This document shows positions 1 through 64,000 of a stretch of 64,000 nt of DNA, one piece after another. Below the pieces are notes generated by a model. It ran no database searches. It saw nothing but the letters and a program-made list of their open reading frames with translations, and was not told where the DNA came from. Within the stretch, counting starts at the first letter, position 1. Every line of letters begins with the position of its first letter. The position numbers and the translations under genes were made by a program. Source of the DNA: Sorangium aterium (GTDB taxonomy: Bacteria; Myxococcota_A; Polyangia; Polyangiales; Polyangiaceae); NCBI RefSeq assembly GCF_028368935.1, contig NZ_JAQNDK010000002.1, positions 1,116,001-1,180,000 on the forward strand, written 5' to 3'.

Positions 1-1
1 C

Positions 2-2380
2 AGCGTCGCGCTGCTCTCGGAGGTGATGCGCCCGTGGACCGAGGCCGATTTCATCGCCGCGAGCAGGCCCGGCTCGTTCGCCGGCCTCGATGGGCCGGTG
101 TCGTCGGGCGCGCAGGTGGACCCCTCGCGCCCGCGCGCGATGATGCTCGTGGCCACGGTGCGGACCGCCTCGGAGACCGCGCCGCCCGTCTCGCGGCAGC
201 TCGGGGTGCCGATCGACTCGCTCGGGCACATCATCCTCCACCGCCTGTCGCTCGCGGAGGCGCAGGAGCTCTGCGCGCTCCTCCTCCGGGGCGCCCCGGT
301 CGGCCGCCCGCTCAGCATCGAGGCGATCGCGCAGGAGGCCGGCGGCCACCCGCTGTTCATCGACGCGCTCCTGCGCCACCGGATGATGTCCCCGGACACC
401 GACGGCGGCCCGGTGCGCCTCGACGACGTCCTCTGGGCGCGGATCAGCCGGCTCGACCCGCGGGCGCGCCAGCTGCTCGAGCTCGTCGTGTGCGCCGGCG
501 CGCCGGTGCTGACGTCGGTGGCCGCGCACGCCATGGCCGCGGACTTCGGGGAGCTCACGCGGGTGCTCTCGGCCCTGCGCGCGGCGAACCTCGTGCGGAC
601 CGGCGGCTCGGGTCAGGACGAGTTCCTCGAGCCGTTCCACAACCGCATCCGGGAGACGGTGGCGAGCCGGCTCGACGAGCAGGCGGCGCGCAGCTGGCAC
701 GGCCGGCTCGCGCTGGCGCTGGAGGCCTCGGGGCGCGCGGAGCTCGAGGCGCTGGCCGAGCACTGGCGCGCCGCCGGGGACCCCGAGCGCGCCGCCGGCT
801 ACGCGGTGCGCGCCGGCGAGCATGCCGAGGCCGCGTTCGCGTTCGACCACGCCGCGCGCCTCTACCGCATGGCGATCGACCTCCACCTGCCCGGCGGGGC
901 GGAGCGGCGGGTCGTACTCGCCAAGCTCGGCGACGCCCTGAGCAGCGCGGGCCGCGGCGCCAAGGCGGCGGAGGCCTACATGGCCGCGAGCGACGGCGCA
1001 CCGGAGTCCGAGGCGATCGATCTCGGCCGCCGGGCCGCGGAGAACCTGCTCCGCGCCGGCTACGTCGACGCCGGCATGGCGGGCCTGCGCTCGGTGCTCG
1101 GCGCGGTCGGCATGCAGGTGCCGAAGACGCCGGAGCTCGCGGTCGCGTCGCTGATGCTGCGGCGCGCGCAGGTGCGCCTGCGCGGGCTCAACTTCGTCGA
1201 GCGCCCCGCCGACGAGGTCTCGCCCGAGGACCTCATGCGCATCGACGTGTGCTGGTCGGCGGCGATGGGGCTCGCCATCGTCGACCCCACGCGCGGCGCC
1301 GACTTCCAGGCGCGCAACCTCCTCCTGTCGCTCAAGGCGGGCGAGCCGTACCGCGTGACGCGCGCGCTCGCCTTCGAGGCGACCTACCTCGCGATCGACG
1401 GCGGCCCTTCCGCGTCCCGCGTCGCCGATCTGCTCTCGACCGCGAGCGCGATCGCGGCGCGCATCGGCAGGCCTCACGCGCTCGGCCTCGTCGGGTTCGT
1501 CGGCGGCGTCACGGCGACGCTGTTCGGCCGCTGGCAGCAGGGCGTGGCCGATCTCGATCGGGCGGACACCATCTTTCGCGAGCGCTGCACCGGCGTCACG
1601 TGGGAGCGGAGCTGGGCGCACACCTTCTCGGTCTGGGCGCTCTGGTACGGCGGCGAGACGCGCGAGTTCATGCGCCGGGTCCCGATGTACCTGCAGGCGG
1701 CCGACGAGCGCGGCGACCGTTACCTCGCCACGAGCCTCCGCTCCTCGCAGAGCAACGCCTACTGGCTCGTCGGCGACGACCCCGACTCCGCGCTGCGCCA
1801 GGCGCAGGACGCCATCCGGAGCTGGTCCAAGGCGGGCTTCCAGCTGCAGAGCTACTTCGATCTCGTCGCCCGCGCGCACATCGGCCTTTACCGGGGCGAG
1901 GGCGAGGCCACCTACCGCCTCTTCGCGGAGCAGCGGGCGGGCCTCGAGAGCTCGCTCGTCCTGCGCATCCAGGCCGTGCGCATCATCATCACCCACCTCC
2001 GGGCCTGCGCCGCGCTGGCCGCCGCCGCCGCGTCCACGCCGGCCGACGCGGAGCCGCTGTACGAGGAGGCGACGCGCGCCGCCCGCAAGATCGACGCGGA
2101 GCACATGCCCTGGGCCGACCCGCTCGCGGCCGCGGTGCGCGCCGCGATCGCCGCGGCCCGCGGCGAGGCGGAGGTGGCCGTCCAGCAGCTCGCCGAAGCG
2201 GCGCGCGGCTTCGAGGCCGCCGGCATGGCCCTCTACGCAGCGGCTGCGCGGCGCCGCCACGGCGAGCTGCTCAAGGGCGACGAGGGCCGCGCCGCCGTCG
2301 AGGCGGCGAACGGCTGGATGCACGAGCAGGGCATCGTCAGCCCGGACCGCATGACAGGGATGCTCCTCCCTGGCTTCTAG
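2..2380 (+). CDS. AAA-ATPase/TPR signalling protein, C-terminal part (5' end outside window)
   Basis: The reading frame is open from the left edge of the window, so the true start lies upstream and 792 residues are visible. The first 120 or so residues resemble the end of a STAND/AAA ATPase module of the kind found in PknK-like kinases and MalT-type regulators: an ATPase-like strand (MLVATVRT) and the helix motif GGHPLFIDALLRHR near residue 113. The rest is Ala/Leu/Arg-rich helical repeat typical of degenerate TPRs, up to the stop at 2378-2380. In myxobacteria such proteins usually carry a Ser/Thr kinase domain at the N-terminus, but that part cannot be seen here. Family placement is by pattern; ligand and targets are unknown. 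Confidence 0.72.
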   Translation, partial: SVALLSEVMRPWTEADFIAASRPGSFAGLDGPVSSGAQVDPSRPRAMMLVATVRTASETAPPVSRQLGVPIDSLGHIILHRLSLAEAQELCALLLRGAPVGRPLSIEAIAQEAGGHPLFIDALLRHRMMSPDTDGGPVRLDDVLWARISRLDPRARQLLELVVCAGAPVLTSVAAHAMAADFGELTRVLSALRAANLVRTGGSGQDEFLEPFHNRIRETVASRLDEQAARSWHGRLALALEASGRAELEALAEHWRAAGDPERAAGYAVRAGEHAEAAFAFDHAARLYRMAIDLHLPGGAERRVVLAKLGDALSSAGRGAKAAEAYMAASDGAPESEAIDLGRRAAENLLRAGYVDAGMAGLRSVLGAVGMQVPKTPELAVASLMLRRAQVRLRGLNFVERPADEVSPEDLMRIDVCWSAAMGLAIVDPTRGADFQARNLLLSLKAGEPYRVTRALAFEATYLAIDGGPSASRVADLLSTASAIAARIGRPHALGLVGFVGGVTATLFGRWQQGVADLDRADTIFRERCTGVTWERSWAHTFSVWALWYGGETREFMRRVPMYLQAADERGDRYLATSLRSSQSNAYWLVGDDPDSALRQAQDAIRSWSKAGFQLQSYFDLVARAHIGLYRGEGEATYRLFAEQRAGLESSLVLRIQAVRIIITHLRACAALAAAAASTPADAEPLYEEATRAARKIDAEHMPWADPLAAAVRAAIAAARGEAEVAVQQLAEAARGFEAAGMALYAAAARRRHGELLKGDEGRAAVEAANGWMHEQGIVSPDRMTGMLLPGF

Positions 2381-2383
2381 CGG

Positions 2384-2493
2384 GCTCACCCGCTTCGGAT
2401 ACGGGCCCATCTCGGCGTTTTCGGTGCTCAGCGTAAAGAGTACGCTTCCGCGCCGAAAACACCGAGCTGGACCCGTCTCCTGTGCGGGTGAGC
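2384..2493. repeat. 110-bp long imperfect palindrome directly after a stop codon
   Basis: Positions 2384-2393 pair with 2484-2493, 2401-2409 with 2468-2476, 2411-2427 with 2450-2466, and 2430-2435 with 2441-2446 around a 5-nt loop. Arms of about 50 nt pair with only seven or eight mismatches and two or three G-T pairs, almost perfectly in register about position 2438.5. It starts 4 nt after the stop codon of the upstream gene. It could be a transcription terminator, a structured 3' RNA, or a miniature inverted-repeat element. Terminal direct duplications are not obvious. Confidence 0.8.
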
Positions 2494-2538
2494 TCCGGCG
2501 ACGGTAGGGGGAAGGGGAGGGGGGCCGGCGGGCGCGCC

Positions 2539-2847
2539 TCAGGGCTTCACGCGCAGGACGGCCGTGCCCTTCGCCTTGCCGTAGAGCTGCTTGATCTCGA
2601 TCTTGTACTCGCCGGGGGACGACGCGCTGAACTCGACGGGGGAGGCGCTCTGCGGCTTGCCGGTGGGCAGATCGCGCAGCACGCGCTCGATGATGATCTT
2701 CCCGGAGGGGGAGCGGATCTTGATGTTGAACGGCGGGGTCGCCTCGTCGTAGGCGCGGAACACGAGGCGCACGGTGTCTCCAACCGAGACCGGGGTGGTC
2801 TGGCTGATCGTCTCGATGTCCCCTTCGTTCTCAACGGTATCGGCCAC
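2539..2847 (-). CDS. Small beta-rich hypothetical protein (102 aa)
   Basis: A GTG start at 2845-2847 gives 102 residues with no signal peptide or membrane segment. The sequence alternates short hydrophobic strands with polar turns (VGDTVRLVFRAYD, FNIKIRSPSGKIIIERVL, GEYKIEIKQLYG), which suggests a single Ig-like or similar beta-sandwich domain. I do not recognise a named family. It lies on the same strand as gcvPB, 147 bp downstream of it. A perfect inverted repeat, GTGAGG-TG-CCTCAC, sits 15 bp before the start. The frame looks real because the protein composition is balanced, unlike the Arg/Ala/Pro-rich readings of the other frames. Confidence 0.62.
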   Translation of the reverse strand: MADTVENEGDIETISQTTPVSVGDTVRLVFRAYDEATPPFNIKIRSPSGKIIIERVLRDLPTGKPQSASPVEFSASSPGEYKIEIKQLYGKAKGTAVLRVKP

Positions 2848-2861
2848 GCGTCGCTCGTCCC

Positions 2862-2875
2862 GTGAGGTGCCTCAC
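2862..2875. promoter_or_regulatory. Perfect 6+2+6 inverted repeat upstream of the small beta-rich gene
   Basis: GTGAGGTGCCTCAC is a perfect inverted repeat placed 15-28 bp upstream of the GTG start at 2847 on the minus strand. The position suits an operator or a leader hairpin. No further evidence of function. Confidence 0.25.
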
Positions 2876-2994
2876 CGCGGTCCCTCGGCGCTCATTGTAG
2901 TCGCGTCCGGCGGAGATTCGCGAATTTGGAGCGCACGGCCGGCTGGCGCCGCCTGCCGGAGGAGGCCGACCGCGGGCCGCCTCCTCCGGGGAGC

Positions 2995-4488
2995 TCAGGC
3001 CTTCGACCATCGCAGGCGCGGCTGGCGCGCGGCGCGGGCCTCGTCGAGGCGGCCGACCACCGTGCCGTGAGGCGCTTGCTTCACGACCTCCGGCGTCTCC
3101 TGCGCCTCCTTGAGGATGCTGAGCATCGCGGCCACGAACTCGTCGAGCGTCTCGCGGGTCTCCGTCTCCGTCGGCTCGATCATCAGGGCGCCGGGCACGA
3201 CCAGCGGGAAGTAGACCGTGGGCGCGTGGAAGCCGTAGTCGAGCAGCCGCTTGGCCACGTCGAGCGTCTTGACCCCGGTCTCCTTCTCCAGCTGGCTGTC
3301 GGAGAGCACCACCTCGTGCATGCACGGCTGCGGCACCGGCGCGAGGTAGTGGTCCTTCAGCTTGGCCCACAGGTAGCGCGCGTTGAGCACGGCGAGGCTG
3401 CTCGCCGCCGTGAGGCCGTCGCCGCCCATCTCGCGGATGTACGTGTACGCCCGGATGAACATGCCGAAGTTGCCCGTGAAGGCCCGGAGCCGCCCGACGC
3501 TCTGGGGCCGGTCGCGGTCCCACGCGAACGCGTCGCCGCGCCGCACGAGGACGGGCGAGGGCTGGAACGGCTCCAGGTGCTTCTTGAAGCAGACCGGCCC
3601 GGAGCCGGGTCCGCCGCCGCCGTGCGGGGTCGTGAACGTCTTGTGCAGGTTGATGTGGATGACGTCCATGCCGACGTCGCCCGGGCGCGCGTGCCCCATG
3701 ATCGCGTTCGTGTTCGCGCCGTCCCCGTACACGAGCCCGCCCTTGTCGTGGATGAGCTTGATGATCGCCGGCAGGTGCGTCTCGTAGGCCCCGAGGGTGT
3801 TCGGGTTCGTGATCATCAGCCCGCAGACGTCGCCGTCCGACCCCTCGCGCTCGATCGCGGCGAGGACCTGCTCGGGGTGGGTGATGCCGTCGGCGGTCTT
3901 CTCGATCCGGACGGCCACGAGCCCGTTGAGCGCGCAGCTCGCCGGGTTCGTGCCGTGGGCGCTCTCCGGGATGAACACCTTCCTCGGCGAGCGCCCCTTC
4001 GACTCGTGGAACGCCCGCATCATCATCAGCCCGGCGAGCTCGCCCTGCGCGCCCGCCGACGGCTGCAGCGAGCAGCCGTCCATCCCGCTGACCTCGCAGA
4101 GCGCCTCCTGCAGGCGCCACATCACCTCGAGCGACCCCTGGCTGAGCTCGTCGGGCGTCATCGGGTGCAGCTTCGCGAAGCCCGGGATGCGCGCGGCCCA
4201 CTCGTTGATCTTCGGGTTGTACTTCATCGTGCACGACCCGAGCGGGTACATCTGCCCGTCGATGCAGAAGTTCCACTGCGAGAGCCGGATGAAGTGCCGG
4301 AAGGCCTCCGGCTCGCTCACCTCCGGCAGGCCGGCTGGCTCCTTGCGGGCGAGCGCGCCGTAGTGGGCGGCGGGCTCGACCTCGGGCACGTCGAGCGGGG
4401 GGAGCGACGCGCCGGTCCTGCCCGGCGTGCCACGCTCGAAGATGGGGGGTTCACGGAACTGGATGCCTCGAGGCTGCGGTTGGGTCAT
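2995..4488 (-). CDS. gcvPB: Glycine dehydrogenase (decarboxylating) subunit 2 (P-protein beta half)
   Basis: This is the PLP-binding half of the two-subunit glycine decarboxylase of the glycine cleavage system. It decarboxylates glycine and passes the aminomethyl group to lipoyl-GcvH. At 497 aa it has the usual length. Diagnostic signatures are YPLGSCTMKYNPK near residue 81, QPSAGAQGE near 142, HGTNPAS near 178, and the PLP lysine in HINLHKTF (K283) followed by a Gly-rich loop. Its stop lies 147 bp from the next minus-strand gene. A lipoprotein gene ends 14 bp upstream of its ATG, so the two are probably cotranscribed. The partner subunit gcvPA and gcvH/gcvT are not in the window, which is unusual because gcvPA and gcvPB are often adjacent. 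Confidence 0.96.
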   Translation of the reverse strand: MTQPQPRGIQFREPPIFERGTPGRTGASLPPLDVPEVEPAAHYGALARKEPAGLPEVSEPEAFRHFIRLSQWNFCIDGQMYPLGSCTMKYNPKINEWAARIPGFAKLHPMTPDELSQGSLEVMWRLQEALCEVSGMDGCSLQPSAGAQGELAGLMMMRAFHESKGRSPRKVFIPESAHGTNPASCALNGLVAVRIEKTADGITHPEQVLAAIEREGSDGDVCGLMITNPNTLGAYETHLPAIIKLIHDKGGLVYGDGANTNAIMGHARPGDVGMDVIHINLHKTFTTPHGGGGPGSGPVCFKKHLEPFQPSPVLVRRGDAFAWDRDRPQSVGRLRAFTGNFGMFIRAYTYIREMGGDGLTAASSLAVLNARYLWAKLKDHYLAPVPQPCMHEVVLSDSQLEKETGVKTLDVAKRLLDYGFHAPTVYFPLVVPGALMIEPTETETRETLDEFVAAMLSILKEAQETPEVVKQAPHGTVVGRLDEARAARQPRLRWSKA

Positions 4489-4502
4489 CGGGGGCTGTTA
4501 TG

Positions 4503-5105
4503 TCAGAGGCCGGGGGGCTCGGCAGGTGCTTCGTCGGACGGAGAGGCGGGCGGCTCGGGCGCGCCTTCCTCCTGGTTCGCGCTGTCCCAGTCGCCGCCGC
4601 CCATGTCCGTGGCGCCGGAGCCCCCGATCGACTTCAGATCCGGGAGCATGTTGCGCTGCTTGACCGCTTCCCAGGGCTCGCCGACCTCGTCCTTGTTGCG
4701 GCCGATCTCGCCCGTCAGCCGGTCGTCGACGTTCTCGCCCTCCGGCCGCGTGTACTTGAAGTACCCCCGGCCTTCCTTGGTCGCGCTCTGCCCGATCGCG
4801 CCGATGGTGTGCTCGGTCCACGTGAACTTGATGAGGTCGCCTGTCACCGTCCCGTGCAGCACGCCCCAGCGATCCTTGACGGGACGGATCCAGCGTCCCT
4901 CGATGGCGTCGTTGTCCTGCACGAGGTGCAGGTAGCCGTAGAGCTCGCTGTAATAGACCCCCGTCCAGTCGCCGCCTTCGGGCATGTCACCGGCTTGCAC
5001 CTTGGCCGTCTTGGGCGCGGGATTCGAGCTGCAGCCGAGCGCCGTCGTCCCCATCAGGAGGGCACATGCGGCGCCGGCAATCCAAAGCCGTCGCGATACG
5101 TTCAT
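4503..5105 (-). CDS. Lipoprotein of unknown function upstream of gcvPB
   Basis: The chosen start (ATG 5103-5105, MNVSRR) gives an N-terminus with two Arg, a hydrophobic stretch and the lipobox TALGC, so a lipid-anchored protein of 200 aa. An ATG 48 bp upstream would add an extension that spoils the signal peptide. The mature part contains GDWTGVYYSELYGYLHL and later EGRWIRPVKDRWGVLHG, a WxGxY / EGxW pattern like small beta-barrel ligand-binding or DUF-type lipoproteins. It ends in an acidic, Pro/Ala-rich tail. Its stop is 14 bp from gcvPB, consistent with one transcript. Function unknown. Confidence 0.8.
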   Translation of the reverse strand: MNVSRRLWIAGAACALLMGTTALGCSSNPAPKTAKVQAGDMPEGGDWTGVYYSELYGYLHLVQDNDAIEGRWIRPVKDRWGVLHGTVTGDLIKFTWTEHTIGAIGQSATKEGRGYFKYTRPEGENVDDRLTGEIGRNKDEVGEPWEAVKQRNMLPDLKSIGGSGATDMGGGDWDSANQEEGAPEPPASPSDEAPAEPPGL

Positions 5106-5381
5106 GGCGGCGGAGCCTAGCACAGCACCTACCCGCACCCATACCCCCGCCATGCGCCTCCGACGTCGCGCGGGGGCGCGAGCGGAGGCGGGGAGCGGGG
5201 AACGGGGTGTGAAAGCGTGCGCGCTACGTCACGGACGTGGACTTGCCTCCCTCCTGCAATGACGTGTGCCACCTGCGCGCCAGAAGGAGGAGCGTAACGT
5301 ACCGTTCGGCGCGTGCGCGACTGCGTCAATTTTCCGCTTCCACCTCTTTGTGGGGCCCGGAGCGCTGGTAAGCTTCCTGGC

Positions 5382-7118
5382 ATGATGAAGTCCTTTGTCT
5401 GCAACCGAGGTTTTGTAATTCCCGGTAGAATCGCTCTCTTCACCAGCGTCCTCGCCCTCGCGGCCTGCGAAGGGCAGCTCGGCAACCTTGACGGCACCTC
5501 TCCCACCAGCGGCAGCGGCTCCTCCGGGTCCTCTGGCTCCGGTGGCTACCGCCCCCCCGTCGGTGGAGGCTCCAAGCCGCTGCCGGCCGCCGCGTCGTGC
5601 GCTCCGGGGTCGAGCGGCTCCTCCGCCGTCGCGGAGCCCCAGCTCCTCCTCCAGCTCTCCGACGACGACGAGAGCGCGTGGCTCGGGTCGCCGGTGGTCG
5701 CCGATCTCGACGGCGACGGCGAGCAGGAGATCCTTGTGACGCACAACGGCAACGTCGTCGTCTGGGGCCCCGACGGCGAGCAGAAGTGGCGGTACATCGA
5801 GTCGCGTCAGAACGGCCGCATCTGGGCGAGCCCGATCGTCGCCGACTTCCGCGGCGACGGGCAGCTCGAGGTGGTCTTCGCGGCGCGCACCACGATCTAC
5901 ATGCTCGACGCGAGCGGCCGGCTGGTGAGCGGCTGGCCCGTCACCTGGAACGACGAGATCCGCTCCCTCGCCGCGGGCGACATCGACGGCGACGGTCAGC
6001 TCGACGTCGTCGCCGCGAGCACCGACAGGTCCCCCGACTACTCCGACATCCTGATGGCCTTCCACGCGAGCGGGTCGCCGGTCCAGGGCTTCCCCCCGAT
6101 CGAGAGCCAGACGATCGGCTGCGACGCGCGCCGCAGCGACGACGCCGAGTGCTGGATCGTGGGCGCCTACGACCAGAACCTGGCCATCGGCGATCTCGAC
6201 GGCGATGGATCGCAGGACATCGTCTCGCCGATGGATAACTCCTATGCCGGGTTCTATCACGGCACGGGAGAGGCCTTCGACGCGAATCCCATGTTCGAGG
6301 GCCGCCCGAAGACGCCGGGCGTGCGGTACATGCACGATCTCGAGCTCGCGCAGCAGGGCTTCGGCGACAGCAGCGACCTGCAGGCCTATTTCAAGAACTC
6401 GGCCCCTGCGATCGCGGACGTCGACGGCGACGGCACGCCGGAGATCATCATGCTCGGGGCGGCCGAGGACGTCGACATGTCGGACCAGTCCCAGGGCGTC
6501 GGCCTGTGGGTGGTCCACAACGACGCGAGCCGCATCCAGGGATGGGAGAGCCCGTTCTACGCGGCGGACTACCTGTCCGGCGGCGAGGATCTCGGCGGCA
6601 ACATCGTGGCCATGACGCAGCAGGTGACCGTGGCCGATCTCGACGCGACGCACGCGGGGCCCGAGATGATCTTCGCGGGCCTGGACGGGCGGATCCACGC
6701 GGTCTACGCCGACAAGACCGAGTTCTGGGACGTCACCTACACGGACGACACGCAGGTGCTCACGGGCGGCGTCGTGGTCGGGGATCTGTCGGGCGACGGC
6801 ATCCCCGAGATCGTGTTCAACACCTACTCGACCGAGGAGAACAGGAGCCACCTCTTCGTCCTCGACGCCGGCGGCAAGCTCCTCCACAAGATCCCGCTGC
6901 CGCGGCTCGGCGCGATGCCGGTGCCGACGCTGGCCGACGTGAACGGCGACGGGACGATCGAGATCGTCGTGTCGCTCCGCGAGATCGGGTGGGACGGGGC
7001 GGACCCGGAGCCGAACACGTACGTGTACACGGTGCCGGGATCGGCCACGAACTGCCTGCTCTGGCCGACCGCCCGCGGGAACTACTACAGAAACGGCTGG
7101 GTCCGCGCGGCGGACTGA
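5382..7118 (+). CDS. FG-GAP/VCBS repeat lipoprotein
   Basis: The protein has 578 aa from the ATG at 5382. A signal peptide runs to a lipobox ALAAC and is followed by a Gly/Ser-rich linker. The body contains at least seven calcium-binding-type FG-GAP repeats of the form (A/G)D(I/L/V)DGDG..(D/E)(I/V)V, for example DLDGDGEQEILV, DIDGDGQLDVVA, DLDGDGSQDIVS, DVDGDGTPEIIM and DVNGDGTIEIVV. This predicts a beta-propeller like the integrin alpha N-terminus, displayed on the cell envelope. An in-frame upstream start at 5313 was rejected because it disrupts the signal peptide. It is convergent with hemL, with a terminator-like hairpin between them. Ligand unknown; adhesion or carbohydrate binding is possible. 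Confidence 0.88.
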   Translation: MMKSFVCNRGFVIPGRIALFTSVLALAACEGQLGNLDGTSPTSGSGSSGSSGSGGYRPPVGGGSKPLPAAASCAPGSSGSSAVAEPQLLLQLSDDDESAWLGSPVVADLDGDGEQEILVTHNGNVVVWGPDGEQKWRYIESRQNGRIWASPIVADFRGDGQLEVVFAARTTIYMLDASGRLVSGWPVTWNDEIRSLAAGDIDGDGQLDVVAASTDRSPDYSDILMAFHASGSPVQGFPPIESQTIGCDARRSDDAECWIVGAYDQNLAIGDLDGDGSQDIVSPMDNSYAGFYHGTGEAFDANPMFEGRPKTPGVRYMHDLELAQQGFGDSSDLQAYFKNSAPAIADVDGDGTPEIIMLGAAEDVDMSDQSQGVGLWVVHNDASRIQGWESPFYAADYLSGGEDLGGNIVAMTQQVTVADLDATHAGPEMIFAGLDGRIHAVYADKTEFWDVTYTDDTQVLTGGVVVGDLSGDGIPEIVFNTYSTEENRSHLFVLDAGGKLLHKIPLPRLGAMPVPTLADVNGDGTIEIVVSLREIGWDGADPEPNTYVYTVPGSATNCLLWPTARGNYYRNGWVRAAD

Positions 7119-7154
7119 CCCGCTCCGACACCCGTCCGCGCGCCGGCGCGGGGA

Positions 7155-7180
7155 GGGCCGATCGCCGCGGCGGTCGGCCC
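7155..7180. terminator. Bidirectional terminator-like hairpin between convergent genes
   Basis: GGGCCGATCGCC (7155-7166) pairs with GGCGGTCGGCCC (7169-7180) around a 2-nt loop with one G-T pair. It is followed by TT and lies in the 116-bp gap between the converging FG-GAP gene and hemL. Confidence 0.55.
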
Positions 7181-7234
7181 TTCGCCGTCCTGGCCCGCCC
7201 TCGCGGGTCCTCCCGGCAGGGGCCGGCGCGGTCC

Positions 7235-8548
7235 TCAGGCAGCGAGCGCCTCGCGGCAGGCGGCGATCGTCCGCTCGATGTCCTCTTCTGAGTGCGCTCC
7301 GCTCAGGAACGCCGCCTCGTACTGCGACGGAGGCCAGTAGATGCCTCGCGCGAGCATCGCCGCGTGGAAGGCGCTGAAGCGCTTCGTGTCCGACGTGGCG
7401 GCGTCGGTCCAGGAGCGGACCGGGCCCTTCGTGAAGAACAGCGTGATCATCGAGCCGACCCGCTGGACGCACGCGGCCGCGCCGGCGCCCTCGGCGGCGG
7501 CCCGGAGGCCCGCCTCGAGGGACGCGCCGAGCTTCTCGAGCCGCTCGTAGAGAGCGGGCGTGAGGCGCTCGAGCGTCGCGAGCCCCGCCGTGACCGCGAG
7601 CGGGTTGCCGCTGAGCGTGCCCGCCTGGTACACGGGGCCGAGCGGCGAGACGACGCGCATCACGTCGGCGCGGCCGCCGTAGGCCGCGAGGGGCATGCCG
7701 CCGCCGACGATCTTGCCGAGCGTCGTCAGGTCCGGCCGGAGGCCGAAGCGCTCCTGCGCGCCGCCGCGGGCGAGGCGGCAGCCGGTCATCACCTCGTCGA
7801 AGATCGAGAGCGCGCCGTGCTTGCGGCAGAGGTCGATCACGAGAGCGAGGAACCCGGGCTCCGGCGGGACGCAGCCCATGTTGCCGACCACGGGCTCGAG
7901 GATGACCGCGGCGATGTCGCCGCCGCGCGCGGCGAAGGCGGCCTCGAGGGCGGCCGGGTCGTTGAAGGGCAGGGACAGCGTGGTGCGGGCGATGCTCTCG
8001 GGGACGCCGGCGGAGTCGGGGGCGCCGAAGGTGGCGAGCCCGCTGCCCGCCTTGACGAGCAGGTGATCGGCGTGGCCGTGGTAGCAGCCCTCGAACTTGA
8101 TGATGGCGTCTCGGCGCGTGAAGCCGCGCGCGACGCGGATGGCGCTCATCGTGGCCTCGGTGCCGCTCGAGACGCAGCGGAGCATGTCGATGCTCGGGTA
8201 GAGCTCGCGGATCTTCTCGGCGAAGCGGACCTCGAGCTCGGTCGGCGCGCCGAACGAGAGGCCGCCCAGCGCGGCCTCGCGGACCGCCTCGATGACGGCG
8301 GGGTGTGCGTGGCCGAGGATGGCCGGCCCCCAGGAGCCGACATAGTCGATGTACTCGGCCCCGTCGGCGTCGAACAGCCGCGCGCCCTCCGCGCGGGCGA
8401 TGAACAGGGGATCGCCGCCGACGGCGCGGAAGGCGCGCACGGGGCTGTTCACGCCGCCCGGCAGGACGGCGGCGGCGCGGTCGAACAGGGCTTTGGAAGC
8501 GGGGGCCCGGTCCGCGCGGGCGGGCGGAGCGCTTGTCGCGTTCGTCAT
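7235..8548 (-). CDS. hemL: Glutamate-1-semialdehyde 2,1-aminomutase
   Basis: The enzyme converts glutamate-1-semialdehyde to 5-aminolevulinate in the C5 route to heme. The ATG at 8546-8548 gives 437 aa, the normal length; the frame stays open far upstream without family similarity. Signatures are the N-terminal [22 protein letters not shown] near 127, [10 protein letters not shown] near 152, IFDEVMTG near 249 and the PLP lysine in [10 protein letters not shown] (K279). It is encoded alone on the minus strand, convergent with the FG-GAP gene and divergent from a kinase gene. Confidence 0.97.
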
Positions 8549-8977
8549 CGTGCTCCGGCCATAGCAGGGGAGAGGCGGGGGAGCGACGCGGATTGCGGGC
8601 GAGGGAGAAGGGCGCGCGGGGCGTCGCGGGTGCGGTGCGCGGGGCGTCGCGGGTGCGGCGCGCGGGGCGTCGCGGGTGCGGCGCGCGGGGCGTCGCGGGT
8701 GCGGCGCGCGGGGCGTCGTGGGTGCGGTGCGCGGCGCGCCGCGGTGTGCGGGGCGTGGAGGACGCGGGGCGTCGTATCGCCGATGCCGGGCGCGGGGGAT
8801 CCCGGCGTTGCGGACGTCGCGATCGAGGTGTCGCGGGCGCTGGCGAGCCACACGAGCCTTTCCGGCGCGGTCGCGCTTGGCTATGGTGATCGTCTGGAGA
8901 GAGGGGCCGCGACCCGCGGCCGGGCTGCTCCTGGGGACCGCGGGCGCGGCTCCCCGAGCACCAGCATCTGGTGAGCC
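8549..8977. other. 429-bp divergent spacer between hemL and kinase gene
   Basis: No convincing gene lies here. The left third holds five tandem 23-bp repeats (8614-8728), followed by further degenerate GC-rich copies of the same GCGGGGCGTCG core to about 8775. The right part (8860-8960) is less repetitive and should hold the kinase promoter. Arg/Gly/Ala-rich readings of the repeats in both strands are most likely not translated. Confidence 0.6.
8614..8728. repeat. Five tandem copies of a 23-bp repeat
   Basis: Units begin at 8614, 8637, 8660, 8683 and 8706. The shared core is GCGCGGGGCGTCG followed by YGGGTGCGGY. The three central copies are identical over 22-23 bp; the first differs at the last base (T for C) and the fifth at two positions. 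There are no spacers, so this is a minisatellite, not a CRISPR. It sits 66 bp upstream of the hemL start. Confidence 0.9.
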
Positions 8978-10462
8978 ATGCGGATCTCCGAGGACCCCGG
9001 TCCGGGGCAACGTCTCGGGCGATATGAGCTTCTGCGCCTCATCGGCGAGGGCGGGATGGCCCAGGTCTGGGCTGCGCGCATGGAGGGCTCCCGCGGCTTT
9101 CACAAGGTCGTCGCGCTGAAGACGCTGATCCCGGCGCTCGCGCGCGATCCGCAGTTCCAGCGCATGTTCCTCGACGAGGCGAACCTCGCCTCGAAGATCC
9201 ACCACCGCAACGTGGTCGAGATCCTCGACCTCGGCGACACGGACGGCGTGCTCTTCCTCGTGATGGAGTGGATCGACGGGCAGACGATGCAGCAGCTGCT
9301 CCGGCCGGGCCTCCGTCCGATGCCGCTCTCCCCGGCGATCGCCTCGCGCATCGTGGCCGACGCGGCGCACGGGCTGCACGCGGCGCACGAGCTCCACGAC
9401 GACCGCGGGGAGCCGCTCGGCATCGTGCACCGCGACGTCTGCCCGCAGAACATCCTCATCGATCGCGACGGCACGGTGAAGGTGGCCGATTTCGGGATCG
9501 TGAAGGCGTTCGAGCGCCTGGGCGACACGACGCAGACGGGCGAGATCAAGGGCAAGGGCGAGTACATGTCGCCGGAGCAGGCGCAGGGCCAGCCGGTCGA
9601 TCGCCGCTCGGACATCTTCTCGCTCGGCGTGGTGCTCTTCGAGGCGGTGACGGGCGCGCTCCCGTTCCAGGTGCTGCACGACCTCGTGCTGCCGCAGACC
9701 GGGGTGCCGGAGCCGCCGCGGCCCACGTTGATCGCGCCGCATTGCCCGCGTGATCTGGAGGAGATCATCGTGAAGGCGCTCGCGCGCGATCCGCGGAAGC
9801 GCTTCCAGACGGCGGGCGAGATGGCGAGCGTGCTGGAGGACTTCCTCATGCGCAGGTCGGGCGTCGTGACGCCCGCGCACGTGGCGGAGCTCCTCCTGGA
9901 GCGCTGCGGGGAGAGCATGGAGGAGGAGCGGCAGCGCATCGCGGCCGCCGTCGCCCCGCAGCAGCGCGCGGGGTGGCGGCCGAAGCCGGGCGCGACGCTG
10001 ACCGCGGGGCCGTCCTCCGAGGGCCGGCGGAGCGCGCGGTCGGAGCCGCGGCGGGGGCTCGGCGGGCTGATGCGCGCCGGCGGCGACGCGCTGCGCCCGG
10101 TGGCGCTGCCCTGGCTCGTGGCCGCGGTGTCCACGGGGGTCGCGGTGGCGTCGCTCATGTTCGTCGCGCTCAGCCGGCCGAGGGATCAGCGGTCGCTCGT
10201 GGATCCGATCGCGGTGCAGATCGAACCGAGCGCCGCGGTGGTGCGGCTGAACGGCGTGGTGCTCGGCGTGGGCAGCCAGGTCATCGCGCGGCCGATGCCG
10301 GGGGTGGCGCTCTCGGTGGACGTGCGATCGAGCGACGGCGTCTCGCAGACGGTGGAGATCACGTCGGAGTCCCCCGCGCGGATCCAGCTGAACCTGGCGC
10401 GCAAGGGCGAGGCCGGGACCGCGGCGCCGCCGGGCAGCAGGGGCGCGCCGGCGCCGAAGTAG
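8978..10462 (+). CDS. Transmembrane eukaryotic-type Ser/Thr protein kinase
   Basis: The 494-aa protein has an N-terminal Hanks-type kinase domain: P-loop [10 protein letters not shown] (22-31), ATP lysine K48 in VALKTL, catalytic HRDVCPQN (151-158), DFG 171-173 and SPEQ in the activation segment at about 198-201. All catalytic residues are present, so it should be active. Residues 300-375 form a basic, Pro/Ser-rich linker. One membrane segment follows (about 377-398), then an extracytoplasmic C-terminal domain of about 90 residues with a beta-rich PEGA-like look ([18 protein letters not shown]). This suggests a sensor kinase with an external domain. The start ATG follows the repeat-bearing spacer. 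An unknown gene begins 59 bp downstream on the same strand. Confidence 0.93.
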
Positions 10463-10521
10463 CGAGCGGCCGGCTTGACGGAGCCGTGACCGTGGCCGAC
10501 ATCTCCGGGGGAGGACCTCGC

Positions 10522-11115
10522 ATGACGGTGCTCGAGGATCTGCGTTCGGGGCAGATCGCTGCGATCCATGAGGTGGGCGATGAGGGGGAGGGCGCTGCGC
10601 GCGGCGGCCTGGAGGGCGCTGAGCGCGGCGACTTCGAGGGCGCGGCCGGCGACCTGGAGGGCATTGCCGGTGGCGAGCTTGCGGCTGGATCCAGCGTTCC
10701 TGGATGCCGCGTCCGTTTTGCCCTCGGGGTCTCCGAGCTGCCCGGCGATCGCGCCGTTGTGGTTCTTCACGAGGACGTGATCCTGCGGTGGCGACCCACG
10801 CCGAAGCGGCCCGATGGCGCCCTCGCGCGGCTCTCCGAGGTGGCCGTGGGCGCTGCGATCGCGGTCGAGCACCGCGGCATCTGGGACGAGGCGCTCGTCC
10901 TCGGCCGCGTGGTGCGTCCGGCGTGCGAGGGGGGCTTCCGGGTCGACGGCGACGTGGAGCGCTATCCATCCATCGCCGACGCCGAGCGCGCGCACGGCCC
11001 GCTCGAGGCGGGCGAGCCGCAAGCGCGGACGGCGAGGACCGGCGAGCCGGCGTTCGAGCTGGGCGAGCCGATCGGGCGCGACGCGCGCGGGATCGGGCGC
11101 AGGGCGAGGAGGTAG
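10522..11115 (+). CDS. Hypothetical protein with short EGA-type repeats
   Basis: The ATG at 10522 is preceded by a good ribosome site (GGGGGAGG, 10506-10513). The product is 197 aa, without signal peptide or membrane segment. Residues 20-55 are a low-complexity acidic stretch built from about four copies of a (L/F)EGA-(A/E)xG unit, also visible as DNA repeats (GGAGGGCGCTG, GGAGGGCGCTGAG). After it comes a folded-looking part ([29 protein letters not shown] and [22 protein letters not shown]). It is not a family I recognise. It follows the kinase gene by 59 bp and could be cotranscribed. Part of the C-terminus is Arg/Glu/Gly-rich. Confidence 0.6.
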
Positions 11116-11523
11116 CCGCCGCGCCCTGTGCAGCAGCGCGCGGCCTCGCGCCGTGCTTCGCGATCATGTCTCCGCAAAACAGCTCATCTCGCTGCTCGGC
11201 TCCGGACGAAGTGAGGGACGAGCGCGCAGGGCAGCTCCGCCGAAGATGGATCATGGAGAGTCGCTCGGCTCCGAGCAGGTGTTCCGAGGAATAGTGGACA
11301 GGATCCCTCCGAAAACCTGGCACGAGTCGCCGAGGCGGCTCGCTCTGGTGTCGAATACCGGAAAGGGCCGTTCCCCGCCGAGGGCGCGCTTCTCGGCAGG
11401 TCCGGCGAGCATCGATGCCCAGGCCCGAACCGTTCGACTCGGTTGAAGCGCGCTCGCACCGCGACGGCGCGGCCGCGAGTCGGCCGGTCCGGCGTCGCGC
11501 GCCCCTCTGCTACCCTTCCGCGA
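11116..11523. other. 408-bp intergenic region, no gene seen
   Basis: No frame here gives a plausible protein. The GC content is somewhat lower than in the surroundings. GCTCGGCTCCG occurs twice (about 11193-11203 and 11264-11274), the second within a perfect small hairpin GCTCGG-CT-CCGAGC. It presumably holds the 3' end of the upstream transcript and the promoter of the ferritin-like lipoprotein gene. Nothing else is recognised. Confidence 0.5.
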
Positions 11524-13011
11524 ATGGAACGCCATCGCTCGCTCCGCATGACCCTCCTCCTCGCCGCTGGCGCCGCCGGCTGCTCCAACGCGAAGAGCCC
11601 CGAGATCGCGGTCGTCACGCTCGGCGAGCCGCAGGCCGCGCCCCACGACGCCGGCGTCCCGGACGAACAAGCCGCGCCCGGGCCCCGGCCGCCGCGCGGC
11701 GTGGGCTGGGTGACGGAGCGGGACGGCACCGTGCACCGCGCCACGCGGGTCCGGTGCGACGCGACCATCGACCAGCGCGCGTGCAGCGGCACGGAGCGGA
11801 CGTTCCAGTGCAGGACGGACGCCGATTGCAAGGAGGGGCCCCGCGGAAAGTGCGTGAGCTCGTTCGGGCAGATAGGCGCGTATTGCGGCTGCGAGTACGC
11901 CTGCGAGAGCGACGCGGAGTGCGGCGCGTCCGAGGCCTGCGTGTGCAAGGGGACTGGCGCCCTCCGAGAGCAGCACTCGGTCTGCGCAAAGGCTCTCTGC
12001 TCGGTCGACGCCGATTGCCCGGGCAGCACCTGCGGCCTGTCAGCGTACTTCAATGGCTGCTGGGAGCAGGTCACGCTCGCCTGTCGCACGAAGGATGATA
12101 CCTGCCGGAGCGACGCGGACTGCCGATCCGACGAGAACCGCGGCGCCGCCTGCGTCGTCCCCGACCCCGAGAGCGAGAGCGTGCGCTGGGAGTGCGCCGG
12201 GATCTCCTGCGCCATCGGCCGCCCGCTCGTCGTCGACGGCCAGCCGCGCGCCGCGCAGGGCGCCGCGCGCGACGACTGGCGCGCTCCCGCCGAGCTCGAC
12301 GTCGCGTCGCTCTCGCCCGAGGTGCGTGAGCTCGCCGCGGCGCACTACGCCGCGATGGCCGCGCTCGAGCACGCGTCCATCGCGAGCTTCGCCCGCTTCT
12401 CCCTCCAGCTCCTCGCGCTCGGCGCGCCGTCCGCCCTCGTCGGCGAGGCGCACCGCGCCGCGCTCGACGAGATGGAGCACGCGCGCCTCGCCTACGGCGT
12501 CGCCTCCCGCCTCGCCGGCCGGGCGATCGGCCCCGGGCCGCTGCTCGAGGCGGCCACGGCGCCGCTCGGCGCCGGCGTCGCCGAGGTGGTGGAGGCGCTC
12601 GTCGAGGAGGGCTGCGTTGGCGAGGCGCTGGGCGCGGCGGAGGGCCGTGAGCTCTCGCAGCGCGCGGGGGATCCGGCGCTCGCGGCCACGCTCGCGCGCA
12701 TCGCCGACGACGAGGAGCGGCACGCGGCGCTCTCGTGGAAGGCGCTCTCGTGGATGCTCGCGACCTTCGGCGAGCCGGCGCGCTCCGCGGCGGAGCGGGC
12801 GTTCTCCCGCGCCGCCGCCCGCTACGCCGCCGACCCGGCCCCCGGGCCCGCCGTGCACGAGGCGCTCGGCCTGCTCCCGGCGCGCGCGCTCGGGGCGCTG
12901 CGCCGCGAGGTGATCGCCGAGGTCATCGCGCCATGCCGCGCGGCCTTACCGGGGCTGTCGCGCGACAGCGCTGCTGCGCAACCGTCGAGTCCGCCACAGG
13001 CATCCTCCTGA
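11524..13011 (+). CDS. Lipoprotein with Cys-rich N-terminal and ferritin-like C-terminal domain
   Basis: The start ATG 11524 gives a short signal peptide with lipobox GAAGC and a 495-aa protein. Residues about 70-235 contain about 20 cysteines in repeated units of the form C.xDADC..G..C, reminiscent of the Dickkopf-type Cys-rich repeats common in myxobacterial surface proteins. Residues 270-480 form a four-helix ferritin-like domain with candidate diiron ligands: EHASIASF, DEMEHARL, EEGCVGEALGAAE and ADDEERHAALSW (pattern E, ExxH, E, ExxH). Such domains bind iron or act as oxidases or hydroxylases. The disulphide-rich part and lipobox place it outside the cytoplasm, which is unusual for a ferritin-like domain. 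Function unknown. Confidence 0.82.
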   Translation: MERHRSLRMTLLLAAGAAGCSNAKSPEIAVVTLGEPQAAPHDAGVPDEQAAPGPRPPRGVGWVTERDGTVHRATRVRCDATIDQRACSGTERTFQCRTDADCKEGPRGKCVSSFGQIGAYCGCEYACESDAECGASEACVCKGTGALREQHSVCAKALCSVDADCPGSTCGLSAYFNGCWEQVTLACRTKDDTCRSDADCRSDENRGAACVVPDPESESVRWECAGISCAIGRPLVVDGQPRAAQGAARDDWRAPAELDVASLSPEVRELAAAHYAAMAALEHASIASFARFSLQLLALGAPSALVGEAHRAALDEMEHARLAYGVASRLAGRAIGPGPLLEAATAPLGAGVAEVVEALVEEGCVGEALGAAEGRELSQRAGDPALAATLARIADDEERHAALSWKALSWMLATFGEPARSAAERAFSRAAARYAADPAPGPAVHEALGLLPARALGALRREVIAEVIAPCRAALPGLSRDSAAAQPSSPPQASS

Positions 13012-13036
13012 CCGCAAGCGGCCTGACCGCAAGCGG
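13007..13036. repeat. Perfect 15-bp tandem duplication over a stop codon
   Basis: CCTGACCGCAAGCGG occurs at 13007-13021 and again at 13022-13036. The first copy contains the TGA stop of the ferritin-like lipoprotein gene. Confidence 0.85.
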
Positions 13037-13118
13037 ACTGATGAGGCAGATTCGCCCACTCCTGTAGCAACTTGCCACAGCGGGGGAGAGGAGCAGTCGC
13101 GCGGATTCGGGAGAAAAG

Positions 13119-13138
13119 GGTGCACCCGTGCGTGCACC
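13119..13138. promoter_or_regulatory. Inverted repeat upstream of the DUF4142 gene
   Basis: GGTGCAC (13119-13125) and GTGCACC (13132-13138) form a perfect 7-bp inverted repeat with a 6-bp spacer, 52 bp before the DUF4142 start. It is either an operator half-site pair or a leader hairpin. Role unproven. Confidence 0.35.
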
Positions 13139-13189
13139 GGATCTTGCACGGGGGCCGGCACTCGAATCCACGTGAGGAGGTCTTTACCC

Positions 13190-13960
13190 ATGGTCGCATC
13201 GCGCAACGCTCTCGTCCTGACGATCGGTCTCGCTGTCGGCGTCGGCTGCTCCAACCCGCCTCCGGCGAGCAGCCCGAGCACGAACGAAGCACCACCGCAG
13301 CCGGCCCCGACCGCCGCCCCGCCGCTGCCGGAGGCGGCGCCTCCCGCGGCGCCGCCGGCTCCACAGCCCGGCACCGAGCCGCAGGCGGGGGCGACCACGA
13401 CGCCGAGCGCGCCCGTCGAGGCCCCGCTGACCGACGAGCAGATCCTCGCCGTCCTCGACGCCTCGAACAAGAAGGAGATCGACGAGGCCCAGCTCGCGCA
13501 GACGAAGGCCAAGAGCAAGGACGTGAAGGCCTATGCCAAGGTCATCACCCAGCACCACACCGAGGCCAAGGCGAAGCAGGCCAAGCTGGCCAAGAAGCTC
13601 GGTATCACGGCCGCGGACTCGGACAAGAGCAAGCAGCTCACCGACGAGACGCAACACGCGCTCGAGCAGCTGAAGGCGCTGCAAGGGGCCGATTTCGATC
13701 AGCAGTTCGTGGCCACCATGATCAAGGATCACCAGAACACGCTCGACTTCCTCGACAGGAAGGCGCTGCCGGACGCGAAGAACGCCGATCTGAAGGCGCT
13801 GGTCGAGAAGGACCTCCGGCCGACGATCGAGAAGCACCTGAAGGACGCGGAGGCGCTCTCGCAGAAGCTCGGTACGGCGGGCGCGGGCGCGACAGGGACC
13901 CAGGGCGGCGCGCAGCCGCCGGGCGCTGGCACGAAGGAGGCCGCGCCTCCGCCGAAGTAG
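13190..13960 (+). CDS. DUF4142 (ferritin-like) lipoprotein
   Basis: The ATG 13190 is supported by GAGGAGG 9 nt upstream. The 256-aa product has a signal peptide ending in a VGCSN lipobox. A Pro/Ala-rich spacer (about residues 22-85) precedes a helical domain with LTDEQILAVLDASNKKEIDEAQLA, AYAKVITQHHTEAK and FDQQFVATMIKDHQNTLDF. These HH.E and DH patterns are characteristic of DUF4142, a ferritin-like four-helix family often found in stress-related envelope proteins. The tail is Gly/Pro/Lys-rich. It is the second ferritin-fold lipoprotein in a row, on the same strand. Binding of metal is inferred from the family only. Confidence 0.87.
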   Translation: MVASRNALVLTIGLAVGVGCSNPPPASSPSTNEAPPQPAPTAAPPLPEAAPPAAPPAPQPGTEPQAGATTTPSAPVEAPLTDEQILAVLDASNKKEIDEAQLAQTKAKSKDVKAYAKVITQHHTEAKAKQAKLAKKLGITAADSDKSKQLTDETQHALEQLKALQGADFDQQFVATMIKDHQNTLDFLDRKALPDAKNADLKALVEKDLRPTIEKHLKDAEALSQKLGTAGAGATGTQGGAQPPGAGTKEAAPPPK

Positions 13961-14028
13961 TCGGCCCGAGGCGAGGACGGGAGAGTGAGACGAGAGCGGG
14001 GCGCGTCGTCAACGCCGATGCGTCCCGT

Positions 14029-15471
14029 TCAGCCGAGCGAGACCCAGACCGATTTGAGCTGCGTCAGCTCGTCCAGCACCGCGCGGCCGTTCTCCCGCCC
14101 GAAGCCGGACTGCTTGTATCCGCCATACGGGCTCGCCGCGTCGAAGCGGTTGTACGTGTTGATCCAGACCGTGCCCGCCGAGAGGCGCGCGGCCAGCGCG
14201 TGCGCCTTGCCGACGTCGCGCGTCCAGATGCCCGCCGCGAGGCCGAACTCGGTCGCGTTCGCGACGCGCGCGGCCTCCTCCACGTCGTCGAAGGGGAGGA
14301 CCGCCAGCACGGGGCCGAAGATCTCCTCGCGGGCGAGGCTCATCGACGGGGAGACCGCCGAGAACACCGTCGGCTCGACGAAGAACCCCGGGCCCTCGCG
14401 GCGCCCGCCGGTCTCGCGGCGCGCCCCCTCGGCCGTGCCACGGTCGATGTAGCCGAGCACCTTCGTGAAGTGCGCCTCCGAGACGAGGGGGCCCATCTGC
14501 GTCGACGGATCGAGCGGATCGCCAGAGACCAGCCGGCGCGCGCCGCTCGTGACCACCTCCAGCACGCGGTCGTGCACCGCCCGCTCCACGAGGAGCCGGC
14601 TCCCCGCCGTGCAGAGCTCGCCCTGGTTGTAGAAGATGGCCGTCACCGCCGCCTTCGCGGCGCTCTCCACGTCCGCGTCCGCGAAGACGATGTTGGGGCT
14701 CTTGCCGCCCAGCTCCAGCGACAGCTTCTTCAGCGTGCCCGCCGCCGCGCGCATGATCGTCCTGCCCGTCTCCGTGCCGCCCGTGAACGAGATCTTCGCG
14801 ACGCCCGGGTGCTCGACGAGCGCAGCCCCGGCCTCTTCGCCGTGCCCCGTGACGACGTTGACGACCCCCGGCGGCACCCCCGCCTCCGCGAGGATGCGCG
14901 CCAGCTCCAGCGTCGTGAGGCTCGCCTCCTCCGGCGGCTTGACGACCACCACATTGCCCACCGCGAGCGCGGGCGCAACCTTCCGCGCCGCGAGCAGGAG
15001 CGGGAAGTTCCAGGGGATGATCGCGCCGATGACGCCGAGCGGCTCGCGCACGGTGTAGTTCAGGAACGGACCCCGGACCGGGATCGTCTCGCCGCCGAGC
15101 TTCGTCGCCCACCCGGAGAAGTAGAAGAACGTGTCCGCCGTGCGCGGCACGTCGATCGTCCGCGCGGCCGTGATCGGCTTGCCCGTGTCGAGCGCCTCGA
15201 GCCGCGCCAGCTCCTCGCAGCGCGCGAGGATCAGCTCCCCCGCCTTCCACAGGATGCGCGCGCGCTCGTTGGGATCCATCGCCGCCCAGCGCGGAAACGC
15301 GGCGCGCGCGGACGCCACGGCCGCGTCCACGTCCTCGCGGCGGCCGCGGGCGAGCCGCGCGAGCGCCCCGCCCGTCGCGGGGTTCGCGGTCTCGAACGTC
15401 TCGCCGGAGAGCGCCTCCCTCTCGGCGTTGTCGATCCAAAGCCCCTTCACCGTCTCGCGCGTGTCACCCAT
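14029..15471 (-). CDS. NAD(P)-dependent aldehyde dehydrogenase (betaine/aminobutyraldehyde type)
   Basis: This is a 480-aa class I/II aldehyde dehydrogenase from ATG 15469-15471. Key residues are in place: oxyanion-hole Asn in IIPWNFPLL (N155), general-base Glu in LELGGKSPN (E253), nucleophile Cys in NQGELCTAG (C287), FTGGTETGR near 229 and the C-terminal GGYKQSGFGRE. The overall pattern is that of betaine-aldehyde or gamma-aminobutyraldehyde dehydrogenases. It is divergently transcribed, 81 bp from a GABA-type aminotransferase, and close to an amine oxidase and a deacylase. Oxidation of an amino-aldehyde to an amino acid is therefore a reasonable role, but the substrate is inference. Confidence 0.93.
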   Translation of the reverse strand: MGDTRETVKGLWIDNAEREALSGETFETANPATGGALARLARGRREDVDAAVASARAAFPRWAAMDPNERARILWKAGELILARCEELARLEALDTGKPITAARTIDVPRTADTFFYFSGWATKLGGETIPVRGPFLNYTVREPLGVIGAIIPWNFPLLLAARKVAPALAVGNVVVVKPPEEASLTTLELARILAEAGVPPGVVNVVTGHGEEAGAALVEHPGVAKISFTGGTETGRTIMRAAAGTLKKLSLELGGKSPNIVFADADVESAAKAAVTAIFYNQGELCTAGSRLLVERAVHDRVLEVVTSGARRLVSGDPLDPSTQMGPLVSEAHFTKVLGYIDRGTAEGARRETGGRREGPGFFVEPTVFSAVSPSMSLAREEIFGPVLAVLPFDDVEEAARVANATEFGLAAGIWTRDVGKAHALAARLSAGTVWINTYNRFDAASPYGGYKQSGFGRENGRAVLDELTQLKSVWVSLG

Positions 15472-15552
15472 GCCCCCGTCGTAAACCCGCGCACCCGGGG
15501 GCGGCAAGCGGCGATGACACCTGCCCCGGTGTGCGGGATACTCGTGCTGCCT

Positions 15553-16974
15553 ATGGATTTCTCCGATCGCCCCACGCTCCCGTCCGTCCCTCCGCGAAGA
15601 GTCGTCACCGAGCTGCCCGGACCGAAGGCGCGGGCCTGGATGGCGCGCGGCGGCTTCGACATGCAGTCGAGGTACCGCGCGGTCGTGATGGACGACGTGG
15701 CGAGCCGCGGGTGCTCGCTCGTCGACGTGGACGGCAACGTGTTCCTGGACCTGTTCGCGAACTTCGCGCTCGGGGCGCTCGGCTACAACCACCCCGCGCT
15801 GGTCGAGGTGGCGCACCGCGAGGGCTTCATCCGCGCCGTCGCGAACCCGACGTCGACGCCGTTCGTGACGACGCCGGCCTGGTTCGAGTTCGTGGAGGCG
15901 CTCGAGCAGCGGTTCGCGCCGCGCGGCATGGCGCGCGTCTTCTGCGTGGACGCGGGGGGCGAGGGCGTCGAGTCCGCGATCAAGGCGGCGTTCATCCGGC
16001 ACGGCGAGCGCCGGCGGGAGGCCGCCGGGCTGCCGAGGAACCCGCTCGATCTGCCGGAGGATCTGCAGAAGAGCATCCTCGACAACGCGGGCACCGACGC
16101 GGTGGTCGTGTCGTTCGCCGGGGCGTTCCACGGTCGGGGCCTCGGGCCGATGTCCGCCACGCACTCGAAGGTGATCCACAAGGCCGACCTGCCTGCGTTC
16201 CCCTGGCCGACGGCGCCCTTCCCCGCGAGCCGCTTCCCGCTGGCGCGCTTCGCCGACGAGAACGACCGCGCCGAGGCGGAGGCCCTCGCCGCGCTCGAGC
16301 GGATCCTCGACGCGCACGACGGCCGGGTGGCCGCCGTGATCGTCGAGCCCGTGCAGTCCGAGGGGGGCGACCGGCACGCGAGCCCGGCCTTCTTCCGCCG
16401 CGCGCAGGAGCTCGCCGGGAAGGCGGGGGCGGCGCTCATCCTGGACGAGGTGCAGACCGGGATGGGGATCACCGGCACGCTGTGGGCGCACGAGCAGCTC
16501 GATCTGCCGCGCCCGCCCGATCTCATGTGCTTCGGGAAGAAGATGCAGATGGGCGGGTTCTTCGCGACGTCGGCGTACGACGTCGCGCAGTTCGGGCGCA
16601 TGTACCAGACGCGCAACGGCGACCGCGCGCGGTCCGCGATCGCGCTGGCGACGCTCCGCGCGATCGAGTCCGAGGACCTGCTCGGCAACGTGCGCGCCAC
16701 GGGCCGCCATTTCCTCTCGCGGCTCGAGGAGCTCTGCGAGCGCTACCCCGCGCTCGCGAGCGAGCCGCGCGGCCGCGGCTTCCTGCTCGCGTTCGACCTG
16801 CCGACGACCGCGGCGCGCGACGATTTCCTCGCGCGCGCGCTCCGCCGCGGGGTGTTCGCGAGCTACACGGGGACGCGCTCGGTGCGGCTGCGGCCGCACC
16901 TCATCACGACGGTCTCGGACGTCGACGAGGCGATCGGCGTCTTCGACGCGGTGCTGCGCGAGATGGCCGGATGA
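15553..16974 (+). CDS. Class III (eukaryote-type GABA) aminotransferase, copy 1
   Basis: The protein is a 473-aa PLP-dependent omega-aminotransferase. Visible family signatures are LVDVDGNVFLDLFANFALG near 56, GYNHPALVEV near 77, FAGAFHGRGLG near 188, EPVQSEGGDRHASPAFF near 265, LILDEVQTGMG near 295 and the lysine motif FGKKMQMGGFF (K329/K330). The GKKM..GGF form is that of animal/fungal GABA aminotransferases. It is a clear paralogue of the aminotransferase at 21613-23019; both share PFPAS-FPLA and GGDRHASPAFF. Its stop overlaps the start of the following GNAT-like gene (ATGA), so the two are translationally coupled. Substrate: GABA, lysine or another omega-amino acid, not decidable from sequence. 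Confidence 0.9.
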   Translation: MDFSDRPTLPSVPPRRVVTELPGPKARAWMARGGFDMQSRYRAVVMDDVASRGCSLVDVDGNVFLDLFANFALGALGYNHPALVEVAHREGFIRAVANPTSTPFVTTPAWFEFVEALEQRFAPRGMARVFCVDAGGEGVESAIKAAFIRHGERRREAAGLPRNPLDLPEDLQKSILDNAGTDAVVVSFAGAFHGRGLGPMSATHSKVIHKADLPAFPWPTAPFPASRFPLARFADENDRAEAEALAALERILDAHDGRVAAVIVEPVQSEGGDRHASPAFFRRAQELAGKAGAALILDEVQTGMGITGTLWAHEQLDLPRPPDLMCFGKKMQMGGFFATSAYDVAQFGRMYQTRNGDRARSAIALATLRAIESEDLLGNVRATGRHFLSRLEELCERYPALASEPRGRGFLLAFDLPTTAARDDFLARALRRGVFASYTGTRSVRLRPHLITTVSDVDEAIGVFDAVLREMAG

Positions 16975-17957
16975 TCGTCGATCCGCGCGACGTCTGCCCG
17001 GGGGAGGGGCCGGAGAAGGTCGCGCGGGCGCTCGCGCAGTTCTCCGTGGACGAGGCGCAGGACGGCGCGGCGTTCGACGAGGGCTACCGGGCGCTCGACG
17101 CGGTCTTCGGGCCGAAGGGCGAGCTCGAGCGCCGCGAGGTGCTCTGGGCGTGGCTCACCGGGGCGCACACGGATGCGGGGGCGCCGATCTCCGCGACGTA
17201 CCACCTGCTGCTCGCGCGCGACGCGGAGGGGCACCTCGCCGGCGTGCGCGATTGCTACGTCACGCTGGACCGCGCGGCGCGGCGCTGCGTGGCGCTCCTG
17301 TCGCACGCGCTCGTCCTGCCGGCCTTCCGCCGCACCGGGCTCGCCGCCTTGCTGCGCGCGGCGCCCGTCGCGCTCGCGCGCCGCGCGATCGGCGACGCGG
17401 GGCTCGCAGGGGGCCACGGGGCCGGCGGCGGCGGCGCGGAGGTGATGCTCGCCGCCGAGATGGAGGCCGTCGATCCGGACGACCGCGACACGGTGGTGCG
17501 GCTCATCGCGTACGGGCGCGCGGGGTTCGCGATCGTCCCGCCAGACGTGCTCCCGTACGCGCAGCCGGATTTTCGCGACATCGCGGCGCTCGGCGTCACG
17601 CCGGTGCCGCTGCCGCTGCTCGCGGTGGTGCGCCAGGTCGGCGAGGAGGAGCGCGACGAGATCCCGCGCGCCCGGGCCGAGTCGTTCCTGCGCCATTACC
17701 AGGCCGTCCACGCGCGCGAGGTGAGCCAGAGCGAGCTCGCGCCGATCCGCGAGAACGCGCTCGCGCGCCTGGCGGCGTTCCCGGGCGAGCGCGTGCCCCT
17801 GATCCGGATCCCGCGGGGGCCGGCGGAGGTCGCGGGGTTCGCGCCGGTGCTCCGGAGCGCGGTGATGCCGCTGTTCCCGCCGGCGTGGCGCGGCAAGGCG
17901 CCGCTCGACGTACCCGAGCGGGAGCTCGAGAGGCTCTGCGCGGCGTGGGGAGGTTGA
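16971..17957 (+). CDS. GNAT-like acyltransferase-fold protein, paralogue 1
   Basis: The 328-aa protein begins within the stop of the aminotransferase gene (ATGA overlap). No catalogued family comes to mind with certainty. The central part (TYHLLLARDAEGHLAGVRDCYV ... LVLPAFRRTGLAALL) matches the strand-strand-helix and R..GL acetyl-CoA loop of GNAT N-acyltransferases. It is a paralogue of the protein at 25089-26297. Shared landmarks are FD..Y..L...FGP.GE.ERRE near the N-terminus, LL.ARD..G...GVRD, and the later YGR.GF.I.P..PY.QPDFRD. Coupling to an aminotransferase suggests that it acylates the amino substrate or product, or acts as an accessory protein. No membrane segment. Confidence 0.7.
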   Translation: MIVDPRDVCPGEGPEKVARALAQFSVDEAQDGAAFDEGYRALDAVFGPKGELERREVLWAWLTGAHTDAGAPISATYHLLLARDAEGHLAGVRDCYVTLDRAARRCVALLSHALVLPAFRRTGLAALLRAAPVALARRAIGDAGLAGGHGAGGGGAEVMLAAEMEAVDPDDRDTVVRLIAYGRAGFAIVPPDVLPYAQPDFRDIAALGVTPVPLPLLAVVRQVGEEERDEIPRARAESFLRHYQAVHAREVSQSELAPIRENALARLAAFPGERVPLIRIPRGPAEVAGFAPVLRSAVMPLFPPAWRGKAPLDVPERELERLCAAWGG

Positions 17958-18012
17958 GGGGTCGGGCGGCTCGGGCAACAACGGCGCTCGACGCAAGGAA
18001 CCTCTGGCTGCA

Positions 18013-18216
18013 TCAAGGTCTCTGAAAGCTGCGCTCGTCGTACCGCAGCGCCGCCGAGAGACCTTCAGCAGGAAGCTGCGGGTAAGCTTCCAGGATTTGC
18101 TCACGTGTCGCGCCGCTCGCCAGCAGATCGAGGATGAGTTCGACGCTGATGCGGGTGCCCTTGATGCAGGGCTTACCCCCGAGCAGGCCCGGGCGCGCGA
18201 CGATCCAATCTTCCAT
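18013..18216 (-). CDS. DUF433 antitoxin-like protein
   Basis: The 67-aa protein has ATG 18214-18216 with a good Shine-Dalgarno (AGGAGGA) upstream. The pattern ARPGLLGGKPCIKGTRISVELILDLLASGATREQILEAYPQL is a textbook DUF433 winged-helix domain, the antitoxin half of DUF433-DUF5615 (PIN-like) pairs. No DUF5615 toxin follows; the next gene downstream is the convergent GNAT-like gene. It is therefore an orphan antitoxin or a retained DNA-binding protein. It sits alone between two operons and is divergent from fdhD by 156 bp. Confidence 0.9.
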   Translation of the reverse strand: MEDWIVARPGLLGGKPCIKGTRISVELILDLLASGATREQILEAYPQLPAEGLSAALRYDERSFQRP

Positions 18217-18372
18217 CCGGCTCTCCTCCTGTCATCGTCCCGTCGGCTGGAGGATAGCAGCGTGATCGCCGCCTCATGGCCCGCGCTGGCAGACCATCGA
18301 ACACATCCTCCCGAGCGACCTGCTCTGCTGGGCGCAGCAGGCTAGGATGACGGAGTCCGGAACCACCCCGCC

Positions 18373-19257
18373 ATGCCGTCCAGCACAGCCCACGTCTCGA
18401 TACGCACGATCACGGGCGAGATTGCCTCGGACGCCGAAGATCTGCTCGCCGTCGAAGCGCCGCTCGAGATCGTCGTCGTCGCGCGCCCCCGCGGGGCGCT
18501 CCCCATGGCGTCGGGAGCCCGCGCCCCGCGACGCCTCGGCATCACGATGCGCACGCCTGGCAACGATCGCGAGCTCGCGATCGGGCTCCTGTTCGCCGAG
18601 GGGATCATCTCCCGTGCCGCCGACGTGGTCGACGTCGACGAGCGCTCTGGCCCCTCGGGCGACCTCGTGCGCGTCACGCTCGGCGATGACGTGGCCGTCG
18701 ATCTCGGGCGCACCGAGCGCGCCCTCGCGGTCGCGAACGCGAGCTGCGGCGTCTGCGGCAAGGCGTCGATTGACGTCGCGTCGTGCGCGCCGCCCGCGCC
18801 GCTCGCGAGGAGCGTCCCGCGGATCGCGCCGCACGTCGTGCACGGGCTCGCGGCGCGGCTCCGCGGCGCGCAGCCGGTGTTCGGGCGGACCGGGGGGCTG
18901 CATGCGGCGGCCCTCTTCGACGCGGGCGGCGCGCTCGCCGACCTGCGCGAAGACGTCGGGCGCCACAACGCAGTCGACAAGCTGATCGGCGCCGCGCTGC
19001 TCGCGGGGCGGCTGCCCGACCCGGGCGCGGTGCTCATGGTCAGCGGGCGCGCCGGGTTCGAGCTCGTTCAGAAGGCGCTCCGGGCCTCGATCCCGGTGAT
19101 GGTCGCGGTGGGCGCGCCCTCGAGCCTGGCCGCCGAGCTCGCCGCGGCGCACGGGATGACGCTCGTCGGCTTCGCGCGCGACGGGCGATTCAATGTGTAC
19201 GCGGGCCGGGAGCGCATCGAGGTCCCGGTCGTGGTCCCGGCGGAGGCCGCGTCGTGA
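18373..19257 (+). CDS. fdhD: Formate dehydrogenase accessory sulfurtransferase FdhD
   Basis: FdhD takes sulfur from a cysteine desulfurase and sulfurates the Mo-bisMGD cofactor of formate-dehydrogenase-type enzymes. The 294-aa product shows TPGNDRELAIGLLFAEGII near 61, the swivelling-loop cysteines in NASCGVCGK (C125, C128), GGLHAAALF near 200, EDVGRHNAVDKLIG near 218 and VSGRAGFELVQKA. All are core FdhD motifs. Its stop overlaps the GTG start of the downstream molybdoenzyme (GTGA), which marks this enzyme as its client. It is divergent from the DUF433 gene. Confidence 0.96.
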   Translation: MPSSTAHVSIRTITGEIASDAEDLLAVEAPLEIVVVARPRGALPMASGARAPRRLGITMRTPGNDRELAIGLLFAEGIISRAADVVDVDERSGPSGDLVRVTLGDDVAVDLGRTERALAVANASCGVCGKASIDVASCAPPAPLARSVPRIAPHVVHGLAARLRGAQPVFGRTGGLHAAALFDAGGALADLREDVGRHNAVDKLIGAALLAGRLPDPGAVLMVSGRAGFELVQKALRASIPVMVAVGAPSSLAAELAAAHGMTLVGFARDGRFNVYAGRERIEVPVVVPAEAAS

Positions 19258-21578
19258 CGGCCCGCGACGTGCCGCGCGACGTGCAGGCGGAGCCGCCTCT
19301 GGAGCCCGAGGCGCCCAGCATCGGCGAGCGCAGCGCGGCGGCCGGCGGGCTCCCGGCGGTCGCCGCGACGCTCCGGCACGCGGTCGGCGAGATGGGGGTC
19401 GCGCGCGCCGTGCGCACGCTCCTCCGCGTGAACCAGGGCGAGGGCTTCGACTGCCCCGGCTGCGCGTGGCCCGAGCCCGAGGAGAAGCGCTCGATCGCGG
19501 AGTTCTGCGAGAACGGCGCCAAGGCGGTCGCCGAGGAGGCGACGCTCCGCCGCGTCACGCCCGAGTTCTTCCGCGAGCACAGCGTCGAGGCGCTCTCGCG
19601 GCAGTCGGACCACTGGCTCGGCAAGCAGGGGCGGCTCGTCCACCCGATGCTGCTCGACGAGGGCGCGTCGCATTACCGCCCGGTGTCGTGGGACGAGGCG
19701 CTCGACATCGTCGCCTCGTCGCTGCGCGCCCTCGGCTCGCCGGACGAGGCCCTCTTCTACACGTCGGGGCGCACGAGCAACGAGGCGGCGTTCCTCTACC
19801 AGCTGTTCGTGCGCGAGCTCGGGACGAACAACCTGCCCGACTGCTCGAACATGTGCCACGAGTCGAGCGGCGTCGGCCTGCGCGAGGCCATCGGCGTGGG
19901 CAAAGGGACCGTATCCCTCCACGATTTCGAGCTGGCCGACGCGATCTTCGTCGTCGGGCAGAACCCGGGGACGAACCACCCGCGCATGCTCTCGGCGCTG
20001 CGCGAGGCGCGGCTGCGCGGGTGCGAGATCGTGACGGTGAACCCGCTCCCCGAGGCCGGCAACGAGCGCTTCCAGCACCCGCAGCACCCGCTCGATCTCG
20101 TCGGCTCCGGCGTGCCGCTCTCGACGCTCTTCCTCCAGGTGCGCATCAACGGCGACGTCGCGCTCTTCACCGGGATCATCAAGGAGATGCTCGAAGAGGA
20201 GGAGCGGAGGCCGGGCGCCGTGCTCGATCGCGCGTTCATCGCGAGCCACACCCATGGCTTCGAGGCGTTCGCGGGCGCCGTGCGCGGCGCGCCCTGGGAC
20301 GACATCGTCGCGCAGAGCGGGGTCCCGCGCGACCGGATCCGGGCGGCGGCCGAGATCGCGATGCGCTCCGAGCGCACGATCGCGTGCTGGGCCATGGGCC
20401 TCACGCAGCACCAGAACGGCGTGGCCAACGTGCAGCAGGTGATGAGCTTCCTGCTCCTTCGCGGCAACATCGGGCGGCCCGGCGCGGGCGCGTGCCCGGT
20501 GCGCGGGCACAGCAACGTGCAGGGCGACCGGACGATGGGCATCTGGGAGCGCCCGCCCGCGGAGCTCCTCGATCGGATCGAGCAGAACTTCGGCTTCGCC
20601 CCGCCGCGCCGCCACGGGCTCGACACCGTCGCCGCGATCGCGGCGATGGCCGAGGGGCGCGCCCGCGTCTTCTTCGCGCTCGGCGGCAACTTCCTCTCGG
20701 CCACGCCGGACACGGCCCTGACCGCCCGCGCCCTCGCGCGGTGCGACCTCACCGCGCACGTCTCGACCAAGCTGAACCGGGCCCACCTCGTGACGGGCAG
20801 GCGCGCGCTCATCCTGCCTTGCCTGGGCCGCACCGAGCGCGACGTGCAGGCTGGAGGCCTGCAGTTCGTGACCGTCGAGAACTCGATGGGCGTCGTCTCG
20901 AGCTCGCGCGGCGGCCTCCCGCCGGCCTCGGAGCTGCTGCGGAGCGAGGTGGCCATCGTGGCGGGCCTCGCCCGCGCGGCCCTGGGCGCGCGCTCGCGCG
21001 TGCCGTGGGAGGAGCTCACCGCCGATTACGACAGGATCCGCGATCTCATCGAGCGCACGATCGACGGGTTCGACGACTTCAACGCGCGCGTCCGGGACCC
21101 GCGCGGCTTCGCCCTGCCGAACGCCGCGGCGCGGCGCGAGTTCCGCACGGCGACGGGCAAGGCGAACTTCGTGATCCACCCGCTCCCGCGGCACGATCTC
21201 GAGCCGGGCGAGCTCCTGATGATGACGATCCGCAGCCACGACCAGTACAACACGACCATCTACGGCCTCGACGACCGCTACCGCGGCGTCCGGGGCGGGC
21301 GCCGCGTCGTGTTCATGAACGCCGAGGACGCGGCCGAGCGCGGGCTCGCCCAGGGGGACCTCGTCGACGTCACGAGCCGCTTCTCCGACGGGGAGCGCGT
21401 CGCGCGCGCGTTCCGCGTCGTGCTGTACACGATCCCCCGCGGCAACGTCGCTGCCTACTTCCCCGAGGCGAACGTGCTCGTGCCGCTCGGCAGCATCGCC
21501 GAGAAGAGCCACACGCCCGCGTCGAAATCGATCGTGGTGCGCGTCGAGCCGGCCGCCGCGGCCGACGGATCTGCGTGA
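19254..21578 (+). CDS. FdhF/YdeP-family molybdopterin oxidoreductase
   Basis: The 774-aa Mo-bisMGD enzyme starts at a GTG overlapping the fdhD stop. The N-terminal VNQGEGFDCPGCAWPEPEE (C67, C70) and FCENGAKAVAEE are hallmarks of the YdeP branch rather than of true formate dehydrogenases. The residue at the molybdenum position is Cys in SNMCHESSG (C201, with H202), not selenocysteine. Other family motifs are YTSGRTSNEAAFLYQL near 169, VGQNPGTNHPRM, CWAMGLTQHQNG, RGNIGRPGAGACPVRGHSNVQGDR, and a C-terminal MGD-binding part (MMTIRSHDQYNTTIYG). The true substrate of YdeP-type enzymes is not settled. The next gene, a GABA-type aminotransferase, starts 34 bp downstream. Confidence 0.93.
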   Translation: MTARDVPRDVQAEPPLEPEAPSIGERSAAAGGLPAVAATLRHAVGEMGVARAVRTLLRVNQGEGFDCPGCAWPEPEEKRSIAEFCENGAKAVAEEATLRRVTPEFFREHSVEALSRQSDHWLGKQGRLVHPMLLDEGASHYRPVSWDEALDIVASSLRALGSPDEALFYTSGRTSNEAAFLYQLFVRELGTNNLPDCSNMCHESSGVGLREAIGVGKGTVSLHDFELADAIFVVGQNPGTNHPRMLSALREARLRGCEIVTVNPLPEAGNERFQHPQHPLDLVGSGVPLSTLFLQVRINGDVALFTGIIKEMLEEEERRPGAVLDRAFIASHTHGFEAFAGAVRGAPWDDIVAQSGVPRDRIRAAAEIAMRSERTIACWAMGLTQHQNGVANVQQVMSFLLLRGNIGRPGAGACPVRGHSNVQGDRTMGIWERPPAELLDRIEQNFGFAPPRRHGLDTVAAIAAMAEGRARVFFALGGNFLSATPDTALTARALARCDLTAHVSTKLNRAHLVTGRRALILPCLGRTERDVQAGGLQFVTVENSMGVVSSSRGGLPPASELLRSEVAIVAGLARAALGARSRVPWEELTADYDRIRDLIERTIDGFDDFNARVRDPRGFALPNAAARREFRTATGKANFVIHPLPRHDLEPGELLMMTIRSHDQYNTTIYGLDDRYRGVRGGRRVVFMNAEDAAERGLAQGDLVDVTSRFSDGERVARAFRVVLYTIPRGNVAAYFPEANVLVPLGSIAEKSHTPASKSIVVRVEPAAAADGSA

Positions 21579-21612
21579 CGCTCCGCCGCTGCCGTTGCAT
21601 TGGAGTCCGACC

Positions 21613-23019
21613 ATGAACGCCCAGACCCACTCCCCTCCGCCCATCCCCGGCGAGCCCGAGCGCGCCTCGATGCGCACCGCCATCCCGGGGCCTGCGTCCG
21701 AGGCGCTCCGCGCCCGTCACCATCGCTACCAGGACGCGCGCCCGATCCACTTCTATCAGGACGCGCGCAAGAGCCTGGGCAACTACATGGTCGACGTGGA
21801 CGGCAACGTGCTGCTCGACGTGTACGGGCACATCGCCGCCGTGCCCATCGGCTACAACCACCCGGATCTGCTCGCCGCGTGGCGCGACGGCCGCTTCGAC
21901 TGGTGCGCCGGCTACCGCTCCGCGCTCGGCGTCGCGCCCGCGCCCGAGTGGGTCGACCTCGTCGAGAAGACGCTGATGCGCGTCGCGCCGAAGGGGCACA
22001 CGCGCGTCTTCACGTTCACGACCGGCGCGGAGGCGGTCGAGAACGCGCTCAAGGCCGCGTTCATCCGGCTCGCCCGGCGCCGGCGCGGCGGCGCGCAGCC
22101 GAGCGACGGCGACCTCGCCGCGACCATGCTCAACCGGCAGCCCGGCGTGAACGCCTTCAAGGTGCTCTCCTTCGAGGGCGGCTTCCACGGCCGCAGCATG
22201 GGCGCCCTCTCGGCGACGCGGAGCAAGCCGATCCACAAGCTCGACATCCCCGCGTTCGACTGGCCCGTCGCGCCGTTCCCCGCGAGCCATTTCCCCCTCG
22301 CCGCGCACGCCGAGCAGAACCGCGCCGCCGAGGCGCGCTCGCTCGAGGCGGTCGAGGCGGCGCTCGACGCGCACCCGGACGAGGTCGCCGCGGTCATCGT
22401 CGAGCCGATCCAGGGCGAGGGCGGCGACCGCCACGCGAGCCCGGCCTTCTTCCAGGCGCTCCGCCGCCTCACCGCGGAGCGCGGCGTCGCGCTCATCATC
22501 GACGAGGTGCAGACGTGCGGCGGCGGGACCGGCGCGCTCTGGGCGCACGAGGCGTGGGACCTGCCCGAGCCGCCGGACATGGTCACGTTCTCCAAGAAGA
22601 TGCAGCTCGGCGGCTTCTACTGCCGCGAGGAGCTCGCGCCGATCGAGCCGCTGCGCGTCTTCAGCACCTGGCTCGGCGACCCGCTCCGCGGCGCGCAGCT
22701 CGAGGTGATCCTCGAGGTCATCGAGCGCGACCGGCTCCTCGAGAACACGCGGGCGACCGGCGAGCGCCTGGTCGCCGGCCTCGAGGACCTCTGCCGGCGC
22801 TACCCCGGGGTGCTCTCGGGCGCCCGGGGCAGCGGCACCTTCGCCGCTGTCGACTTCCCCCACGCCGCCCGCCGCGACGCGGCGCTCACCGCGCTCCGCA
22901 ACCGCGGCCTCGAGGTGGGCGGCTCGGGCGATCGCACGCTCCGCTTCCGGCCGGCGCTGATCTTCGCCTCGCGCCACGTCGGCGAGGCGCTCGACCACCT
23001 CGAGTCGGTCTGCAAGTGA
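21613..23019 (+). CDS. Class III (eukaryote-type GABA) aminotransferase, copy 2
   Basis: The 468-aa PLP enzyme (ATG 21613) is strikingly close in pattern to animal/fungal GABA transaminase: GNYMVDVDGNVLLDVY near 56, VPIGYNHPDLL near 77, LIIDEVQTCGGGTGALWAHE near 294, VTFSKKMQLGGFY near 324 (PLP lysine K328/K329), FSTWLGDP near 354 and LRFRPALIF near the end. The segment that carries the [2Fe-2S] cysteines in the animal enzyme reads TFTTGAEAVENALKAAF and has no cysteines. It should convert GABA or a similar omega-amino acid to its semialdehyde. The stop overlaps the GTG start of the deacylase gene. It is a paralogue of the 15553-16974 enzyme. Confidence 0.92.
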   Translation: MNAQTHSPPPIPGEPERASMRTAIPGPASEALRARHHRYQDARPIHFYQDARKSLGNYMVDVDGNVLLDVYGHIAAVPIGYNHPDLLAAWRDGRFDWCAGYRSALGVAPAPEWVDLVEKTLMRVAPKGHTRVFTFTTGAEAVENALKAAFIRLARRRRGGAQPSDGDLAATMLNRQPGVNAFKVLSFEGGFHGRSMGALSATRSKPIHKLDIPAFDWPVAPFPASHFPLAAHAEQNRAAEARSLEAVEAALDAHPDEVAAVIVEPIQGEGGDRHASPAFFQALRRLTAERGVALIIDEVQTCGGGTGALWAHEAWDLPEPPDMVTFSKKMQLGGFYCREELAPIEPLRVFSTWLGDPLRGAQLEVILEVIERDRLLENTRATGERLVAGLEDLCRRYPGVLSGARGSGTFAAVDFPHAARRDAALTALRNRGLEVGGSGDRTLRFRPALIFASRHVGEALDHLESVCK

Positions 23020-23984
23020 CCTCTGACGCCGCCGCCTCGCCCCCGATCCGGGTGTTCCACACGCCGCGCTATTTCGCGGACATCGGCGAGCATGTCATGC
23101 CGATGCGCAAGTTCGCCCTCGTGCGCGAGGCGATCGAGCGGAGCGGCCTGCCCGCGCGCGTCGAGGAGCCCGAGGCGGCCTGTGACGAGGACCTCCTGCG
23201 CGTCCATGCGCCCGCGTACGTCCAGGCGATCGCGACCGGCGAGCCCCGGGCGCTGGCCGAGTCGCAGAAGTTCCCGTGGTCGCCGGCGCTGGCCGGGGCG
23301 GTGCGCTTCACGAACGGCGGCTGCGTCGCCGCCGCCGCCGCGGCCCTCGAGGACGGCGTCGCGGGCAACCTCGCGAGCGGCTTCCACCACGCGCACGAGG
23401 GCCACGGCGAGGGCTTCTGCACCTTCAACGGCCTCGTCGTCGCGCTGGAGCGCGCGCGCGCCGAGGGGCGCATCCGCCGCGGCCTGGTGGTCGACATGGA
23501 CCTCCACTACGGCAACGGCACCGCCTCGCTGCTCGCGTCGCGCCCCTGGGCGTTCCAGCTCTCCATCTACGGCAGCTGGTACAAGCAGAACCGGGCGTAC
23601 CGGGACGTCGAGGGCGAGCGCGCCCCGGACACGGAGAACTGCTGGTCCGTCCCGGTCCCGGGCGGGAGCGGCGGCGCCGCCTACCTCGAGATCCTGGAGC
23701 GGCACCTCGGCCCGGCGATCGACCGCGCCGCGCCCGACCTGATCCTGTACCAGGCCGGCGCGGACCCCTTCCGCGAGGACCCGTACTCGCCGCTCGACCT
23801 GACGCACGACGATCTCTACGCGCGCGACGCGATCGTGTTCCGGGCCGCGCTCGAGCGAGGCATCCCGATCGCGTGGGTGCTCGCGGGTGGGTACACGCCC
23901 GACGTGAGCCGGGTGGTCGAGGTGCACCTCCGCACCTTCATCGCGGCGGCGCGGGCGAGGGGAGCGGCGGCGCGCCCGGGGTGA
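23016..23984 (+). CDS. Histone-deacetylase-family deacylase (acetylpolyamine amidohydrolase-like)
   Basis: A GTG start overlaps the aminotransferase stop (GTGA); length is 322 aa. It shows the arginase-fold HDAC motifs: GFHHAHEGHGEGFCTFNG with the His pair 124-125, Zn ligands D162/H164 in VVDMDLHYGNGT and D250 in YQAGADPF, and LAGGY near the C-terminus. Bacterial members remove acetyl groups from acetylpolyamines, acetoin-related compounds or acetyl-lysine. Coupling to a GABA-type aminotransferase, with an amine oxidase and an aldehyde dehydrogenase nearby, favours an N-acetylated di- or polyamine as substrate. That is inference. All three metal ligands are present, so it should be catalytic. 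Confidence 0.9.
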   Translation: MTSDAAASPPIRVFHTPRYFADIGEHVMPMRKFALVREAIERSGLPARVEEPEAACDEDLLRVHAPAYVQAIATGEPRALAESQKFPWSPALAGAVRFTNGGCVAAAAAALEDGVAGNLASGFHHAHEGHGEGFCTFNGLVVALERARAEGRIRRGLVVDMDLHYGNGTASLLASRPWAFQLSIYGSWYKQNRAYRDVEGERAPDTENCWSVPVPGGSGGAAYLEILERHLGPAIDRAAPDLILYQAGADPFREDPYSPLDLTHDDLYARDAIVFRAALERGIPIAWVLAGGYTPDVSRVVEVHLRTFIAAARARGAAARPG

Positions 23985-24027
23985 CCTCGGCCGACCTGCG
24001 CCCCGCCAGGCAGGGTAGCATCGCGCG

Positions 24028-25068
24028 ATGGCCGACCTGAACGACCCCGCCCGCCTGGCCGAGCTGCGCGGCGCCGTGCTGCGCGCCGACGCGGACGCCA
24101 TCCTCGACGCCTGCGTGGTGCGGGCCGCCAAGCTGGCCCGGTCGCCGATCGCCGTGGTCAGCCTGCTCGTGCGCCATGTCCAGCTCCTGCGCGCGCAATA
24201 CGGGCTCCCCCTCGAGCTCGCCGTGAGCTGCGCGACGTCGAGGAGCAACTCGTTCTGCCAGCTCGTCGTGCTCGACGAGGTGCCGCTCATCGTCGACGAC
24301 GCGCTGCGCGACGAGCGCGTCCCGAAGGAGCTCGTCGAGAGCTACGGCATCCGCGCGTACGCGGGCGTGCCGGTGCGCGCGCACGGGCACGTGCTCGGAG
24401 CGCTCTGCGTGCTCGACGTCGTCCCGCGCCGCTTCGACCAGCGCATCGTCGGCGCCCTCGAGCAGCTCGCCATCGACGTCTCCGGCCGGCTCTCCGCGCT
24501 CACGCTGGGCGACGCCCCGCTGGCCAGCGCCGACGTGCAGGAGCGCCTCGTCCGCGTCGAGCAGGCCACGCGCGCGCTGGAGCGCGCGCTCCTCGCCCTC
24601 TCGCCCGTCATCGCCGCGGCGCAGGCGGGGCCGCGGGTCGACGCGGCGCGCGGGATCGACGCGTCGCCCGCGTCGCGCGCGACGCACGTCACGCCGGCCA
24701 GCCTGCGCGCGGCCGTGTCGTGCTGGCGCGACATGGGCCCCGTCGCGGACGAGCTCTGCGAGGAGGCCGCGGCCATCGCGAGCGCCTCGCCCTGCGAGGC
24801 GGCGTCCGGGCTCGCCACGGAGGCCCGGGCGCTCGCGCGGAACCTCGCCGAGATCGGCCCGCTCGTCCGGCTCGCCGAGGGCGTGCTCGACGGGACGCTG
24901 GGAGAGGCCGCCGCGGCCAAGGGGCGGGCGCTCGTGCTGCGCGGCGCGCTCGACGCCCACGAGGCCGCCTCCGCGGCGGTGCAAAAGCTCCGCGCGGGCG
25001 CCCTGCGCGCGCGGGCCGCGACGGCCGGCCCCGGGAGCGGCGCCGCCGCTCCGCCCGGGGCGGCGTGA
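24028..25068 (+). CDS. GAF-domain protein
   Basis: The 346-aa protein starts at ATG 24028, 43 bp after the deacylase. Residues about 25-160 form a GAF domain: SRSNSFCQLVVLDEVPLIVDDALRD and GIRAYAGVPVRAHGHVLGALCVLD are typical of the free-standing GAFs placed before histidine kinases or cyclases. The remainder is Ala/Arg/Leu-rich helical sequence, possibly coiled coil (VQERLVRVEQATRALERALLAL), with no kinase or cyclase motif. It may be a small-molecule or redox sensor for the neighbouring metabolic genes. It is convergent with the GNAT-like gene, separated by 20 bp. Confidence 0.85.
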   Translation: MADLNDPARLAELRGAVLRADADAILDACVVRAAKLARSPIAVVSLLVRHVQLLRAQYGLPLELAVSCATSRSNSFCQLVVLDEVPLIVDDALRDERVPKELVESYGIRAYAGVPVRAHGHVLGALCVLDVVPRRFDQRIVGALEQLAIDVSGRLSALTLGDAPLASADVQERLVRVEQATRALERALLALSPVIAAAQAGPRVDAARGIDASPASRATHVTPASLRAAVSCWRDMGPVADELCEEAAAIASASPCEAASGLATEARALARNLAEIGPLVRLAEGVLDGTLGEAAAAKGRALVLRGALDAHEAASAAVQKLRAGALRARAATAGPGSGAAAPPGAA

Positions 25069-25088
25069 TCAGCGCGGCGCCGTGGTGA

Positions 25089-26297
25089 TCACCGCGGCGG
25101 CAGGGTCGACGCCGGCGCCGGCACCTCGCGGGTGATCTCGCCCGGGTCGGCCCCGTCCGGGATCGGCTCCGAGCCCGGCGAGAGCGGCGTGCCCTCCCAG
25201 GTCGCTGTCTTGTCCCGGCTCCCGTAGACGAACGGCGGACGGGTCTCCAGCTCCCGGGCGATGTGGGCGAGCTCCTCGTCGAGGTGGCGCGGGTTCGCGA
25301 GCAGCTTCTCGCGGATGCCGCTGTTCAGGTAGCCGCGGACGTCGGGGCTGTCCGGGTAGTACTTCGTGAACACGTTGTGCCGGAAGAGCGGCTTCAACCG
25401 GTGCAGGTCCCTGGGCCCGGTCGGCAGCGGCAGGAGCTCGACGAAGCTCTTCCGCTTCGCCCGCTCCTCCAGCCGGTCGAGGACGAGCTGGAGGCTGTTC
25501 TCGAGCAGGTGCGGCGCGCAGTGATCCGCGAAGTCGTCGTACAGGAGCCGCATGAGCGCCCTCGCCTCGTCGATCGGCAGCTGCGCCTGCCGCTCGCGGC
25601 CCATGCGCCGCACGAGGACCATGAAGGGAGACGGCTGGTTGCCGGTCGCGCGGATCACGTCGGGATCGCGGAAGTCGGGCTGTCGGTAGGGGAAGTGGCG
25701 CGGGTTGATCGCGTCGAACCCGCCGCGGCCGTAGAACAGGATGCGCTGCCACGACAGGCGCTCTTCCGGCGTGAAGTACTCGACCTCGGCCGCGAGATCG
25801 ACGTTCATCCCGAAGTACTTGCCCGGGGCCGAGGGCGCGGGGAGCGTGATCTTCCCCATCGCGTGGAGGTCGGTGAGGTACTGCATGGCGAGCTCGACCG
25901 GCGAGATGCGCAGCCAGTACGACAGCACCGTCCCGCGCGCCTCGGGGAGCATGAAGATATGAGCGAGGTAGATGACGCAGAGGTCCGGCGCGTACGCTGG
26001 ATTGATGAGCACGGTGCCGTCGCGTACGCCGCGCACCTTTCCGTCCGCGTCTCGCGCCACGAGCAGGAAGTAGCGCATGTACGTGCCCGACGGCTCGGGC
26101 GTGAACGGGTCGTCGCGGAGGAACGCCTCGATCGCCTCCCTGCGCTCCATCTCTCCGTGAGGACCGAAGCAGTCCCAGAGGATCTGATACGCCGCGTCGA
26201 AGTCCGGGTCGGAAGGATCCTCGATGGACCAGATCTGGTATTTGCGGGTTTCGCGCTCGATCATCTCCACCACGTCCTGGTGGAAGAGATCCTTCAT
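25089..26297 (-). CDS. GNAT-like acyltransferase-fold protein, paralogue 2
   Basis: The 402-aa protein (ATG 26295-26297) is a paralogue of the 16971-17957 product. Common landmarks are FDAAYQILWDCFGPHGEMERREA, FLLVARDADGKVRGVRDGTV, a LPEARGTVLSY loop where a GNAT acetyl-CoA loop would lie, and FYGRGGFDAINPRHFPYRQPDFRD. The acetyl-CoA loop is more degenerate than in paralogue 1, so catalysis is doubtful. A start at 26357 would add 20 residues and leave only 11 bp to the divergent oxidase gene; the shorter start aligns better with the paralogue and is preferred. The last 40 residues are Pro/Ala/Glu-rich. Probably part of the same system as its paralogue. Confidence 0.72.
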   Translation of the reverse strand: MKDLFHQDVVEMIERETRKYQIWSIEDPSDPDFDAAYQILWDCFGPHGEMERREAIEAFLRDDPFTPEPSGTYMRYFLLVARDADGKVRGVRDGTVLINPAYAPDLCVIYLAHIFMLPEARGTVLSYWLRISPVELAMQYLTDLHAMGKITLPAPSAPGKYFGMNVDLAAEVEYFTPEERLSWQRILFYGRGGFDAINPRHFPYRQPDFRDPDVIRATGNQPSPFMVLVRRMGRERQAQLPIDEARALMRLLYDDFADHCAPHLLENSLQLVLDRLEERAKRKSFVELLPLPTGPRDLHRLKPLFRHNVFTKYYPDSPDVRGYLNSGIREKLLANPRHLDEELAHIARELETRPPFVYGSRDKTATWEGTPLSPGSEPIPDGADPGEITREVPAPASTLPPR

Positions 26298-26368
26298 GCA
26301 GAGCCGGACACGTCGCTTCAAGCAGGGCTCCCGGGGTTCATGGTGCCAGAGGCGCATTCCTCTGATAG

Positions 26369-27730
26369 GTGATCATCGTGGCTCGCGCAGCGCTCGTCGA
26401 CACCCGCTCGCACATCGATTCCGCGCGCTCCGTGTGGAGCGAGGCGGGCCCGGTCTATGAGCCCGTCCCTCCGCTGCGCGCGGACGCGGCGGCCGACGTG
26501 GCCATCATCGGAGGAGGGTTCACCGGGATCTCCACCGCATACCATCTAATCCGCCGATTTCCGAGCCTCCGCATCATGATCCTCGAGGCGCGTCACCTTG
26601 CGAACGGCGCGAGCGGGCGCAACGGGGGAATGATGCTGAACTGGATTAACGGGGTGAGCTCTCGTGATCCGGAGCTCACGCGCCGCGTGTACGAGACGAC
26701 GCGCGCGGGGATCGACGGCATCGTCGGGATGATCCAGGAGCACGACCTCCCGGTGCGCCACCGCCGCGACGGATGCCTGGAGGTGCTCACCGACGCGCGC
26801 CGGGCCGAGGCGGCGCACGCTCGGGTGGAGCAGCTGGCCAGCTGGGGCATTTCGCTACAGTACCTGGACAGCGCGGCGCTCTCGAAGCGGCTCGGGGTCC
26901 GGGGCGCGGCCGGGGCCGTGCTGGACGCGACCGAGGGGCAGCTCAACGGGGTCGACCTGCTGCGCGGCCTGCGCCCGCTGCTGCTCGCGTGGGGGGTCGC
27001 CGTCCACGAGGACACGCCGGTGCTCGGGATCCGGGAGGGGCGCACGATCGAGCTGACCACGCCGGGGGGCATCGTCCGGGCCGCGGCCATCGTGCTCGCC
27101 ACCAACGGCTACACGCCGCGCCTCGGCTACTTCAAGAGCGGCGTCTTCCCGCTGCACTCGCACGTGATCGCGACCGAGCCGCTCGACGCCGAGGCGCGCG
27201 CCGCGCTCGGCTGGGGGCAGGTCGCCGGCTTCAGCGACGACCGCGACCGGATCGCGTACGCCAGCATGACGCCCGCCGGTGAGCTGGTGTTCGGCGGGGG
27301 CAGCAACGCAGCGTACGCCTACCTCTACGGGAACAAGACCTCCTACCCGGGCACCCCCGACTCGGCCGGGCCGGCGTTCGAGGCCATCCGGCGCCGGCTC
27401 ACCGGCTATTTCCCTGCGGCCGAGCGGCTGCGGATCGCGCACCGCTGGACGGGCACCCTCGGCATCACGATGAGCCGGCTCTGCAGCATGGGGGTGCGCG
27501 GCGAGCACCGGAACGTGTACTACGCCCTCGGCTACAGCGGCCACGGCGTGACGCTCGCCAACCTCGCGGGCCGCGTGCTCTGCGACATCTACGCGGGCGA
27601 CGACGCGCGGTGGCGGGATCTGCCGTTCTACATGGCCCCCCTCCGGGGCGTCCCGCCCGAGCCGCTCCGCTGGCTCGGCTATCACGCGTACACCAAGCTG
27701 ACGGGGCGCTCGCCGCGCAAGGCGGCGTAG
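26369..27730 (+). CDS. FAD-dependent amine oxidoreductase (PuuB/DAO family)
   Basis: The 453-aa flavoenzyme starts at GTG 26369 (a second GTG at 26378 is possible). An N-terminal dinucleotide fold is visible as VAIIGGGFTGISTAYHLIRR (46-65), followed by LEARHLANGASGRNGGMM, typical of the PuuB (gamma-glutamylputrescine oxidase) branch of the DAO family. The C-terminal FAD-binding motif is YYALGYSGHGVTLANLAGR. It likely oxidises a primary or secondary amine to an aldehyde with release of ammonia or amine, feeding the aldehyde dehydrogenase of the cluster. No glutamylputrescine synthetase (PuuA) is present, so the substrate may not be glutamylated. It is divergent from GNAT paralogue 2. Confidence 0.9.
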   Translation: MIIVARAALVDTRSHIDSARSVWSEAGPVYEPVPPLRADAAADVAIIGGGFTGISTAYHLIRRFPSLRIMILEARHLANGASGRNGGMMLNWINGVSSRDPELTRRVYETTRAGIDGIVGMIQEHDLPVRHRRDGCLEVLTDARRAEAAHARVEQLASWGISLQYLDSAALSKRLGVRGAAGAVLDATEGQLNGVDLLRGLRPLLLAWGVAVHEDTPVLGIREGRTIELTTPGGIVRAAAIVLATNGYTPRLGYFKSGVFPLHSHVIATEPLDAEARAALGWGQVAGFSDDRDRIAYASMTPAGELVFGGGSNAAYAYLYGNKTSYPGTPDSAGPAFEAIRRRLTGYFPAAERLRIAHRWTGTLGITMSRLCSMGVRGEHRNVYYALGYSGHGVTLANLAGRVLCDIYAGDDARWRDLPFYMAPLRGVPPEPLRWLGYHAYTKLTGRSPRKAA

Positions 27731-27806
27731 GGCGGCGCGAGGCGGCTCCCGCGCGAACCTGGAGATCGCGCGCGAACGCATCGCCGCCACCTCGGATCTT
27801 GCTTCG

Positions 27807-28463
27807 TCAGACGCTCTCGCCAGCGCCGGCGCGGTCCAGAGCTCCTCGGCGCAGCGACTCCTTGAACGCCTCCAACTCCTGCTCTGGGAGCGGCACGACC
27901 ATGCCGCGCAGCGGCTTCAGCTCAATCTGGGACACCGCCCAGGCGAACCACGCTGGATCCATTCCGCTATCTTTCTTCAGGGCATCCTCGAAGCCCTGGA
28001 GGATCGGGAAGCCGGCGCGGTCGATGAAGAACAGGTCGATGAGATCGCGCAGCTCCGACCGCCCCAGGAGCGCCACGATCTTGTTCGCGCGCTGATCCCG
28101 GAGCGCCTCGACCCGGATAGGACCGACGTAGGTGTCCGCCTCGACCAGCCTCGGCGACGCATCCGACGCGACATCGACGCGGAGGACCTCCGGTCCAGAG
28201 ACAGCCTCGAGCCGCACGAAGCCAGGTGCAGACCTCACGCGCATGACGCCGACGCTCGAGGCGGCCGCCGCAGCCTCCAGCGCGCGGACAATCGGCTCGA
28301 CGTCCTCGCGCAACCCGCAGAAGAGGTCAAGATCGTCGGAGCGTCGGTGATCGAGCAGCAACGCGAGCCCTGTGCCTCCGACCAGCCGCACCGTGGGCGA
28401 TGCGTCCTGGGCCGCGAGGACCAAGCTTTCGGCCAGCTCAGGCAGCCGCGGTAGTCCGGACAT
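27807..28463 (-). CDS. AbiEii/AbiGii-like nucleotidyltransferase (putative toxin)
   Basis: The 218-aa protein has the nucleotidyltransferase signature VRLVGGTGLALLLDHRRSDDLDLF (residues 25-48): the GG motif followed by the metal-binding D-x-D (DLD). Downstream, VEALRDQRANKIVALLGRSELRDLIDLFFI matches the second conserved block of AbiEii/MenT-type toxins (the A-K pattern and R..RDL.DL). AbiEii toxins transfer nucleotides to tRNA or another target. Its start lies inside the preceding 102-aa gene (26-bp overlap), the usual antitoxin-then-toxin order. It is convergent with the oxidase gene. Confidence 0.87.
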   Translation of the reverse strand: MSGLPRLPELAESLVLAAQDASPTVRLVGGTGLALLLDHRRSDDLDLFCGLREDVEPIVRALEAAAAASSVGVMRVRSAPGFVRLEAVSGPEVLRVDVASDASPRLVEADTYVGPIRVEALRDQRANKIVALLGRSELRDLIDLFFIDRAGFPILQGFEDALKKDSGMDPAWFAWAVSQIELKPLRGMVVPLPEQELEAFKESLRRGALDRAGAGESV

Positions 28464-28746
28464 GCTCCCGGCGACGCTCGAGCATCATCGTCCAGACGCC
28501 ACGGGCGCGCCCCAGGCGGTGCACGATCCGAGGCCACGCCTCCTCGATGGCAGGCCAATCGAGCAGCGTCCATACGTCGCGGCTGTTGGCCTCGCGGAGG
28601 ATGCGGGCGATCAGCTCATCCCGGGTCGGGGAAGCCTCGCGCGCGAGGATGCGACGCGCCTCCGCGACGGTGATGCCCAGATCCCACAGGAAATACGGCA
28701 CGGCGTCGGGATCGAGCAGGCGTTGTGAGGTCGGCGGCAGCGGCAT
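28438..28746 (-). CDS. Putative antitoxin partner of the AbiEii-like toxin
   Basis: The ATG at 28744-28746 (MPLPPTSQRLL) gives 102 aa; an upstream in-frame start at 28890 would run into the divergent kinase promoter and start. The protein is helical and charged (GITVAEARRILAREASPTRDELIARILREAN, WPAIEEAWPRIVHRLGR), with no obvious AbiEi-type winged-helix signature. It overlaps the toxin gene by 26 bp and comes first in the transcript, so it is an antitoxin candidate by position. The family is known to me only as hypothetical proteins next to nucleotidyltransferase toxins. Confidence 0.72.
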   Translation of the reverse strand: MPLPPTSQRLLDPDAVPYFLWDLGITVAEARRILAREASPTRDELIARILREANSRDVWTLLDWPAIEEAWPRIVHRLGRARGVWTMMLERRREHVRTTAAA

Positions 28747-28888
28747 GTCGTCCCCCGGCACACGATGGCGCCACCCTCGCAAATTGCCGGAGGCAACACC
28801 GGCTCGCAAGGAGAATCCCCTCGGCCGGGCGGCCTCTCCCGAGCGGGCTTGCGTGGCCGGAGCGCGGAGCGCTATTCGAAGCGAGGCC

Positions 28889-29974
28889 ATGTTCTGCGCG
28901 CGCTGCCACCGGGAGTACGACGCGGGCCATCGGTTCTGCCCCTACGACGGCGCGGAGCTCACCGAGGGCCGGCGCGTCGACCTGTTCCGGTACAAGCCGA
29001 CCCGGCTGCGCGGGACCCGCCTCGGGGAGCGCTACGAGGTGCGCGGCTACCTCGGCAAAGGGGCGATGGCGCGCGTCTACCTCGCGGTCGAGATCGAGAC
29101 GGGCCAGCCGGTCGCGATCAAGGTCCTCGAGGAGTTCGCCGCCCGGGCGGAGCGGACGCGCGAGCGGTTCGTGCGCGAGGCGCAGAGCGCCGCGATGATC
29201 GGGCACCCGAACATCGTCCGGGTGCTCGACGCCGGCGCGCGCTCGGAAGACGGCGCCCCCTACCTCGTGATGGAGTACCTCTTCGGCGAGTCGCTCGGCG
29301 ACTGGCTCCGGCGCGAGCGCCGCATGGACGCGGACCTCGCCATCCCGGTGCTCTCCCAGGCCGCGTCCGGGCTCGCCGCCGCGCACCGCGCCGGGATCAT
29401 CCACCGCGACGTGAAGCCGGACAACATCTACCTCGTGGGCCCGCAGGGCGACCCGTACGCGGTCAAGGTGCTCGATTTCGGCCTCGCGAAGATCCAGGCC
29501 GCCGATCTCATCACGGCGACAGGCACCGCGGTGGGCACCCTCGAGTACATGGCGCCAGAGCAGGTCGTGAGCGACCTGCCCGACGCCCGCACCGACGTCT
29601 ACGGGCTCGGCGTCGTCATGTTCCGGGCCTTCACCGGCGAGCTCCCGTTCCCGCGCTCGGAGCAGTCCGAGCTCCTCGCCCGGCAGCTCGTGACCCCGCC
29701 GCCCCGCCCCTCGGAGAAGCGCCGGAGCCTCGACCCGCTGCTCGAGTCCGTGATCCTGAAGGCGATCCGGAAGCGCCCGGACAACCGCTATCCCTCGATG
29801 GAAGCGTTCCTCGAGGATCTCGAGCGCCTGGCCGGCGATCGCGACGGGCCGCTCTCGGCCGACGAGCCGCTACGGGAGCCCAGCGACGTCTATGTCCCGC
29901 AGGGATCGTTTGCCAGGAACGCGGCGATCTACTTCTATAGGCGGCTCGGCATGGAAGCCCCACGCTTCGACTGA
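28889..29974 (+). CDS. Ser/Thr protein kinase with N-terminal zinc-ribbon-like motif
   Basis: The ATG at 28889 gives 361 aa. The first 20 residues hold a short ribbon-like motif (C3, C6 and C17 in FCARCH ... FCPYDG), common in myxobacterial kinases. The kinase domain follows: GKGAMARVY near 56, ATP lysine K78 in [14 protein letters not shown] at 172-179, DFG 196-198 and APEQ in the activation segment. All catalytic residues are present. No transmembrane helix follows, so the enzyme is cytoplasmic. The last 40 residues ([15 protein letters not shown]) are a short tail. It is divergent from the toxin-antitoxin pair; thrC starts 53 bp downstream on the same strand. Confidence 0.94.
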
Positions 29975-30027
29975 ACCGACACCACCTTCCGCGGGCGCTT
30001 CCCGCCACCCAGGAGATCCGTATTGCC

Positions 30028-31368
<1,341 letters not shown>

Positions 31369-31392
31369 GCCGGACGCCGCGCGACGCCGCCG

Positions 31393-33231
31393 CTACCGGC
31401 GCGCCCTCGCCCGGCGCCGCCGGCGACGTCCGCGCGCGGAGGTCATCGCGGAGGCGATGCCGTTCTGCAGGGTGTTGTGCGTGACGATGCCGCTCATGTC
31501 GACGCCGATCTCGACGAGCGTCCTGGCCACGTCGGGGCTCAGGCCCGTGATGATCACCTCCGAGCCGAGCAGGCGCACCGCCGTCGCGGCGCCAAGGAGC
31601 GCGTCGGCGCACGGGCCGTCGATCCGCGGCACCCCGGTGATGTCGAGGATCGCGACGTGCGCGCGGCGGGCGGCGACGCCGCGGACCAGCGTCTCCTGCA
31701 CGCGGCGCGTCCGCTGCGGGTCGAGGGCGCCGACGAGCGGCATCACGACGATGTCGTCGCTGATCGGGATGAGCGGGGTCGACAGCGCCGCGAGGATCTC
31801 GTTCTGCGCCCGGAGGGCCTCCTCCCGGGCGCGCCGCGCCTCGGTCTCCGCCTCGGCGCGCTTTCGCTCCGTGATGTCCCGGACGATGACGACCGCCTCC
31901 GCCCGATCGCTGCCGGCGATCCGGACCTCGTAGTCGCGCGCGCTGCCCGCCAGCTGCTCCTGGTACTCGAAGACGTGCGTCGCCTCGTCCGCGAGCGCTC
32001 GCGCCACGAGGCCGGTGATCTGCTCGGCGACGTGGGCGGGGAACACGTTGCCGACGTGCCTGTGCAGGAGATCCCCCGCGCGGAGCGACGGCCTCGGGTC
32101 CCGGGAGGCCTTGAAGTCCAGGCAGATGCCGTTGCTGTCGATCCGGAGGATCGTGTCGGGGATGGCGTAGAGGAGCGCGCGGTTGTTCGCCTCGCTCCGG
32201 CGCAGGGCCGCCTCGACGCGCTTGCTGCCGATGAAGTGGCCGGCCTTGGCGGCGATCGCGAGCAGGACGTCGAGCAGCCCCGGATCGGGCGCGCGCGGCT
32301 CGGCGTCCATGAGCTCCAGCACGGCCGCGACCTGTGCGTCGGCGCGGACCGCGATGGGGAGCTCGACCGCGAAGCGGAGGCCGGCGTGCCGCGCCGCCCG
32401 CGCGCGCGGGTCGTCCGCCTCGGCGTCGAGGTCGCTGAACCAGGTCGGCTCCCCCTGGGCGAGCGCGCGGCCGGGCAGCCCGGCGTCGCGGGCGAAGCGC
32501 GCGCCCCGGGTCGCCGCCTCGAGCGCGATCGCGTCGTCGGGCGCGGCGCTCCAGGTGTGCTCGCAGCGCAGCCCTTTGCTCTCGTCGTCGCCGAGCCACA
32601 GGGCGGCGAACCGGAAGCCGAGCGTCTCCCCGAGCGCGCCGAGGAGCGCCGGGACGCCCTCCGCGAGCGTCGTCGACTCGACGAGGATCCTGGTCACGGT
32701 GTACTGCGTCGACACCTTGTAGTTGGCCTCGGCGAGGGCGCGGCGCTGGTTCCACTTCTCGGTCAGCGCGAAGGCCATCTGGCGGACCTCGCTCGGGCCG
32801 AACGGCTTGGCGAGGATGAGGAGGTTGTCGGTCTGCCCGAACCGGGCGGCGATCTCCTCCCACGAGTCATCCGAGTCCGCCGCGCAGAGGACGGCCTGGA
32901 TGGCGCCGTCTTCCTTCCAGATGCGCGAGAGCGTCTCGACGCCGTCCCACCCCGGCATGCGCGCGTCCACGAAAACGAGCGCGTACGGCGCGCCGCTCTG
33001 CTGCGCCTCGCGGACCTTCGCCAGCCCCTCCTCCCCGCGGGTCGTGGACGTGAGCTCGAACCTCACCGGCCGCCGGGCGGGCGGCTCGCGGAGCAGCGCC
33101 GGCTGGGGGCTCGCGAGGGTCGAGCCCTCCGCGTCGGATCGGAGGATCCTGCGGAAATCCTCGTGGATGGCCTCGTCGTCGTCGATCAGCAAAACGCGCC
33201 GGTTCTGCTGCCAGCTGGGATCCCCCATCAC
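31393..33231 (-). CDS. Receiver-GAF-PAS-STAS regulatory protein (RsbR-like C-terminus)
   Basis: The 612-aa protein carries a receiver domain at 10-160: acidic DDD at 17-19, phospho-acceptor D89 in VFVDARMP and K142 in LAKPF, with an insertion of about 30 residues after helix 1. A GAF-like region follows at about 180-340, a PAS domain at about 345-465 ending DITERKRAE, a short coiled linker, and a C-terminal STAS domain at about 490-600 (DDIVVMPLVGALDPQRTRRVQETLV, ILDITGVPRIDG, ARTLVEIGVDMSGI). STAS domains of this type act as stressosome co-antagonists. The usual VDT..A phosphorylatable threonine after DITGV is replaced by IDGPCA. A phosphorelay input feeding a stressosome-like output is inferred. 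The tail is Arg-rich. Confidence 0.88.
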   Translation of the reverse strand: MMGDPSWQQNRRVLLIDDDEAIHEDFRRILRSDAEGSTLASPQPALLREPPARRPVRFELTSTTRGEEGLAKVREAQQSGAPYALVFVDARMPGWDGVETLSRIWKEDGAIQAVLCAADSDDSWEEIAARFGQTDNLLILAKPFGPSEVRQMAFALTEKWNQRRALAEANYKVSTQYTVTRILVESTTLAEGVPALLGALGETLGFRFAALWLGDDESKGLRCEHTWSAAPDDAIALEAATRGARFARDAGLPGRALAQGEPTWFSDLDAEADDPRARAARHAGLRFAVELPIAVRADAQVAAVLELMDAEPRAPDPGLLDVLLAIAAKAGHFIGSKRVEAALRRSEANNRALLYAIPDTILRIDSNGICLDFKASRDPRPSLRAGDLLHRHVGNVFPAHVAEQITGLVARALADEATHVFEYQEQLAGSARDYEVRIAGSDRAEAVVIVRDITERKRAEAETEARRAREEALRAQNEILAALSTPLIPISDDIVVMPLVGALDPQRTRRVQETLVRGVAARRAHVAILDITGVPRIDGPCADALLGAATAVRLLGSEVIITGLSPDVARTLVEIGVDMSGIVTHNTLQNGIASAMTSARGRRRRRRARARR

Positions 33232-33386
33232 CGAGTCCTTGGAGCGTGAGTCCGGGTCCTGGAGCGGGGCGCGCCTTCGTGCGCTACGGGCTCGTCCGCG
33301 TCGTTCGGCTCGCTGCGGCGTGCTTCGTACGCCTCACTCGCCGGCCCAGCGGCCGAGCCCGTGTCCCACGAATTTTGCACCTCGCT

Positions 33387-34661
33387 CTATTCAACGGGAG
33401 GCGTGCCCTCGCCGTCTACAGGCGGAGGAGACGGCGGCCGTGTAGGCGACTCGTCCTCGGTGGAGGGAGGGGGCGGTGGCGGGGGCATCATGGGGGGCTC
33501 GTGCTCCTCGCCGTCCCTCGGGGCGGCCTCGGAGGCGCCGAGGGGCATGTTGATGCCGCCGGGCTTCCTCGTGGTCGTGGCCGGGCTGGCGCCAGGCGTG
33601 CGGCCCCGAGCGGCGGGCGACTCGGCCGCGTGCGGGTCGAACCGGGGCTTCTTCAGCGGGCCGTGGACGTGCCAGCCGTAGAAGCCGTCGGCTCGCTTGG
33701 ACCGCTTCATCTTGGGCTGCTGCATCTCGATCAGCCCGGGCACGCTCGACCCCGGCGCACCGAGCAGCGATTTCGTGAGATCGCTCTTCGATCGGTAGGC
33801 ATCGGTGAACTTGAAGCGCACGTAGAGATCCGCCGTGGAGTTGTTCCACGGCTCACGCATGTTGACCTTGCCGTCGCCGTCGAGCTCGAGGTCCTGGCCG
33901 TTCGCGGACATCTTCGTGACCTTGAGGACGCCGTCCTTCGCCTCCGCCGACAGGAGCAGCTCCCCCAGCTTGGCCTCCGGGAGCGCGATGAGCCCCTGGA
34001 TCTTCGTCTTGCCGTCGCCGACCGAGACCTCCTTGGCGGAGACCTCGAGCGCGCCGTTCGCCTTGTTGAATTTGCCCTCGGGGGCGCTGAGATCGAGGTT
34101 CGCGCTCAGCGTGCCGGCGATCGGCAGGCCAAGGATCTCGCCGAGCGGACCCACCTTGGCGAGCTCCACGTTCGCGACCTCGACGTGGACGTCGCCGCCC
34201 GATCGGCCCATCGGGACCACGCCCTCGATCTCGCCGCCGAACACGCTGGCCCAGAACGAGACCCGCATCCGCCCGATCAGGAGGGGCAGGATCTTCAGCC
34301 GCGCGTGCGCCTCGTCGATCTCGATGACGCTCGGCTTCGGCGCGCTGTCCTTGGCGGCGTCGCCCGAGGCGAAGGCCGCGGCGCCGCTCGGCCTGCTGCC
34401 CGAGCCGAGCTCGCCCGGCGGCAGGATGAGCCGCACGCCCTTCATCTCGACCCCCGTGAACCAGTACGAGTCGAGCTCGTCGATCTCGAGGCGCTGCGCC
34501 TGGCTCGGGCCCCGCTTCTGCTGCGTGCGGTCGAACTCGGCGATCAGCCGGTCCTTGAGCCGGTCGTAGGGGAACGTGAGGTAGCCGAAGAGGCCCAGAC
34601 AGAAGAGGTAAAAGAGCGGATAAGCCGCCCACCTCGCGATCTTGATGAGCCGCGCCTTCAT
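33387..34661 (-). CDS. gspN: Type II secretion protein GspN
   Basis: The 424-aa protein has one N-terminal membrane segment (WAAYPLFYLFCLGLFGYLTF) and then a large periplasmic part of amphipathic strands (LEIDELDSYWFTGVEMKGVRLILPPG and several GDVHVEVANVELAKVG-type repeats). This is the long myxobacterial-type GspN, distantly AsmA-like. The C-terminal 100 residues are Pro/Glu-rich and disordered, beginning AAESPAARGRTPGASPATT. The start overlaps the gspM stop (ATGA). It is the last gene of the secretion operon. Confidence 0.85.
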   Translation of the reverse strand: MKARLIKIARWAAYPLFYLFCLGLFGYLTFPYDRLKDRLIAEFDRTQQKRGPSQAQRLEIDELDSYWFTGVEMKGVRLILPPGELGSGSRPSGAAAFASGDAAKDSAPKPSVIEIDEAHARLKILPLLIGRMRVSFWASVFGGEIEGVVPMGRSGGDVHVEVANVELAKVGPLGEILGLPIAGTLSANLDLSAPEGKFNKANGALEVSAKEVSVGDGKTKIQGLIALPEAKLGELLLSAEAKDGVLKVTKMSANGQDLELDGDGKVNMREPWNNSTADLYVRFKFTDAYRSKSDLTKSLLGAPGSSVPGLIEMQQPKMKRSKRADGFYGWHVHGPLKKPRFDPHAAESPAARGRTPGASPATTTRKPGGINMPLGASEAAPRDGEEHEPPMMPPPPPPPSTEDESPTRPPSPPPVDGEGTPPVE

Positions 34662-35257
34662 GGCTCCTGCTCCTCTTCGGCGGCGGGGGGCGCCGACGGC
34701 GCGGGGGGGGTCGCCGGCGGGGGCTCGCCCTTCCGGTCGAACGCGGAGATGCCGAGCTCGACCTCGTAGGAGTCCGGCTCGCCGGCGCGCGGCTTGAGGT
34801 TCAGCTTCGTCACCGCGACCGGGTGGCCCGAGCCCTCGATGTGCTCGAGCATCTTCGCGAGCCCGAGCATCCCGATCCTGTGCATCTTCACCACCGTGAT
34901 CCGCTCTGTGTACTTCTTGCCGTGCGGGACGTCGGGGCGATCCTGCGACTCGGCGGCGGTGAGCTGCTGCTGCTTCGCCGCGTCCTCGATGAAGCCGGCG
35001 AGCGCGGGCGCCGGCCGCGAATAGCGCGCGAGCAGCGCGTCCTTCAGCGCCTTGCGCTCGCTGACCTTCCCCGAGGCCTCGTAGATCGACTGGAGCAGAT
35101 CGCGGATCTCCTGGTTCTCGGCGCGCTTGCTGGACGCGACGCTCGCGAGCCCGATCGGCACGAGCAAGAGGACGATCACCGCCAGGAATCCGAGGAGGAT
35201 GGTGAGGAGCCGGCGCTCGCGCGGCTCCAGCTTGTCGAGTCGCTCGCGGAGCGTCAT
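34658..35257 (-). CDS. gspM: Type II secretion inner-membrane protein GspM
   Basis: The 199-aa bitopic protein has a charged N-terminus (LRERLDKLEPRERRLL), one transmembrane helix (TILLGFLAVIVLLLVPIGLA, about residues 19-38) and a periplasmic domain beginning with a coiled coil. GspM pairs with GspL to anchor the GspE ATPase. It overlaps both neighbours by 4 bp (gspL upstream, gspN downstream). The C-terminus is a Pro/Ala/Glu-rich tail. Confidence 0.88.
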   Translation of the reverse strand: MTLRERLDKLEPRERRLLTILLGFLAVIVLLLVPIGLASVASSKRAENQEIRDLLQSIYEASGKVSERKALKDALLARYSRPAPALAGFIEDAAKQQQLTAAESQDRPDVPHGKKYTERITVVKMHRIGMLGLAKMLEHIEGSGHPVAVTKLNLKPRAGEPDSYEVELGISAFDRKGEPPPATPPAPSAPPAAEEEQEP

Positions 35258-36783
35258 CGCGATCCCTCCGGCTTCTCCGGCGCGCCGGCCGAGGCGCTCT
35301 CCGCCGCGTCAGCGGCGCCGGTCTTCTTCTTCTTCGCCTTGTCCTCGCACTTGAGATCCAGCTCGAGGACGTACTTGTGCTTGCCCTCCGTGAACTGGCT
35401 CGTGCGGCCGATCTTCACGTCGCGGAAGCAGCGGTGCTCCTTCATGTGATCCGCGATGATCTGCGCGTCCGACACCGACGGGACGACGCCCTGGAGGGTC
35501 ACGTGGCCGCGGTTCACGTCGAGCTCGAGCACGTCGTGCGTGATCTCCTTCGGCACGGCCTTCGAGAGCTGCACCATGACGTCGAAGGCGTCGACGCGGG
35601 GCATCGGGTCCTCGTCGGCCGCGCCGGGGCCCTGCTCGAGCAGCTCGCGGGCCTTCTGCGGGTCGCTCGTCTCCTCGCCGAGCACGTCGTGGGAGGCGGT
35701 CGCGAGCGAGGCGGCGAGCAGCTCCCGCTCCGCGTCGAGGGTGCGCAGCTCCGCGACGATGGAGAAGCCGAAGCTCAGCGCGATGACGGTGCCGAGGCCG
35801 GCGAGGATCGGGATCTTCTCGCGCAGGAACGGGTAGCTGCGCTCGGCCTCGAGCGCGCCCTTCCGGAGGTTGAACCCCTTGGTCTTCGGCGTCAGCCCGA
35901 GCGCGAGCCCGAGCGCCTTGGCGAAGCGGGGCAGCGCCGCGGCCTGCTCGGGCGTGAGCCCCTCGATGCGAGGGGTCGGGAGCGGCAGGATCGTGAGGCC
36001 GAGCTGCGTCGACAGGAACATCTCCGCGCCCTGCGCTGTGGCGCCGCCGCCGACGAGGTACATCCCCGCGAGCGGCTCGCCGCCGAGGTTGCGCCACGCC
36101 GCGAGCGTCTGGCGCAGCTCGCGCGCGAGCGCCGGCGCGGTGCCGGGGAGGCCGGCCGTCCCGCGCGACAGCGTCCTGGCGAAGACCGGCTCGCCGCCGG
36201 AGACGATCACGATCTCGGACGTGAGGTAGTCGAGGTCGAGCAGGGCGATCGGCGCGCTCGCGCCGGTCATCGCCTCGCGTGACGGCGCGGCGAGCTCCGG
36301 CATCACCGCCTCGAGGTTGGCGAGCGACACCGCGCCCAGCGCGACCCGCTCCGGCTCGAAGCCGAGCGCCTCCTTCACGACGGCGATGCGCTCGCGCACG
36401 TCGTCCGTGCGCGCGACGGCGGCGAAGACCGGCAGCGTCTCCACGCCGGGCGATCGCTTCAGCAGGCGGTGGTCGAAGACGGCGTCTTCCATCTCGAACG
36501 GCACCGTGGCCTCGAGCTCGAAGCCGAGGACGTTCTCGACCTCCTTCTGCGCGGCCGCGGGCAGGTCGAGGCGGCGGTAGAACGATTTCTCTCCGGAGAG
36601 CGCGATCGCCGCGGCGTCGGGGCGATGGAGCCCCACGGCGGCGCGGATGGCCTCGGCCTCGGAGACGGCGTCCGTGACGGCCGCCTCGCCGAGGGCCTCG
36701 ACGAAGACCCTCCTGTACGTGGTGCGGATGAGCGCCGCCCGCACCACGGATTTCCCAGCATCTATCCCGAGCAGCCTGTGCAT
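35254..36783 (-). CDS. gspL: Type II secretion protein GspL (PilM-like N-terminus)
   Basis: The 509-aa protein starts with an actin/ASKHA-fold cytoplasmic domain of the PilM/GspL type (LLGIDAGKSVVRAALI; VFAAVARTDDVRERI; ALLDLDYLTSEIVIVSGG; YLVGGGATAQGAE). A single membrane helix lies near residue 330 (IPILAGLGTVIALSFGFSIVAEL), followed by a periplasmic ferredoxin-like domain (HDVLELDVNRGHVTLQGVV). It links the ATPase GspE to the pseudopilus platform. It overlaps gspM by 4 bp and lies 27 bp downstream of gspK. The tail is Lys/Ala-rich. Confidence 0.88.
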   Translation of the reverse strand: MHRLLGIDAGKSVVRAALIRTTYRRVFVEALGEAAVTDAVSEAEAIRAAVGLHRPDAAAIALSGEKSFYRRLDLPAAAQKEVENVLGFELEATVPFEMEDAVFDHRLLKRSPGVETLPVFAAVARTDDVRERIAVVKEALGFEPERVALGAVSLANLEAVMPELAAPSREAMTGASAPIALLDLDYLTSEIVIVSGGEPVFARTLSRGTAGLPGTAPALARELRQTLAAWRNLGGEPLAGMYLVGGGATAQGAEMFLSTQLGLTILPLPTPRIEGLTPEQAAALPRFAKALGLALGLTPKTKGFNLRKGALEAERSYPFLREKIPILAGLGTVIALSFGFSIVAELRTLDAERELLAASLATASHDVLGEETSDPQKARELLEQGPGAADEDPMPRVDAFDVMVQLSKAVPKEITHDVLELDVNRGHVTLQGVVPSVSDAQIIADHMKEHRCFRDVKIGRTSQFTEGKHKYVLELDLKCEDKAKKKKTGAADAAESASAGAPEKPEGSR

Positions 36784-36810
36784 TTGCGCGCTTCTTCCCG
36801 GAGGGGTGTC

Positions 36811-38331
36811 CTATTCGATGCGATAGTAGATGATCGTCCCGGCAGGGTTCGATCGTACCTGTTGCTCGTACGTTTCCGGCGTTGGAGCGGCGCCACCGCT
36901 GCCACCGCTGCCACCGCTGCCACCGCTGCCACCGCTGCCGCCATTGCCACCGTTGCCGCCATTGCCGCTCTGGCTGAGCGGCGTCGCCCCCGTGAGGTCG
37001 ACCACCGCATGGACGCGCACGCGCGTCTCACGCTTGTTTCCAGGGACGATGCCATCGGCGTAGATGCTCAGGAAGTTGGTCCTGTTGCCGAGCGACTTCG
37101 TGACGTTCGGCTTGAACTTCACCGCTTCCACGCCCATCGCCTTGAACTGCTGCCCGAGCATCCCCCCGAGCGAGCTGCCCGCCTTCTGGGTCATCGCATC
37201 GACATAATCTTTCGGTGTGGGGAAGAGCAGCCCCCCGGTCATGCTCTGCACGAGCGACGCCACGGTGAGGAACGCCGTCTGCTGGTTCACGTCGGTGCAG
37301 AGCGTCGTCGTCGCGATATCCACGAAATCGGCGGTGCACGTGAGCCTGAGCAGCGTCAGCGCGTTCGCAGACGAGACGTTCACCTTCTGCTTCCGGCTGC
37401 CCCAGACGGTCAGGACCCTCTTGTCCGGGTTGCTCGGATCCGGGTCGACGAACGTCGCCCAGAAGTCGTCGTTCATGCCCCGGACCAGCCGCAGCTCGTC
37501 GATCGAGTCGAACGGGGCGTTCTTGCGCTGATAGGCGAGGCCGACCGTCTGGTAGAAGCTGTCCTCTGCGCCGGTGGAGCTCGGGGCGTTCGACGTCGCG
37601 TCGCAGGCGAACGTCTGGTCGCCGGGGTCGGCCCAGTCGATGAGCGCGCTGCAGATGGTCGCGCGGTCCGAGAACTGGCCGTCTCCGTCGCGCTCCTCGA
37701 AGAGCGCGTTGTACTGCGCGTCGCTCATCAGGCTGAGCAGCTGGTTCCCCACGGCGATCTGATCGGAGATGCCGCCCACGTCGTCGGCTGCGCGGTTGAC
37801 GTTGATCTTCGAGTCCTCGTCGACGATCTTGAGCTCGAAGCGGCCGCCGCCGGTGAGCCCCAGGTTCTTGCCCGCCGCGCTGCCCTCGCCCGCGGCCTCG
37901 GGGGGCGGCGCCGCGCTGCCCTCGCCCGCGGCGAGCTGCGCGTTGAAGGGGCCGAGGAACATGTCGGTGAACTTCCAGACCGGCACCTGGAACTTCCCCT
38001 TGATCCCGACGATCGCGAGCATCGGTCCGATCGCCGTGCTGACGCTCGGCTCGGAGGCGATGAGCATCCGCGACAGGTTCACGGCGCTCTTCGCGTAGTA
38101 CTCGGCCCGCAGCGCGTCGCGATCGGCGAGCGCCGCGGAGAGCTCGGTCGAGGTCTCCTCCTGGAGCTCGGTCAGGAACACGGTGAGCACCGTGATCGCG
38201 CCGAGCACCATGACCAGCGCCACGCCGCGCCGGTCGCGCCGCCTCCGGAGGCGGCGGCGCGCGCGTGCGCGCCTGGAGCGCGGCCTGTCTGCGGCGCGGT
38301 CCTCGGCGTGGGGGCTCCTCGGGCGGCTCAT
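36811..38331 (-). CDS. gspK: Type II secretion minor pseudopilin GspK
   Basis: The 506-aa protein has a long Arg-rich leader, then RRGVALVMVLGAITVLTVFLTELQEE, the pseudopilin signal with the hydrophobic helix. GspK sits at the pseudopilus tip with GspI and GspJ. The central part shows GspK features (FELKIVDEDSKINVNRAADD, ICSALIDWADPGD, PFDSIDELRLVRGM) including an insertion typical of the tip domain. A duplicated AAGEGSAA-type segment lies near residue 138. The C-terminal 45 residues hold a (GGS/GGN)n tract encoded by 9-bp DNA repeats. It follows gspJ after 3 bp. Confidence 0.9.
   Translation of the reverse strand: MSRPRSPHAEDRAADRPRSRRARARRRLRRRRDRRGVALVMVLGAITVLTVFLTELQEETSTELSAALADRDALRAEYYAKSAVNLSRMLIASEPSVSTAIGPMLAIVGIKGKFQVPVWKFTDMFLGPFNAQLAAGEGSAAPPPEAAGEGSAAGKNLGLTGGGRFELKIVDEDSKINVNRAADDVGGISDQIAVGNQLLSLMSDAQYNALFEERDGDGQFSDRATICSALIDWADPGDQTFACDATSNAPSSTGAEDSFYQTVGLAYQRKNAPFDSIDELRLVRGMNDDFWATFVDPDPSNPDKRVLTVWGSRKQKVNVSSANALTLLRLTCTADFVDIATTTLCTDVNQQTAFLTVASLVQSMTGGLLFPTPKDYVDAMTQKAGSSLGGMLGQQFKAMGVEAVKFKPNVTKSLGNRTNFLSIYADGIVPGNKRETRVRVHAVVDLTGATPLSQSGNGGNGGNGGSGGSGGSGGSGGSGGAAPTPETYEQQVRSNPAGTIIYYRIE
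36892..36963. repeat. 9-bp tandem repeat within gspK (eight units)
   Basis: Five perfect copies of GCCACCGCT (36892-36936) are followed by three degenerate copies (36937-36963). On the coding strand they encode a Gly-Gly-Ser/Asn tract near the GspK C-terminus. The period is a multiple of three, so slippage changes length without shifting frame. Confidence 0.9.
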
Positions 38332-38334
38332 GGC

Positions 38335-39045
38335 TCAGTTGGCCCCGAAGGCGATGGGGACCTGCATCGGGAGTGGCACCTTCGACTCGAACTTGATCGG
38401 CTGCCCGCCAGGCCCGCCGTTCAGGACCAGCGTCACCCACACCTGCGAGGGGAGCCGGTCGAGCTGCGCCGCCGGCTGCGTCGAGTCCCACGAGTCGACC
38501 CACTCCCCGGTGATCGGGTCGAGGTACTGGAGGTTGAAGCTCTCGATGTCCTCGGCGAGCACGTTGACGACTCCGCCCCTCGTCGGCTCGGTGTCGATGG
38601 TCCTCGCCTCTCGCCGCACGAGATCGAGCCTGTCGTGCTCCGGGTCGCGCGCGCCGAAATAGCCGATCTCGCACTGATCGGACTCGTGCGCGTTCCGGAG
38701 GAGCCTCCGGTGCGCGAACGCGGTGAAATCGACGCGGTCGGCGGGCGACGAGTCCTCGCCGGCGAACGCGGTGAGCCGCGCGACGATGTTCTTGTCGGCC
38801 GGCTGGTGCCTGGACAGGAACGCCGTCTGGAGCTCGCGCGAGATGCGCGCGATCGCCGCGCGGCCCTGGTGGTAGCGATCGCCCATCCGCGAGATGCCCG
38901 AGCGCGCGCGGCTCATGCCGTCGAACGCGCCGTAGATGAGCGTCCCGATCAGCGCCAGGATGCCGACCGAGACGAGGACCTCGAGGAGGGTCACCGCGCG
39001 CGAGCGGCGGCGCCCGCGGAGAGAGCTCGTCCTTCGCGCCGTCAC
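38335..39045 (-). CDS. gspJ: Type II secretion minor pseudopilin GspJ
   Basis: A GTG start (39043-39045) overlaps the gspI stop (GTGA) and gives 236 aa. The prepilin signal is RRSRAVTLLEVLVSVGILALIGTLIYGAF, with Ala instead of Gly before the cleavage site in the -1 position as read (A|VTLLEV). The globular part carries RGRAAIARISRELQTAFLSRH-type helix sequence and a later QVWVTLVLNGGPGGQPIKFESKV. It is part of the I-J-K tip complex. Longer upstream readings of this frame are not supported. Confidence 0.87.
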   Translation of the reverse strand: MTARRTSSLRGRRRSRAVTLLEVLVSVGILALIGTLIYGAFDGMSRARSGISRMGDRYHQGRAAIARISRELQTAFLSRHQPADKNIVARLTAFAGEDSSPADRVDFTAFAHRRLLRNAHESDQCEIGYFGARDPEHDRLDLVRREARTIDTEPTRGGVVNVLAEDIESFNLQYLDPITGEWVDSWDSTQPAAQLDRLPSQVWVTLVLNGGPGGQPIKFESKVPLPMQVPIAFGAN

Positions 39046-39704
39046 GGTCCACCTCCTCCCTCGCCCGTGCCCGCGTCGGGCTGGCCCATCTGGGGGATCG
39101 TGACCCACTGCACGAGCTCGAACGAGTGCTCCCGAGACCCCTGCTGCCAGGTCAGCTTGACCGTCACCCGCCGCGCGCTCGCCTCGAAGATGGGCTGGAG
39201 CGTCGGCGCGAGCATGTCGACGAACGGCTGCAGGAGCCCCGAGATCCCGCCGGCCGACTCGCCGCCCCCCGCGCCGCCGCCGACAAGCGATTGCGCGAGA
39301 TCGTCGAGGTTGCCGCTCGGGGCCGCGGTGCCGCTCGACTCGCCCGGCTTGCCGAGCGCCCCGAGCCCCTCGAGGTTGGTGTCGAGGTCCAGATCGCCGT
39401 ACTTGGGCTCGGGCATCTCGGGCTTCTCGATGCGCCAGCTGCACTTGATGTTGGGCGACTCGTCGCCCTCGCAGCACGGCCCGCTGTCGGCCTCGTCGAG
39501 CGCCGGCAGGCCGTCCTTGGCGAGCCGCTCCTCGAGCTCGGTCATCTTGCAGCGCGCGAGCCCGTTCGCGAGGCTGAGGTTCCTCGCGTGCGCCGCGGCC
39601 GAGAAGGCGCCGGCCTGCGCGGAGAGGATCGCCGTCAGCCCGAGGCCGAGGATGGCCACCGCCACCATCACTTCCAGCAGGGTGAAGCCGCGGGCGCGCA
39701 TCAA
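39042..39704 (-). CDS. gspI: Type II secretion minor pseudopilin GspI
   Basis: The 220-aa prepilin has a canonical cleavage motif RG|FTLLEVMVAVAILGLGLTAI at residues 5-25. The body is larger than enteric GspI (about 120 aa) because of a low-complexity central stretch of about 90 residues (GLGALGKPGESSGTAAPSG and GGGAGGGESAGG). The C-terminus (RRVTVKLTWQQGSREHSFEL) resembles the usual beta hairpin. It overlaps gspH and gspJ by 4 bp each. Confidence 0.9.
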   Translation of the reverse strand: MMRARGFTLLEVMVAVAILGLGLTAILSAQAGAFSAAAHARNLSLANGLARCKMTELEERLAKDGLPALDEADSGPCCEGDESPNIKCSWRIEKPEMPEPKYGDLDLDTNLEGLGALGKPGESSGTAAPSGNLDDLAQSLVGGGAGGGESAGGISGLLQPFVDMLAPTLQPIFEASARRVTVKLTWQQGSREHSFELVQWVTIPQMGQPDAGTGEGGGGP

Positions 39705-40399
39705 AACCCCGTGTCCTCGCGCTCGGACGCCTCGGCGTCGTCGCGCGGCCTGGGCATGCTCGCCTTGCCCTTCCTGAGCTCCGTCTTGCCGGTCAGCGGC
39801 GAGACGAGCACCGTCATCACCGCGTCCTCGGTCTCCCCGCCGCCGAGGCTGAGCTGGATCGCGGCGTGCTCGGTCTGGCCTCCGGGCCAGAAGTAGAGAT
39901 AGGCCCGCCCCTCCGTCACGGGCTCGTCCTGGTGCCCGGTCTCCACCTGGAGGAAGCGCACGCCGCTCGACAGCTCCTTGCCGGGCCTGTCCTTCTCGGG
40001 GTTGAAGCCGTACGCCTTCGCCGGCTCGAACGACGGCCGCGGCGCGCGCGGCCCCTTCAGGATCGCCTCGGCCTCCGCCGTGGCCGCCTTCTCGGCCTCC
40101 GTCGCCGCGGCGGCGCCGCCGGCCCGGTCGTTCCGCTCGACGAGGAGCTCGCCGGTGGACTCCTCGAGCACGATCATCCGCTCCTCGAAATCGAACACCA
40201 GCCGCACCGGCTTCGACTTCGCGTTCGCGTGGGCGTACGCGACCCGGACGGCGCCCGCGAGCAGCGCCGCGCTGCGCTTCAGCCGCGCGCTCGTGACCGC
40301 GCCCATGCCGAGCATGACCGAGCCGCTGATGAGCGCGATCACCGTGACGGTGATCAGCACCTCGACCAGCGTGAGTCCCCTCGTCCGGCGGCGTGTCAT
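39701..40399 (-). CDS. gspH: Type II secretion minor pseudopilin GspH
   Basis: The 232-aa prepilin has the motif TRG|LTLVEVLITVTVIALISGSV at residues 6-27. The helix leads into AHANAKSKPVRLVFDFEERMIVLEES, which matches the GspH/FimT beta domain, and an Ala/Glu-rich insertion follows. It overlaps gspI by 4 bp and starts 25 bp after the gspG stop. Confidence 0.88.
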   Translation of the reverse strand: MTRRRTRGLTLVEVLITVTVIALISGSVMLGMGAVTSARLKRSAALLAGAVRVAYAHANAKSKPVRLVFDFEERMIVLEESTGELLVERNDRAGGAAAATEAEKAATAEAEAILKGPRAPRPSFEPAKAYGFNPEKDRPGKELSSGVRFLQVETGHQDEPVTEGRAYLYFWPGGQTEHAAIQLSLGGGETEDAVMTVLVSPLTGKTELRKGKASMPRPRDDAEASEREDTGF

Positions 40400-40424
40400 G
40401 GGCGCTCCTGCTCCCGGCGCGGCG

Positions 40425-40874
40425 CTACATCTCCGCGATCTTGTTGAGATCCGATTGCTTCATGTCATCCCGGATGTCGTCCGGGGTGTTCTCTTTCTTG
40501 TCGTCGCCGGACGAGACGACATGGATATCGTTGTTCTCGTCACACTTGATCTTGTACGGCTGGCCCCAGGGATCGTCGATCTTGTTGCCGTCGATCTGCT
40601 TCGCGCTGACCAGCGCCTGGATCGTCGGGCACCCTTCGCCGCCCGCCCCGAGCTGCTGGTACTGCTCGGCGGCGGTCTTGATGACCGTCGCCCCGGTATA
40701 GGCGCTCTTGACGCGCGACTGCTTGAGCTTCGGCCACACCACGAGCGTGGCGCCGCCGGCGATGATCGCCATGATCGTCACGACGATGAGCACCTCGACC
40801 AGGGTCACGCCCCGCGAGAGCTTCCGGCTCAGCCGTCGAATCCTTCTTGCGCTGCTTGCTCTGTTCGTCTCCAT
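40425..40874 (-). CDS. gspG: Type II secretion major pseudopilin GspG
   Basis: The 149-aa major pseudopilin has a basic leader, then SRG|VTLVEVLIVVTIMAIIAGGA at about residues 20-40. The C-terminus has DDPWGQPYKIKCDENNDIHVVSSGDD, the GspG DPWG block and a calcium-loop-like region. It forms the shaft of the pseudopilus. It starts 3 bp after a second GspG-like gene that lacks a prepilin signal. Confidence 0.93.
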   Translation of the reverse strand: METNRASSARRIRRLSRKLSRGVTLVEVLIVVTIMAIIAGGATLVVWPKLKQSRVKSAYTGATVIKTAAEQYQQLGAGGEGCPTIQALVSAKQIDGNKIDDPWGQPYKIKCDENNDIHVVSSGDDKKENTPDDIRDDMKQSDLNKIAEM

Positions 40875-40877
40875 CTC

Positions 40878-41291
40878 TCACTCCACCCTGTCAAGGCCGC
40901 CTATTTCGCCGTCCGGCCCGTCGCTCATGAGATCGTATCCGTCCGGATCCTTCCTTCCAGGGCAGGTGAGCCGGAGCGGCCTGCCCCACGCGTCGACCGG
41001 GTCGATCGCGAGGTATCCCTCGCGCTTCAGCTCTTCCAGGGAACCCGGGCACCGCCGCTCGTGATCGGCGCGGTACAGGGTGATCGCCCCGTGGACCACG
41101 GACAACGTCGCGCGGGTCGAGCGAATTCCCACGAGCCGCCGCTCGCGCGCGCCGAGGAGCAGCAGGAGGATCACCATCGCGAGGCCGGCGGCGAAGGGCC
41201 TCGCCCGCGCCATGCCGGTCCGCCGGAAGAGCCCGCCGCCGCGCTCCCAGGGGAAGAAGATCGTGCTCTCTCGCTGCCTGCGCCGCCCCAT
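40878..41291 (-). CDS. GspG-like protein without prepilin cleavage motif
   Basis: The ATG at 41289-41291 is preceded by TAGGTGG, and the protein has 137 aa. A plain signal-anchor helix (FAAGLAMVILLLLLGA) replaces the prepilin leader; no G/FTLxE motif is present. The C-terminus is nevertheless clearly GspG-like (AIDPVDAWGRPLRLTCPG and DGYDLMSDGPDGEIGG), with the acidic calcium-loop pattern more complete than in the neighbouring gspG. It lies between gspF and gspG, 3-6 bp from each. It could be a pseudopilus accessory protein or a diverged pseudopilin that is not processed. Confidence 0.75.
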   Translation of the reverse strand: MGRRRQRESTIFFPWERGGGLFRRTGMARARPFAAGLAMVILLLLLGARERRLVGIRSTRATLSVVHGAITLYRADHERRCPGSLEELKREGYLAIDPVDAWGRPLRLTCPGRKDPDGYDLMSDGPDGEIGGLDRVE

Positions 41292-41297
41292 AGCCAC

Positions 41298-42524
41298 CTA
41301 CCCGACGAAGCTCGACATCTGGATGAGCGGCATGAGGATGGATATCGCGATGAACGCGACCGCGCCGCCCATGATGACGATCATGAGCGGCTCGAGCAGG
41401 CTCGTGAGCACCTGGACGCGGGTCTCCACGGCGGAGTCGTAGGCGTTGGCCACGTTCTCCAGCATCGCCTCCAGCTGCCCGCTCCTCTCGCCGATGGCGA
41501 TCATGTGGGTGACGATCGGCGGGAACCGGCCGCTCCGCTTCAGCGGCTCGGCGATGCTCTGGCCCTCGCGGATCGACGCGATTGCGTCGACGATGACCTT
41601 CTCCAGGGCGGCGTTGCCGAGCACGCTCCGGACGATGTCCATCGCGCTGAGGAGCGCGACGCCCGACGACAGCAGGGTCGCGAGGGTCCGCGCGAAGCGC
41701 GCGATGGACAGCATCTGGATGAGCTTGCCGAAGATGGGCGCCCGCAGCACGAACGTGTCCCAAGAGAGGCGGCCCTTCGGCGTCCGCACCCAGCGGCGGA
41801 ACCCGTACACCGCGCCCACGATCGCGAGCAGGACGAGCCACCAGTAGCTCGAGGCGAACGCCGACGTGCCGATGAGCGCCGCCGTGTACCAGGGCAGCGC
41901 CTGGTCCATGGAGGCGAAGATGCCTGTCACGTTCGGCACGACCGCGACCATGAGGACCGAGATGAGCCCGATGCCGATGAGCGCCATCAGCGCGGGGTAG
42001 GCGAGGGCGGCGGTCACCTTGCCGACGAGCTTCGCCTGGTTCTCCATGAAGGTGGTCAGGCGGGTCAGCACGCCCTCGAGCGTGCCGGACGCCTCGCCGG
42101 CGCGCACCATGCTCACGTAGAGCGGCGGGAAGACCGAGGGGTGCGCCTCGAGCGCCTTGGCGAAGCTCGTGCCTTCGCGCACCTGCTCGCGCACCTGCGT
42201 GAGCACCTTCTTCAGCGACTCCTTCTCGACCTGCTCGATGAGCGCGTTGAGCGACTCGAAGAGCGGGATGCCGGCGCCGATGAGCGTCGCGAGCTGGCGG
42301 GTCATCACGGCGATGTCCGACGTCGAGGGGCGGCCCGCGAAGGCGAAGATCTTGATATCGCGCTTCGCCTTCGCCTTCGCGGCCTGCTCCTCGGTCGCGC
42401 CGGTGAGCATGATGCCGTCCTTGCGCAGGGCGACCCGGAGGGCCTTCGCGTTCTCCGCGTCGCGGACCCCTTTGACCGGCTTTCCGGTGCCGACGAGGAT
42501 GCCTTTGTATTCGAATACCGCCAC
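41298..42524 (-). CDS. gspF: Type II secretion inner-membrane platform protein GspF
   Basis: The GTG start (42522-42524), with AGGGAAGG just upstream, gives 408 aa, the normal length. The frame is open further upstream through gspE but in the wrong phase. Two GspF domains are visible: FAGRPSTSDIAVMTRQLATLIGAGIPLFESL near 67 and FGKLIQMLSIARFARTLATLLSSGVALLSAM near 270. Membrane helices lie near 165-190, 210-240 and at the C-terminus (LEPLMIVIMGGAVAFIAISILMPL). It is the polytopic assembly platform. Confidence 0.95.
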   Translation of the reverse strand: MAVFEYKGILVGTGKPVKGVRDAENAKALRVALRKDGIMLTGATEEQAAKAKAKRDIKIFAFAGRPSTSDIAVMTRQLATLIGAGIPLFESLNALIEQVEKESLKKVLTQVREQVREGTSFAKALEAHPSVFPPLYVSMVRAGEASGTLEGVLTRLTTFMENQAKLVGKVTAALAYPALMALIGIGLISVLMVAVVPNVTGIFASMDQALPWYTAALIGTSAFASSYWWLVLLAIVGAVYGFRRWVRTPKGRLSWDTFVLRAPIFGKLIQMLSIARFARTLATLLSSGVALLSAMDIVRSVLGNAALEKVIVDAIASIREGQSIAEPLKRSGRFPPIVTHMIAIGERSGQLEAMLENVANAYDSAVETRVQVLTSLLEPLMIVIMGGAVAFIAISILMPLIQMSSFVG

Positions 42525-42532
42525 GGCCTTCC

Positions 42533-44311
42533 CTACTCGTCGACGATGACGTCTTCCTGCGTCGCCGCGAGGACCTCCTCGACGGTGGTGATGCCCTTGA
42601 GCACCTTGCGCGCCCCGTCGTCCCGGAGCGTATCCATCCCCTGGGAGATGGCGACCCGCTTGATGGTCTGCGCGTCCGCGCTCTTCAGGATGTGCGGACC
42701 CACGGCGTCGTCGATGACCATCTGCTCGTAGATGCCCCGCCGGCCGATGAAGCCCTTCTGGTTGCAGGCGTCGCAGCCCCCGGGCTTGTAGAACACGGCC
42801 CGATCGATGTCCTGCCCGATGTAGTCGTATTTCTGTCCGTGCACGCTGTAGCGGGCCGAGACCTTCCGCCGCGCCTTCCAGGCGAGCCGGTCCTCGTCGA
42901 GGCCGAGCTGCTGCAGCTCGTAGTCGGAGGGCCGGTAGGGGACCTTGCACGCCGGGCAGAGCAGGCGCACGAGGCGCTGGGCGAGGATGCCGATCACGCT
43001 GCTCCGCACGAGGAAGGGCTCGATCTCCATCTCGACGAGGCGGGTCACCGCGCTGGCCGCGTCGTTCGTGTGGAGGGTCGAGAGCACCAGGTGGCCGGTG
43101 AGCGACGCGTGGATGGCGATCTCTGCGGTCTCCTTGTCGCGGATCTCGCCGACCATGATCACGTCCGGATCCTGGCGGAGGAACGCGCGGAGCGCCGAGG
43201 CGAAGGTGAGCCCGATCCCGGGGTGGACGTGGATCTGGTGGATGCCGCCGATCTCGTACTCGACCGGGTCCTCGGCCGTGAGGATGTTCCGGCTGGGCTC
43301 GTTGATCCGGTTGAGGCAGGCGTAGAGCGTGGTCGTCTTGCCGCTGCCGGTCGGGCCGGTGACGAGGATGATGCCGTCCGGCCGCTGGATGAGCGCGTCC
43401 ATGATGGCGAACTCGCGCGGCGCGAAGCCGAGGTCGTCGAGCCCGAGCAGGACCGACGCCTTGTGCAGGATGCGCATCACGATCCGCTCGAAGCCGCGGC
43501 TCGTCGGCACGGTCGAGACGCGGATGTCGACGCTCTTGCCCGCGATCTTCAGCGTGATGCGGCCGTCCTGCGGGAGCCGCTTCTCGGCGATGTTGAGCGC
43601 CGCCATGATCTTCACGCGGGCGATGATCGGCGCCATGAACTGCTTCGAGGCGCGCTTCGCGACGTAGAGCTCGCCGTCGATCCGGTAGCGGACGACGACG
43701 TCGCGCTCCTCGGGCTCGATGTGGATGTCGCTCGCCCGCTCGCGGACCGCCTGCGCGAACAGGCCGTTGACCCAGGCGATGATCGGGGCGTCGTCGTCCG
43801 AGTCGATGATGTCGACGAGGTTGTCCTCCTCGAGCGCCGTGTCGCCCTCGAGCTTCGCGCCGCCGTCCTCCTTGCGCTCCCAGATGCGGTTGATCGCGTT
43901 CAGCACGACGTCGCTCGTGGCGACCGCGATCTCGACGGGCTTGCCGAACAGCGCCCGCACGTCGTCGATCGCCGTCGTGTCGAGGGGGTCGGCGACGGCG
44001 CAGTAGACGACCCCGTCGTGCTCGGCGAGCGGCAGGATCTTGTGCTGCTTGGCGTACGTGATCGGCACCCGGCTCGCGAGATCGAGCGGCACCGCGTCGA
44101 TGTCGATGCGCGGGAGGAGGCCGACCTCGCACTCCTCCGCGAGCGCCTTGGCGATGCTCGCCTCGTCGGCGATGTTGGACGAGACGATGAGGTCCGCGAG
44201 CGGCTGACCGCGCTCGCGGACGGTGTCGTAGAGCGGCACCAGCCGCTCCGCGGGGACGACGCCCCGCCGGATCAGGATCTCGCCGAGGTACTGCTGCTGC
44301 TGCAGGCTCAT
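42533..44311 (-). CDS. gspE: Type II secretion ATPase GspE
   Basis: The ATG at 44309-44311 overlaps the gspD stop (ATGA); length is 592 aa. An N-terminal MshEN/GspE domain (LGEILIRRGVV, CAVADPLDTTAIDDVRALFG) binds GspL. The AAA motor has Walker A GPTGSGKTTT, an Asp box (TAEDPVEYEI), Walker B-type RAFLRQDPDVIMVGEIRD and a His box (TGHLVLSTLHTNDA). A four-Cys zinc loop is present (LLCPACK ... GGCDACNQKG). It powers pseudopilus assembly. The 8-bp gap to gspF suggests coupled expression. Confidence 0.96.
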   Translation of the reverse strand: MSLQQQQYLGEILIRRGVVPAERLVPLYDTVRERGQPLADLIVSSNIADEASIAKALAEECEVGLLPRIDIDAVPLDLASRVPITYAKQHKILPLAEHDGVVYCAVADPLDTTAIDDVRALFGKPVEIAVATSDVVLNAINRIWERKEDGGAKLEGDTALEEDNLVDIIDSDDDAPIIAWVNGLFAQAVRERASDIHIEPEERDVVVRYRIDGELYVAKRASKQFMAPIIARVKIMAALNIAEKRLPQDGRITLKIAGKSVDIRVSTVPTSRGFERIVMRILHKASVLLGLDDLGFAPREFAIMDALIQRPDGIILVTGPTGSGKTTTLYACLNRINEPSRNILTAEDPVEYEIGGIHQIHVHPGIGLTFASALRAFLRQDPDVIMVGEIRDKETAEIAIHASLTGHLVLSTLHTNDAASAVTRLVEMEIEPFLVRSSVIGILAQRLVRLLCPACKVPYRPSDYELQQLGLDEDRLAWKARRKVSARYSVHGQKYDYIGQDIDRAVFYKPGGCDACNQKGFIGRRGIYEQMVIDDAVGPHILKSADAQTIKRVAISQGMDTLRDDGARKVLKGITTVEEVLAATQEDVIVDE

Positions 44312-46916
44312 TCCACGCGCTCCATCTGCCGTCCGCCCGGCGGCCGCCGCGTGGGCCGCGGCGGCGGGGCGCCGTTCGGCGGCGGCGGCAGCTGGGCCGG
44401 CTCGCCCTCCATGTCGACCATGCCGGGCTGCATATTCACCGCGCCGGTGGCCTTGCCGCCGAACGTCGGCAGGCCGACCGGGTCCACCGGCACGTGCTCG
44501 CGCGGCCCCTTCGGGCGCGCCTCCTCCTCGAGGCGCGCTCGCTCTTCCTCGGCCAGCATCGACTGGCGGATGTCCTCGAGGAGCCCGTTCGCGCGGCCGA
44601 AGTCGCGCGGCGGCTCCCACGCGGCGCTCTCGCTGAAGACGAAGTAACGGTCGATGAACTCCTGCCGCTCCTGCATCTTGCGCTCGAAGATGGTCCGGAG
44701 GTCGTCCTGGTCGCGGATCACGTAGGGCGTCAGCACGAGGAGGAGGTTCGTCTTCGTCTTCGTCTTGACCCGCTGCCGGAAGAGGAACCCGAGCACCGGG
44801 ATGTCGCCCAGCACGGGGATCTTCGTCTCCGAGGTGGTCATGCCGTCGCGCATGAGGCCGCCGATCACGACGGTCTGCTGGTCCCGGACGACGAGCGTTG
44901 TGCTCGCGGTGCGCTTGTTGATGGGGATCGCGCCGAGCGCGCCCTCGAGGGGGGCGCCCGCGTCGGAGATCTCCTCGGAGAGCTCCAGCCGCACCTGATC
45001 CGAGTCGTTGACGTGAGGGACGACCTTGATCTTCGTGCCGACGTCCTGGCGCGCGGCGGCGCCGCCGCCGAGGCCGCCGAGGCCGCCGAGCAGGCCGCCG
45101 AGCGCGCCGAGCCCGCCCGCCGCGCCCGCGCCGCCCGCCAGGCTCGCGAGCTGGTTGAGCCCGCCGCCGCCCACGTTGGTCTGCAGCGGGATGTTCTGGC
45201 CGATCGAGATCTCGGCCGCCACGTTGTCGGTCGCGAGGATGTGCGGCGTCGCGAGGACGTTGGAGTCGCCGTCCTGGGCCAGCGCGTGGAGGACGACGCC
45301 GAACGCGGGGATCGAGATGCCCGTCCCGAGGATGTTGTTCGAGCCCGTGATCGCGGTCCCTTGACGCCCAGCGCGAGCGCGCCGAGCTGCGCCGGCAGGC
45401 CGATGACGGACTGGCGGATGTTGTTGCCGCCGTAGACGACGCTGTCGTCGGGGTTGAGGCCGTCGAACGGCGCGCCGGCGTGGTAGCCGATGCCGAAATC
45501 GAGCGAGCGGCTGACGTTCACGTCCATGATCACGGCCTCGATGAACACCTGCCGCCGGGGCTCGTCGAGCTGGTCGATCACGGTGCGCAGCTGGGCGTAG
45601 TCGTGGGGTGACGACGTGATGAGGAGCTTGTTGCTCGCCTCGTCGCAGGTGACCTTGACCTGCCCCTCGAAGATGTCGTCGGTCGAGCCCGGCACCGCCT
45701 GGGCGGCGCGCGCGCCCGGCCTGCCGCCGACGGCCGCTCCGCCCCCGCCCGCTCCGCCGCCGAGGATCTGGTTCAGCGTCGCCGACAGCTCCTTGCAGCC
45801 GGCGTGCTGGAGCGACAGCACGTGGACCTGCCCCTCGCCCGTCTGCGGCACGTCGAGGCGCTTCAGGATGCCGAGGACGCGCAGGTAGTCCGGCTCGGTC
45901 GCGGTGATGACGAGGGAGTTGGTCCTGTCGTCCGCGATGATGCGGGCGCCGGTGCCGCCGGCGCCGCCCCTGCCGGGCCTGCCGCCGCCCGCCCCGGCCC
46001 TGCTCGGGTCGACGATCTCGTTCAGCTTGGTCGCGACCTCCGCCGCGGAGCCGTAATGAACGGGCTGCACCCAGAGCTGATCGCCGGCGCCGCCGACGTC
46101 GATCTCCTCGACGATCCGGAGCATGCGCTGGATGTTCGACCCGGTGTCCGTGATGATGAGCAGGTTGCCGGGCGGGTAGACGGTGACGTCGCCGTCCTTC
46201 GATTTGAACTTGCTCAGGACGCCGCCCGCCTCGTTGGCGTCGATATGCGACAGCCGGTACATGCGGGTGACGAACCGGTCCTCCGCGGGCACGGGCGTGG
46301 CGGCCCCGAACACGGGCGTCGTCTCGGACACCGCGCCTGGCGTCTCCACGATCTTGAGGAAGCGGCCGTGGGGGATGACGGTGAGATCGTTCGAGGCGAG
46401 GATCGACAGGAACGCGCTGTACGCCTCGGCGACGGTCACCTTCTCCGGCGCGTACACCGTGGCCTTGATCTGCCGGAGCTTGCCGCCGTAGATGAAGCGG
46501 CGCCCGGTGATGTTGCTGATGGCCTTCACGAGCTCGGGGAGGTCGGCCTCGTCGAGGTTGAAGCTGACCTTGTAGCCGCCGGGCTTCGGCTTGAACTCGA
46601 TCTCCTGGACCCCTTGCTTGACCGCGGCGAGCGGGTCGTCGCCGGCGTCGCCCGGAGCGCCTGCCGCGGGCGCGGCTGCGCCCGGCGCGCCGGCGGGTGG
46701 GGCGCCTCCGGCCGGCGCGGCCGGCGCGCCCGGCGCAGGCGCGGGGCGGGCGGGCGCCGGCGGGACCTGGCCGGGGGTCCGCAGCACGGGGGCGCCGCGG
46801 TTCGCGGGCTGCGCTGCGGCGGGCGGCGCCGCGGCGGCGAGCACGAGCGCCGCCACCGGCGCGGCGAGGAGCCTCCTCCGGAGGCAGCAGGATCGCTCGA
46901 GGGTCGTCATCACCAT
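44308..46916 (-). CDS. gspD: Type II secretion secretin GspD, interrupted by an apparent -1 frameshift
   Basis: The outer-membrane secretin is split across two frames. The first part (46916 to about 45358) has a signal peptide (LLAAPVAALVLAAAAPPAAA), a Pro/Ala-rich stretch, N0 (VSFNLDEADLPELVKAISNITGR) and the N1-N3 domains, up to GVKG. The second part runs in another frame from about 45357 to 44308: TAITGSNNILGTGI, then the secretin core (NIPLQTNVGGGG), a Gly/Leu-rich insert, TTLVVRDQQTVVIGGLMRDG and VPVLGFLFR-type end motifs. One extra G in the GGG at 45358-45360 would restore one 869-aa frame. The reading downstream of the shift in the first frame is Arg/Ser-rich nonsense to 44865. Either a sequence error or a real mutation; see findings. 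Confidence 0.88.
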
Positions 46917-46966
46917 CAGTCGACTCGATATTCTCTGCGTTGGTTGGTAAGGGGAGGCGGCGCCGC

Positions 46967-47278
46967 TCAGTCAGCGTTCGGCGCGCTCTCGCGCGCGGCC
47001 GGCGAGGGGGGCCGCGGCCGCTTCGAGCGGGAGGTCTTGCCCAGGGCGGTCTTGGTCGCGCCGGCGGCGGCCTCGCTGTCGGCCTCCTCCGTCGTGTCCG
47101 CCGCGGACTCCTTGTCGTGGGACGTCTCGTGGGGCGGCAGGACGGCCCTGGCGACCGACACGAGGACGAGGCTCATGACCCCGACGAACGTGAGGGAGCC
47201 GAGGACGAACGTGCCGATCACCATCAGCGTCCGCCGGAGCAGGCTCCCCTCGTTCAGCGTCCCTATCCATCGCGCCAT
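46967..47278 (-). CDS. Small single-pass membrane protein between gspC and gspD
   Basis: The 103-aa protein starts MARWIGTLNEGSLLRR and has one long transmembrane helix (TLMVIGTFVLGSLTFVGVMSLVLVSVARAVL, about residues 17-47), then an Ala/Glu/Ser-rich and finally basic tail. It lies 41 bp after gspC and 50 bp before gspD, in the same direction. No standard Gsp family fits. A pilotin or assembly partner of the secretin is possible by position, but there is no lipobox. The composition is balanced enough to be a real gene. Confidence 0.65.
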   Translation of the reverse strand: MARWIGTLNEGSLLRRTLMVIGTFVLGSLTFVGVMSLVLVSVARAVLPPHETSHDKESAADTTEEADSEAAAGATKTALGKTSRSKRPRPPSPAARESAPNAD

Positions 47279-47319
47279 GCCGCTACCCTGCTTTCGTCCC
47301 TGGATTCAGTCCGGAGCGC

Positions 47320-48300
47320 TCACTTGATGTTGAAGTCGATGTTCATCGGCTTGCCCTTGCGGTTGATGCTCACCGTGAGCCGGTCCGCCGTCCGGAGCCG
47401 CGCGTAGGCCTCGAGGGCCTTCTGCGGATCGCTCATCTCAAACCCGTTGATGCTGGACAGCCGATCTCCGTTCTCCAGCCCGAGCGTCCCCAGCAGAGAG
47501 TCCGGGCGAATCCCGAAGAGACGGATGCCCACCACCTTGTCTCCCTCCTTCTCGGGGACGATGCGCGCGGAGCGCATCAGCTCGCCCTGGTTCTCCAGGA
47601 TGTGGTCGACGGCGCTGCGCTCCACGTTGAACTCCGTCTCGCTCACGCGCTGGATCTTCGAGGCGATCTCCGGCGGGATCTTCTTGCCGGCGCGGGCGGG
47701 GGGCTTCGAGGCCGCGCCCGTCGACGTCGTCGGGGGCGCCGGCGCCGGCGCGGCGCTGGCGCGGGCGACGGCGCGGCTGCCAACGATGGCCTGGCACCGC
47801 GAGCTGCCGGACGTCAGCCAGACCCGATCCCACCCCACGTAGTAAACGGTCTGCCCGCTGATCTCATCCCCCTGCCGCCGCAAGATCGCCTTGCCGTCCG
47901 AGCCGGTCATGGCCGCGAACGACCACGCGGGATCGTCGGCCTGCGTGATGAGGAGGACGCGGGCGCCGTCGCAGGACGGGTCCGCGTACGGGTCCTTGTT
48001 GGGCAGCTCGTGCTGGACGGTCGGGAGCTCGACGGGCTTGCCGTCGAGCGGCCCCGTCACCGAGTCGAACGGGTTGCGCGAGAGGATCGCCGCGGCGCTC
48101 GTCGTGTGGTCCGTGCTGCTCGCGGTCGGCCCGAACGACGCCGGGCGCGTCGGATGGCTGGGCGGCGCCGGCGGGGCGTCGATCGCGACGCTGGAGACCA
48201 CGAGCTGACCCATGCCCGACGCCTGGAAGTAGGCGGCGAGCGCGATCAGTGCGCCCAGCACCCAGGGGAAATACCGCTTCAGGATCGCGTCGATGCCCAT
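47320..48300 (-). CDS. gspC: Type II secretion inner-membrane protein GspC with PDZ domain
   Basis: The 326-aa protein has an N-terminal membrane anchor (YFPWVLGALIALAAYFQASG), a homology region at about 65-160 (AAAILSRNPFDSVTGPL; DPAWSFAAM; YYVGWDRVWL), a Pro/Ala linker and a C-terminal PDZ-like domain (GIRLFGIRPDSLLGTLGLENGDRLSSINGFEMSDPQKALEAYARLR). It connects the platform to the secretin. It is the first structural gene of the operon, preceded by a 204-bp spacer. GAGGAGGA, about 10 bp upstream of the ATG, is its ribosome site. Confidence 0.92.
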   Translation of the reverse strand: MGIDAILKRYFPWVLGALIALAAYFQASGMGQLVVSSVAIDAPPAPPSHPTRPASFGPTASSTDHTTSAAAILSRNPFDSVTGPLDGKPVELPTVQHELPNKDPYADPSCDGARVLLITQADDPAWSFAAMTGSDGKAILRRQGDEISGQTVYYVGWDRVWLTSGSSRCQAIVGSRAVARASAAPAPAPPTTSTGAASKPPARAGKKIPPEIASKIQRVSETEFNVERSAVDHILENQGELMRSARIVPEKEGDKVVGIRLFGIRPDSLLGTLGLENGDRLSSINGFEMSDPQKALEAYARLRTADRLTVSINRKGKPMNIDFNIK

Positions 48301-48387
48301 GCGCCCATCCTCCTCTAGGCGAGTTTCATGCCAGCGGTCAATCGCCGGTGGTTTCCCGCGTCTTCACGAAATTTCGGAGGCTGTCCC

Positions 48388-48442
48388 GCCAAGGTGACGA
48401 ACCCCAGGCGTGTCGGACGGCCTCCTTTGCCAAAGTGACAAA
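48388..48442. promoter_or_regulatory. Pair of GCCAARGTGACRAA direct repeats upstream of gspC
   Basis: GCCAAGGTGACGAA (48388-48401) and GCCAAAGTGACAAA (48429-48442) agree at 12 of 14 positions and start 41 bp apart, close to four helical turns. They lie 88-142 bp upstream of the gspC start, a suitable place for binding of an activator. A related cluster of TGACA motifs (about 49961-49995) lies upstream of the adjacent NtrC-type regulator gene. Confidence 0.4.
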
Positions 48443-48504
48443 TGGATTTTCGCGGGGGCCGGCGCGCAGGCGCGCGCGGTGTCCGCGGGACGGCGCGCGC
48501 GGCG

Positions 48505-49911
<1,407 letters not shown>

Positions 49912-50041
49912 GCGCCACTGTGTCACAGGCGTTGGCGGCATGTCCAGGAGAGCACGGGTCTGACAACGTCCGAGCCGGCGCCTGACAAACTGACACGCCG
50001 ACCTGGTCCCCGCGCGCCGCCCGCGAAGATCGCGGGATCGG

Positions 50042-50608
50042 TCAGCGGATGAGCTTCGAGAGCTGCTTGAAGTCGTCCGTCCCGGCGATCTTGAGCCAGT
50101 CGAAGACGACGGTCTCCGCGGTGGTGATGGTGGCGCCTGCGGCGCGGCAGAGATCGAGGCCGGCGAGCCGGTGGTCGTCGCGGCGGGAGGCGACGCCGTC
50201 GAGCGGCACCTGGACGAGGACGCCGCGCGCCGCGAGGTCGCGCACGGTCTGGAAGACGCAGACGTGCGCCTCCACGCCGACGACGATGGCGGCGCGGGGC
50301 GCGCGCCCGGTCGACGTGCGCAAGGCGCGCTCGAACTCGGCGGAGCCGCAGGCGGAGAACTCCATCTTGGGGATGACGGGCGCGCCCGCCTGGGCCAGCC
50401 GCTCGGCGATGGGCGCGATGGTCGGGCCGAGGCCCGCGGGGTACTGCTCGGTGGCGATGATCGCCGCGCCGAGCCGCCGCGCCGCCTCGATCAGCACCGT
50501 GGCCGCGCGGGTCAGCGCGTCCATCTGGGGCGCCGGCATCGCGGCGGCGAGCTTCTCCTGGACGTCGATGACGATGACCGCGCTGTCTGCGGGCTCGATC
50601 CTTTGCAT
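50042..50608 (-). CDS. Isochorismatase-family cysteine hydrolase
   Basis: The 188-aa protein has the cysteine-hydrolase triad of the isochorismatase fold: D15 in VIVIDVQEKL, K81 in VIPKMEFSA and C117 in VVGVEAHVCVFQTV. The short single-domain form is like YcaC/nicotinamidase-type hydrolases. The substrate cannot be told from sequence. Its start is 5 bp downstream of the next minus-strand gene's stop, so it is likely cotranscribed with the ferredoxin-like protein gene. It ends 130 bp from the NtrC gene start. Confidence 0.9.
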   Translation of the reverse strand: MQRIEPADSAVIVIDVQEKLAAAMPAPQMDALTRAATVLIEAARRLGAAIIATEQYPAGLGPTIAPIAERLAQAGAPVIPKMEFSACGSAEFERALRTSTGRAPRAAIVVGVEAHVCVFQTVRDLAARGVLVQVPLDGVASRRDDHRLAGLDLCRAAGATITTAETVVFDWLKIAGTDDFKQLSKLIR

Positions 50609-50613
50609 GGTGG

Positions 50614-51057
50614 CTACCTCGTGGCCCGGAAGCTCCTCAGGAACCGGAGCAGGTCGCTCCGCAGGTCGAAGCGGAGGAGCGCCTCGCCGATCAGCGCGCC
50701 GCCGTCGCCGACGAGGACGCCGGGCAGGACGGTCATCGACGTCATGAGATCGCCGGGGCGCACGGTCTTCCGGCCGGCGAACGCGCAGCGGCGGCCGTCG
50801 TTGGCGGTGAACTCGAAGGAGTAGGGCAGGGTCCCGGTGCGCGCGACGTCGAGGCCGAGCCGCCCGGAGAGGTAGCGGTGGTCGGCGAAGCCCTCGGCGT
50901 CGATCTCGCCCTCGATCTCGACCTCGGGCTTGCGCAGGAAGTCGAGGAGGCCGCGCGAGCGCGCGCGGATCGTGAACGACATGGGCCGCTCGTCGGACGG
51001 CGAGTCGACCAGGTGGAAGCTCCCGGCCATGGTCTCGCAGAACTCGAAGCCGCGCAT
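50614..51057 (-). CDS. Hypothetical beta-rich protein coupled to a ferredoxin-like gene
   Basis: The ATG 51055-51057 overlaps the stop of the upstream gene (TGATG), a strong coupling signal; length is 147 aa. The sequence is rich in strand-forming segments (FEFCETMAGSFHLVDSP, SFTIRARSRGLLDFLRKPEVEIEGEIDAEGFADHRYLSG, YSFEFTANDGRRCAFAGRKTV). The RKPEVEIEGEIDAEGFA and GYLPYSFEF-like pattern resembles proteins found beside cholesterol-oxidase/GMC or ferredoxin genes, but I cannot name a family. No signal peptide. Confidence 0.72.
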   Translation of the reverse strand: MRGFEFCETMAGSFHLVDSPSDERPMSFTIRARSRGLLDFLRKPEVEIEGEIDAEGFADHRYLSGRLGLDVARTGTLPYSFEFTANDGRRCAFAGRKTVRPGDLMTSMTVLPGVLVGDGGALIGEALLRFDLRSDLLRFLRSFRATR

Positions 51058-51440
51058 CACGGCTCCGGCGGGGCGCCGCGCGGCGGCGCCGGCAGCGGCG
51101 GGGCGGCGGTCGCCTCCGTGTAGTCCTCGGGCGGGAGCACGAGCCGCTCGACCCGGCGGCCCGAGGCGAGGGCGTCGACGATCTCCGGGACGTCGGCGGG
51201 GGTCACGCGGCCGTAGAAGTAGCCGTCCGGCTCCACGGCGATGACGGGGCCTGCCCAGCAGACGTCGAGGCAGCTCGCGGAGCAGGCGCGCGCCTCGACC
51301 TTCGCGAGCCCCCGCTCGGCGAGCGCGGCCTTGAGCTGCACGTGGATCCCCTCGGCGCCGCGCTGAGCGCAGGAGCCCTTGGGAACGCCGTCCGGGCGGC
51401 GGTTGACGCAGACGAAGAGGTAGCGCTTTCGCTGGGGCAC
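51057..51440 (-). CDS. [2Fe-2S] thioredoxin-like ferredoxin-domain protein
   Basis: A GTG at 51438-51440 (VPQRKRYLFVCVNRR) gives 127 aa, matching where the domain starts; the long upstream reading is Pro/Arg-rich and not plausible. Four cysteines in the order VCVNRR, PKGSC, SASC, DVC and the closing phrase AGPVIAVEPDGYFYGRVTPADVPEIVD are typical of thioredoxin-like [2Fe-2S] ferredoxins (the NuoE-like/Shethna type). It overlaps the next gene by one base pair junction (TGATG). A Pro/Ala-rich 20-residue tail follows. An electron carrier for an unknown partner. Confidence 0.88.
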   Translation of the reverse strand: MPQRKRYLFVCVNRRPDGVPKGSCAQRGAEGIHVQLKAALAERGLAKVEARACSASCLDVCWAGPVIAVEPDGYFYGRVTPADVPEIVDALASGRRVERLVLPPEDYTEATAAPPLPAPPRGAPPEP

Positions 51441-51559
51441 GAGGCGGATCCTCGTGCGTCGCGGCGGCCAGGTCAAGCTGGCGAGGGGGAGGGCGGGGTG
51501 CGTCGGGGGGCGCGTCGAGCTTCGGCAGGGGGGCGCGCCGGCGGCCGGACGGGCGCACA

Positions 51560-51686
51560 GATGCTGTGCGCGAGGCATTCTCAGGTCCTGTGGCGTACTG
51601 TACTCGCCTCGGAGTTTGTCGACGATCGTGGCGGTTCAGACTTCTTCGGAACCCCATTCGTCAAGGTTATCGAGGCTGCGGTTTGA
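51560..51686 (+). pseudogene. Possible C-terminal gene remnant at the edge of a lower-GC island
   Basis: The plus-strand frame ending at the TGA 51684-51686 reads plausibly as a protein tail from about 51560 (SQVLWRTVLASEFVDDRGG, then SDFFGTPFVKVIEAAV). Base composition falls sharply here, and the frame has no believable start in the GC-rich DNA upstream. It looks like the 3' end of a gene whose 5' part was lost, next to an intact small gene. Weak evidence, from one short frame. Confidence 0.3.
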
Positions 51687-51720
51687 CAGGAGGCTACTGT
51701 GCCACATCCCGGGGGGGTTC

Positions 51721-52035
51721 ATGGCCACAGATGACTACGGACTCATTCCAATGGTAGCAAACCACCTTGGTTTGAGCCCAGTTCCAGCGCAGTGGAGAGG
51801 GATCGATGCGGTCCTCCCGATCTTGGAGCGCATGCGCGGCGACGGGGCGATCATCCTGATAAAGCTTGATGGTGGTAGAGGTCTGTCCGATAACGACCCA
51901 ACTACTGTCCTTGCTTCCGGTGGACCTCTCAAGGGCGATTTTGTTCGCGCGGACGTGTCATCGATTGAGCACGGTATCGCAGAGGTGGTCGTGGAGTATG
52001 CGAGAAGGTGTTGGGGGTTCGTTGAACCCTCGTAA
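51721..52035 (+). CDS. Hypothetical protein in a lower-GC island (104 aa)
   Basis: The ATG at 51721 follows a G-rich run (GGGGGGG, about 51711-51717). The 104-aa product (MATDDYGLIPMVANHLGLSP, ending RRCWGFVEPS) has a balanced composition and no signal peptide. GC content is about 55%, far below its neighbours, and third codon positions are not G/C-biased, which suggests recent acquisition. It is the only plus-strand gene between minus-strand genes. I do not recognise the family. By analogy with small genes left after toxin-cassette decay it could be an immunity-type protein, but nothing in the sequence proves it. Confidence 0.6.
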   Translation: MATDDYGLIPMVANHLGLSPVPAQWRGIDAVLPILERMRGDGAIILIKLDGGRGLSDNDPTTVLASGGPLKGDFVRADVSSIEHGIAEVVVEYARRCWGFVEPS

Positions 52036-52071
52036 TCTGTTCGGGGGTTGAACGCCGGCAGGCTCCTCGCC

Positions 52072-52704
52072 TCAGGCCCCCGCTTCAGCGGCGCTGCGCG
52101 CGCGGTGCCGGCGCAGCGCCAGGTTCACGATCCCGATCGGCGCCACGACGAGCACCGCCGCGAACCCGAGGACGCCGACAACGAGCCCCGCGAGGCTCGC
52201 GAGCGCGAGCCGGAGCACGTCGAGCGCCGCAGGGCCGGAGCCGGACGAAGAGCGCTCATCGACGCGCATCTCCCTGCGCAGCGCGCCGACCTCTCGATCG
52301 AGCAGATCCTCGAACGGACGGCCATACAGGCTCTCGCTGCGGCGGCCGCGGAAGAACGCGCGGACCGTCCGGCGCGGGGCTGAGAGGAGCCCCGCGAAGA
52401 GGCCGCCCAGGTTGAGCTGCCAGGCCGCGACGAAGCCCTTGCAGCCGGCGCCGAGCTCCCACGCCGCGATCTCGAACTCGCCGGTCGCGTTCGTGTCGTA
52501 GCCCGTCAGCACGTGGTGAAGGTCGTGGTAACGCACGGCGCGCACGCGCGCCCGGGTGTTCGGAAACGGGACCGGGAGCGGACCGAGCTTGAAGTCGACC
52601 CACGCGTCGCCGTACCCGCCGTCCGCGCCGAAGCGGTTCACCTCGAAGTAGAGCGCCCGCGCCTCCCGCATCGTGAGGCCTTCGTCGTAATGCACAAGAG
52701 CCAT
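52072..52704 (-). CDS. COQ4-like protein with C-terminal membrane segment
   Basis: The 210-aa protein contains VRYHDLHHVLTGYDTNATGEFEIAAWELG near residue 57. This is the HDxxH-x11-E metal motif (H60, D61, H64, E76) of the COQ4 family, involved in ubiquinone biosynthesis (recently linked to ring decarboxylation/hydroxylation). A C-terminal membrane helix (LASLAGLVVGVLGFAAVLVVAPIGIVNLAL, about 167-196) is not typical of COQ4 and suggests a membrane-anchored variant. It is divergent from a TetR regulator, with palindromes between them. Myxobacteria use menaquinone, so a role other than ubiquinone synthesis is likely. Confidence 0.82.
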   Translation of the reverse strand: MALVHYDEGLTMREARALYFEVNRFGADGGYGDAWVDFKLGPLPVPFPNTRARVRAVRYHDLHHVLTGYDTNATGEFEIAAWELGAGCKGFVAAWQLNLGGLFAGLLSAPRRTVRAFFRGRRSESLYGRPFEDLLDREVGALRREMRVDERSSSGSGPAALDVLRLALASLAGLVVGVLGFAAVLVVAPIGIVNLALRRHRARSAAEAGA

Positions 52705-52722
52705 GGCACCACCCTCGTTCGA

Positions 52723-52747
52723 TGACTTCAGTCACTGACCATGGTCA
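52723..52747. promoter_or_regulatory. Two adjacent palindromes, candidate TetR operators
   Basis: TGACT-TC-AGTCA (52723-52734) and the perfect 12-bp palindrome TGACCATGGTCA (52736-52747) lie side by side, in the spacer between the divergent COQ4-like and TetR genes. This is the usual site for a self-regulating TetR repressor. Their start-to-start distance is 13 bp. Confidence 0.6.
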
Positions 52748-52820
52748 TTCATCGCGCTCGTTCTGTCAAGGAGATCGCCGCTTGACGGGGAGGCATCCTC
52801 GGCAACAGTGTTCCTCGTCG

Positions 52821-53492
52821 ATGAGCAAGGTCATTACAAGCGCGACGAAACGCCGGAGGCGATCCGCCGCGCCGGCCGCGCCGGCCCCCGAGCGCGGCGG
52901 GCGCGCCCAGCAGAAGCTCGACACCCGCCGGCGGATCCGGGACGCCGCGTGGGCGCTCTTCACCGAGCTCGGGTACGACGACACGACGACCAAGGCGGTG
53001 GCGGAGCGCGCGGAGGTCGCGACGGGGACGGTGTTCGTGCACGCGCGCGACAAGGCCGACCTGCTCATGATGGTGATGCACGACCGGCTCGCGGCCGCGG
53101 TCGACGCGGCGTTCGAGGCGCTGCCGCGCAAAGAGCCCCTGCTCCCTCAGCTCATCCACGTGTTCCAGCGGCTGTTCGCGATGTACGGCGAGCAGCCGCT
53201 CGTCTCGCAGGCGTTCGTGAAGGCCTTCCCCGGCGCGTCGGGTCCGAACGGAGAGCGGCTGAACGCGCTCACGTTCGCGTTCCTGCACCGCATCGCGAGC
53301 CTGGTGCGCGACGCGCAGGCGCGCGGCGAGGTCGCGGGCGACATCGACCCGCTCGCCGCGGCGCACAACATCTTCGCCCTCTACTTCGCGGCGCTCCTGT
53401 CCTGGCTCAGCGGCTTCGTGACGCTCGCGGCGGCGCTGGATCCCGTGCTGAAGAGCTCGCTCGCCCTCCAGTTCCGAGGGCTCCGCGCGTGA
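52821..53492 (+). CDS. TetR-family transcriptional regulator
   Basis: The ATG 52821 (MSKVITSATKRRRR) gives 223 aa; upstream in-frame starts reach into the palindromic operator region and are less likely. The HTH is TRRRIRDAAWALFTELGYDDTTTKAVAERAEVATGTVFVHARDK (about 37-80), a complete TetR signature. The C-terminal ligand domain is all helical with no family-specific motif I can name. It is probably autoregulated and controls the divergent COQ4-like gene. It is convergent with the HisN-like gene (31 bp). Confidence 0.92.
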   Translation: MSKVITSATKRRRRSAAPAAPAPERGGRAQQKLDTRRRIRDAAWALFTELGYDDTTTKAVAERAEVATGTVFVHARDKADLLMMVMHDRLAAAVDAAFEALPRKEPLLPQLIHVFQRLFAMYGEQPLVSQAFVKAFPGASGPNGERLNALTFAFLHRIASLVRDAQARGEVAGDIDPLAAAHNIFALYFAALLSWLSGFVTLAAALDPVLKSSLALQFRGLRA

Positions 53493-53523
53493 GGCGCCGC
53501 CGGCGCTCCAACGTCGGCGCGCG

Positions 53524-54321
53524 TCAGCGCGCGCCCTGCCGGGGATCGCCGGCGCGGAGCGCGGCGAGCACCTCGGCGTGGGTGCGCGGGTCGCCGGCGG
53601 CCACCACGTCACCGGCGCTCGCGGCGTCGAGCGGGCGCCCTTCCCAGTCCGTCATGACCCCTCCGGCGCCGGTGATCACCGGGACGAGCGCCGCGAAATC
53701 GTGGAGCTTGAGGCCATACTCGACGACCACGTCGATGCTGCCGCTCGCCACGAGGCCATACTGGTAGCAATCCCCGCCGTAGCTCACGAGCTTGGCCCGG
53801 GACGCGACCTCCCCGAAGGCGCGGGTCTTCGCCGGCGGGAAGTACTGCGGGCCCGTGGTGGAGAGGCGCGCGAGCGGCAGCCCCGCGCACGCGCGGACGC
53901 GCGCCGGCTCGCCGTTCCAGAGCGTCTGCCGGCCCAGGACGCCGAGCCAGCGATCGCCGAGGACGGGCTGGTCGATGACGCCGAGCACCGGCCGCCCCCG
54001 GTGCAGCAGGGCGATGAGCGTGCCGAAGAGCGGCTTGCCCGTGATGAACGCCTTCGTCCCGTCGATGGGATCGAGCACCCACACGAGCTCCGCTGCCTCG
54101 TTCTGGCGGCCGAGCTCCTCTCCCACGATCCCGTGTCCCGGCGCGCGCGCGGCGAGCAGCTCGCGTATCGCCGCCTCGGCCTCGCGGTCGGCGATCGTGA
54201 CAGGGCTCGCGTCCGCCTTGTCGTCGGCCTCGATGCCCTTGCGAAAGTAGCGCCGGATCACGGCGCCGCTGGCGTCCGCGAGCCGCTCTGCCAGCTCGAC
54301 CAGGTCCTGGGAAGGGGTCAT
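53524..54321 (-). CDS. hisN: Inositol-monophosphatase-superfamily phosphatase, HisN-like
   Basis: The 265-aa protein has the metal sites E68/E69 in IVGEELG and D84, D87 in WVLDPIDGTKAF, with a later KLHDFAALVPV in place of the WDxxA motif. DPIDGTKAFITG and YGGDCYQYGLVASGSIDVVVEYGLKLHD are typical of histidinol-phosphatase HisN rather than of SuhB. The likely reaction is removal of phosphate from L-histidinol phosphate. Other his genes are not nearby, so an IMPase or another sugar-phosphatase role remains possible. It is convergent with the TetR gene. Confidence 0.86.
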   Translation of the reverse strand: MTPSQDLVELAERLADASGAVIRRYFRKGIEADDKADASPVTIADREAEAAIRELLAARAPGHGIVGEELGRQNEAAELVWVLDPIDGTKAFITGKPLFGTLIALLHRGRPVLGVIDQPVLGDRWLGVLGRQTLWNGEPARVRACAGLPLARLSTTGPQYFPPAKTRAFGEVASRAKLVSYGGDCYQYGLVASGSIDVVVEYGLKLHDFAALVPVITGAGGVMTDWEGRPLDAASAGDVVAAGDPRTHAEVLAALRAGDPRQGAR

Positions 54322-54412
54322 CGTCTCCTCCGTGGGCCCTCGAGGCGAGCCTCACCGCGCGATCCCCTACGCGCGCCGCCCGCTCACGGCAACCACCTCG
54401 CCCCTCAGCGCC

Positions 54413-54428
54413 GCGGAGCGAGCTCCGC
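54413..54428. terminator. Hairpin just past the esterase stop codon
   Basis: GCGGAG-CGAG-CTCCGC is a perfect 6-bp stem with a 4-nt loop, 1 bp downstream of the stop of the minus-strand esterase gene. There is no T-run, so its role as a terminator is uncertain. Confidence 0.3.
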
Positions 54429-54429
54429 A

Positions 54430-55446
54430 TCAGGCCGCGTCAGGCCGCGTCGCCGCTGCCGCGCTCGACGACAGGCGCGCTCGGAGATACGCGCCCAGCG
54501 CGTCCGTGCCCCGCGCGCCCTCCGGGTGGAAGTCGGCCAGCACCGGCCCGTTGTGGGGCATGTCCCGCAGCACGTCGAGCGTGACGTCGACGCCCGCCTC
54601 GCGGGCGCGCCGCGCGAGCTCCTGGCCCTCGTCGTGGAGGCGCTCGGCGTCGCCGACCTGGATGAACAGCGAGGCCAGCCCCTCCAGACGCGCGTGGAGC
54701 GGTGACAGCCGGGGATCGTCCAGCGGGGTCGCGCCCGCGAAATCGCGCGCCTGGCGCAGGAGACCCTCCCGGGTGCCGTAATCGGTCGAGTCGTTCGCGA
54801 TCGCCGAGGCGCTGCTCGCGGTGAGGTCGAGCCAGGGAGAGATGAGCGCGGCGCAGCGCGCCTGCGCGCCGCGGTCGCGCTGCGCGAGCTGCGTGACGAG
54901 CGCGAGGTTGCCGCCGGCGGAGTCGCCGGCGAGCGCGAGCTCCCCCGGCGCATGGCCGCGCTCGACCAGCGCGTCAAAGGCGGCGAGCGCGTCCTCGAGC
55001 TGCGCTGGATAGCGGTGCTCCGGCGCGAGCCGGTAGTCGATGCCCACGACGCGGGCGCCGCTCGCCAGCGCCAGCCGCGCCATGAGGTCCGCGTGGGTCC
55101 TCGTGGAGCCGAACAGGTACGAGCCGCCGTGGAGGTAGAGGACGACGCCACGCGACGCCGCGCCAGGAGGCTCGAACCAGACCGCGGGGACGCCCTTCAA
55201 GGTGTCGTCCGTGCGCTTCACGCGCCGGACGGCCTTCTGGGAGTACGGGCGCGCGTCGAGCTCGGCCCTGACGTCCGGGTAGGGCCGGTCGAGCACGTAG
55301 GCGAAATCGCGGCGGAGAAAGCGGACCACCCACTCGAAGCCGAAGCCCCAGCTCGGGCGCGCGGGCCCCCGGCGGGCGCGTTCCGTCGTGGTCTCCACGA
55401 AGGCGAGGCCGAACATCTTCATCAGCCGAAGCATCATGGCGGGCAT
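54430..55446 (-). CDS. Alpha/beta hydrolase of the hormone-sensitive-lipase family
   Basis: The 338-aa esterase has the HSL signatures: oxyanion-hole HGG in LYLHGGSYLFGS (106-108), the nucleophile in LAGDSAGGNLAL (S176) and DYRLAPEHRYPA near 137. The acid residue is in VQVGD-like LFIQVGDAERLHDE, and the His in DMPHNGPV. It should hydrolyse short-chain esters, possibly lipids or xenobiotic esters. An N-terminal hydrophobic stretch may associate with membrane. It is 124 bp downstream of a lipoprotein gene, with three 19-bp repeats between them. Confidence 0.92.
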   Translation of the reverse strand: MPAMMLRLMKMFGLAFVETTTERARRGPARPSWGFGFEWVVRFLRRDFAYVLDRPYPDVRAELDARPYSQKAVRRVKRTDDTLKGVPAVWFEPPGAASRGVVLYLHGGSYLFGSTRTHADLMARLALASGARVVGIDYRLAPEHRYPAQLEDALAAFDALVERGHAPGELALAGDSAGGNLALVTQLAQRDRGAQARCAALISPWLDLTASSASAIANDSTDYGTREGLLRQARDFAGATPLDDPRLSPLHARLEGLASLFIQVGDAERLHDEGQELARRAREAGVDVTLDVLRDMPHNGPVLADFHPEGARGTDALGAYLRARLSSSAAAATRPDAA

Positions 55447-55522
55447 CGTAGCGGACGACCCCCGCGATCGCGGCGGCCTCTGCCCACGCCGGTCCGAGCG
55501 CTGCGCCGTCGCCCCTCTCGGC

Positions 55523-55579
55523 GAGGCGCGCGCCAGCGTTTGGGGCGCGCGTCAGCGCCTGCGGCGCGCGTCAGCGCTT
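55523..55579. repeat. Three tandem 19-bp repeats spanning a stop codon
   Basis: Units 55523-55541, 55542-55560 and 55561-55579 share GGCGCGCGYCAGCG as core. The second and third differ at two or three bases, the first at about five. The third copy contains the stop codon (TCA on the plus strand) of the minus-strand lipoprotein gene. Confidence 0.75.
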
Positions 55580-56710
55580 CTTCCGCGGATCGCCCCGGAG
55601 GATCGGGTACGCCATCAGCAGGCTGAACCAGACCACCAGGAACTTCGGGTCGGTCAGCGTCTCGAAGGGGATCTCGAAGCGCTCGTTCGCGGTCGCGGCG
55701 GCCTCCGCCTTGCGCTGCTGCGCCTGCGCCACCGCGGGGCTCACGACCTCGATCCGCCTCTCGCCGCTCACCGCGCCCGTGCCGCCGGTCGTGGGCATCT
55801 TCGGCAGCAGGGTCCCCTCGGCGATCGCCCTCTCCTCGGGCGTCCGCTCCACCTTGAGATCCGGGTCGATGAGCACCGCCGCCGGCTCGAGCCCCTCGGG
55901 GTGCTCGCCGCCGGGCCGCTCCGCGGTCGCGATCCGCGCGTCCTCTTTCTCCGGTCGATCCACCGGGACGAAGCGCGGCGTGACCTCGCCCGGCTTGCGA
56001 TCGCGGAGCTCGATGGTCACCTGCGTCGGGATGTACAGGCGCCGCACCTCCTCGATCGGGACCACCGTGTCCTTGGCGGAGGCAGGCGGCCCGCCCGCGA
56101 GCTCGGGCACCTTCGCGCGCGCCGCGTCGATCGCCGCCTGCTCCGCGGCCATCGCGGCCTTGCAGCTCGGAACGGACGGATCGAAGTCGAGGCCGACGGC
56201 GCTGGCGCCCCCCTTCCTCCGCTCCTGGGGCGGCGTGCACTCCTCGTAGATGCGCTCCGCGACCTCGTCATCCTCCCGGTGCAGGAGCGCGAGCGGGAGC
56301 TCCTTGCGATCGTCGATGCCGTTCGCGACCTCCGGCCGTGCCACGAACCGATACCGCACGCGGAGCGCGAGGGTGCGGTGCCCCGCGGCGTCGACGACGG
56401 TCACGGCCTCCTTGGCGAAGTTGTCCGTGGTCGCTCCCTGGACCTCGCGCCGGCTCACCATCACCCGGGACTTCCGCAGCCCCGTGAACACCGTGCGCGT
56501 CTGCGCCCGCACGCGCTCTAGGATCTTGAAATCGCTCGTCTCGGTCGGGACGTAGACATAGCCGTCGAACTGGAGCACAGCGGGCGGACGCTTCAGGAGG
56601 TCCTGCTCGGCCGTCTTGCCCCGATCGCCGCACCCCGCGAGCACCAGCACCCCGGCCAGCACGCCGATCGCCGGGAGAACACGGTGTACTGCACGGAGAA
56701 GTGCTACCAC
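55571..56710 (-). CDS. Lipoprotein with C-terminal hydrophobic segment
   Basis: The 379-aa protein has a signal peptide with lipobox LVLAGC at residues 22-27. The mature part begins with a strand-rich region (LQFDGYVYVPTETSDFKILERVRAQTRTVFTGLRKSRVMVSRREV), then charged stretches, and ends with a hydrophobic segment (DPKFLVVWFSLLMAYPIL) before a basic tail. A lipoprotein with a second, C-terminal membrane segment is unusual. I do not recognise the family. It is divergent from htpG by 334 bp. Confidence 0.78.
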   Translation of the reverse strand: MVALLRAVHRVLPAIGVLAGVLVLAGCGDRGKTAEQDLLKRPPAVLQFDGYVYVPTETSDFKILERVRAQTRTVFTGLRKSRVMVSRREVQGATTDNFAKEAVTVVDAAGHRTLALRVRYRFVARPEVANGIDDRKELPLALLHREDDEVAERIYEECTPPQERRKGGASAVGLDFDPSVPSCKAAMAAEQAAIDAARAKVPELAGGPPASAKDTVVPIEEVRRLYIPTQVTIELRDRKPGEVTPRFVPVDRPEKEDARIATAERPGGEHPEGLEPAAVLIDPDLKVERTPEERAIAEGTLLPKMPTTGGTGAVSGERRIEVVSPAVAQAQQRKAEAAATANERFEIPFETLTDPKFLVVWFSLLMAYPILRGDPRKKR

Positions 56711-57044
56711 GACAGATCTCTCCGACCGCGAGGGTGTAACGCTGGTGAATCTAGCTCCGGCGACCTGATGAAGAAACCCTTACCCACCGGAAAAGCCGGG
56801 CAAGGATGCGGGGCTCGCGCACAGCGACCTGAACGTGACGACCCGGCGCGCAGATCCCGACCTCGACGCCGCGTCGGCCCGCGGCCCGGGGAGCCCCTCA
56901 CCCGGCCGGGGGGGCCCGGAGGCGGCCGCGGAGCGCGCTCGGAGCGAGGCGACACACCGCGGCGCGTTTTGGGGGCGCTCCGCGGCGCCCCGCGGCGCGC
57001 CGGGGGATTGCCCTTTCGAAAATCGGATCCATTTGGTCGCCGAC
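56711..57044. other. 334-bp divergent spacer upstream of htpG
   Basis: No gene is seen. The right half is very GC-rich and contains a strong hairpin GGGGCGC-TCCGCG-GCGCCCC (56972-56991), 53 nt before the htpG ATG, then an AT-richer stretch (about 57011-57035) next to the start. No CIRCE element and no clear sigma-32 promoter were found. There is no good Shine-Dalgarno before the htpG ATG. Confidence 0.45.
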
Positions 57045-59033
<1,989 letters not shown>

Positions 59034-59045
59034 GCAGCGGATGCC

Positions 59046-59072
59046 CGCCGCTCTGCGGCGTTTCGGTTTCTT
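59046..59072 (+). terminator. Intrinsic terminator after htpG
   Basis: CGCCGC-TCT-GCGGCG (59046-59060) is a perfect 6-bp stem with a 3-nt loop followed by TTTCGGTTTCTT, 12 bp after the htpG stop. Confidence 0.65.
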
Positions 59073-59117
59073 GGCCGGGGTCGAGCGTCGGTGATAGGCG
59101 CGGGACGAGGTCGCCAG

Positions 59118-60134
59118 ATGTCCCGATTCGCACCACCGGCGCTCGGCCGCCGGGCCTTCCTTCGAGCGCTCGGCGCGGCGGGCGGCGCCCTGGCCGCGCC
59201 GGGGCTCTTTGCGCCGGCGCTCGCCAGCGCTGCCTCCAGGGTGAGGGCCGTCGAGGCGTCGGAGATCGGCGTGACGCTCAAGATCGAGCTGTCGAACGCG
59301 CCATTTCCCTGCGACGGGGCTCCTTACCAGGACGCCACGGCGATGGTCTTCGTGCCGGCCCATTACCGCGCGCCGGAGAGCGATGAGCTCGACCTCGTGA
59401 TCCACTTCCACGGCCACGTCACGACCGCGGAGCGGGCCATCGCGGCGCACAAGCTCCGCGAGCAGCTCCACGAGAGCAAGCAGAACGCGGTGCTCGTGGT
59501 GCCGCAGTGCGCTGTGAACGCGGCGGAGTCGCCCCCGGGCAAGCTGGGGCAGAAGGGCGGCCTCCGGCGGCTGTGCGGCGAGCTCGCGTCGGTGCTCGCG
59601 ACCCCCTCGGCGCGGCGGGCGCTCGGCGATCGCGCCATCCCGCGGCAGGCGAGGCTCGGGACGCTCTGCCTGTCGGCGCACTCGGGCGGATACCGCGTCG
59701 CGGCCGCGTGCCTGCGCCACGGCGGCTGCGAGGTGAACGAGGTGTACCTGTTCGACGCGCTGTACGGCGAGGTCGACGCGTTCCGCGACTGGGTGCTCGA
59801 GCGGAAGGGCCGATCGGGGCGGGACAGGCACAAGCTCATCAGCCACTTCGTCGCGGGCGACGTGCGGCGGCTCAACCTCGAGCTCGCGCGCGCGCTCGAG
59901 ACCCAGGGCGTCGCCTGCCTTCACGAGCGGCGCCCGGGCGAGCTCACGCGCAAGCAGCTCCTGGACGGCCGCGCCATCTTCATCCAGGTCCCGCTCGCGC
60001 ACAGCGCGGTGACCTTCGAGCAGAACGCGTTCCGCGACTGCCTGTTCGCGTCAGGCCTCCGCCGGCAGCTCCGATCCAGCTGGTTCGAGAAGAAGGACGA
60101 GCCGCGCCGGATCGACGTGCGGCGCGGGTCCTGA
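59118..60134 (+). CDS. Tat-exported alpha/beta-hydrolase-like protein
   Basis: The ATG 59118 gives 338 aa. The N-terminus has a twin-arginine signal (LGRRAFLRALGAAGGALAAP) ending ALASAAS. The mature part has a hydrolase-like topology: LDLVIHFHGHVTTAERAI resembles an oxyanion HG, and LCLSAHSGGYRVAAACLRHGG has a G-free S-x-H-S-G-G nucleophile elbow. A catalytic acid is plausible in LFDALYGEVDAF. No named family comes to mind; a periplasmic lipase/esterase-like activity is inferred. A start at 59091 would add a few residues before the signal. Confidence 0.8.
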   Translation: MSRFAPPALGRRAFLRALGAAGGALAAPGLFAPALASAASRVRAVEASEIGVTLKIELSNAPFPCDGAPYQDATAMVFVPAHYRAPESDELDLVIHFHGHVTTAERAIAAHKLREQLHESKQNAVLVVPQCAVNAAESPPGKLGQKGGLRRLCGELASVLATPSARRALGDRAIPRQARLGTLCLSAHSGGYRVAAACLRHGGCEVNEVYLFDALYGEVDAFRDWVLERKGRSGRDRHKLISHFVAGDVRRLNLELARALETQGVACLHERRPGELTRKQLLDGRAIFIQVPLAHSAVTFEQNAFRDCLFASGLRRQLRSSWFEKKDEPRRIDVRRGS

Positions 60135-60141
60135 CGTCGTC

Positions 60142-60165
60142 CCCCCGCGCGGCGCCGCGTGGGGG
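60142..60165. terminator. 24-bp near-perfect palindrome between convergent genes
   Basis: CCCCCGCGCGGC and GCCGCGTGGGGG pair over 12 bp with one G-T pair. It lies between the Tat protein gene and the convergent TPR gene, and is probably a bidirectional terminator. Confidence 0.5.
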
Positions 60166-60192
60166 AACGCCGGCCGGCCGTGGCGGCGCGCG

Positions 60193-61053
60193 TCAGTGCC
60201 GGAGCGAGACGTCGGCCAGCGCGAGGCGCGCGTCGTTGATGTACGCGCTGTCCGGGAAGCGGCGGATGAACGACCGCAAGGTCGTCTTCGCGTCGTTCCA
60301 GGCCTGGATGTCGAGGAGGCACTCGGCGAGGAGGAAGGTCGCGTCATCCATGACCTCCCGATCGGGCGACGCCTCGGAGAGCGTCATGAGCAGCGGAATC
60401 GCGTCGCGCTGCCGGTTGAGCCTGCGGTAGGCGCGCGCCAGGTTGAGGCGGGCCGACGGGGTGTGCGACGCCGTCTCCTTCTGCCGGATGGCGTCCTCGA
60501 AGGCGACCGCGGCCTCGTGCCAGCGGCCCGTCCGCATGTGATCGAGGCCCGTCTGGTACGATTTGATCGAGAGCTCCGAGCGCGCCTTGTCGACCGAGTC
60601 CGAGAAGAACGCGAGCTCGGCCCGGGTGAGCGGCGCCTTGCGCAGCGCCTCGAAGCCCTCGATCACCTCCTGTCGCCGCTCGGCACGGATGAGCTCGTAG
60701 AACGCCGCTGCGTCGCTCTCGGCCTTGGCGCGCGCGTCGCTCCGCTGCTGCATCTCCTTGAGATCGGCCTCGTGCTTCGCGATGCGGTCGCGCGCGCCCT
60801 TGGTCTCGGCCTGGACGGCGTCCACGCGTGCGTCCCAGGCGAGCTTGACCACGCCGATCACCACGATCACGAAGAGCAGGTTCGCGCTCGCGCTGTTCCA
60901 GAAGGCGCGCCGCTCGTACGCCATCTGGCGCTTGGAGATGCTCTTCAGATCCGCTGCGAGGGCGTTCGTGAGGTTGTTCGTCTTGATGATGAGCCCACGG
61001 GATTCCACGATCTCACGCTTGATCTCCCTGAGCTCGTCGTCGAAGTCGTGCAT
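60193..61053 (-). CDS. Membrane-anchored TPR protein
   Basis: The 286-aa protein begins with a coiled, charged segment (LREIKREIVESRGLIIKTNN), then a membrane helix near residue 57 (ANLLFVIVVIGVVKLAW). A long coiled-coil region follows (AKHEADLKEMQQRSDARAKAES), and then two or more TPR-like units (SYQTGLDHMRTGRWHEAAVAFEDAIRQ; ARLNLARAYRRLNRQRDAIPLL; LLAECLLDIQAWNDAKTTLRSFIRRFPDSAY), resembling YbgF/BamD-type repeats. It faces either side of the membrane. It is likely a scaffold. The function is unknown. Confidence 0.82.
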   Translation of the reverse strand: MHDFDDELREIKREIVESRGLIIKTNNLTNALAADLKSISKRQMAYERRAFWNSASANLLFVIVVIGVVKLAWDARVDAVQAETKGARDRIAKHEADLKEMQQRSDARAKAESDAAAFYELIRAERRQEVIEGFEALRKAPLTRAELAFFSDSVDKARSELSIKSYQTGLDHMRTGRWHEAAVAFEDAIRQKETASHTPSARLNLARAYRRLNRQRDAIPLLMTLSEASPDREVMDDATFLLAECLLDIQAWNDAKTTLRSFIRRFPDSAYINDARLALADVSLRH

Positions 61054-61103
61054 TTTCAGGTCCTGAAACCGTGCCCTGTGCAGGAGGCTGTGCTCGTGCT
61101 AAG

Positions 61104-61202
61104 GGGGCCGCGAACGCGGACCCCCGACCCGTGGAAGGGGCCGCGAACGCGGACCCCCGAGCCGCGCCAGGGTGCCGCGGACGCGGATCCCCGGCCTCGC
61201 CG
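61104..61202. repeat. Three tandem 33-bp repeats upstream of efp
   Basis: Units 61104-61136 and 61137-61169 share their first 24 bases (GGGGCCGCGAACGCGGACCC followed by CCGA); unit 61170-61202 is a diverged third copy. Each of the first two can fold into a hairpin (CCGC-GAAC-GCGG with flanking G/C-run pairing). They end 35 bp before the efp start. Confidence 0.85.
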
Positions 61203-61237
61203 ACAGGCCGCCCTTACGCTACCAGGAAGCTCTCCCC

Positions 61238-61798
61238 ATGGACACAAGCGACATCCGAAAAGGCCTCAAGTTTATGGTCGACGGCCAGCCCTACTCGGTC
61301 ATCGACTTCCAGTTCGTCAAGCCGGGAAAGGGGCAGGCGTTCACCCGCGTCAAGATCCGGAACATGGCGACGGGCGCGGTGCTCGAGCGCACGTACAAAT
61401 CGGGCGAGAAGCTGGAGCCGGCGGACGTGGAGGAGCGCAGCCTCCAGTACATCTATCCGGAAGGCACCGACTTCGTGTTCATGGACCCGTCGACCGGCGA
61501 GCAGCTCACGGTCCCCGGCGACAAGATCGGCGATGACTCCAAGTGGCTGAGCGACGGGATGTCGATCGACGTGACCCTGTTCAACGGGCTGCCGATCGGC
61601 GTCAGCATGCCCCCGCACGTGGTGCTCCAGATCGTGAGCAGCGAGCCGGGCGTCAAGGGCGACACGGCGAGCGGCGCCACCAAGCCCGCCACGGTGTCGA
61701 CCGGCGCGACCGTCAACGTCCCGCTCTTCGTGAAGGAGGGCGAGTGGATCAAGATCGACACGGCCGACGGCAAGTACCTGGAGCGCGTCAACAAGTGA
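61238..61798 (+). CDS. efp: Elongation factor P
   Basis: The 186-aa protein is canonical EF-P: KOW-like domain I with the tip loop VKPGKGQAF (K31, the site modified in many bacteria), OB domain II (SLQYIYPEGTDFVFMD) and domain III (GATVNVPLFVKEGEWIKIDTADGKYLERV). It relieves ribosome stalling at polyproline. The start ATG 61238 is preceded by AGGAAG; the upstream frame is part of the 33-bp repeats. No modification enzymes (epmA/B) are in the window. A hairpin follows the gene. Confidence 0.97.
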   Translation: MDTSDIRKGLKFMVDGQPYSVIDFQFVKPGKGQAFTRVKIRNMATGAVLERTYKSGEKLEPADVEERSLQYIYPEGTDFVFMDPSTGEQLTVPGDKIGDDSKWLSDGMSIDVTLFNGLPIGVSMPPHVVLQIVSSEPGVKGDTASGATKPATVSTGATVNVPLFVKEGEWIKIDTADGKYLERVNK

Positions 61799-61807
61799 GC
61801 CCCGGCT

Positions 61808-61838
61808 GACCTCCGGGGTCCGAGGGACGACGGAGGTC
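61808..61838. terminator. Bidirectional terminator-like hairpin after efp
   Basis: GACCTCCG (61808-61815) pairs perfectly with CGGAGGTC (61831-61838) around a 15-nt loop that can itself form GTCC-GAG-GGAC. It lies between the convergent efp and the lipoprotein gene and touches the stop codon of the latter. Confidence 0.5.
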
Positions 61839-63789
61839 ACTTCGCTTCGAAGATCACCGCGGCCGCGCCGGCGACGCACGCGACGCGGGCTCCGCCGTTG
61901 GCCGGCGCGCACGCCGTCGCCTGCGCGAGGTCGCCGCCCGTCCAGAGGCGCGCGGCGCCGCCCGCGGTCGCCACGAGGAGCCCGCCGGCGGCCGGGACCG
62001 CCAGCGTGGCGCCGTCCGGCGACCGCGCCGCGCCCTGAGGCGCGGGCGTGGTGAGCGGGAACGACAGCGCGGACGAGGCCGGCGCGGCGGCCCGCAGGTC
62101 GATCGAGATCAGCGCTGCGCCGAGGGCGATGTCGAAGCCGCGCTCCGACGCGGCCAGCGGAACGAAGGGCAGGCGCTCGGTCCCGGCGCAGCGCTCGGGC
62201 AGAGCCGCGCCGGGCCGGGCGCGAGGCCCCTGGCCGCGGAGCAGCGGGAGCGGGACCTCCATCTCGCCGACGGCATCGGGCGAGCTGCGGAACAGCCCGA
62301 GCAAGGTGGGCGCGTCGCAGCGCCGCTCGACGGCGACGAGCTCCGCGGGGCCGGCGTGGACGGCGGCAGGCCAGGGAGGGATGTCCGTCGCGGACTCGGT
62401 CGACGTGGCGGGGTCGACGCGGACGACGCCCTGCGCGGTGCGGACCAGCAGGGCGCCGCTCGCCTCGAACGCGAGCGGGCCGAAGGTGCCGGTCCTTGTC
62501 GGCTGCGGGGCAGCGGCGGTGCGGTACACGGCGGCGGCGGTCGCCGGCGGCGCGAGCTTCGCGAGGAGCTTGCCGTCCTCCTTGGTGCGCGCCTCGGCGC
62601 CGCCGCGGTCGAGCGCCGCGATGGCCGCGATCGGCGCGCCCCGCGTGGACGCCGCGACCGCCTCGGCGTGGTCGATGGCGGCCGCGAGCCCCGGCTCGCC
62701 GCAGCGCACAGGGCCGGCGCCCGTCCAGACGAGGGCCTCGCCGGCGCGCGCGGCGTCGCGGCCGGCGGTCGCTCCGGCGCCGCTGGCAGCGTCGACGCAG
62801 AGGGCGGCGTGGAGCCGGCGCAGCCGCTGGGCGGAGGCGGCCACGGCCGGCGCGGTCGACTTGGAGCGCGCGTCCCGGAGCAGGGAGGCAGCGAGGGCGC
62901 GCAGCGCCTCGCCGGGCTGGGCCGCGTCGCGCGAGAGGCCGGCGGGGCGATCCAGGAAGACGAGCGGGGCGCGGACCTCGGACGCGGCGCGCGCCGGGGC
63001 AGGGAAGGGGCGCAGGGCGCCTTCGATTCCGACCGAGACGATGAGGTCGTCGCGGCCGTCTGCGTCGCGGTCGGCGACCTCGAGGGAGGCGGAGAGCGCT
63101 TCCTCCGCGGGCGGCGCGCGGAGGCGGAGCTCCAGGGCGAGCTCCGGCGGCGCGCCCGCGCCCGCGGCGGGCCCGGGGAGTCGGATCACGGCGATCCAGC
63201 GCGTGGCGCCCGCGCCCGCGGCGCCGCGGTGAGCGCCGCCGCACTGCGGGGCGAAATCGAAGGCGAGCGCGGAGGGGCCGATCTGGCTGAGGCCGACGCG
63301 CGGGGTGCACCCCTGCGCGTCGAGATCGCCGGGGAGCGCGGCGAGCGTGCGCAGCGCCTGCGGCCGCGCGGCGGGCGCGAGCAGGAGCTCGCCGCGCAGG
63401 CCGTCGGGCGACCGGGCCCAGGCGACGAGATCGCGCGCGCCGTCCCCGTCGACGTCGAGGAGGAGCCCGGTCTCGAACGTGCGCCCGGTCGGCGCCGCGG
63501 CCACGGCGCCGCCCTCGAGGGGCCATTGCTTGCCGCCTTCCGGCGCCGGGACGCTCGGCACCACCGCGAACCGAGGCGCGGCGGCGTCCGGAGCGCCGGC
63601 GTCGGCCTCGGGGCCGGCGCTCGCCGCGCCAGGGCCGACGCCGCTCAGCGGGGGAGGCGAGCCGGAGGGCGTCGCCGAGCCGAGCGTGTAAGGCGTGTAG
63701 GGCCTGGAGCTCGGGCAGCCATCGCAGCCGGCGGCGGCGAGGAGCGGGAGCAGGGCGCGGAGGAGCTTCGAGCAGGATCGATCGGGCAT
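61837..63789 (-). CDS. Large Ala/Pro-rich lipoprotein with FG-GAP-like motifs
   Basis: The ATG 63787-63789 (MPDRSCSKLLRALLPLL) gives 650 aa with a lipobox AAAGC. Upstream in-frame sequence (to 63885) spoils the signal peptide. FG-GAP-like calcium motifs are visible: LDVDGDGARDLVAW and VADRDADGRDDLIVSV. Cysteines are sparse and mostly paired (QGC...PQCGG, RRCDAPT, PERCAGT, ATACAP). The C-terminal third reads like WD/PQQ-type propeller strands (RSPDGATLAVPAAGGLLVATAGGAARLWTGGDLAQATA). Probably a surface propeller lipoprotein, function unknown. Confidence 0.8.
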   Translation of the reverse strand: MPDRSCSKLLRALLPLLAAAGCDGCPSSRPYTPYTLGSATPSGSPPPLSGVGPGAASAGPEADAGAPDAAAPRFAVVPSVPAPEGGKQWPLEGGAVAAAPTGRTFETGLLLDVDGDGARDLVAWARSPDGLRGELLLAPAARPQALRTLAALPGDLDAQGCTPRVGLSQIGPSALAFDFAPQCGGAHRGAAGAGATRWIAVIRLPGPAAGAGAPPELALELRLRAPPAEEALSASLEVADRDADGRDDLIVSVGIEGALRPFPAPARAASEVRAPLVFLDRPAGLSRDAAQPGEALRALAASLLRDARSKSTAPAVAASAQRLRRLHAALCVDAASGAGATAGRDAARAGEALVWTGAGPVRCGEPGLAAAIDHAEAVAASTRGAPIAAIAALDRGGAEARTKEDGKLLAKLAPPATAAAVYRTAAAPQPTRTGTFGPLAFEASGALLVRTAQGVVRVDPATSTESATDIPPWPAAVHAGPAELVAVERRCDAPTLLGLFRSSPDAVGEMEVPLPLLRGQGPRARPGAALPERCAGTERLPFVPLAASERGFDIALGAALISIDLRAAAPASSALSFPLTTPAPQGAARSPDGATLAVPAAGGLLVATAGGAARLWTGGDLAQATACAPANGGARVACVAGAAAVIFEAK

Positions 63790-63942
63790 CGCGGGCGGAC
63801 CCGCCGGTGCACCAGTGTGCGGCGGGCGGCGCAGGCGTAGCACGGGCGGCGGGCGGGCGTCGTGGAGCCGGCGCGCCGCATCCAACCGCCCGCGCGCCGG
63901 ATGGCGCGGGTGCGCCTTTCGGAGTAGCTTGATCGAGGGTCG

Positions 63943-64000
63943 ATGAGCGGGCCGAAGCCTCCCAGGGCCGTCGAAGGCGAAGATTATTACCTCGAGGGAG
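63943..64000 (+). CDS. Probable DUF5522 protein, 5' end only
   Basis: The ATG at 63943 opens a frame to the right edge, reading MSGPKPPRAVEGEDYYLEG (19 residues). The GEDYY(L/V)EG phrase is the start of the short DUF5522 family, which continues with a Cys-rich end outside the window. It is divergent from the large lipoprotein gene (153 bp). Named by a very short match, so only tentative. Confidence 0.5.
   Translation, partial: MSGPKPPRAVEGEDYYLEG

Follow-up and report, generated by a model that had tools for sequence, protein, structure and literature searches.

On its minus strand, the window analysed here, a stretch of 64,000 nucleotides of the Sorangium aterium genome at G000:C2:1116001–1180000, carries a cluster of type II secretion genes in the order gspC-D-E-F-G-H-I-J-K-L-M-N. 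The gene for the secretin, gspD, lies between gspC (47320–48300, above the cut-off of the NF041515 GspC_delta model) and gspE (42533–44311, above the cut-off of TIGR02533, its start codon picked by eye). These are followed by gspF (41298–42530, above the Pfam cut-off for T2SSF, with a provisional 5′ limit), by a gene for a GspG-like pseudopilin (40425–40874) and, between 33387 and 40399, by open frames for GspH, I, J, K, L, M and N. In this last group, GspN alone exceeds its own NCBIfam cut-off, as do GspC and GspE elsewhere in the cluster; the remaining matches are weaker, those to pseudopilins G to K and to GspM falling under the NCBIfam cut-offs, and the position of GspL is occupied by a PilM-like protein. 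All of these genes (C, E, F, G, H, I, J, K, the L-like gene, M and N) are open, and the statement of an earlier note on this DNA that the other gsp genes are intact thus holds as far as tested. A 103-residue open frame at 46967–47278, between gspC and gspD, has no Pfam match, and a second gene with a T2SSG domain (40878–41297) adjoins gspG.

A secretin gene divided between two frames

The gspD gene starts with an ATG at 46916, and its first frame is free of stops down to 44865, giving 683 residues. Similarity to GspD, however, is limited to the first 518 codons of this frame (46916–45363), which encode the leader, the N0 domain and the Secretin_N repeats (N1–N3). The barrel core of the secretin and the C-terminal tail are encoded in the −1 frame, from the G triplet at 45360–45358 to the stop at 44308. 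Pfam accordingly places N0 and Secretin_N in the upstream frame and Secretin (142.6 bits) in the downstream frame, and the GspD model TIGR02517 is matched over its positions 1–363 upstream and 406–599 downstream. With the two frames combined, N0, N1–N3 and Secretin follow each other in the order typical of GspD. The gene resembles other type II secretins in this domain order, in its place within the gsp gene order and in having intact orthologues in Sorangium. It differs from them in that it lacks a single unbroken coding frame, and neither part by itself (273.3 and 198.1 bits) reaches the 351.35 bits that the model requires.

Several observations place the break at 45357–45361. A hidden Markov model of reading frames, trained on the sequence itself, changes frame without prompting at 45357–45359 in several runs. 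When the DNA was aligned with that of four Sorangium orthologues (So ceGT47, So0157-2, a metagenome-assembled genome and So ce26), the window proved to be one column shorter than all four at this very place. The five rows of the alignment contain 48 gaps, 47 of which are multiples of three, the one-column gap of the window being the only exception. GC content by codon position is 0.71/0.51/0.96 upstream and 0.72/0.48/0.97 downstream in the −1 frame (GC3 of 0.972), whereas in the unshifted continuation past the break (44865–45360) it is 0.50/0.98/0.73 (more precisely 0.497/0.976/0.727), as in a shadow frame. The break is not a chance overlap of two frames. The earlier note had described one frame from 46916 followed by a secretin core in the −1 frame down to 44308, and open reading frames, profiles, frame model and alignment all agree with that description; a recount also returned the same length, 2609 bases from start to stop. 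In the rest of the window, the later and better trained runs of the frame model flagged no further break. A call at 55445 in the first run was rejected, as an ATG gene start lies at 55446 and the call was lost with more training data.

Intact relatives and constraint on both halves

At this locus the closest relatives of the window are other Sorangium, with 82–87% protein identity over the best segment. Related loci numbered 73, one of which (L072) has only one half of the gene. In 71 of the 72 with both halves, these share a frame that no stop interrupts. The sole exception, a contig of a Labilithrix metagenome-assembled genome (L076), has a gspD break of its own upstream of the window's site and near the start of the contig (L076:100–300). 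At the level of the genus, four of six genomes give a full-length GspD match, but these are apparently the genomes already used in the alignment and hence not independent of it. The other two are the window's own genome and a draft of 1270 contigs (G007) with only a piece of gspD; the latter was dismissed as uninformative, the piece running past the end of its stretch. A search of this draft with the junction DNA, in which 40 of 649 candidates were scored, turned up nothing but short stretches of similarity to the query's far end.

If the downstream part had ceased to be translated long ago, its constraint might be expected to have relaxed. Between the window and the four relatives, dN/dS is 0.275–0.336 for the upstream part and 0.317–0.426 for the downstream part; among the relatives themselves, the corresponding ranges are 0.271–0.414 and 0.299–0.464. 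The downstream values of the window are inside the relatives' own range, and there is thus no relaxation of the part that follows the break. Since this part is constrained as in the intact relatives, the break is either very recent or not real. Neither relaxed constraint nor additional lesions, as a pseudogene of some age would have, were found in gspD by the alignment and dN/dS, and an old pseudogene was rejected for both reasons. A backup copy was likewise discarded: PilQ was the only other secretin found in a search of the genome, so that no second GspD is seen as a possible replacement.

Candidate frame breaks elsewhere in the assembly

The genome is assembled into 7 contigs of between 0.58 and 4.03 Mb, 13.47 Mb in all, which suggests that long reads were used. 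With a stricter filter, the frame model yielded 15 candidate breaks (gspD included) in 1.65 Mb of this genome, compared with 4 in 0.40 Mb of So ce26; with a looser filter, it yielded 9 in 0.864 Mb and 10 in 0.40 Mb, respectively. These raw rates are no higher than in So ce26, and the assembly is therefore not shown to be unusually poor relative to a finished relative. Part of the candidates are false breaks. Of the 15, 10 are one base short and 5 one base long. Pfam searches of the other 14 covered 20 of 28 halves (both halves in nine cases, one in two and none in three), and the same family was present on both sides in a single candidate only, a gene with RHS repeats (L093), the remainder being uninformative or merely compatible with a break. 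The other candidates lie in L084, L122, L125, L131, L134 (two), L146, L150, L158, L159, L160 and L165; besides RHS repeats, the candidate genes include ones with M1 peptidase, alpha-2-macroglobulin, PhyH and LD-carboxypeptidase domains, and some of the calls may be ordinary gene ends.

Homology offers a stricter criterion. When 553 protein segments of So ce26 were searched for in 1.65 Mb of this genome, 189 were placed and two of these, gspD and one other, meet a frame break; in the reverse direction 187 of 1119 segments were placed, with no breaks. With two breaks on one side and none on the other, the counts are too small to distinguish the two genomes. The same approach with So0157-2 placed at most 10 segments, a number too low to be informative, and revealed no breaks. 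The second of the two broken genes, some 95 kb from gspD on the same contig, is a conserved DUF2330-like gene interrupted at L176:16653 (C2:1256653). Like gspD, it lacks one base at a run of G, and its copy in So ce26 is open. The gene, assigned to its family from the N-terminal part, spans L176:16274–18108 (G000:C2:1256274–1258108).

Origin of the break

Taken together, the open frame in 71 of 72 relatives, the constraint on the 3′ part, the lack of a slippery heptamer or unusual RNA structure and the similar lesion in a second gene point to an indel or a very recent mutation and not to recoding. In our view the deposited sequence probably contains a one-base indel here, a base having been dropped from a short G run during sequencing or assembly. 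In the living strain gspD is most likely intact and type II secretion of the ordinary kind. The earlier note had preferred an error to a secretion defect or ribosomal slippage, and the open relatives, the 3′ constraint, the missing recoding signal and the second gene lend support to that preference. The break, its size, the open relatives and the downstream constraint were observed directly, whereas a technical cause, and the use of long reads for the assembly, are what we infer as most likely. In favor of it, the one-column shortfall stands alone among the 48 gaps, the other genes of the cluster are open and no second GspD was found. On the other hand, the G run at the site is short, with no long homopolymer, and candidate breaks in this genome go both ways. 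The predominant error of long reads is described as the short indel at homopolymers, through which genes can falsely appear frameshifted (PMC12007338). With its single-base difference in length, its short G run and its place in a conserved gene of a large-contig, GC-rich assembly, gspD resembles such genes, and the large contigs, the short G runs and the presence of just one lesion in a gene still under constraint are consistent with indels left over from long-read sequencing. The weights that we attach to this and the following explanations are judgements and not computed odds.

A true and very recent frameshift would leave the strain, perhaps a laboratory stock, with a protein of 683 residues with the periplasmic N domains but without the membrane barrel, and type II secretion would be lost. 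This is what the deposited sequence says when read literally. Moreover, candidate breaks are similarly frequent, by raw rate, in the finished relative, and some of them are thus presumably true. Selection can also favour mutants without type II secretion, as in Ralstonia solanacearum, where some phage-insensitive mutants are defective in it (PMC9765573). Nevertheless, the lesion is a single one and the constraint downstream of it is unrelaxed, the remaining cluster is open with no second GspD found to take over, and gspD is full length in the four other genomes of the genus where it is complete. We therefore regard a real mutation as less likely than an error, but as the main alternative to it.

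Ribosomal −1 recoding, by which the gene as deposited would still yield a full-length GspD, appears highly improbable. In programmed −1 frameshifting of the dnaX type, known from bacteria, the slippery heptamer has the form X XXY YYZ. The gspD site has in common with such systems that the downstream frame is the −1 frame, which, moreover, is under constraint, and re-pairing in the P site from GGA to GGG would preserve a glycine codon, judging from the sequence. Unlike them, it is neither conserved nor marked by a slippery heptamer or an unusual structure. The zero-frame triplets are GTC AAG GGA CCG and, as the earlier note had remarked, AAG GGA is no classical heptamer. The 71 relatives do without a break and the last one, L076, is broken elsewhere. 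Among pseudoknot-free folds of the 86 nucleotides from the site, no stimulatory structure was found: this RNA is, if anything, a little less stable than its shuffled versions, 182 out of 200 of which do as well or better (z = +1.13). In addition, a dedicated signal could hardly have evolved since so recent a break. Heptamer, conservation and structure were thus all sought and none was found, and recoding was rejected as unlikely. In its specific form, that of a truly absent base with a one-base re-pairing at AAG GGA supplying some barrel-forming GspD, while most of the product would consist of the N domains only and could regulate secretin assembly, the idea is just as improbable. Titles and abstract openings in the literature searched yielded no recognisable report of a secretin with a frameshift or with recoding. 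The probability is slighter still that the locus encodes two separate proteins, one made of the N domains and the other an independently started secretin core. A GTG at 45222 does open 304 codons in the downstream frame, but by eye no Shine–Dalgarno-like sequence directly precedes it. It also falls within the first piece of the Secretin match (45175–45285), so that a start there would lose part of the domain, and 71 of 72 relatives have a single frame.

Nothing suggests a novel biological mechanism at gspD, and the finding itself is an ordinary one. Its significance is chiefly for annotation, since anyone scoring the genome as deposited would take its type II secretion system to be broken. A real break would make the strain a naturally occurring secretin mutant, from which one could learn how a Sorangium lives without type II secretion.
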